DNA from: Gammaproteobacteria bacterium | GTDB taxonomy: Bacteria > Pseudomonadota > Gammaproteobacteria > DAOVJZ01 | Length of the DNA: 32,321 nt | Reading direction: 5' to 3' | Assembly (NCBI GenBank): GCA_029882995.1 | Contig: JAOUJV010000017.1 | Location: 1 to 32,321 of the forward strand | Shown here: positions 1-32,321 of the stretch, piece after piece | Layout: every line of letters starts with the position of its first letter | Numbering within the stretch: position 1 is the first letter of the stretch | Program-made: the position numbers and the translations under genes | Notes under the pieces: generated by a model | Seen by the model: only the letters and a program-made list of their open reading frames with translations | The model's database searches: none | What the model was told of the DNA's origin: nothing

Positions 1-1
1 G

Positions 2-268
2 GCAGTTCCTTTAAGTCGCACCACACCACGTCAGGGGAAATACTCTAAATTGTTTATTGGTATACTGTTGTATGTTGTATATATGAATCTTCTGGGTATG
101 GGACAGGCCGCGATTGAAAAAGGGAAAATTACCCCATTCATAGGTATGTGGTGGGTACATTTGTTAATGTTGGGACTTGTTTATTATATGATGCTGGAAC
201 ATAAGCGATCCTTAATGACATTGTTCCCGACTCAAAAAATTAAAAACATGTTCAGGTTCATAAAATGA
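2..268 (+). CDS. lptF: LptF, lipopolysaccharide export permease subunit (C-terminal part)
   Basis: This is the last 88 residues of a protein whose start lies left of the window. The reading frame is open from base 2. It begins AVPLSRTTPRQGKYSKL, the cytoplasmic segment that precedes the last transmembrane helices of LptF/YjgP proteins, followed by two hydrophobic stretches, one ending in the GMWWVH motif typical of the family. LptF pairs with LptG and the ATPase LptB to extract lipopolysaccharide from the inner membrane and pass it to LptC/LptA. Its stop codon overlaps the lptG start in ATGA (265-268), so the two subunits are probably translationally coupled. The family assignment rests on this fragment plus the adjacent lptG. 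The short internal ATG at 50 is not a real start, because homology continues upstream. Confidence 0.93.
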   Translation, partial: AVPLSRTTPRQGKYSKLFIGILLYVVYMNLLGMGQAAIEKGKITPFIGMWWVHLLMLGLVYYMMLEHKRSLMTLFPTQKIKNMFRFIK

Positions 269-1368
269 TCAGAGGGCTGAATTTTAACCAGTCATGGTAT
301 CGTTTCACTCTGCTTGATCGTTATATCGGTATCACAGTCGCGAGCAGTATTCTTATCGCATTGCTGGTACTGGTTTCTCTGGAAGCATTTATTACCTTTA
401 TGGCTGAATTGCGTGATGTCGGCAAGAATGATTATGGTGTTACACAAGCTATGGTTTTTGTATTACTGACGATACCGCGTCGCCTGTATGAGTATTTTCC
501 AACTTCAGCCTTGCTGGGCAGCATTATGGGGCTTGGGGTACTGGCCAGTCACAGTGAGCTGGTGGTAATGCGTTCTGCCGGATTGTCAATTTTACGGCTG
601 GTTTTTTCAATTTTTAAAACCGGCGGTCTGATCATGTTGTTTGTTTTTATTATTGGTGAGGTGGTTGCACCGGTCACAGAACAGAATGCACAAAACTACC
701 GTTCAACCCATATGGATGACAGGGTCACAATGCAAAGCATTCATGGGTTGTGGGTGCGTGATGGCCTGAGCTTTATTAATGTGAAAACCGTATTGCCGGG
801 AGAAAGAATGGGTGATATCAGAATCCACGAATTTGATGAGAACCATAAATTGAGAGTCACTACCTATGCAGAAAGTGCAGAGTACAAGGATGAAAAATGG
901 GTATTGTCAGGCATTAAACAAAGCATTATTGATGAATCAGGGATCACCATCAAGACATCTGACAGCGCTACATGGAATTCCATTTTAAGTCCTGATTTAT
1001 TGAATGTAGTGAAAATAAAACCGGAAATACTCTCGATGTGGGCTCTGGGAGATTATATCGAATACCTTCAAACCAACAAGCAGGATGCCAGCCGTTACCA
1101 ACTGGCGTTCTGGACAAAATTAATTGCACCATTGGCAACCGGGGTCATGATTTTACTGGCTGTGCCGTTTGTATTTGGCCCCTTGCGCAACGTGAGTATG
1201 GGACAACGTGTACTGGTTGGCGTCATGCTCGGGATTGCGTTTCATATTATGAACCAGATGTTTGGTCAGATGAGCCAGATTTATAATTTCAATCCATTCT
1301 TTGGGGCGTCATTACCGACGGTGGTGTTTTTGGTTGGGACAGTGATGTTTATTAAAAAGGTACGATAA
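265..1368 (+). CDS. lptG: LptG, lipopolysaccharide export permease subunit
   Basis: This 367-residue protein is close to the usual LptG length of about 360. The N-terminal region LLDRYIG starts the first membrane helix (about residues 22-45). Further helices follow near 60-80 and 103-125, then a periplasmic beta-rich domain of roughly 150 residues, then three C-terminal helices starting at about 283. The sequences SELVVMRSAG (the cytoplasmic segment that couples to LptB) and FVFGPLRNVSMGQRV match the family closely. With LptF it forms the membrane part of the LptB2FG exporter for lipopolysaccharide. It overlaps lptF by 4 nt, and its stop lies only 4 nt from the end of the convergent RDD gene, with no clear terminator hairpin in between. 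The N-terminus is about ten residues longer than in E. coli. The ATG overlapping the lptF stop is chosen because coupling is common in this pair. Confidence 0.95.
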   Translation: MIRGLNFNQSWYRFTLLDRYIGITVASSILIALLVLVSLEAFITFMAELRDVGKNDYGVTQAMVFVLLTIPRRLYEYFPTSALLGSIMGLGVLASHSELVVMRSAGLSILRLVFSIFKTGGLIMLFVFIIGEVVAPVTEQNAQNYRSTHMDDRVTMQSIHGLWVRDGLSFINVKTVLPGERMGDIRIHEFDENHKLRVTTYAESAEYKDEKWVLSGIKQSIIDESGITIKTSDSATWNSILSPDLLNVVKIKPEILSMWALGDYIEYLQTNKQDASRYQLAFWTKLIAPLATGVMILLAVPFVFGPLRNVSMGQRVLVGVMLGIAFHIMNQMFGQMSQIYNFNPFFGASLPTVVFLVGTVMFIKKVR

Positions 1369-1372
1369 AAAA

Positions 1373-1798
1373 TTACTCCTGTAATTTTATAATTTCAGTT
1401 TTCGATAAATAGTCATGCCAGGCCATATTGTTTTTATCAAACAATATCCATAAAAATCCCATTCCAAATATTGACCATGAAATGATTGCGCTCACAAAGC
1501 GGATCAGTGATTGTACCCAGGTGATGCTTTTTCCATCCGGTTGTTGTACACGCAGCTTCCATGTTTTCAAACCAAGTGTTTGTCCACTACGTGTCCAGGC
1601 ATAGGCAAAGTACAGATAACAGACTACAACCAGATAAACCTGATACCATAAATGAGTGGCAATAGTCTCAGGTTCATCCACCGGCAGCATGACAATCAGG
1701 CTGGCAAAGAACAGTACACCAAATAACAACATGCCGTCATACAGCATGACAGCAAGACGCTTCATTAATCCGGGATGGTTTTTTTCTTTCACTTGCAA
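1373..1798 (-). CDS. RDD family membrane protein
   Basis: This 141-residue protein belongs to the RDD family of small membrane proteins of unsettled function; some members have been linked to ion or solute transport. The first helix contains the characteristic Arg and Asp (MKRLAVMLYDGMLL, residues 12-25). A second helix lies around 52-70 and a third around 105-120. Between them is the family's GLKTWKLRVQ segment, and the C-terminus WHDYLSKTEII is also typical. It sits tail to tail with lptG. I recall the same small RDD gene beside lptFG in other gammaproteobacteria, so its position is conserved, though this does not by itself show a role in lipopolysaccharide export. The start ATG at 1798 gives a normal family length, and a later in-frame Met (residue 12) is a possible alternative. 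Confidence 0.85.
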   Translation of the reverse strand: MQVKEKNHPGLMKRLAVMLYDGMLLFGVLFFASLIVMLPVDEPETIATHLWYQVYLVVVCYLYFAYAWTRSGQTLGLKTWKLRVQQPDGKSITWVQSLIRFVSAIISWSIFGMGFLWILFDKNNMAWHDYLSKTEIIKLQE

Positions 1799-1828
1799 CT
1801 CAACGCTAATAACTCAAAATGGCTTAAT

Positions 1829-1904
1829 TGGCGCTCCCTACGGGGTTCGAACCCGTGTTACCGCCTTGAGAGGGCAGCGTCCTGGACCACTAGACGAAGG
1901 GAGC
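1829..1904 (-). tRNA. tRNA-Glu (anticodon CTC)
   Basis: Read on the minus strand, the sequence folds as a complete 76-nt tRNA. The 7-bp acceptor stem is GCTCCCT/AGGGAGC (1898-1904 with 1833-1839). The D-arm is TCGTCTAGTGG, the anticodon arm CTGCC-CTCTCAA-GGCGG, and the T-arm contains GGTTCGAAC. The discriminator is G (1832) and the 3' CCA is encoded (1829-1831). The anticodon CTC is at 1868-1870 and reads GAG. Sequence and discriminator match bacterial tRNA-Glu, with the usual TTC anticodon replaced by CTC. It stands alone between the RDD gene and pcnB, not in an rRNA operon. Confidence 0.97.
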
Positions 1905-1970
1905 TATCGTCATTCCATAGATATAGATGTTATTATACGGCTTTCGGCCAACCAAGGTCGCCTGTTTTAA

Positions 1971-3284
1971 TTGTTGGAAAAGGCTCACAAAATTACTACG
2001 CCAAACATTATACCCCGTTCCGATCATAACGTATCACGTGCCAGTATCAGTGAGAATGCGCTCAAAGTGCTTTATCGCCTGAAAGAAGCTGGTTATGAGG
2101 CCTATCTGGTGGGTGGTGGTGTACGTGATATGTTGCTTGGGCGTGAACCGAAAGACTTTGATGTATCAACTAATGCGACCCCCGAGCAGGTCAAGGATGT
2201 ATTTCGTAATTGTCGATTGATTGGCCGTCGTTTCAGACTGGCACATGTGTTTTTTCATGGTGAGATAATCGAGGTTTCCACTTTCCGTGGACATCATGAT
2301 GATACCGAAGCAGAAATAGAAACGGAATCAGAGGAAGGCCGTATTTTACGTGACAACGTCTATGGCACACTTGAAGAAGATGTCTGGCGTCGGGATTTTA
2401 CAGTCAATGCGCTTTATTACAATATTTATGATTACTCTATTGTTGATTATACCGGTGGGGTTGCAGATTTAAATGCCGGGGTATTGCGCATTATCGGTGA
2501 TCCGGAAAAACGTTTTCGTGAAGATCCGGTGCGCATGTTACGTGCAGTGCGTTTTTCCGCCAAACTGGGTTTGAAGATTGAAGAACAAACTGCAGCAAGA
2601 ATTTTTGAACTGGCACACTTGCTGGGCGATATTTCCTCATCACGTTTGTTTGAAGAAGTGTTAAAAATGTTTCATGCCGGTTGTGCTCATGAAACATTTG
2701 AAATGTTGCGTCACTATGGTTTATTTGCACACTTATTCCCGTTAACAGAAAAAAGTCTGGAAAATGAATCAGAACATTTTCCACTGATGTTGTTGATCAA
2801 TGCCCTGAAGAGCACTGACAAGCGTATTGCTGAAGGCAAACCGGTAACTCCGGCATTCCTGATCGCCGCTCTGTTATGGGATCCAATGCAACAACGCGCA
2901 AAGGAATATTCCTTTGATGATATGTCTGAAATACAGAGAATGCATGAAGCAACAGCAGATGTGTTTCGCAACCAACGTGAACATACTTCTATTCCAAGGC
3001 GTTTCGCATTAACGGCAAGAGATATCTGGACCATGCAGCCGAGACTGGCAAAGCGTTCCGGTAAGCGTGCATTTCGTTTATTTACCCATCCCCGTTTTCG
3101 TGCTGCCTACGATTTTCTGTTGTTACGTGCTGAATCTGGTGAGGATGTAAGCGAACTGGCAGACTGGTGGACAAAATATCAGGAAGTTGATGCTGAAGAG
3201 CGCGAAAAAATGGTGCGCGTATTGACTCCGAAAGGGAAAAAGAAAAAGCGCAAAAAACCTCAACCGCAAAATAATGAACAATAA
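1971..3284 (+). CDS. pcnB: Poly(A) polymerase I
   Basis: PcnB adds 3' poly(A) tails to RNA and so marks it for decay. The nucleotidyltransferase core is intact: YLVGGGVRDMLLG (about residues 46-57 from the TTG start) followed by the DFD metal-binding pair (62-64) and IIEVSTF. The RNA-binding region contains REDPVRMLRAVRFSAKLGL. The tail is strongly basic (KGKKKKRKK), which is typical of PcnB and unlike the HD-domain CCA-adding enzymes. Length (up to 437) matches the family. No ATG exists before the conserved region. A TTG at 1971 has no obvious ribosome binding site, whereas an in-frame ATT at 1992 is preceded 8 nt upstream by GAAAAGG. E. coli pcnB is known to start at AUU, so this start is plausible here. 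The 3' end overlaps folK by 11 nt. Confidence 0.95.
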   Translation: MLEKAHKITTPNIIPRSDHNVSRASISENALKVLYRLKEAGYEAYLVGGGVRDMLLGREPKDFDVSTNATPEQVKDVFRNCRLIGRRFRLAHVFFHGEIIEVSTFRGHHDDTEAEIETESEEGRILRDNVYGTLEEDVWRRDFTVNALYYNIYDYSIVDYTGGVADLNAGVLRIIGDPEKRFREDPVRMLRAVRFSAKLGLKIEEQTAARIFELAHLLGDISSSRLFEEVLKMFHAGCAHETFEMLRHYGLFAHLFPLTEKSLENESEHFPLMLLINALKSTDKRIAEGKPVTPAFLIAALLWDPMQQRAKEYSFDDMSEIQRMHEATADVFRNQREHTSIPRRFALTARDIWTMQPRLAKRSGKRAFRLFTHPRFRAAYDFLLLRAESGEDVSELADWWTKYQEVDAEEREKMVRVLTPKGKKKKRKKPQPQNNEQ

Positions 3285-3792
3285 TCCTGTCGTTTGTTAT
3301 ATCGGGCTGGGCAGTAATCTTGATCATCCGATCGAACAACTTAAACAAGCCATAAATGAATTATCCGCTTTAGAGAACAGTTTGCTATTCGTGCAATCCA
3401 GTTTCTATCAGAGCGCACCAATGGGGCCGCAGGATCAACCGGATTTTATTAATGCGGTTGCAGGCCTGAAAACCTCCCTCTCAGCCAATGATTTATTACT
3501 CCAGTTACAGGGGATTGAACAACAACATGGGCGGGTTCGGGAACAATACTGGGGGCCGCGGACGCTGGATCTAGACCTGCTTTTATATGGGGAACAGGTC
3601 ATAAATACCGATAATTTGCAGGTTCCGCATCCGGGGATACCCGAGCGCGGCTTCGTGCTGTATCCTTTATATGAGATAGCACCTGATCTGGAGATTCCGA
3701 CGGGCAAGTCGGGGAGAGAATCGTTGAAAGAGCTGGTGGCAAAGTGTGCAGACAAAACAACAAAAATATTGAATGATGACAAAGTTAGTTAA
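3274..3792 (+). CDS. folK: HPPK, 6-hydroxymethyl-7,8-dihydropterin pyrophosphokinase
   Basis: This 172-residue protein has the full FolK pattern: YIGLGSNLDHP at the N-terminus, the substrate-binding APMGPQDQPDFINAV segment (48-62), and the signature WGPRTLDLDLLLYG (93-106) carrying the paired Mg-binding aspartates Asp99 and Asp101. The C-terminal PHPGIPERGFVLYPL is also typical. It transfers pyrophosphate from ATP to 6-hydroxymethyl-dihydropterin in folate synthesis, in the cytoplasm. It overlaps pcnB by 11 nt and the next kinase gene by 20 nt, so the three genes are almost certainly one transcript. The C-terminal tail is slightly longer than in E. coli (159 residues), and the overlap with the downstream gene accounts for part of this. 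Confidence 0.95.
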   Translation: MNNNPVVCYIGLGSNLDHPIEQLKQAINELSALENSLLFVQSSFYQSAPMGPQDQPDFINAVAGLKTSLSANDLLLQLQGIEQQHGRVREQYWGPRTLDLDLLLYGEQVINTDNLQVPHPGIPERGFVLYPLYEIAPDLEIPTGKSGRESLKELVAKCADKTTKILNDDKVS

Positions 3793-4435
3793 CAATCATC
3801 CGGGTTATGTCGTAGTTGAAGGACCAATTGGGGTGGGTAAAACCAGTCTGGCGCGGCGTCTGGCTGACTCTTTTGGCAGTGAATTGTTGCTCGAAGGTGC
3901 GGAAGAAAACCCGTTTCTGGAACGTTTTTATCGTGACCCCAAAAATGCGGCATTACCGACACAATTGTTTTTCCTGTTTCAGCGGGCACGCCAGTTACAG
4001 GATATGCGTCAGTCGGATATGTTTCGACCCGTACGTGTGGCCGATTTCCTGATTGAAAAAGATCGTATGTTTGCCCGTATGACCCTTGACCAGCATGAGC
4101 TGGAACTCTATGACCAGATTTATGAAAAAATGACACTTGATGCACCGGTACCGGATCTGGTGATTTACCTGCAGGCACCGGTTGATGTATTACAGGCAAG
4201 GATCACAAAACGTGGTATTGACTATGAGCAGCATATGCAGGGGGATTATTTAAGACGTGTAGCCGAGTCTTATATGGAATTCTTTTATCATTACACCGGT
4301 TCACCCTTGTTGATTGTAAATGCAACCGAAATCGATTTGGCCTCGAATGAAAAGGATTACAACAACCTGCTGGAGCAGGTTTGTAATATTAAAAGAGGGC
4401 GGCACTACTTCAATCCCATGCCTATCGCACTGTAA
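3773..4435 (+). CDS. Deoxynucleoside kinase family protein (dAdo/dGuo kinase-like)
   Basis: This is a 220-residue P-loop kinase. The Walker A motif is GPIGVGKTS (17-25). EENPFLERFY and LFFLFQRARQL follow, as in deoxyadenosine/deoxyguanosine kinases. DFLIEKDRMFA (91-101) corresponds to the substrate-binding acidic/DR segment, and RGIDYEQ lies in the lid region. Such enzymes phosphorylate deoxynucleosides for salvage; the exact substrate cannot be read from sequence. It overlaps folK by 20 nt, and kinases of this type are often placed between folK and panB in gammaproteobacteria. Two adjacent ATGs (3773 and 3776) are possible starts. The stop codon (4433-4435) lies inside the left arm of the structured repeat at 4430-4575. 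Thymidylate kinase was considered, but the ENPFLE and DFLIEKDR motifs favour the deoxynucleoside kinase family. Confidence 0.85.
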   Translation: MMTKLVNNHPGYVVVEGPIGVGKTSLARRLADSFGSELLLEGAEENPFLERFYRDPKNAALPTQLFFLFQRARQLQDMRQSDMFRPVRVADFLIEKDRMFARMTLDQHELELYDQIYEKMTLDAPVPDLVIYLQAPVDVLQARITKRGIDYEQHMQGDYLRRVAESYMEFFYHYTGSPLLIVNATEIDLASNEKDYNNLLEQVCNIKRGRHYFNPMPIAL

Positions 4436-4575
4436 ATAGGTCTATTGCTTTCTGGGGGTGTTATAAATATGCTCAAAATGTTTATGCCCATTGTTGGGGT
4501 ACTCATTTACTTCGTGTAAACTCCGCTTTTTCGCATATTTATGTCTACCCAGAAAACAATATCCCTGATTTACAG
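4430..4575. repeat. Structured intergenic element, copy 1 (60-nt core with complementary arms)
   Basis: The core (4473-4532) is 50/60 identical, without gaps, to the core at 26654-26713. It contains hairpin A, TGCCC-N7-GGGTA (4485-4501), and hairpin B, TTTAC-TTCGT-GTAAA (4506-4520). The flanks form a long imperfect inverted repeat. The innermost 10 bp ATAAATATGC/GCATATTTAT are perfect (4463-4472 with 4533-4542), then TTTCTGGG/CCCAGAAA, ATTG/CAAT, and at the outer edge CTGTAAAT/ATTTACAG (4430-4437 with 4568-4575). The left arm overlaps the stop codon of the upstream kinase gene. The arms share no sequence with those of copy 2 yet stay complementary. I do not recognise a named family. It lies in the 173-nt gap before panB and could affect readthrough or mRNA stability. 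Confidence 0.85.
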
Positions 4576-4608
4576 AAAAGAATTTATTTAAAATATGATT
4601 CAGCAAGA

Positions 4609-5412
4609 ATGCCAGATAAAAAAATCACATTAACTACATTACGCAATATGAAACAGGCAGGAGAGAAATTTGCCTGTTTGACAGCGTATGATGCGACCTT
4701 TGCACGCCTGCTGGATGATGCCGGTGTTGAAGTTGTGTTGGTGGGTGATTCATTGGGTATGGTAGTGCAGGGTCAGGAAAGTACCTTACCTGTCACTATG
4801 GATGAAATGATTTATCATACCCACAATGTCAGTCGTGGATGTTCAAATTCTCTGGTACTGGCGGATATGTCTTTCATGAGTTATGCCACACCGGATCAAG
4901 CCATGTTTAATGCCGGACGTTTAATGGCAGAAGGCCATGCCCATGCAGTGAAACTCGAAGGCGGTGCCGTGATGGTTGAAACAGTCAAACAACTGACAGC
5001 TCATGGTATCCCTGTTTGTGCACATCTTGGTTTATTACCACAATCAGTCAATAAACTGGGTGGCTATCGTGTGCAGGGCAAGGAAGCGGAAGCGGCTAAT
5101 ACTATTTTGCAGGATTCCATGGCAATGCAGGAAGCAGGTGCGGATCTTTTATTATTTGAATGTATTCCTTCATCTCTGGCGGCCGAGATTACCAGCAAGG
5201 TCGATATACCGGTTATTGGTATTGGTGCCGGTGTAGATTGTGATGCACAGGTACTGGTGTTGCATGACATGCTCGGTATTACACCCGGAAAGCGCCCGAA
5301 GTTTTCCAAAAACTTTATGGAAGAAGCAGGCAGTATTCAGCAAGCCATCAGTAATTATGTAAAGGAAGTGAAGGCCGGTACTTTCCCGGGGCTGGAACAC
5401 AGTTTTTCCTGA
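4609..5412 (+). CDS. panB: Ketopantoate hydroxymethyltransferase
   Basis: PanB converts alpha-ketoisovalerate and 5,10-methylene-tetrahydrofolate to ketopantoate, the first step of pantothenate synthesis. The 267-residue protein has the TIM-barrel family motifs: CLTAYDATFA, VGDSLGMVVQG with Asp47, ADMSFMSY with Asp86, and KLEGG with Glu117. These three are the expected metal/substrate residues. GLLPQSVNKLGGYRVQGK and PVIGIGAG follow, and length is normal (E. coli 264). The ATG at 4609 is the start that gives the family's N-terminus; an ATG at 4595 is out of frame. The ribosome binding site is poor (CAGCAAGA). It is separated from the folK/kinase genes by the structured element and from panC by a degenerate palindromic repeat. 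It uses a folate derivative, a functional link to folK upstream. Confidence 0.96.
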   Translation: MPDKKITLTTLRNMKQAGEKFACLTAYDATFARLLDDAGVEVVLVGDSLGMVVQGQESTLPVTMDEMIYHTHNVSRGCSNSLVLADMSFMSYATPDQAMFNAGRLMAEGHAHAVKLEGGAVMVETVKQLTAHGIPVCAHLGLLPQSVNKLGGYRVQGKEAEAANTILQDSMAMQEAGADLLLFECIPSSLAAEITSKVDIPVIGIGAGVDCDAQVLVLHDMLGITPGKRPKFSKNFMEEAGSIQQAISNYVKEVKAGTFPGLEHSFS

Positions 5413-5427
5413 AAGAATAAATTTTCC

Positions 5428-5456
5428 GTTCGTGGTGAGCTTGCCAAATCATGAAC
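5428..5456. repeat. Palindromic GTTCGTGGTGAGC... repeat, degenerate copy
   Basis: The 29-nt stretch starts GTTCGTGGTGAGCTTG and ends ATGAAC. It is a slightly decayed copy of a short palindromic repeat common in many proteobacterial genomes (ends GTTCGTGGT / ACCATGAAC around a GAGCTTGTCGA-like loop). I count about three differences from the form I remember. It fills the panB-panC gap. A related copy of the CCT/AGG variety lies at 6836-6862. Confidence 0.7.
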
Positions 5457-5469
5457 AGGGACGCTATCA

Positions 5470-6312
5470 ATGCAAATCATCACTACTATAAATGAAATGA
5501 AGGCACTCTCTGATTCATTCCGTAAAAAGAATGAACGCATTGCCTTTGTGCCCACTATGGGTAATCTACACCCTGGCCATATACAATTAGTAGAAAGGGC
5601 AGAAACACTGGCACCCAAAACCATTGTCAGCATTTTTGTTAACCCGTTGCAGTTTGGTGCAAATGAAGATTTTGATGCTTACCCGCGCACACTGGAACAT
5701 GACAGATATTTGCTGGAGCTGGCCAATGTTGATGCCCTGTTTACACCTGCACGTAATGAAATCTATCCGGATAAAAATTCAAATAAAGAGGTTATCGAGT
5801 TTCCGGGTTTGAGTGATATTTTATGCGGTGCATCACGTCCCGGTCACTTTTCGGGTGTTGCCGTGGTTGTGAAACATTTATTTGAAACAGTACAACCGGA
5901 TATTGCCATTTTTGGTGAAAAGGATTATCAGCAGGTGCTGGTGATAAAAAAACTGGTGGCAGAATATGACTTACCGGTTGAGATCATCACGATACCCACC
6001 CAGCGTGAATCGGATGGTCTGGCGATGAGTTCGCGTAATGGTTATTTATCAGAACAGGAACGTCAGGTTGCACCATTGCTATACAAGACTTTGTGTCAGG
6101 CGCGTGATCAATTAAGGGCCAAAGCAGTGCATTTTTCTGAAATAGAACAGCAAGCCAATGAGGTATTAACCAAAGCCGGATTTAAACCGGATTACTTCTC
6201 AATTCGTCATTCCGGTGATTTAAGTGAGCCGGCAGAAGATGAAAAACAGCTTGTAATCCTCGTGGCCGCATATTTAGGTAAAACCCGATTAATAGATAAC
6301 ATATTGATATAA
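5470..6312 (+). CDS. panC: Pantothenate synthetase
   Basis: PanC joins pantoate and beta-alanine using ATP through a pantoyl-adenylate. The 280-residue protein carries the nucleotidyltransferase motif PTMGNLHPGHIQLV with the HxGH element at 34-37. FVNPLQFGANEDFDAYPR, CGASRPGHFSGVAVVV, FGEKDYQQ and the KMSKS-equivalent AMSSRNGYL follow. These are the standard active-site blocks, and length fits the family (E. coli 283). The start ATG at 5470 gives the usual N-terminus (MQIITTINEM). It follows panB by 57 nt, so the two are probably co-transcribed. After the stop comes an AT-rich stretch with a perfect AATAATATTATT palindrome (6312-6323), and then a promoter-like sequence for panD. Confidence 0.96.
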   Translation: MQIITTINEMKALSDSFRKKNERIAFVPTMGNLHPGHIQLVERAETLAPKTIVSIFVNPLQFGANEDFDAYPRTLEHDRYLLELANVDALFTPARNEIYPDKNSNKEVIEFPGLSDILCGASRPGHFSGVAVVVKHLFETVQPDIAIFGEKDYQQVLVIKKLVAEYDLPVEIITIPTQRESDGLAMSSRNGYLSEQERQVAPLLYKTLCQARDQLRAKAVHFSEIEQQANEVLTKAGFKPDYFSIRHSGDLSEPAEDEKQLVILVAAYLGKTRLIDNILI

Positions 6313-6367
6313 ATAATATTATTAATTTTTACTCTCGTTTCTGGCAATGAATCAAGGGTTTACCACA

Positions 6368-6396
6368 TTGTCTGGATTTGAAGCAAACACTATAAA
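6368..6396 (+). promoter_or_regulatory. Putative sigma-70 promoter for panD
   Basis: TTGTCT (6368-6373, 4/6 to the -35 consensus) and TATAAA (6391-6396, 5/6 to the -10) are separated by exactly 17 nt. They lie in the 129-nt panC-panD gap, about 45 nt ahead of the panD start. This suggests panD can be transcribed on its own. Based on sequence match only. Confidence 0.5.
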
Positions 6397-6441
6397 TAAA
6401 GATAATATGCGCCCCAATATCCGGATAAGGAAATTAGTTGC

Positions 6442-6822
6442 ATGAATGTAACCATGCTCAAATCAAAATTGCACCGCGCCATAGTCACGCATTCTGAACT
6501 GGAATATGAAGGTTCATGTGCTATCGATGGCAAGTTGCTGGAAATGGCTAACATTCATGAGTATGAACAAATCCAGATTTATAACGTCACGAATGGTGAA
6601 CGTTTTACTACCTATGCAATTCGAGCTGAAGACGGTTCCGGAATCATCTCGGTTAACGGTGCAGCGGCACACAAGGCCAGTGTAGGTGACAAGGTAATCA
6701 TCTGTACTTATGCTTCACTCAACCAGCAGGAACTTGCAAACTTCAAACCAATACTGGTTTATTTTGATGGAAAGAATAATGTTACGCATTGTCGCAACAC
6801 AATCCCGGTGCAGGTAGCCTAA
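6442..6822 (+). CDS. panD: Aspartate 1-decarboxylase (pyruvoyl enzyme)
   Basis: PanD makes beta-alanine from aspartate for pantothenate synthesis. The 126-residue protein is the same length as E. coli PanD. It carries the self-cleavage site EYEGSCAID, with Gly24-Ser25 exactly where the family cleaves to form the pyruvoyl group. Lys9 (KLHRA), Tyr58-equivalent region TTYAI, and the [16 protein letters not shown] segment are also typical. A GGAAATTAG sequence ahead of ATG 6442 could serve as a weak ribosome binding site. This completes panBCD in one locus. The gene ends 41 nt from the end of convergent ppc, with a T-run and a palindromic repeat in between. Confidence 0.97.
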
Positions 6823-6835
6823 CTTTTTTTAATCC

Positions 6836-6862
6836 GTTCGTCCTGAGCTTTGTCGAAGGACA
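6836..6862. repeat. Palindromic GTTCGTCCTGAGC... repeat between convergent panD and ppc
   Basis: The sequence GTTCGTCCTGAGCTTTGT followed by CGAAGGAC matches the widespread proteobacterial palindromic repeat (stem GTCCT/AGGAC around a GAGCTTGTCGA-like centre). One extra T lies in the loop, and the 3' half is truncated before the closing GAAC. It sits in the 41-nt space between two convergent stop codons, after an AACTTTTTTT stretch, where it could act as a two-way transcription end. No strong terminator is otherwise visible here. Confidence 0.7.
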
Positions 6863-6863
6863 A

Positions 6864-9668
6864 TTACCCGGTATTTCTCATTCCCGCCGCAATGGCATTA
6901 ATTGTTCGCAACATTGGATTAGTTAACTCTTCTTTTTCTTCTTCAGAAATTCCTTCATGACGTGTGCGTTCCAATAGCGAGATCTGGATGTTGTTGAGTG
7001 GGTCGAGATAGGGATCACGACGCATGAGCGACAGTGCGAGGGTTTCATTTTCCTCGAGCAGTGTTTTTGAGCAGGTAATACTCAGTACCTGGGTAATGGT
7101 GCGCAGGTATTCGTCATTGATCATGTTGTAAATACGTTGTCCAATTTCAGCACTTTCACACAGTTTGGCGTATTCGCTGGCGATACCCATATCAGCCTTG
7201 TAGAGTGCCATTTGGGTATTGCTTAACAGTGCACGGAAAAAAGGCCATTCCTGATACATGCGCTGTAGTTTGGCCAGATTATCCGGTGAGTTGTTACGCC
7301 ATTGTTCAATTGCTGTTCCAATGCCATACCATGCAGGCAAGGTATGACGTGATTGCGCCCAGCCGAAAACCCAGGCAATGGCACGAACCGAACCTTTCGA
7401 GCGATCTTTTTTATTACGGTGTGATGGACGTGATCCGATATTCAGTAAACCGATTTCATTGACCGGTGTTGCTTCATAAAAATAATCAAGGAAGCCTTCA
7501 GCATTATCTGTCAGGTCACGATAGGCCTTTTCACCTGACACGGTAAGCTGATCCATGATGCCCAGATAGTCATTGCGTTCATCACCATTGGGTTCAATCA
7601 AATGACGGCTGGCTTTCATCAGGCCGGTGACACCCATACTGAGCTCATACACGGCAGTTTCCGAGTTGCTGTATTTGTATGACAGCACTTCACCCTGTTC
7701 AGTAAACTTGATTTCACCATGCACAGTGCCCTGTGGTTGTGCGAGTATGGATTCATGTGTTGGGCCACCACCACGACCAATAGTGCCGCCACGACCATGG
7801 AACAGACGACATTTAATGTTGCGTTTGTTCATCAGCCGAGTCACTTTCTTTTGTGCTTCATACAAGTTCCAGGCAGAGGCAACAATGCCGCCATCCTTGC
7901 AAGAATCAGAATAGCCCAGCATGACTTCCTGCAGATTGCTGGAAGCTTGCAGTAGTTCTGCATAGGTTTTGTTATCCAGTAATGTGGTCATGACCGGTTT
8001 GATATGCATGAGATCTTCAACAGTCTCAAACAACGGGCTGATACGAATATTGCAGAATGCATCATTACCGTTATAGCCGCACAGGCCGGCAGCGCTGGCC
8101 AGTAACATGACTTCCATTACATGACTGGCTGAATGGGTCATTGAAATAACATAGTGGCCAAATGCTTCCGGACTGATTTCAATACGCATTTGCGCCATGA
8201 CTTCAAATACTTCCAGTGTTTCACGACTGGGCTCACTGAGTGTGTCATGGTTGAAATTCAGAGACTGTCCGGTATGTAGTTGTTCTGCGAGTAAGGCAAG
8301 ACGTGAATTTTCATCGAGCGCATTATAGTCAGTGCCGTTATGTTGCCGGAATAATTCGGCAACGGCCTCGGTGTGACGTGTGGATTCCTGACGCACATCC
8401 AGCTTGAGCAAATAGAAGCCAAAGGTCTCGGCCAGATGGATCAGATCTTTCAGGTCGCCATCGGCAACGGCAAAGTCATCATGACTGATAAGTGAATCAC
8501 GAATCAGGTAAAGATCATATAGAAATTCTTTTTCGGAGCGATAGGCTTCGCTGGAATCACTGTCCTTGCCATTGAGTTGTCGCTTTGCCGCAATCAGATT
8601 ACGTTCCAGCCGGTAATGCATGGCGCACAGTTTGCGACGATAGGGTTCATTGGCAAAACGTTCACGGTTATCATCCTGTTGAACTTTTTGACAAATCGCC
8701 ATATCTGTCTTCAGGCTTTCCAGTAATGCACTGGATGGAGTACATAATTGATCAGATTGTGTCAGGTAACGGCTGAGTTCCTTGATACGACGAACATATT
8801 CGAGCAGGATAATGCTTTGCTGTAAACGTAAGGCATGTGCTGTGGTTTCCGGTTTAACATTGGGATTACCATCTCGGTCACCACCAATCCAGGAACCAAA
8901 AGTGATTAATCCGGGAACACTGATCGCATTTTCCTTGTCCAGTCCATAGACATTATTGATCGCCTTTTCCATGTAACGATACATGGAGGGCACGGCAGTG
9001 AATAGGCAATCTTGAAAATACACCAGTCCATTTTTTATTTCGTCTTCGACACGTGGGCGAGTGACGCGCACTTCATCGGTTTTCCATAAAATCTGGATTT
9101 CAGTTTCCAGATCACGCGTAATATCGGACTGTTCCTGTTTGCTGATGCGTGGGTCATTGAGTAACTCAATGGTTTCAAAAATACGGCGCAGTGATTCCTT
9201 GATTGTGCGACGCTTTGATTCTGTCGGGTGAGCTGTGAACACAGGTACATAACGCATTTTTTCCAGCAAGTGTGCAATTTGTTCTACACTGATGCCATCC
9301 TGTTTGAACTGGCGAATGGTGTGATCAAATGAACCGGGCCAGAGTACATCACCCGAACGCATTTGATGTCGTCTGATCCGGTGCTGGTATTCTTCTTCTG
9401 CAAGATTAATCAGACTGAAATAAATACTAAATGCACGCACGACATGCGTTAATATCTCTGGCTCCAGAGACTGGATAAGGAGAGTGAGTTTCTTGCGTTT
9501 GGCCGGATTGTCCGTTTTACGCAGGCTGATGTATCCCTTGCGCAGGGATTCAACGGCATTAAAGACACGGTCTCCAGCCTGAGAACGAAGTACATTACCC
9601 AGCAAGGTTCCTAACAGTTTTACTCTGGCGCGAAGTTCCTTGTCACCAGGGGCTTTACGTGGCGGCAT
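6864..9668 (-). CDS. ppc: Phosphoenolpyruvate carboxylase
   Basis: Ppc carboxylates phosphoenolpyruvate to oxaloacetate, feeding the citric-acid cycle. The 934-residue protein has the N-terminal catalytic motif VFTAHPTESKRRT (His about 147), GSWIGGDRDGNP, KLDVRQES, the central ISMTHSASHV, and the glycine-rich FHGRGGTIGRGGGPTHESI loop. It ends in the family's invariant C-terminal MRNTG. It is about 50 residues longer than the E. coli enzyme (883), within the range of bacterial Ppc. The start ATG at 9668 gives a basic N-terminus (MPPRKAPGDKELRARV). It is convergent with panD and divergent from pgi, so the region at 9669-9971 controls both ppc and glycolytic pgi. No frameshift or missing motif is seen. 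Confidence 0.97.
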   Translation of the reverse strand: MPPRKAPGDKELRARVKLLGTLLGNVLRSQAGDRVFNAVESLRKGYISLRKTDNPAKRKKLTLLIQSLEPEILTHVVRAFSIYFSLINLAEEEYQHRIRRHQMRSGDVLWPGSFDHTIRQFKQDGISVEQIAHLLEKMRYVPVFTAHPTESKRRTIKESLRRIFETIELLNDPRISKQEQSDITRDLETEIQILWKTDEVRVTRPRVEDEIKNGLVYFQDCLFTAVPSMYRYMEKAINNVYGLDKENAISVPGLITFGSWIGGDRDGNPNVKPETTAHALRLQQSIILLEYVRRIKELSRYLTQSDQLCTPSSALLESLKTDMAICQKVQQDDNRERFANEPYRRKLCAMHYRLERNLIAAKRQLNGKDSDSSEAYRSEKEFLYDLYLIRDSLISHDDFAVADGDLKDLIHLAETFGFYLLKLDVRQESTRHTEAVAELFRQHNGTDYNALDENSRLALLAEQLHTGQSLNFNHDTLSEPSRETLEVFEVMAQMRIEISPEAFGHYVISMTHSASHVMEVMLLASAAGLCGYNGNDAFCNIRISPLFETVEDLMHIKPVMTTLLDNKTYAELLQASSNLQEVMLGYSDSCKDGGIVASAWNLYEAQKKVTRLMNKRNIKCRLFHGRGGTIGRGGGPTHESILAQPQGTVHGEIKFTEQGEVLSYKYSNSETAVYELSMGVTGLMKASRHLIEPNGDERNDYLGIMDQLTVSGEKAYRDLTDNAEGFLDYFYEATPVNEIGLLNIGSRPSHRNKKDRSKGSVRAIAWVFGWAQSRHTLPAWYGIGTAIEQWRNNSPDNLAKLQRMYQEWPFFRALLSNTQMALYKADMGIASEYAKLCESAEIGQRIYNMINDEYLRTITQVLSITCSKTLLEENETLALSLMRRDPYLDPLNNIQISLLERTRHEGISEEEKEELTNPMLRTINAIAAGMRNTG

Positions 9669-9685
9669 AAGTTTCTATCTATTTG

Positions 9686-9691
9686 ATTCTA
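9686..9691 (-). promoter_or_regulatory. Putative -10 element for ppc
   Basis: On the minus strand TAGAAT (5/6 to TATAAT) lies about 18 nt upstream of the ppc ATG. A weak -35 (TTCAAA-like) sits about 18 nt further upstream. The implied leader is only about ten bases. Sequence match only. Confidence 0.4.
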
Positions 9692-9702
9692 CTAAAAAAC
9701 TT

Positions 9703-9732
9703 TTGAGTGTTTGAACGAATAAGTGCTAAAAT
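9703..9732 (+). promoter_or_regulatory. Putative promoter toward pgi
   Basis: TTGAGT (9703-9708) and TAAAAT (9727-9732) are spaced by 18 nt, with TGC directly before the -10 (extended -10 form). The downstream sequence CAGCCGCGC is similar to that after the proposed queA -10 at 12938. The first base of pgi is 240 nt further on, which implies a long leader unless a closer promoter exists. Confidence 0.45.
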
Positions 9733-9828
9733 CAGCCGCGCATTATACCTTGTTTCAGGAATTTTTGCGGGGTTCGTCAATGAAAAATCCCGTAATATTC
9801 ATGAAATTGTACAAAAATGCTGCCTATA

Positions 9829-9844
9829 ACCTTTAATTAAAGGT
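9829..9844. promoter_or_regulatory. Perfect 16-bp palindrome ACCTTTAATTAAAGGT, possible operator
   Basis: The 16-bp perfect palindrome is flanked by TATA on each side (TATA before it at 9825-9828, ATA after it). It lies about 130 nt ahead of pgi and 160 nt ahead of ppc. Its symmetry and place suggest a dimeric regulator site, but I do not recognise the motif and it occurs only once here. Confidence 0.35.
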
Positions 9845-9971
9845 ATAAAAACATTGTTGGGGATGTTTACACACAAACCTGATTTTTGAGCCAACTGTGC
9901 ATTTTACAGGTAAACATGATCCGGTTTTCCCGGTTGGATGCATATTATATTTTGAGGGAATCCGAAAAAGG

Positions 9972-11612
9972 ATGTCAGCACTAACACAAACAAAGGCCTG
10001 GAAGGCTCTCGGCAAACACAAGCAGGAAATTGATCAATTACATATGCGTGATTTATTTGCGCAGGATAATCAGCGGTTCGAGAAATTTTCCCTGCAACTG
10101 GATGACTTGTTGCTCGATTTTTCCAAAAACCGAATTACAGCAGATACTATTGGTTTACTCACCGGATTGGCAGAGGAAATGGACCTGTCAGCATGGAAAG
10201 AACGCATGTTCAATGGTGAACATATCAATGTCACTGAAGATCGTGCCGTGTTGCATGTTGCATTACGTAATCGTTCCAACAAACCGATACTGGTAGATGG
10301 CAAGGATGTCATGCCGGGTGTCAATGCTGAACTTGAACATATGAAAACGTTCAGTGAGGCAGTGCGTTCAGGTGAATGGAAAGGCTATACCGGAAAACAG
10401 ATTACAGATGTAGTCAATATCGGTATCGGTGGTTCAGATCTTGGGCCGTTAATGGTGGTTGAGGCGCTGGAGCCATATCAGCATCCAGATATTAATTTCC
10501 ATTTTGTTTCCAATATTGATGGTACTCATTTAACCAGTACCGTCAGAAAACTGGATCCGGAAACCACATTATTTATCGTTGCATCCAAAAGCTTTACCAC
10601 ACATGAAACCATCATGAATGCACACAGTGCACGCGCATGGTTATTGGAGACACTCAGGGACAAGGCTGCCGTTGCCAGCCATTTTGTTGCGATTTCAACC
10701 AATATTCCTGAAGTAAAGAAATTCGGGATTGATGAAAACAATGTTTTCCGCTTCTGGGACTGGGTTGGTGGTCGTTATTCACTCTGGAGCACAATTGGTT
10801 TATCTATTGCCATTGCAATCGGGATGGATGATTTTGAAAACCTGTTGGCGGGCGCGCATAAAATGGATGAGCATTTCAGGACGGCACCACCGGAAAAGAA
10901 TATTCCAGTGATTCTTGGTTTGCTGGGCATCTGGTACAACAATTTTTTTGAATCCGAATCACATGCAGTGCTGCCCTATGATCATTATCTGCAATATTTT
11001 CCTGCCTATCTCCAGCAATGTGATATGGAGAGCAATGGTAAATCCATTACACGCAAGGGAGAACGTGTTGGCTATTCAACTGGCCCGATCATCTGGGGTG
11101 AGCCCGGCGTCAATGGGCAGCATGCCTTTTATCAGTTAATACACCAGGGGACTAAACTGATCCCGGCTGATTTTCTGATTGCGGCACAAAGCCAGAATCC
11201 GGTCAGTGGACACTGTTATGTGCTGGTGGCCAATTGTCTGGCACAAACAAGGGCATTAATGTGCGGCAAGACAGAGCAAGAGGCCCGCGAAGAACTGAAA
11301 CAACAGGGTCTGTCCGATAAGGAACTGGCGGATTTGTTGCCACACAAGATATTTGAAGGCAATCGTCCAACCAATACCATTATGTATAAAAGACTGGATC
11401 CGGAAACACTGGGTAGCCTGATTGCGATGTATGAACATAAGGTGTTTGTTCAGGGAATATGCTGGGATATTAACTCCTATGATCAATGGGGTGTGGAGCT
11501 TGGCAAACAGCTTGCAATCCAGATACTGGATGATCTGGACAATAATGAGACAACTTCAACCCATGATGTGTCAACTAATGGGCTGATTAATTATTACAAA
11601 TCAAGAAAGTAA
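9972..11612 (+). CDS. pgi: Glucose-6-phosphate isomerase
   Basis: Pgi interconverts glucose 6-phosphate and fructose 6-phosphate. Starting at ATG 9972 the protein is 546 residues, like E. coli (549). An upstream in-frame ATG at 9897 would add 25 residues that do not resemble the family. Motifs seen are [11 protein letters not shown] (sugar phosphate binding), [24 protein letters not shown] (first Pgi signature), [14 protein letters not shown] with the catalytic Glu, [16 protein letters not shown] with the catalytic His, and [12 protein letters not shown] with the conserved Lys. The GAGGG upstream is rather far (about 14 nt) and AAAAAGG abuts the ATG, so the ribosome binding site is not ideal. 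The next gene follows after 16 nt and is probably co-transcribed. Confidence 0.96.
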
Positions 11613-11628
11613 TCTATAACTAGTCAGT

Positions 11629-12345
11629 ATGAGTCTGAATAACTTCACAACACTGGATGCAATACCTACACGGCTGAACCCTGAGACAGTCCATTTCATG
11701 ATGGATTTTGGAAAGACTCGCAGTTTCTATGAAGGTGAGATTATTGTGCGTGAAGGAGACAAGTCAGATGCAGTCTATATTGTGCTCGAAGGCACGCTGA
11801 ACGTAATCAAGGATGACATGTATGGCAACAATAATATCATTGCAACTGCAGACAAGGGTGCAATCTTTGGCGAGATGGGGGTCTTTCTTGATCAGAAACG
11901 TTCCTGCACTATTGCATCAAAAACCGATGTCACTGTCCTTGAATTGCCTAATCAGGGTTTTCTGAGTGCACTGCTGAAGTTTCCGGATCTGACTTTCCGT
12001 CTGTTGAAATCATTATCATCAAAATTAAATGATATTAATGAAAAGCTGGTTGCCATGATCAACACACAGCTTATGCTGGTAATCGGGGGATATATTCTGG
12101 ATCACTTGCCCAATGATAAACCCAAGGCACAGGAAGAAATAAAATATGATCTTCGGAAAATAATGAGCGAGACAAAACTGGATCAACACAACATCACATC
12201 AACACTGCTTAATTACAAACAGATCGATATCATCAAGAACCTTTCCTTTCTGGAAAATGATAATGTGAAATTCAAGGTCAATATTCCACAACTTAAATAT
12301 CATTTGCAGGACATTACCGGGCTGTCTCTCGGCAAGGATGATTAA
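11629..12345 (+). CDS. Cyclic nucleotide-binding domain protein (CRP/FNR-like sensor)
   Basis: This 238-residue protein starts with a cyclic-nucleotide-binding beta-roll (about 15-130). YEGEIIVREGDKSDAVYIVLEGTL is the typical opening. FGEMGVFLDQKRSCTI matches the phosphate-binding cassette, keeping the Gly-Glu pair and the Arg-Ser that contact the cyclic nucleotide phosphate in CRP. A helix (about 125-150) follows. The C-terminal 90 residues (HNITSTLLNYKQIDIIKNLSFLENDNVKF) resemble a reduced winged-helix domain, but I do not see a clear recognition helix, so DNA binding is unproven. It lies 16 nt after pgi, suggesting shared transcription and a possible link to carbon metabolism, which is inference. 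No strong ribosome binding site is visible. Alternative roles include a cNMP-responsive adaptor. Confidence 0.75.
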   Translation: MSLNNFTTLDAIPTRLNPETVHFMMDFGKTRSFYEGEIIVREGDKSDAVYIVLEGTLNVIKDDMYGNNNIIATADKGAIFGEMGVFLDQKRSCTIASKTDVTVLELPNQGFLSALLKFPDLTFRLLKSLSSKLNDINEKLVAMINTQLMLVIGGYILDHLPNDKPKAQEEIKYDLRKIMSETKLDQHNITSTLLNYKQIDIIKNLSFLENDNVKFKVNIPQLKYHLQDITGLSLGKDD

Positions 12346-12348
12346 ATA

Positions 12349-12753
12349 CTAACCTCGTCTTCCTTTCCAGCCGGTAATTGATTTTACAATTTCATTAAAA
12401 GGAATATTTTTAAGACTGCCATATTTCTCAAAGGCAGATTGCACTACAGCATGAACATTCTGTACCTGACTGCCTGCTTCGTTATCCTGAACGAGCTTTT
12501 GCAAACCAAGCAACCCGCCAATCTGAATACGCATTTGTTTACCATGTGGAATCTCTTCATTGGTGGCGGTCAGTTTCAGTACGAAGCGTGAATTTTCCTT
12601 GAAGCTTTCAAGTAAAAATTCACAATTGGTATGTGCGGTTTCAGAAACACAACCTGCATGTTCACGTTCGGCGATCAGAAAGCGCGTTGAATATTCACAT
12701 GAACATTGGGTACTCATGATAGCTTTGGCGAATGGGCAAGCGATTCCTGGCAT
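12349..12753 (-). CDS. Small conserved-looking protein with N-terminal cysteines, function unknown
   Basis: This 134-residue soluble protein is not assigned to a named family. The first third holds five cysteines: Cys6 (IACPFAKA), Cys17 and Cys19 (QCSCEYS), Cys35 and Cys44. The spacing suggests a metal or Fe-S site. The rest reads as a compact helical domain (RFVLKLTATNEEIPHGKQ, IQIGGLLGLQKL, and FEKYGSLKNIPFNEIVKSI). On the minus strand AGGA precedes ATG 12753 at short spacing, supporting this start; Met13 would drop Cys6. It is convergent with the cyclic-nucleotide-binding gene (3 nt apart) and follows tRNA-Leu on the same strand by 22 nt, so it may be read from the tRNA promoter. I have a vague impression of similar proteins in other gammaproteobacteria. 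Confidence 0.7.
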   Translation of the reverse strand: MPGIACPFAKAIMSTQCSCEYSTRFLIAEREHAGCVSETAHTNCEFLLESFKENSRFVLKLTATNEEIPHGKQMRIQIGGLLGLQKLVQDNEAGSQVQNVHAVVQSAFEKYGSLKNIPFNEIVKSITGWKGRRG

Positions 12754-12775
12754 GTGTCCTGAATATGTTTAAAAA

Positions 12776-12862
12776 TGGTGCCGAGGGCGAGAATCGAACT
12801 CGCACGATGTTGCCACCACCGGATTTTGAATCCGGCGCGTCTACCAGTTCCGCCACCCCGGC
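12776..12862 (-). tRNA. tRNA-Leu (anticodon CAA)
   Basis: This is a complete 87-nt class II tRNA on the minus strand. The acceptor stem is GCCGGGG/CCTCGGC with one G-T pair (12856-12862 with 12780-12786). The D-loop has TGGTAGACGC, the anticodon arm is CCGGA-TTCAAAA-TCCGG, and a long variable arm (TGGTGGCAACATCGT region) follows. The T-arm has GTTCGATTC. Discriminator A is at 12779 and the encoded CCA at 12776-12778. The anticodon CAA (12826-12828) reads UUG. The long variable arm and discriminator A confirm leucine. Confidence 0.97.
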
Positions 12863-12887
12863 ATTTGGAAATGACTAATGGAGCGCT

Positions 12888-12893
12888 AGTATA
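12888..12893 (-). promoter_or_regulatory. Putative -10 element for tRNA-Leu
   Basis: On the minus strand TATACT (5/6) lies 25 nt upstream of the mature tRNA 5' end and is followed by a GC-rich AGCGCTCC, as in growth-rate-controlled stable-RNA promoters. The -35 match (TTTCAG at 17 nt) is weak. Confidence 0.4.
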
Positions 12894-12934
12894 GAAAATT
12901 TGTGTCCTTACTGAAAGCGGTCAGCCAATCTATT

Positions 12935-12943
12935 TGTTAAAAT
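12935..12943 (+). promoter_or_regulatory. Putative extended -10 promoter for queA
   Basis: TGTTAAAAT is an extended -10 (TGn followed by TAAAAT at 12938-12943). The queA ATG at 12952 is only 8 nt after the hexamer, so transcription would start at or just before the start codon. No convincing -35 is found at 17-18 nt. Confidence 0.4.
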
Positions 12944-12951
12944 CAGCCCCT

Positions 12952-13971
12952 ATGCAACGCAAAGACTTCCATTTTGACCTTCCGAATGAACTTATTGCCC
13001 AGTTTCCGGCCGATAAGCGCACCGACAGTCGCCTGTTGGTGCTGGACAAAATGACGGGAGAGGTGGCTGATCATCAATTTAATGAGTTTGTCGATATGCT
13101 GTCACCGGATGATTTACTGGTCTTTAATGATACCCGTGTAATTCCGGCTCGATTATTCGGCACCAAGGAAACCGGTGGCAAGGTGGAGGTGTTAATCGAA
13201 CGTATTCTGGATAATCAACGTGTACTGGCACATGTGCGTTCCAGTAAATCACCCAAGGTCAGTAGCAAGATATTATTGGAAGGCGATAAAGGCATTGTTG
13301 TGCGAGGACGTGAAGATGATTTGTTTGACCTTGATTTCAGTGCCATTGATGATATTCATGACTTCCTTGAACAATACGGCCATATGCCGTTGCCGCCATA
13401 TATTGAGCGGAGCGATGACAGCATTGATCTAGAGCGCTATCAGACTGTTTATGCGAAAACGCCGGGAGCGGTTGCGGCTCCAACAGCCGGTTTGCATTTT
13501 GATCAAACAACGCTGGATGCGATCAAGGCCAAAGGAGTTGAGCAGGTCTTTGTGACACTGCATGTCGGTGCCGGCACATTCCAGCCCGTTCGGGTGGACA
13601 ATATTCTGGAGCACAAGATGCATACCGAATATGTGGAAGTATCACAATCTGTCTGTGACAAGGTGAAAGCAACCAGAGCAAAAGGCGGACGAGTCATTGC
13701 GGTTGGAACTACCTCGGTGCGCAGTCTTGAAAGTGCCTCTCAAAGCGGTGAGATACAGCCTTTCTTTGGAGACACAGATATTTTTATCTATCCCGGTTAT
13801 GAATTTAAAACAGTTGATGCGATACTGACCAACTTTCATTTGCCGGAATCCACTTTATTAATGCTGGTCAGCGCCTTTGCCGGAACACAGAATGTATTGC
13901 AGGCCTATATACATGCGATAGATGAAGAATACCGTTTTTTCAGTTATGGCGATGCAATGTTTATTCGATGA
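12952..13971 (+). CDS. queA: S-adenosylmethionine:tRNA ribosyltransferase-isomerase
   Basis: QueA adds the ribose-derived ring to preQ1 in tRNA, making epoxyqueuosine. Starting at ATG 12952 the protein is 339 residues and begins [19 protein letters not shown], aligning with the family's N-terminus. A TTG at 12934 would add six residues, but it overlaps the proposed -10. Family blocks include [87 protein letters not shown], and the C-terminal [17 protein letters not shown]. No Shine-Dalgarno sequence is seen, consistent with a leaderless or very short-leader mRNA. It is followed by tgt after 6 nt; QueA acts on tRNA that Tgt has modified, so the pair forms a queuosine operon. Confidence 0.96.
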
Positions 13972-15094
<1,123 letters not shown>

Positions 15095-15138
15095 AGCGGG
15101 TCTTTAAATAATCATAATTCTATACAGGACTGATTTTC

Positions 15139-15474
15139 ATGAGTTTTTTCATTTCAGATGCGATGGCGGCCAATGGTGCGGCGGCCCAACAACAGGGCGA
15201 TCCGGTTTTTAGCCTTGTCTTTATGGTACTTATTTTTGTCGTTTTCTATTTCCTGCTGATACGTCCGCAGTCCAAACGGGTGAAAGAACACAAGAAGCTG
15301 GTGGAATCACTGGCCAAGGGTGATGAAGTCGTCACCAATGGCGGGGTACTGGGTAAAATCACTGAAGTAGGGGATAACTTCCTGACAGTTGAAATTGCCA
15401 AGGAAGTCCAAATCAAAATCCAGCGTGACGCTGTTTCCAGTATGATGCCAAAGGGAACCATCAAGAGTTCTTAA
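15139..15474 (+). CDS. yajC: YajC, preprotein translocase accessory subunit
   Basis: This 111-residue protein has one membrane helix (about 22-42, FSLVFMVLIFVVFYFLLIRP). The hallmark RPQSKRVKEHKKLVESLAKGDEVVTNGGVLGKI follows, then a small cytoplasmic domain. YajC associates with SecD and SecF and, through them, with SecYEG in the inner membrane. Length matches the family (E. coli 110). An ACAGGAC stretch ahead of ATG 15139 may serve as the ribosome binding site. The order tgt-yajC-secD-secF is the standard gammaproteobacterial one, and the secD start follows 22 nt after its stop. The N-terminal MSFFISDAMAANGAAAQQQ is short and periplasmic. Confidence 0.96.
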   Translation: MSFFISDAMAANGAAAQQQGDPVFSLVFMVLIFVVFYFLLIRPQSKRVKEHKKLVESLAKGDEVVTNGGVLGKITEVGDNFLTVEIAKEVQIKIQRDAVSSMMPKGTIKSS

Positions 15475-15496
15475 TAGTAACAGGACGTTTTAAATC

Positions 15497-17338
15497 ATGT
15501 TAAACGAATATCCTCTGTGGAAATATCTTCTGATCATTTTTATGGTCATTGTTGGCGTATTGTATGCCACACCCAATCTCTATGGTGAGGATCCGGCATT
15601 ACAGATTTCTGCAACACGTCAAAGTACGATAGATGAATCCACCTTGGTACGCGTTGAGGAAATCTTCAAGAAGGCATCCATTGAATACAATTCCCTTGTT
15701 ATGGATAAACAAGGGTTAGTAGTACGTTTTAATGATACTGAAACCCAGCTCAAGGCAATGAGTGTGATTGATCACGAAATGGGTGAAAAATTTACAGTTG
15801 CTTTAAATCTGTTACCGGCGACACCGGACTGGCTGGCATCATTTAATGCCAAGCCGATGTATCTGGGGCTGGACTTACGTGGAGGTGTGCACTTTTTGAT
15901 GGAAGTGGACGTAGATACCGCGATCAGACAAACAGAAGAATCCAATGTCAGTGAAATGCGTTCCAGTATGCGCAAGGAAAAAATTCGTTATTTAACTGTT
16001 GCGCGCAAGCAGGCCGAAGATGCACACCCAGCCGGTATTGAAATCAAGTTCAAGAGTGCCGAAGAGCGCGAAAAGGCAAACAGTCTTATTCGCAAGGATT
16101 ACAGTGATCTGTTGAGAACCGAATATGAAGAAGCGGATCGTTTTTATCTATTGGTGTCATTTAGTGAGAATGGTATTCGTGAGTTAAAACGTTATGCATT
16201 ACAGCAAAATATTACCACTCTGCGTAATCGTGTTAACGAACTGGGTGTTGCTGAACCAATCATTCAGCAACAGGGACTGAACCGGATTGTAGTGCAATTA
16301 CCGGGTGTGCAGGATACTGCCCGTGCCAAGAAAATTCTGGGAACCACGGCAACTTTGGAATATCGATTGGTTGATGTGGAACATTCAGTGCAGGATGCAA
16401 TCAATGGTCATGTGCCGGTAGGTTCTAAATTGTATTACGAACGTGATGGTAGCCCGGTATTACTCAAGAAGCGCACCATTGTAACAGGTGACCAAATCAC
16501 CAATGCATCATCCGGTCTGGATAACACAACCGGTATTCCGGCAGTTTATGTCACACTGGATGGCAAGGGTGCTCGCCGCATGGGTGATATCACCAAGGAA
16601 AATATCGGCAAGCCAATGGCCGTGGTGTTCAAGGAAAAGCGTGGCAAGAAACTGGTTGAAGAAGTGATTAATGTGGCAACTATCCGTGATGCCTTTAGCA
16701 AGCGTTTCCAGACAACCGGTCTGGATAGTACGGAGGAAGCACGTGATCTGGCCTTGTTATTACGTGCCGGTTCATTGTCGGCACCGGTTGAAATTATTGA
16801 AGAACGTACTGTAGGCCCAAGTCTGGGTAAAGATAATATTGATAAAGGCTTCCGTTCAGTCATCATCGGTTTTGTTCTGGTGCTGGCGTTCATGGCATTT
16901 TGGTACAAGGGATTTGGCCTGATTGCCAATATGGCACTGGCATTGAATCTTGTTTTGATTGTCGCTGTACTCTCAATGTTGCAGGCAACACTGACCTTGC
17001 CTGGTATTGCCGGTATCGTATTAACCGTGGGTATGGCGGTGGATGCAAACGTCCTGATCTTTGAACGAATACGTGAAGAACTGCGTAATGGTAATACACC
17101 ACAGGCCAGTATTCATGCCGGATATGAAAAGGCGTTCAGTACTATTGCTGATGCAAATATTACCACCCTGATTGCAGCGGTTGTCCTGTTTGGTTTTGGT
17201 ACCGGACCAATTAAAGGGTTTGCAATTACATTATCTATCGGAATTCTGACTTCCATGTTTACTGCCATTATGGGAACACGCGGTGTTGTCAATCTGGCAT
17301 GGGGTGGTCGTAAAAAGGTAGCGAAACTGCCGGTTTAA
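15497..17338 (+). CDS. secD: SecD, protein translocase subunit
   Basis: This is a 613-residue RND-type membrane protein (E. coli 615). The N-terminal MLNEYPLWKYLLIIFMV helix and YATPNLYGEDPALQI match the family. YLGLDLRGGVHFLMEVD marks the start of the periplasmic P1 region. RNRVNELGVAEPIIQQQG and RIVVQLPGVQDTARAK follow. The C-terminal five helices carry GIVLTVGMAVDANVLIFERIREE, with the conserved Asp used in proton-driven function. SecD with SecF pulls exported proteins across the membrane after SecA-driven translocation. The gap to secF is 4 nt. ACAGGACG upstream of ATG 15497 is a reasonable ribosome binding site. No truncation is seen. Confidence 0.97.
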   Translation: MLNEYPLWKYLLIIFMVIVGVLYATPNLYGEDPALQISATRQSTIDESTLVRVEEIFKKASIEYNSLVMDKQGLVVRFNDTETQLKAMSVIDHEMGEKFTVALNLLPATPDWLASFNAKPMYLGLDLRGGVHFLMEVDVDTAIRQTEESNVSEMRSSMRKEKIRYLTVARKQAEDAHPAGIEIKFKSAEEREKANSLIRKDYSDLLRTEYEEADRFYLLVSFSENGIRELKRYALQQNITTLRNRVNELGVAEPIIQQQGLNRIVVQLPGVQDTARAKKILGTTATLEYRLVDVEHSVQDAINGHVPVGSKLYYERDGSPVLLKKRTIVTGDQITNASSGLDNTTGIPAVYVTLDGKGARRMGDITKENIGKPMAVVFKEKRGKKLVEEVINVATIRDAFSKRFQTTGLDSTEEARDLALLLRAGSLSAPVEIIEERTVGPSLGKDNIDKGFRSVIIGFVLVLAFMAFWYKGFGLIANMALALNLVLIVAVLSMLQATLTLPGIAGIVLTVGMAVDANVLIFERIREELRNGNTPQASIHAGYEKAFSTIADANITTLIAAVVLFGFGTGPIKGFAITLSIGILTSMFTAIMGTRGVVNLAWGGRKKVAKLPV

Positions 17339-17342
17339 TATT

Positions 17343-18281
17343 ATGGAATTATTCAAGAAGACAACCACTTTTGATTTTATGAGCAAACGCACGCTGGCGC
17401 TGGCCTTTTCTGCCTTGCTTATTATTGTTTCAATCGGTTCACTTGCCACACGTGGCCTGAATTTCGGTATCGACTTTACCGGTGGTACATTAATCGAAGT
17501 TGCCTATGAGTCACCTGCCGAGTTATCTGAAATACGTTCGGCATTATCATCAGCAGGATATGGTGATGCGATTGTGCAGCACTTTGGTACTTCACAGGAT
17601 GTACTCATCAGATTACAACCACGCAAGGATGTGAGTAGCGCCGATCTGAGCAACAAAATTATAAATTCACTGAAACAGGCTACAACAGAAAAGATTGATT
17701 TGCGCCGTGTTGAATTTGTTGGCCCGCAAGTCGGTGATGAACTGACCGAAGATGGTGGTCTGGCGATGCTTTATGCGCTTTTCGGAATTTTTATCTATGT
17801 CATGTTCCGTTTTGAATGGAAGTTTTCACTTGGTTCTGTTGCCGCCCTGATGCATGATGTCATTATTGTGCTGGGTATTTTCTCGGTATTTATGTTTGAG
17901 TTCGATCTGACAGTACTTGCAGCCATTCTGGCAGTTATTGGTTATTCATTGAATGACACTATTGTTGTGTTTGATCGTATTCGTGAAAACTTTCGTAAAA
18001 TGCGCAAGGGAACGTCGGTTGATATTATTAATGGCTCATTAAACCAGACCTTGTCACGTACATTAATGACCTCAATCACCACCATGCTGGTATTGCTCGC
18101 CCTGTTTATTTTTGGCGGTGAAATTATTCATCAGTTTGCATTGGCTTTGATTCTCGGTATTTTTATTGGTACCTATTCATCTATTTATATAGCAAGTCCG
18201 GTTGTACTTGCACTTGGTGTCAGCAAACAAGACCTCATGCCTGTCAAGAAAGAAGGTGTAGAGGAAGATGATCGGCCTTGA
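17343..18281 (+). CDS. secF: SecF, protein translocase subunit
   Basis: This 312-residue protein (E. coli 323) begins with a helix at about 15-33. The LNFGIDFTGGTLIEV motif and a short periplasmic domain come next. FVGPQVGDELTEDG leads into five C-terminal helices with IGYSLNDTIVVFDRIRENF, the SecF counterpart of the SecD VDANVLIFERIREE block. It forms the SecDF complex in the inner membrane. It starts 4 nt after secD. The acidic tail (KKEGVEEDDRP) is cytoplasmic. No clear intrinsic terminator is visible in the 190 nt that follow before the convergent small gene. Confidence 0.96.
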   Translation: MELFKKTTTFDFMSKRTLALAFSALLIIVSIGSLATRGLNFGIDFTGGTLIEVAYESPAELSEIRSALSSAGYGDAIVQHFGTSQDVLIRLQPRKDVSSADLSNKIINSLKQATTEKIDLRRVEFVGPQVGDELTEDGGLAMLYALFGIFIYVMFRFEWKFSLGSVAALMHDVIIVLGIFSVFMFEFDLTVLAAILAVIGYSLNDTIVVFDRIRENFRKMRKGTSVDIINGSLNQTLSRTLMTSITTMLVLLALFIFGGEIIHQFALALILGIFIGTYSSIYIASPVVLALGVSKQDLMPVKKEGVEEDDRP

Positions 18282-18426
18282 TTGAATACCGAATATTACT
18301 GAAACTTTGATGTCGTGAAGTACATAAACACCTATTATTGTAAATTCAACCCTCGGGCAGTACTGGAAAAACAATAATAAGAAACTACTGAGGTTACAGA
18401 GAATACTGATATTTATAAGGTTGTCT

Positions 18427-18470
18427 TCTCACCCTCACCGGTCCGTGGGAGGGGAGAAGCAATGCGCTTC
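18427..18470. repeat. Imperfect inverted repeats downstream of the 87-residue gene
   Basis: Two adjacent fold-backs are present. TCTCACCCTCACCGG pairs imperfectly with the GGAGGGGAGA side (18427-18457). GAAGC-AATGC-GCTTC is a perfect 5-bp hairpin (18456-18470). The first resembles a decayed member of the CCCTCACCC...GGGAGAG repeats common in proteobacteria. The pair ends 4 nt from the stop of the minus-strand gene and may close its transcript, though no T-run follows. Confidence 0.45.
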
Positions 18471-18473
18471 CCT

Positions 18474-18737
18474 TCATGCACTCCTTCTGAGTGTTCGTTC
18501 TTTCCTTACTTCTTCGAACGAGATAATTTCCGCATCCTGCTTTTTATTTTCGGCTGTATCCATACTTTTGTTTTTGCTTGTGCGCGCTGTGCATTTGAGA
18601 GGAATAATCTCGAATTCACATTTTTGTGCACGGTATCCAAACTTTGAAACAAAATCCTCCATTCCTTCGAGGATGTCCTGCATTAGCAATTCCTGTGCTT
18701 TGGAGCCGAACTGTGCTGCAACTTCTTTCTTAAACAT
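18474..18737 (-). CDS. Unrecognised 87-residue protein
   Basis: I do not recognise this protein. It is 87 residues. The N-terminal half (MFKKEVAAQFGSKAQELLMQ to SKFGYRAQKCEFEIIPLKC) reads as a folded helix-plus-strand unit with two cysteines. The rest is a charged, probably disordered tail ending VRKERTLRRSA. Support for a real gene comes from a strong AAGGGG ribosome binding site about 7 nt ahead of the ATG (on the minus strand), a codon pattern that looks coding, and inverted repeats directly after the stop. A weak promoter (TTGACG with TATTAC) may lie about 60 nt upstream. It is on the same strand as suhB, 149 nt downstream of it, and convergent with secF. There is no signal peptide or membrane helix. 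Confidence 0.6.
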   Translation of the reverse strand: MFKKEVAAQFGSKAQELLMQDILEGMEDFVSKFGYRAQKCEFEIIPLKCTARTSKNKSMDTAENKKQDAEIISFEEVRKERTLRRSA

Positions 18738-18886
18738 ACAAAGCCCCTTACCTATCTAAGCTCATACTCAGCAAATTGCGTTCAGTAATAACATCGGTAA
18801 AGTGGCGTCAAACTTGAGCTGAAATCGTGCGGATTTCGTGACAAAAATCAGATATTAGAGTTGTTTGGATAACAACAGGTTAGTCG

Positions 18887-19684
18887 CTATTTATCAAGTT
18901 CTGCTGGAATGTGGTTGTGCAATGACTGCAGTAATATCTTGAAAATTTTGGGGTTGGCGGCAACGATATTGCCGGATTGCATGAAGTTATTACCACCCCT
19001 GAAATCGCTGATCAGGCCACCGGCTTCCTGTACCAGTAAAATACCGGCGGCCATGTCCCACGGCTGGAGACCAAATTCCCAGAAGCCATCCAGACGTCCG
19101 GCGGCCACGTAAGCCAGATCCAGTGAAGCCGAACCGGGTCGGCGCACGCCACTGCTTTGGCTTAATACATCTTTCAGGATATTCAGGAATGGTTCAATGT
19201 GTGTCAGATCCTTGAACGGAAAACCGGTGCCAAGCAGTGCATTCTCGAATTTGTGCACCTTGGATACACGAATGCGTCGATCATTCAGTAATGCACCGGC
19301 GCCACGAGTGGCAGTGAACAATTCCTCGCTGACCGGGTTGTAGACGACCGCCTGTTCCAGCTTTCCCTTGTGCTTCAGGGCAATCGAAACCGCGAATTGC
19401 GGGAAGCCGTGCAGGAAGTTGGTCGTGCCGTCGAGCGGATCAATAATCCACTGGAATTCATCACTGCCAGATTCCCCGCTTTCCTCGGCCAGAAAGCCAT
19501 GATCCGGGTAGGATTTGCGAATAGTGGCGATAATTTCCTGTTCGGCCTGACGATCCACTTCTGTCACAAAATCCCGACTGGATTTGGTCTCAATGGTCAG
19601 GGTATCCAGACGATCCAGCGAACGCACGATAATGTTACCGGCACTGCGGGCGGCTCGGATGGCAATATTGAGCATGGGATGCAT
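18887..19684 (-). CDS. suhB: Inositol-1-monophosphatase family protein
   Basis: This 265-residue protein (E. coli SuhB 267) belongs to the Mg-dependent phosphatase family. Metal-binding motifs are FLAEESG (Glu67-Glu68), WIIDPLDGTTNF (Asp82 and Asp85), and the C-terminal LQPWDMAAGILLVQEAGG with the third aspartate. It hydrolyses inositol monophosphate; in E. coli SuhB also works with Nus factors in rRNA transcription antitermination, which may apply here. The start could be ATG 19684 (MHPMLN) or the Met codon at 19675; the family usually begins MHPMLNIA, favouring 19684. Its upstream leader consists of degenerate heptanucleotide repeats. A TTGTT-type hairpin (18860-18876, GTTGTT/AACAAC) lies downstream but lacks a U-run. 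It is divergent from trmJ. Confidence 0.95.
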   Translation of the reverse strand: MHPMLNIAIRAARSAGNIIVRSLDRLDTLTIETKSSRDFVTEVDRQAEQEIIATIRKSYPDHGFLAEESGESGSDEFQWIIDPLDGTTNFLHGFPQFAVSIALKHKGKLEQAVVYNPVSEELFTATRGAGALLNDRRIRVSKVHKFENALLGTGFPFKDLTHIEPFLNILKDVLSQSSGVRRPGSASLDLAYVAAGRLDGFWEFGLQPWDMAAGILLVQEAGGLISDFRGGNNFMQSGNIVAANPKIFKILLQSLHNHIPAELDK

Positions 19685-19688
19685 GGGA

Positions 19689-19740
19689 AATCCAGATATG
19701 AGATAAAAGTTACAAGAGGCGAGATATTACAAGATACAGG
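19689..19740 (-). repeat. Heptanucleotide tandem array running into suhB start
   Basis: Read on the plus strand the units are AATCCAG, ATATGAG, ATAAAAG, TTACAAG, AGGCGAG, then ATA+TTACAAG and ATACAGG, a degenerate series of 7-nt units around ATACAAG. On the suhB strand this is CTTGTAT-like. The array ends 4 nt from the suhB ATG. The 3-nt extra in one unit shows decay. It is the inverted counterpart of the array at 19782-19816. Confidence 0.65.
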
Positions 19741-19781
19741 CTAAAAGGGAAAGCGTACGATCCGCAAACCTTTGATTTTAA

Positions 19782-19816
19782 CTTGTATCTTGCATCTTCC
19801 TTCTTGTATCTTGATT
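19782..19816 (+). repeat. Heptanucleotide tandem array running into trmJ start
   Basis: Five head-to-tail 7-nt units are present: CTTGTAT, CTTGCAT, CTTCCTT, CTTGTAT, CTTGATT. The 11-mer CTTGTATCTTG occurs twice, 21 nt apart (19782 and 19803). The array ends 2 nt before the trmJ ATG and therefore occupies the place of the ribosome binding site. It mirrors the array ahead of suhB, with 41 nt between the two. Confidence 0.75.
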
Positions 19817-19818
19817 TG

Positions 19819-20544
19819 ATGCTTTCCAATATCCGTATTGTGCTCATCGAAACCAGTCATCCCGGCAACATAGGTGCAACCGCACGCGCCATGAAAAATA
19901 TGTGTCTGGAAAATCTGGTTCTGGTCAATCCGCGTCTGTTTCCGCATGCGGATGCGACATCACGTGCATCAGGTGCCGATGATGTGCTTGCCAGAGCAAC
20001 AGTGTGTACAACACTGGATGAGGCTTTACAGGACTGTAATCTGGTGTTGGGTACCAGTGCGCGTAGTCAGCGTAGGCTGAGTTGGCCGGAAGTGGATTCC
20101 AGGCAGTGTGGTGAGTTGGTTGCGAATACTGCTCAACGTGAGAAGGTTGCCATTGTCTTTGGTCGGGAGAATTCCGGTTTGACCAATGAAGAGCTTGAAC
20201 GTTGTCATTATCTGGTTCATATCCCGTGTAATCCTGAATTCAGCTCATTGAATATTGCCGCGGCGGTACAGCTTGTCAGTAGTGATATTTTTCAGGCATC
20301 ACAGCGGGCAGAAGAGATGGATGAGGCTGAGGAGATTGAGTATGTCACCGCAGCAGAGATGGATGGTTTTTATACTCATCTGGAGCAAACCCTGATTGAT
20401 GTGGATTTCCTGAATCCGGATCATCCGCGCAAATTGATGCGGCGATTGCGGCGTCTGTTTAATCGTGCGCGTATGGAAAAGACAGAGCTCAATATCCTGC
20501 GCGGCATATTGACCGAAGTGAACCGGAAGCTAACAAAGAAATAA
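19819..20544 (+). CDS. trmJ: tRNA (cytidine/uridine-2'-O-)-methyltransferase TrmJ
   Basis: TrmJ methylates the ribose of nucleotide 32 in tRNA using S-adenosylmethionine. It is a SPOUT (knotted) enzyme. Starting at ATG 19819 the protein is 241 residues and begins MLSNIRIVLIETSHPGNIGATARAMKNM, as in the family. A TTG at 19783 would add 12 residues coded by heptad repeats and is not credible. Other motifs are LVNPR, GTSARSQRRLSWP, VFGRENSGLTNEEL (the SAM-binding knot), IPCNPEFSSLNIAAAVQ, and the C-terminal LMRRLRRLFNRARMEKTELNILRGIL. No Shine-Dalgarno sequence is present because the repeat array abuts the start. It is followed by cysE after 48 nt. Confidence 0.95.
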   Translation: MLSNIRIVLIETSHPGNIGATARAMKNMCLENLVLVNPRLFPHADATSRASGADDVLARATVCTTLDEALQDCNLVLGTSARSQRRLSWPEVDSRQCGELVANTAQREKVAIVFGRENSGLTNEELERCHYLVHIPCNPEFSSLNIAAAVQLVSSDIFQASQRAEEMDEAEEIEYVTAAEMDGFYTHLEQTLIDVDFLNPDHPRKLMRRLRRLFNRARMEKTELNILRGILTEVNRKLTKK

Positions 20545-20592
20545 AGTCAGGTTTGATGTATATTTAGGCATCTTTGTCACAGGAACCCCGGC

Positions 20593-21402
20593 ATGTTTGA
20601 ACGTTTAAGAGAAGATGTACAGTGTGTATTCGATCGCGATCCGGCCGCTCGGAATGCGTTTGAAGTGCTGACGACTTATCCGGGTCTGCATGCCTTGCTG
20701 GTACATCGTATGAGCCACTCTCTATGGAATATGGGGCTAAAATGGTTTGCGCGCTGGATATCAACCGTTGCGCGCTGGTTTACCGGAATCGAAATTCATC
20801 CTGCTGCCCGCATCGGACGACGCTTTTTTATTGATCACGGTATGGGAGTGGTTATTGGTGAAACGGCCGAGATTGGCGATGATTGTACGCTCTATCACGG
20901 GGTGACATTGGGTGGTACAAGCTGGAATAAGGGCAAACGCCATCCGACATTAGGCAATGATGTGGTTGTCGGTGCCGGCGCCAAGGTGTTAGGGCCAATC
21001 AATATTGGTAATGACGTACGTATTGGCTCCAATGCGGTTGTGACCAAGGATGCACCCGATGGCAGCACCGTTGTCGGTGTCCCCGGACGTGTGGTCAATG
21101 AGTCTGCCAATGAACTCGACCGTCGTCGCCAGGCAATTGCCAAAAAGCTGGGTTTTGATGCCTACGGCACAACACAGGATATGCCGGATCCGGTTGCACA
21201 GGCGATTAATCGTATGCTGGATCACTTGCATGTGATGGATGAGAAAATGGAAGTGATGTGCGATTCACTGAAAAAGCTGGGTATGGAAATCGGGGATGTG
21301 AATCTGCCTGATTTGGGACCATGCGAGTTACAGCCAACAGGAAGAGCACAAAATAAAGAAGATAATCAATCAGATACAGTCGAATCTGAGCATAAGCCCT
21401 AG
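20593..21402 (+). CDS. cysE: Serine O-acetyltransferase
   Basis: CysE makes O-acetylserine from serine and acetyl-CoA, the entry to cysteine synthesis. The 269-residue protein has the helical N-terminal region ([21 protein letters not shown]), then a left-handed beta-helix of hexapeptide repeats (about 65-175) with [45 protein letters not shown] and [13 protein letters not shown]. The catalytic histidines lie in the DHG and YHG segments. The C-terminal 75 residues are charged and less conserved. The short N-terminus is like the CysE/EpsC type found just ahead of iscR in Pseudomonas and Azotobacter. The placement fits: cysteine made with its product feeds IscS. AGGAACCCCGGC before the ATG contains a usable AGGA. 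Confidence 0.95.
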
Positions 21403-21452
21403 ATTAAATTCATCATTTTTTGGGTTCAGATGGTTCGGAGAGAACCGATATA

Positions 21453-21477
21453 ATTCTTGACAAAGAAAGTTGGGTAT
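21453..21477 (+). promoter_or_regulatory. Putative IscR type-1 operator, upstream copy
   Basis: The 25-nt site begins ATTCTTGAC and ends GTTGGGTAT, matching the known type-1 IscR pattern (ATA-like ends, YYGACT and GTCRR-like half-sites around an A/T centre). It lies 28 nt upstream of a second, better match, so the two are almost on the same face spacing. It is located about 130 nt ahead of iscR. Confidence 0.6.
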
Positions 21478-21480
21478 AAG

Positions 21481-21505
21481 ATACTTGACTAAATTACTTG
21501 GTTAT
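21481..21505 (+). promoter_or_regulatory. Putative IscR type-1 operator, promoter-proximal copy
   Basis: The 25-nt site begins ATACTTGACTAAATTAC and ends TTGGTTAT, which is close to the E. coli iscR operators (TTGACY...TTTACTCGG type). A possible -10, TATACA (21513-21518), follows. Repression of the isc operon by holo-IscR through these sites is expected from E. coli but not shown here. A short GGTTATTAACC palindrome lies just downstream (about 21527-21537). Confidence 0.65.
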
Positions 21506-21608
21506 GTAATCCTATACACAAGACGGGGTTATTAACCAACAACACCTGCGAAGTATACCATATCTGGCCAGGTAATTTTCAACCAATTTTAAGACAAAGG
21601 TAATCACG

Positions 21609-22097
21609 ATGAGACTGACTACAAAAGGCCGTTACGCTGTAACCGCAATGCTTGATTTGGCAATTCACTATGGGCAGGGACCAATCACACTGGCAGATAT
21701 TTCACAACGTCAGGGTATTTCACTTTCCTATCTCGAACAGTTGTTCTCACGTTTGCGTAAACAGGGGCTGGTTGACAGTGCACGTGGACCGGGTGGCGGC
21801 TATCGCCTGAGTCGTGAAGCGGCACAGATTTCGATTGTAGAAGTTATCAATGCAGTGGATGAAAAAGTGGATGTAACAAAGTGTGCCGGTGAAGGTAATT
21901 GTCAGGATAATGATCGTTGTCTGACACATGAATTGTGGATGGATTTAAGTTCACAGATTCAGGATTTCCTTGGCGGTATTACTCTGGGTGATCTGGTTAA
22001 ACGTCGTGATGTTCAGGAAATTGCCGAACGTCAGGATAGCAAACATGCTGCAAGTGGAAGGGTAAGTCCTCCGAGTTCAGAAAAAGTAGTTGCATAG
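21609..22097 (+). CDS. iscR: IscR, Fe-S cluster-sensing transcription regulator
   Basis: This 162-residue Rrf2-family protein is the same length as E. coli IscR. The N-terminal winged helix ([53 protein letters not shown]) is followed by the [2Fe-2S] ligands Cys92, Cys98, Cys104 and His107 at exactly the E. coli positions. IscR with a cluster represses its own operon; without it, it acts on type-2 sites. Two type-1-like operators lie in the 206-nt upstream region. AGACAAAGGTAATCACG ahead of the ATG contains an AAAGG ribosome binding site with about 8 nt spacing. iscS follows 50 nt downstream. Confidence 0.97.
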
Positions 22098-22147
22098 ATT
22101 CTGGAATGAGTTAGAGGAAGCAGTAAGATTTATTTACGGAGACCCGA

Positions 22148-23362
22148 ATGAAGTTACCAATATATCTTGATTATTCTGCAACTACTCCTGTTGATCCACG
22201 AGTAGCAGAGAAGATGATTCAATGCATGACACCGGACGGCAATTTTGGCAATCCGGCATCACGTTCCCATGCCTTTGGTTGGCATGCAGAAGAGGCAGTG
22301 GAAGAAGCACGCAAGAATGTAGCGGCACTGATCAACTGTGACCCACGTGAAATAGTCTGGACATCAGGTGCAACAGAATCAGACAACCTTGCCATCAAGG
22401 GTGCGGCTAATTTCTATCAGAAAAAAGGCAAGCACATTATTACCTGTAAAACAGAACACAAGGCAGTACTGGATACTTGTCGCCAGCTGGAGCGGGATGG
22501 TTTTGAAGTTACTTATCTCGAGCCTGAAACAAGTGGTCTGATTGATCTGAAAAAACTGGAAGCCGCAATTCGTGACGATACAATTCTGATTTCAATCATG
22601 CATGTTAATAATGAAGTGGGTGTTATTCAGGACATCGAGGCCATCGGTGAGCTGACTCGTCCACGCAAGATTATTTTCCATGTCGATGCAGCACAGAGCG
22701 CAGGCAAGGTGCCGATTGATTTGCAAAAGGCGAAAGTCGATTTAATGTCATTCTCTGCCCACAAGATTTATGGACCTAAAGGGATCGGTGCATTATTTGT
22801 ACGCCGCAAACCACGCATTCGTCTTGAGGCACAGATGCATGGTGGCGGACATGAACGCGGAATGCGCTCCGGTACACTGGCAACACATCAGATTGTAGGT
22901 ATGGGTGAAGCCTTCCGTATTGCAAAAGAGGAGATGGCATCCGAAAATGAACGTATTCGTGCATTGCGTGATCGTTTGCTCGATGGTTTGAAAGATATGG
23001 AAGAGGTTTATATTAATGGTGATATGGATCATCGTATCGCAGGCAATCTGAATATAAGCTTTAACTTTGTTGAAGGTGAATCGTTGCTGATGGCATTGAA
23101 GGATCTGGCTATTTCATCCGGTTCTGCCTGTACATCAGCCAGTCTGGAGCCTTCCTATGTATTGCGGGCACTGGGACGTGATGACGAGCTGGCACACAGC
23201 TCATTACGTTTTACCATTGGTCGTTTTACGACAGAAGAAGAGATTGATTACGCTATTGAACAAATCAGGAAAAATGTCGATAAGCTACGTGAGCTGTCAC
23301 CATTATGGGATATGTACAAGGAAGGTATTGATCTCAAGAGTATTCAATGGGCGGCGCATTAA
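22148..23362 (+). CDS. iscS: IscS, cysteine desulfurase
   Basis: IscS removes sulfur from cysteine and passes it to IscU and to tRNA-thiolation proteins. It is a pyridoxal-phosphate enzyme. The 404-residue length equals that of E. coli. Lys206 lies in [12 protein letters not shown] (cofactor Schiff base) and Cys328 in [13 protein letters not shown] (persulfide carrier). The N-terminal [16 protein letters not shown] and [11 protein letters not shown] segments are standard. A good TTACGGAGA ribosome binding site is at about 9 nt from the ATG. A tandem 8-nt repeat starts directly after the stop codon. Confidence 0.98.
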
Positions 23363-23394
23363 AGAAAGTTTAAAAGTTAAAAGGTTGGAAAGTT
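23363..23394 (+). repeat. Four 8-nt tandem units between iscS and iscU
   Basis: The units AGAAAGTT, TAAAAGTT, AAAAGGTT and GGAAAGTT follow one another with the GTT exactly every 8 nt. The first base is the one after the iscS stop. The array fills half of the 57-nt gap and is followed by AACTCTAACC. It is not a terminator. Confidence 0.6.
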
Positions 23395-23419
23395 AACTCT
23401 AACCATGAGGTAATGAAAA

Positions 23420-23824
23420 ATGGCATACAGCGAAAAAGTTCTGGATCACTACGAGAATCCACGCAATGTTGGAACAATGGATAAGGATGACAGCCACGTT
23501 GGTACCGGTATGGTGGGTGCACCGGCCTGTGGTGATGTGATGAAATTGCAAATCAAGGTCAATGATGAGGGTGTGATTGAAGATGCCAAGTTTAAAACCT
23601 ACGGTTGTGGTTCAGCGATTGCATCAAGTTCATTATTAACCGAATGGGTCAAAGGCAAGACGCTGGAAGAAGCCGGACAAATCAAGAATACGGAAATCGC
23701 TGAGGAACTGGCTTTACCACCAGTCAAAATTCATTGTTCTGTTTTGGCAGAAGATGCCATCAAGGCGGCCATTGAAGATTATCAGGGCAAGAAGAAATCA
23801 GGAGGTGACGATCAAGCGGCATAA
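23420..23824 (+). CDS. iscU: IscU, Fe-S cluster scaffold
   Basis: IscU is the scaffold on which [2Fe-2S] clusters are assembled from IscS-derived sulfur. The 134-residue protein keeps Cys37 with Asp39 (APACGDV), Cys63 (YGCGSA) and Cys106 (KIHCSVLA), all at the E. coli numbers. The LPPVK motif (99-103) recognised by the chaperone HscA is intact. The tail (GKKKSGGDDQAA) is a few residues longer than usual. GAGGTAATGAAAA before the ATG provides a ribosome binding site. iscA follows after 27 nt. Confidence 0.98.
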   Translation: MAYSEKVLDHYENPRNVGTMDKDDSHVGTGMVGAPACGDVMKLQIKVNDEGVIEDAKFKTYGCGSAIASSSLLTEWVKGKTLEEAGQIKNTEIAEELALPPVKIHCSVLAEDAIKAAIEDYQGKKKSGGDDQAA

Positions 23825-23851
23825 ACCGTTCTGTCGTCATATTTAGTTCCT

Positions 23852-24175
23852 ATGGGTATTACTTTAACGGATATTGCGGCTGAGCGCGTAAGCCAGTTTC
23901 TGGAGAATCGTGGCAAGGGTGTTGGTTTGCGTTTGGGTGTGAAGACAACCGGTTGTTCCGGGATGGCCTATGTACTCGAATTTGTTGATGCCATAGAACC
24001 TGAAGATCAGGTATTTGAGGACAAGGGTGTAAAGGTTATCGTTGATCCGAAGAGTCTGGTTTATATTGATGGTACCGAGCTTGACTACACACGTGAAGGT
24101 TTGAATGAGGGATTCAGGTTTAACAATCCCAATGTCAAGGATTCCTGTGGTTGTGGTGAGAGCTTCACTGTCTGA
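23852..24175 (+). CDS. iscA: IscA, Fe-S assembly protein (A-type carrier)
   Basis: IscA is an A-type carrier that helps deliver clusters, notably [4Fe-4S], to target proteins. The 107-residue protein has the three cysteine ligands at Cys35 (TTGCSGMAY), Cys99 and Cys101 (SCGCGESF), the same numbers as E. coli IscA. It starts [13 protein letters not shown]. No clear Shine-Dalgarno sequence is seen; translation may depend on coupling with iscU. hscB follows after 16 nt. Confidence 0.97.
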
Positions 24176-24191
24176 ATGATACAAAATAGGC

Positions 24192-24731
24192 ATGGAGTCC
24201 ATATTCAGCCGGAATTATTTTGAGCTTTTTGGTTTACCTGTCTCATTCGAAGTAGATTTAAATACACTCTCTGAACACTATCGTGAATTACAGCGCGTAT
24301 CGCATCCAGACAAGTTTGCAAATGCGACTGATCAGGAACGACGTCTTGCAGTTCAGCAGGCGGCACAAATCAATGAAGCATTTCGTGTACTAAAAGATCC
24401 GCTGGAGCGCGGCAAGTATCTGCTGGCGTTGCAGGGTATCAATCTCGACGAAGAAACCGATACCAGTATGGATCCCCAATTTCTGATGCAACAAATGGAG
24501 TTGCGTGAATCACTGGAAGCGGTACGTGATGCACAGGATCCTCTGGGCAAGCTGGCAGGATTGTTACAGGAGATTGAAAAAGCCATGAGTGATATGATCT
24601 CCGATCTTTCTGTTCTGTTTGCGAATGCAAATGATGAGGCGTACACAAAGGCGCGCGATACGGTTCGAAAAATGCAGTTTATGCACAAACTCAGAAACGA
24701 AATTGAAGAGCTTGAGGAAGAATTAATCTAG
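24192..24731 (+). CDS. hscB: HscB, J-domain co-chaperone
   Basis: This 179-residue protein has an N-terminal J-domain ([17 protein letters not shown] with the HPD at 38-40, [22 protein letters not shown]) and a C-terminal three-helix bundle that binds IscU. It stimulates the ATPase of HscA and brings IscU to it. Length is near the family norm (E. coli 171). It ends 2 nt before the hscA ATG, so the chaperone pair is co-translated. The C-terminal ELEEELI is acidic. Confidence 0.96.
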
Positions 24732-24733
24732 TT

Positions 24734-26611
24734 ATGGCACTGTTACAGATTGCTGAGCCCGGACAATCCGATGCACCGCATCAGCGCAAGCTGGCGGCCG
24801 GCATTGATCTTGGTACAACCAATTCTCTGGTTGCCACTGTCCGAAGCGGGGTGCCGGAAACCTTGCCCAATGAACAAGGTGAACATCTGTTGCCATCGGT
24901 TGTGCAATATAAAAAAGGGTCTGCGCCGGTAGTAGGCAGTGAAGCCAGAGCTGCAGCAACAAAAGATCCGCTTAATACCATTATTTCTGTAAAACGTTTT
25001 ATGGGGCGTGGCCTTGATGATGTGAAATCACTTGGTTCCCGTTTGCCCTATGAATTTGTTGAATCTGAATCTGATATGCCGCGTTTACATACAGTGGCGG
25101 GGGATTTCAGTCCGGTCGAGATCTCGGCGGATATTCTGAAAACATTAAAGCAACGTGCGCAAGACACACTGGGAGATGAACTTACCGGTGTTGTCATTAC
25201 TGTACCGGCCTATTTTGATGATGCCCAGCGCCAGGCTACAAAAGATGCTGCCAGACTTGCAGGACTCAACGTATTGCGACTAATCAATGAACCAACCGCT
25301 GCCGCTGTGGCCTACGGGCTTGATCAAGGTGCTGAAGGTGTACATGCCGTATTTGATCTGGGAGGCGGTACATTTGATATTTCCATTTTGCGTTTGAATA
25401 AAGGGGTATTTGAAGTACTGGCTACATCCGGTGATTCAGCGCTCGGTGGTGATGATATGGATCATGCAATTGCAGAATGGATTATGCAGCAAGCAGATAT
25501 AAAAGATGATGTTGATCATGCCCAGTTGCGTCGTTTGATGCATGTTGCACGTGACGTAAAAGAAGCGTTGACAGACAGTAACAGTACAACAGTAAAAGTT
25601 GAATTAAGTGATGGTGCATTTTGGGAAGGAGAGTTGACCAGAGAAACATTTAATCAACTGGTTGATCCGTTGATTCGCAAGACACTGGTTCCCTGTCGTC
25701 GCACACTACGTGATGCCGGTATTACGGCTGAAGAAATTCAGGAAGTGGTGATGGTGGGTGGATCCACCCGTGTACCGCGAGTGCGTGAATTGGTGGGTGA
25801 ATTTTTTGGCCGCGAACCACTGGTTGATATTGATCCGGACAAGGTAGTTGCCATTGGTGCAGCAGTACAAGCTGATATTCTGGCAGGCAATAAACCGGAT
25901 GGTGAAATGCTGTTACTGGATATTACTCCGCTTTCACTTGGACTTGAGACCATGGGTGGACTGGTTGAGAAAGTGATTTCACGTAATACCCCGATACCGG
26001 TCGCTCGTGCACAGGATTTCACCACGTTTAAAGATGGCCAGACGGCACTGGCACTTCATATACTTCAGGGTGAACGTGAACTGGTTTCCGATTGTCGTTC
26101 ACTTGCGCGTTTTGAATTGCGTGGTATTCCACCGATGGTGGCCGGTGCTGCACGTATTCGCGTTACCTTTCAGGTGGATGCCGATGGTTTGTTAAGTGTG
26201 ACTGCAAAGGAACAAACAACCGGCACTGAAAGCAGTATTCAGGTAAAACCTTCTTACGGTCTGACGGATAATGAGATCGAAGGCATGCTACGGGATTCAT
26301 TCGAACATGCAAAAGAGGATGCCGGTATGCGCATGTTGCGTGAACAACAGGTCGAGGCTGAACGCGTTATTGAAGCACTCACTGCGGCACTGGATGAAGA
26401 TGGTAATGTATTATTATCAGAACAGGAACGCACTGAAATTAACACATGCCTGCAAAATCTGATTAATATAAAGACCGGTAATGATATCCGCGCAATCAAA
26501 AAGGCTATTAGCCAACTGGATAAAGCAACACAGGATTTTGCTGCACGAAGAATGAATGCAAGTATTAATAAGGCTTTAGCGGGCCACAAACTGGATGAGT
26601 TCAAAAACTAG
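24734..26611 (+). CDS. hscA: HscA, Hsp70-family chaperone for IscU
   Basis: This specialised Hsp70 recognises the LPPVK motif of IscU and promotes cluster release. The 625-residue protein (E. coli 616) shows the actin-like ATPase motifs [49 protein letters not shown], and [13 protein letters not shown]. The connect/linker region [11 protein letters not shown] and [17 protein letters not shown] follow, then the substrate-binding domain and a helical lid. The N-terminal [17 protein letters not shown] is the usual HscA extension, which distinguishes it from DnaK. It follows hscB by 2 nt. A 144-nt structured element begins on the base after its stop and separates it from fdx, which normally follows closely. 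Confidence 0.97.
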
Positions 26612-26755
26612 AGCATGAAAGTCTTTTCTCCCAATACGGCGTCAAAAATCAGCTCAGAATACTTGTGCCCGTATATTGGGTACTCATTTACTTCGTGTAA
26701 ACTCCGCTTCTTCGCTGATTTTTTTCTTGTCTTGGAAGAAAATCCAATTCATGCT
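26612..26755. repeat. Structured intergenic element, copy 2, inside the isc operon
   Basis: The core (26654-26713) matches copy 1 at 50 of 60 bases with no gap and keeps hairpin A (TGCCC-N7-GGGTA, 26666-26682) and hairpin B (TTTAC-TTCGT-GTAAA, 26687-26701). The 7-nt loop of hairpin A differs while its stem is unchanged. The arms pair over about 42 nt: AAAAATCAGC/GCTGATTTTT next to the core (26644-26653 with 26714-26723), then TTTTCT/AGAAAA, CCAA/TTGG, and AGCATGAA/TTCATGCT at the outer ends (26612-26619 with 26748-26755). It starts at the first base after hscA. Unknown family. Confidence 0.85.
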
Positions 26756-26793
26756 GGTGCGATTTAAATTTTTTTAATACTGAGTTTTTTAAA

Positions 26794-27132
26794 ATGCCAC
26801 AAATAATATTCTTACCTCATGAAGAGATATGTCCTGATGGGGCTGTTATTGAAGCTGAATCAGGCACTACGGTGCTTGATGCAGCACTTGCCAACGGGAT
26901 TGATATAGAGCATGCCTGTGAGAAATCCTGTGCCTGTACTACGTGTCATGTGATTGTACGTGAAGGTTTTGATTCCATGCAGGAGTCGGATGAAACAGAA
27001 GATGATTTACTCGACAAGGCATGGGGACTGGAGTCGGAGTCACGATTAAGTTGTCAGGCGATAGTCGCTGATGAAGATCTGGTGGTAGAAATTCCAAAAT
27101 ACACCATCAATATGGTGAGTGAAGGTAAATAA
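26794..27132 (+). CDS. fdx: Isc-type [2Fe-2S] ferredoxin
   Basis: Fdx supplies electrons for cluster assembly in the Isc system. The 112-residue protein (E. coli 111) has cluster ligands Cys42, Cys48, Cys51 and Cys87, plus the conserved free Cys46, all at E. coli numbers (HACEKSCACTTCH and SRLSCQ). The C-terminal IPKYTINMVSEG is typical. It is 182 nt from hscA rather than nearly adjacent, because of the structured element at 26612-26755. The Shine-Dalgarno sequence is weak (a GAG about 9 nt upstream). iscX follows by 3 nt. Confidence 0.97.
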   Translation: MPQIIFLPHEEICPDGAVIEAESGTTVLDAALANGIDIEHACEKSCACTTCHVIVREGFDSMQESDETEDDLLDKAWGLESESRLSCQAIVADEDLVVEIPKYTINMVSEGK

Positions 27133-27135
27133 GCT

Positions 27136-27336
27136 ATGAGCCTGAAATGGACTGACACACTCGATATTGCAATTGAACTATCAGAAACACACACCGATGT
27201 TGATCCACAATATGTGCGTTTTACCGATCTGCATCAGTGGGTTTGTAATTTGCCGGATTTTGATGATGACCCTGAACGTTCAAATGAAAAAATTCTTGAG
27301 GCTATACAGATGGCCTGGATTGAGGAAACGGATTAA
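27136..27336 (+). CDS. iscX: IscX, Fe-S assembly regulator
   Basis: IscX (YfhJ) is a small acidic protein that binds IscS and iron and tunes cluster assembly. The 66-residue length equals the family norm. The pattern LKWTDTLDIAIELSE, DVDPQYVRFTDLHQWV, LPDFDDDPERSNEKILEAIQMAWIEE is nearly invariant across gammaproteobacteria. It closes the operon, 3 nt after fdx. No strong terminator is visible downstream; a short AGGG-CTCGA-CCCT hairpin occurs about 100 nt further. Confidence 0.96.
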   Translation: MSLKWTDTLDIAIELSETHTDVDPQYVRFTDLHQWVCNLPDFDDDPERSNEKILEAIQMAWIEETD

Positions 27337-27649
27337 GCCCCTGAAACAGAACTGACAGACATAATACGCATGGAAGGTTTGCCCATACTATCCTGTCTAG
27401 GCTGATTTTTTATCGATAAAGACTGCCTTAATGCCTATAGGGCTCGACCCTCTTTATACACATCGTAGGCCTTATCTCATTGAAATTACCTGTTTTTCAT
27501 CAGAGTCAGATCCAGCTGTGAAATCTCGCATTCTTCTATCTATTTGATTTATATGTTAATTATCAAATCAGACCGAGTCATGCCAGATTTTGTTGGCGTT
27601 TTTTGTATCTGAAAAACCACGTATAATCACCGAGTTAAGTCATAGCTCG
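27337..27649. other. 313-bp gap between iscX and rlmN
   Basis: I see no gene here. It has a weak hairpin AGGG-CTCGA-CCCT followed by TTTAT (about 27438-27455), which could end isc transcripts. An AT-rich inverted repeat ATTTGAT/ATCAAAT (27542-27548 with 27562-27568) and the rlmN -10 element come next. In several gammaproteobacteria ndk sits in this slot; no trace of it is readable in any frame. Confidence 0.6.
27622..27627 (+). promoter_or_regulatory. Putative -10 element for rlmN-pilF-rodZ-ispG-hisS
   Basis: A perfect TATAAT occurs 23 nt before the rlmN ATG at 27650. The -35 region is a run of T (TTTTTT at 17 nt) with no good match, so activation may need another factor. If used, it rules out the TTG at 27590 as the rlmN start. 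Confidence 0.5.
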
Positions 27650-28765
27650 ATGATATCAATGCAAGGCAATACTCAAAAAATCAATCTGCTGGATTTTGAC
27701 CGGCAGGATATGGAATCTTTCTTCGTTGAAATGGGAGAGAAGCCGTTTCGTGCGTCCCAATTATTGAAATGGGTACACCAGTTTGGTGTGACTGACTTTG
27801 ATGAGATGACCAATGTTTCAAAAGCCTTGCGTATAAAATTGACCGAGGTTGCTGAAATTCGTTTACCGGAAATTGTGGAACAGCAGCTGTCCAGTGATGG
27901 TACCTGCAAGTGGGTATTGAAGCTGGATTGTGGCAACCATGTTGAGACAGTTTATATTCCGGAAGACGGGCGCGGGACACTGTGTATTTCATCGCAAGTA
28001 GGTTGTCCACTGGATTGTTCATTTTGTGCAACTGCACAACAGGGCTTTAATCGGAACCTGACAACAGCCGAGATTCTGGGGCAGTTGCGAATTGCGCATC
28101 AGACTCTGGGAGAAATGAAAAATGTTAACAAGCCTATTACCAATGTTGTATTAATGGGTATGGGCGAACCACTATTAAACTTTAAGAATGTAGTTAAGGC
28201 TTCCAATCTGATGATGGATGATTTTGCCTACAACCTTTCCAAATACCGTGTCACATTGAGTACGGCCGGTATTGTGCCTTCACTCGACAAGCTTAGTGAA
28301 CTCACAGACGTGAGTCTGGCTGTTTCCCTGCATGCACCTAATGATGAACTACGCAACCAACTGGTACCGATTAACACCAAATACCCATTGTCTGATTTAC
28401 TTGCCGCCTGCAAGCGGTTTTTTGCGAAAGACAATCGTCGCAAGATTACATTTGAATATGTGATGTTGGCAGGGGTCAATGATCAACCGGAGCATGCACG
28501 CCAACTGGCTAAAATTCTCAGGGGAATACCTGCCAAGATTAATCTGATTCCATTTAATCCGTTTAATGGTGCCGGTTATCGTTGTTCTTCAAAAGAAGCG
28601 ATTGATCAGTTCCGTTCCATTCTTGTGCGTTCAGGCCTGGTAACAGTGACACGCAAGACACGCGGTGATGATATTGATGCAGCCTGTGGCCAACTGGTAG
28701 GCAAGGTGGCAGACAGAACAAAGAAAAACAGACGTCAAACAGTCAACTTTATTCAGGAACAATAA
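27650..28765 (+). CDS. rlmN: Dual-specificity RNA methyltransferase (23S rRNA A2503 / tRNA A37)
   Basis: RlmN is a radical-SAM enzyme that makes 2-methyladenosine in 23S rRNA and in some tRNAs. The radical-SAM cluster motif is CPLDCSFC within [69 protein letters not shown] and [14 protein letters not shown] follow. The C-terminal [11 protein letters not shown] carries the catalytic Cys. ATG 27650 gives 371 residues and 27659 gives 368 with an N-terminus ([13 protein letters not shown]) most like other RlmN. A TTG at 27590 would lie upstream of the likely promoter. No clear ribosome binding site precedes either ATG. pilF follows 2 nt after the stop. Confidence 0.95.
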
Positions 28766-28767
28766 AA

Positions 28768-29532
28768 ATGAGAAGGATAACAATACTGGTTCTATCTGTA
28801 TTTGCCATGGTGCTGGGTGGTTGTGCGCAACAACAAACTTACCAGAGTGAAGATCAGGGAGGCTCGCCAAAATCGGCTGCCCAGATCAATGCACAACTTG
28901 GGCTTGGTTACTTAAGCCAGAAAAAATACAAAATTGCGATGTTAAAACTCAAGAAGGCATTGCACCTTGATCCGGATTTACCGGAAGCACATCACTATAT
29001 TGGTGAGCTGTACAACCAGCTGGAACAATATGATGATGCTGAAAGACATTATAAACGGGCAGTTGATCTGAATCCTTCCAGTTCAATATTGCAGAACAAC
29101 TATGGTGCATTTTTATATCAGCAGGGGAAATTACAGGAAGCACTGTCTCATTTTGAAAATGCACTCAAGGATCCACTATACAAATCACCGGATCAACTGT
29201 ATGAAAATATCGGGCGTTGTTATTACCGTATACCAGATATAGAAAATGCAGAAATCAATTTCCGCAAGGCGCTGGAACTGAACCCGCGCTTGCCCGCATC
29301 GCTTTATTACATGGCATCGATTAACTATGACGCTAAAAACTTTATGGGTGCGCGCGCATTTCTTCAGCGTTACCGCAGTGTTGCCAGACATACAGCAAGA
29401 ACACTTTGGCTGGGGATAAAGACAGAACGTGTATTGGGGGATAAGGATGCAGTATCAAGTTATGCGTTGTTACTGAAATCCCAGTTTCCGGATAGTGAAG
29501 AAGCAAAACTTTTAATGGATAAGGAAAAATGA
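28768..29532 (+). CDS. pilF: PilF/PilW, type IV pilus lipoprotein with TPR repeats
   Basis: This 254-residue protein is needed for assembly of the type IV pilus secretin in the outer membrane. The signal peptide MRRITILVLSVFAMVLGGC ends in the lipobox LGGC, with Cys19 as the lipidated residue. Five to six tetratricopeptide repeats follow (examples: AQLGLGYLSQKKYKIAMLKL, AHHYIGELYNQLEQYDDAERHY, LQNNYGAFLYQQGKLQEALSHF, LYENIGRCYYRIPDIENAEINF). It lies between rlmN and rodZ as in Pseudomonas. It suggests the organism makes type IV pili, though no other pilus gene is in the window. Its stop overlaps the rodZ start in ATGA. Confidence 0.93.
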   Translation: MRRITILVLSVFAMVLGGCAQQQTYQSEDQGGSPKSAAQINAQLGLGYLSQKKYKIAMLKLKKALHLDPDLPEAHHYIGELYNQLEQYDDAERHYKRAVDLNPSSSILQNNYGAFLYQQGKLQEALSHFENALKDPLYKSPDQLYENIGRCYYRIPDIENAEINFRKALELNPRLPASLYYMASINYDAKNFMGARAFLQRYRSVARHTARTLWLGIKTERVLGDKDAVSSYALLLKSQFPDSEEAKLLMDKEK

Positions 29533-30389
29533 AAGAAGTAAGAGAGGATGTGGAGCAGGCATCTCTTCTGGGACCAGGAGAAAAATTACGCAAGACGCGT
29601 GAGGAAGCAGGGCTGTCACAGCAGGATGTGGCCAACAAGCTGAATCTGCATATAAAAACAATCAATGCATTGGAAAATGACAATTTTGATGTCTTGCCGG
29701 AACCTATTTTTGTTTATGGCTATTTACGTGCCTATGCGAGATTGCTGGAAATTTCTGACACCCCGCTAATTGAAGCCTATAGCCAGCTTGGGTATAGCGA
29801 TCCGGAGTTGAGTTCGGTTTACAAGGAAAAACCTGCACCTACTCGTGCAGATGTGATGTTTCATAATACCTCGATATCAATGGTGCTGGTGTTTGCCTTC
29901 CTGATGGTGTTGTGGTGGTACAGTTTTGAACCTGGAATGGAACAGCCGATAGTTGTGGCAGAATCAGGTACTGCACTGGCTGAAATTGCACGTAGCAACA
30001 ATGAGAATGATGATATCAGGGTTTTACGCGAGGATGTACTGGAAAACGTATCATCATCTGAAGCTGTGGCAACGATCAATGAAATAACAAAATCCAATCC
30101 ACCTGCGTCCAGTGCGACAAAGGAAGCAATCATGGTGTTGTCGTTTGATGGCGATTCATGGGTTGATATCAGTGATGCTGAAGGTAACCGCCTTGTTTAT
30201 GATCTGATAAGAGCAGGTCGAACCAAGATTGTACGCGGCAAGGCGCCATTTGAGATTTATCTCGGTAATGCCTCAGTTGTGAGAATGGAATACAACGGTG
30301 AAGCGTTTGATCTGAAGCCACATGTTAATGGCAATCTGGTGCGTTTCAAGCTGGGCAATGATCTGGAAGCGCAAAAGATTGACGGGTAA
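29529..30389 (+). CDS. rodZ: RodZ, cytoskeletal/cell-shape protein
   Basis: RodZ anchors MreB to the membrane and helps keep rod shape. The 286-residue protein has an N-terminal helix-turn-helix domain (about 17-76, [33 protein letters not shown]). A charged linker and one membrane helix (about 114-133, [19 protein letters not shown]) follow. A low-complexity periplasmic stretch leads to a C-terminal beta-domain (about 195-286, [42 protein letters not shown]). It is shorter than E. coli RodZ (337), mainly in the linker. It overlaps pilF by 4 nt, and ispG begins 2 nt after it. Confidence 0.93.
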
Positions 30390-30391
30390 AA

Positions 30392-31501
30392 ATGAAATCA
30401 CCGAATAATATCCATCGTCGTAAATCCCGCCAGATTCATGTTGGTGATGTCGCTGTTGGCGGAGATGCACCAATATCTGTGCAAAGTATGACAAACACAG
30501 ATACCTGTGATGTGGCTGCAACTGTGGCGCAGATACAGGCAATCCAGAAAGCAGGTGCAGATATTGTACGAGTCTCGGTACCAACCATGGAGGCGGCAGA
30601 CGCGTTTGGTGATATTCGCAAACAGGTATCTATTCCATTGGTTTCCGATATTCATTTTGACTACAAGATTGCATTGCGGGTGGCCGAATTGGGTGTAGAT
30701 TGCTTGCGCATTAATCCGGGTAACATTGGTCGTGAAGATCGTGTGCGTGCCGTAGTTGATGCAGCGCGTGATCGTAATATTCCAATTCGTATTGGTGTTA
30801 ATGCCGGCTCACTGGAAAAAGATTTGCAAAAGAAATACGGTGAGCCCACGGCTGATGCGCTGGTCGAGTCTGCATTGAGACATATTGATATACTCGACAG
30901 ATTGAATTTCCCTGATTTCAAGGTCAGTCTGAAGGCATCAGATATATTCATGACAGTTGATGCCTACAAGAAACTGGCTACCCAAATAGAACAACCACTG
31001 CATTTGGGCATTACCGAAGCTGGTGGATTGCGTTCAGGCGCAGTTAAATCATCGATTGGTCTGGGTATGTTGCTGGCCGAGGGGATTGGTGACACGATTC
31101 GTGTTTCACTGGCAGCCGATCCGGTAGAGGAAATCAAGGTTGGTTTTGATATTCTCAAGAGCCTGCACATCAGAAGCAAGGGTATTAACCTTGTGGCTTG
31201 TCCTTCCTGTTCACGTCAACAGTTCAATGTGATTGCAGTAGTCAATGAACTGGAGAACCGGCTGGAAGATATTATTGAACCTATTGATGTTGCGATTATT
31301 GGTTGTGTAGTAAATGGACCGGGAGAGGCAAAGGAAGTGGATGTAGGTATTACCGGGGGGGCGCCGGACAATCTGCTTTATATAAATGGTTTGCCGGATC
31401 ATAAATTAGGCAACGATGAAATGGTGGATGAACTGGAAAAGATTATTCGTCAGAAAATTGAAGAGCGGAAACTAAAAACCAGCGCACAAGACGTTGCATA
31501 A
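30392..31501 (+). CDS. ispG: 4-hydroxy-3-methylbut-2-enyl diphosphate synthase
   Basis: IspG is the [4Fe-4S] enzyme that converts methylerythritol cyclodiphosphate to HMBPP in the non-mevalonate isoprenoid pathway. The 369-residue protein (E. coli 372) has the TIM-barrel start ([49 protein letters not shown]) and the cluster-binding domain with [12 protein letters not shown] (two Cys) and [13 protein letters not shown] (third Cys and the Glu ligand). It depends on the Isc system for its cluster. It lies 2 nt after rodZ, and hisS starts 27 nt downstream. All cluster ligands are present. Confidence 0.97.
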
Positions 31502-31528
31502 GTAAAAATAAATTCAGGAATAGAAACA

Positions 31529-32321
31529 TTGTCTAAAACAATTCAGGCCATTCGCGGTATGCATGATGTTCTGCCGGAACATATTAATGTTTGGCAACAC
31601 ATTGAGTTTGTTGTGCGACAAGCACTTGATGCCTACGGGTATCAGGAAATTCGTATGCCGCTGGTCGAAAAGACTGAGCTTTTCAAACGTTCAATTGGTG
31701 AAGTCACCGATATTGTTGAAAAGGAAATGTATACCTTCGAAGACAGAAATGGTGACAGTCTGACATTACGTCCGGAAGGTACTGCCAGTTGTGTGCGTGC
31801 CTGTATGGAAAACGGCTTGTTACGTAACCAGATCCAGCGTCTGTGGTACATGGGGCCGATGTTTCGTCATGAGCGACCACAGAAAGGGCGCTACCGCCAG
31901 TTTCATCAGATTGGTGTTGAAACCTTTGGTCTGGATGGGCCGGATATTGATGCCGAACTTATTTTTATGACTGCACGTCTCTGGCGTGAGTTGGGATTGA
32001 AGGATGTACGTCTGGAAATAAATTCACTGGGCTCAAGTGAAGCACGTAAACAGTATCGTGAAAAACTGGTGGAGTATTTTTCTGCTCATAAAGACAAGCT
32101 GGATGAAGACAGTCAGCGACGTTTAACGAGCAACCCGTTGCGTATACTGGATAGCAAGAACCCGGATATGCAGTCATTGATTCAGGCAGCACCACAAATG
32201 CAGGATCATCTGGATGAAGAATCGCGTCAGCACTTTGAGGATTTAAAAACAATGCTGGATAATGCCGGGATTGGATATGAAGTAAATCCCAGACTGGTAC
32301 GCGGGCTGGATTACTATAACA
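31529..32321 (+). CDS. hisS: Histidyl-tRNA synthetase (N-terminal part, cut by window end)
   Basis: The frame is open from TTG 31529 to the end of the window (264 complete codons). It begins [22 protein letters not shown], as in HisRS. Class II motif 2 is [26 protein letters not shown], together with [13 protein letters not shown] and [11 protein letters not shown]. The last residues RGLDYYN belong to the histidine A motif. It charges tRNA-His. The TTG start is supported by AGGAA 8 nt upstream (31516-31520) and by matching the family N-terminus; the first ATG (31559) lies inside the conserved IRGM motif and would remove ten residues. Confidence 0.95.

Follow-up and report, generated by a model that had tools for sequence, protein, structure and literature searches.

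The two self-complementary elements in the window, the whole stretch of 32,321 nucleotides of DNA that was analyzed, are members of one dispersed family, and it is probable that this family consists of MITE-like non-autonomous transposable elements mobilized and rebuilt by the mechanism proposed below. Empty sites, TNA target duplications, and ends of the IS5 type support the classification as a MITE-like, non-autonomous transposable element. The earlier note had been unable to assign the elements to a family; this holds for RNA families, as Rfam 15 returned no family at the gathering score and a permissive search with copy 1 gave a best E value of 3.6, but an assignment as a MITE-like mobile element can be made.

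Copy 1 occupies positions 4430–4575 of the forward strand (146 nt), between a deoxynucleoside-kinase-like gene (3773–4435) and panB (4609–5412). Its left arm (4430–4471) begins with CTGTAAAT, which contains the last codon and the stop codon (4433–4435) of the upstream gene. The arm is followed by a conserved 60-nt core (4472–4531) containing hairpin A (TGCCC-7-GGGTA; 4485–4501) and the terminal hairpin B (TTTAC-TTCGT-GTAAA; 4506–4520), and the right arm (4532–4575) terminates in ATTTACAG, which is CTGTAAAT inverted. Copy 2 (forward strand, 26612–26755; 144 nt) lies in the isc operon between hscA, which ends at 26611, and fdx (26794–27132), with its core at 26653–26712, hairpin A at 26666–26682, and hairpin B at 26687–26701. 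The outermost part of its left arm, AGCATGAA (26612–26619), includes AGCATG, a portion that varies among the copies of its subfamily and pairs with its own right end CATGCT (26750–26755). The left half of the internal loop between its outer and inner stems reads GGCGTC (26638–26643). An asymmetric tail (26756–26774), delimited by eye from a comparison of alleles, extends from the inverted repeat to a TTAA shared with the empty site and was probably inserted along with the element.

The positions and lengths given in the earlier note were correct to the base, and its description of the two copies was reproduced: the cores are identical at 50 of 60 positions without a gap, five of the seven loop bases of hairpin A differ, and hairpin B is the same in both. 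The arms pair within each copy (35 of 46 and 31 of 44 aligned columns matching) and are unrelated between the copies, with just 24–28 of 47–51 columns matching. Chance folding was ruled out, as all four strands of the two copies folded better than 200 of 200 shuffles, with z-scores of -4.9 to -7.5 for DNA and -5.8 to -8.7 for RNA. When the complementarity of each copy's own arms was compared with that of shuffled flanks for 19 copies in the genome, 15 scores were reached by no more than 2 of 200 shuffle pairs; among the other four, one was reached by 3 of 200 and one by 12 of 200, and for two the fixed register gave no score.

Members of the family measure approximately 120–160 bp and carry no gene. 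From the outside inward they are composed of a variable outer stem, an internal loop in which conserved [GT]GCGTT faces GCCTTG, a 10-bp stem of variable sequence but preserved pairing, a small conserved loop of TC opposite TC, a short stem, and a tip of the form CTCA-TTTAC-n-GTAAA-CTCCGC. The hairpin B tip is present in nearly all copies, and in some of them its stem has changed in concert to TGTAC/GTACA, CTTAC/GTAAG, or TTAAC/GTTAA. Both sides were changed in some sequence at 19 of the 28 stem pairs; when the partner was shifted by one, two, or three columns, the proportion of paired cells fell from 90% to at most 48%. Hairpin A is optional, about half of the copies having no such insert, so the three-way junction suggested earlier fails as a general description. 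Other lineages have different hairpins at the position of hairpin A or on the right side. Lineage-specific extra hairpins such as GACCTACATGGATGTAGG and GACTTGCAACATCCCTGTTGC were observed on the right-hand side at six loci (L027, L033, L055, L100, L136, and L142), with similar ones in distant genera.

The two copies had been taken for a pair, which proved to be wrong, since about 20 copies are dispersed in the same genome: BLAST with copy 1 detected 11 places, a search for the tip pattern gave 14 matches (0 for the reversed control), and covariance model R1, built from 49 sequences of many taxa, detected 20–21 copies. The sister genome G001, of the same genus and 77% complete, contained 18. 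Among 27 genomes searched, the genomes of this analysis being drafts and MAGs, 10 contained the element (3 to 62 copies) and none was detected in the other 17; other relatives carried 62 (G022), 56, and 24 copies. Of 299 genomes sampled from the phylum, 85 were positive at E ≤ 1e-6, as were 34 of the 154 genera represented. With more than a quarter of the sampled genomes positive, many genomes are expected to carry unannotated copies.

The element is common to Proteobacteria and Bacteroidota. When one genome per species was searched for the exact pattern, the matches listed included Pseudomonas, Halomonas, Vibrio, Nitrosomonadales, and Chromatiales, as well as Tannerellaceae, Prevotellaceae, and Alistipes of the Bacteroidota, and the genes on one core-bearing contig (L077) were Bacteroidota-like in our own judgement. 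The core matched eight plasmid records, with no annotated feature beneath the element; it had no match among phages, and the consensus core had none in 5,426 E. coli genomes, which rules out ERIC as its identity. In Salinicola and Modicisalibacter the element immediately follows rho, at what appears to be the same site (L036:474–578 and L066:2295–2399), so one insertion or more may be ancient and passed on vertically.

Comparison of the two genomes of this genus indicated that the element moves, as the orthologous kinase–panB junction (copy 1) and hscA–fdx junction (copy 2) of G001 both lack it, an absence that could in principle be due to loss. Several further copies face an empty orthologous site, in either direction between the two genomes. 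Full-length relatives of copy 2, arms included, are located elsewhere in G001 with 90% and 86% identity. Fresh insertions are bordered by short target duplications of the TA type, as in G022, in which the commonest subfamily has the ends GAACCTGTTCACGATCTCG: identical 3-bp TNA repeats flank 19 of the 21 copies having both ends, compared with a mean of 7.1 on permutation (19 reached in 0 of 10,000). A 4-bp duplication was rejected for these copies in favor of 3 bp. One inner element was also found in G022 under three different outer arms. Plasmid-borne copies, inspected by eye, have CTAG or TTAA on both sides, and the IS5 elements L317 and L314 have flanks of the same type.

In this genus, divergence and tails obscure the target duplications, as a non-palindromic stretch of a few to approximately 25 bases often separates the inverted repeat from the right-hand target copy. 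Asymmetric tails of about 10–25 nt before the target copy were seen in the right flanks of L188 and L204 as well as at 26756–26774 of the window. The tail of L188 provides AAGGAATAAGG ahead of the downstream start codon, and the genes at the corresponding empty site overlap (TAATG).

In some species the element terminates in the terminal repeat of an IS5-family insertion sequence. For example, the genome G010 contains an IS5-family insertion sequence (NF033581) with the ends GGAACCTCTGATTAATT, and the element ends GGAACCACTGATTAAT (L097) and GAAACCTCTGATTAAC (L258) of other taxa are nearly equal to these. MITEPsy1 of Pseudomonas syringae offers a precedent, as an element with IS5-type ends and a CTAG or YTAA duplication that was observed to transpose (PMC3189936). 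From this precedent, the IS5-like ends, and the CTAG, TTAA, and TNA duplications, we infer that IS5-type transposases mobilize the element in trans. The family has the defining features of a MITE apart from a resident autonomous partner, which was not detected: no mobilizing insertion sequence with matching ends was identified in the genome of the window or in G022, and a search for a full-length one with the G022 ends recovered decayed elements only. PF01609 transposases were absent from the copy-rich genomes G001, G024, and G005, and only housekeeping or unrelated genes lie between neighboring copies.

The earlier note had proposed either that the arms covary under selection for a long stem or that each copy created its arms from local DNA, and both contribute, with covariation across taxa in the inner stems and, in this genus, outermost bases derived from local DNA. 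The arm has two layers, an inner shared terminal repeat and, only in this genus, a few local outermost bases. In this genus, most of the arm is common to the copies of a subfamily, whereas the outermost bases vary from copy to copy, yet remain complementary to the opposite end of the same copy. With flanks and register picked by the analyst, outward matches beyond the shared arm summed to 38 over 12 copies of the first subfamily (10.9 on permutation; 0 of 20,000) and to 26 over 6 copies of the second (5.6; 179 of 20,000), compared with 9 over 18 fresh copies in G022 (8.6).

The origin of these outermost bases could be followed at the empty sites. At L210, the host gene ends in the left half CATGATTAA, coding sequence that the empty genome also has, but that genome contains nothing corresponding to the right half TTAATCAT. 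The same or nearly the same pattern was seen at L208, L212, and L176 and at window copy 1 (CTGTAAAT). The right end in this genus is therefore best read as an inverted copy of the host left flank. Both self-primed extension at insertion and later template switching would fit. In E. coli, template switching has been documented to turn imperfect palindromes into perfect ones (PMC7202029), and it is also known to generate hairpins and stems with compensatory changes (PMC8794818).

The mismatches in the stems differed between the strands. On the strand shown, A.C mismatches outnumbered G.T mismatches by 75 to 25 (p = 6e-7), a count that leaves out one invariant T.G pair of that strand; the numbers were 20 and 4 in this genus and 53 and 20 in other taxa. 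As a control, 14 tRNA genes from the same loci had 18 G.U and 0 A.C. The A.C excess on the strand shown corresponds to tolerated G.T pairs on the reverse strand. Consistent with this, the reverse strand was the more stable one for 91 of 97 core sequences as RNA and 93 of 97 as DNA, although the cores share conserved loops and thus are not 97 independent cases, and the alignment (A2) was fitted to the model. The reverse-strand loops, GA opposite GA and GGAG opposite TGA, would be compatible with sheared G.A pairs. Selection appears to see the folded reverse strand, as DNA or RNA, and the lack of a constant flank bearing a promoter would favor DNA. The folded single-strand DNA intermediate suggested in the earlier note is possible, with the reverse strand folding better.

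Placement in this genus was strict. Twenty-five of the 28 copies follow a sense gene, with a stop codon 13–33 nt from the model start in 20 of these 25, and all 17 tandem-gene sites have the element in one orientation (17 versus 0; p = 1.5e-5). G022 showed no orientation bias (10 versus 6). Transcript selection or transcription-coupled insertion is a possible explanation for the one-way orientation in this genus. Inspected by eye for a replication-strand bias, coordinates from three complete genomes appeared inconsistent.

According to the proposed mechanism, an IS5-type DDE transposase acting in trans would cut at the element ends. The shared arm of each subfamily would be its terminal repeat, and the ends would be exchangeable between lineages. 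A single strand would fold into a long hairpin, and DNA synthesis on this fold, self-primed at insertion or by later template switching, would copy one flank inverted onto the other. Such fold-back synthesis would make the outermost bases local, the left ones running into the host stop codon and the right ones complementary to them. The center would be kept because the specific structure of the reverse strand, with tandem G.A-type internal loops and a closed hairpin tip, matters to the element. Two observations count against a plain MITE: it leaves a center conserved across phyla unexplained, and the strict one-way orientation in this genus is not expected for symmetric DDE insertion. A more far-reaching reading can be offered tentatively, in which these are cross-phylum mobile hairpins defined by their center, with a strand-specific folded core, including its conserved G.A-type internal loops, needed for propagation via some further factor, and with ends renewed at every insertion, either by fold-back copying of target DNA or by exchange with terminal repeats of resident insertion sequences.

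The covariation across taxa, the conserved loops, the strand-asymmetric mismatches, and the strict placement behind stop codons in this genus would also be expected of a structured RNA under selection, either a cis element or an antisense RNA, whose arms covary since the RNA stem is needed. This is nevertheless unlikely. The sense transcript in this genus would bear the strand that folds worse, no Rfam family matched, no constant flank could hold a promoter, some orthologous sites within the genus have the element in one genome and lack it in the other, and fresh copies are identified as insertions by their target duplications. A secondary use of the element as RNA is conceivable.

A center that is conserved while the ends are not, a folded reverse strand, and orientation-specific insertion in this genus could likewise point to a single-stranded-DNA element handled by a structure-specific enzyme (HUH/Y1 or a tyrosine recombinase, as for REP and attC), with the center as recognition site. 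This appears improbable, as Y1 enzymes do not make TNA direct repeats, the outer ends match IS5 ends in some taxa, and Y1_Tnp, absent from the genome of the window, occurred in 6 of the 10 positive genomes and in 10 of the 17 negative ones. Insertion into pre-existing palindromes or hairpins would directly yield locus-specific inverted flanks, but is very improbable, since the empty sites of L210, L212, L176, and copy 1 have no inverted partner (that of L210 retaining the left half, CATGATTAA), which contradicts it at these loci if the empty allele is ancestral.

The preferred reading, a MITE-like transposable element, can be compared with described systems. MITEPsy1 (approximately 100 bp; related to ISPsy2 of the IS5 family) is, like this family, gene-less, dispersed, and mobile, and both have IS5-type ends with a CTAG or YTAA target duplication (PMC3189936). 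Unlike this family, no conserved structured center or covarying arms have been described for MITEPsy1. It was not among the plasmid matches of the core search, and its plasmid may lie outside that collection. RUP, NEMIS/Correia, ERIC, and QMITE are likewise small, non-coding, hairpin-forming, and often gene-adjacent, with terminal inverted repeats (PMC2229807, PMC10969869), but they are lineage-specific and defined by their ends, whereas here one center occurs in two phyla with many different ends. REP/BIME/REPIN with RAYT are palindromic intergenic repeats with a strand-specific fold, as here (PMC3733652, PMC3116915), and REPs are 20–40 bp with a GTAG/CGTC head (PMC3733652). This family differs in reaching up to about 150 bp, in its target duplications, and in having no association with a Y1 (RAYT) transposase, for which reason REP/REPIN was rejected. 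Integron attC sites also act as a folded single strand with variable self-complementary arms, and their ends (R boxes) and extrahelical bases are conserved. In this family the hairpin tip and internal loops are conserved rather than the ends.

A literature search with the core letters of both strands gave unrelated matches only, and searches of the open literature turned up no MITE or palindrome family with these features, though one may have been described under another name. What is new is that conservation lies in the center, and that the folded strand, judged from stem mismatches and energies, appears to be the reverse one. The family is unusual for a MITE in having a center conserved across phyla, ends that differ by lineage and are partly rebuilt from host DNA, and a strand-specific fold. 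Bacterial MITEs are usually viewed as decayed insertion sequences defined by their ends, and a family held together by its center across Proteobacteria and Bacteroidota would need another account of what is recognized. It also carries a warning for RNA searches, as fold-back copying in DNA can yield covarying stems as well, and it provides a record, from natural genomes, of template switching at palindromes.

Rearranged copies were also observed. In the genome of the window, L176 and L183 have a partial second left arm just past the right end (GGAAGCGGCACTGGCAGTATTGA and GGAAGCGGTGCTGGCTGTGTTGAGAAGAGA), as would be left by a tandem copy that was inserted and then mostly lost. Comparison of L262 with L205 showed that, where G001 has a full element, the genome of the window retains both outer arms, still partly paired, with the center deleted (AGATACCTTTGTACGAAAGTC...TTCGTACAAAAAAGATGTATCT). 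In the coronafacic acid gene region of a Pseudomonas amygdali plasmid (L256), a CTAG-flanked copy with the altered tip stem TTTAC/GTAGA lies next to an IS630 transposase gene.
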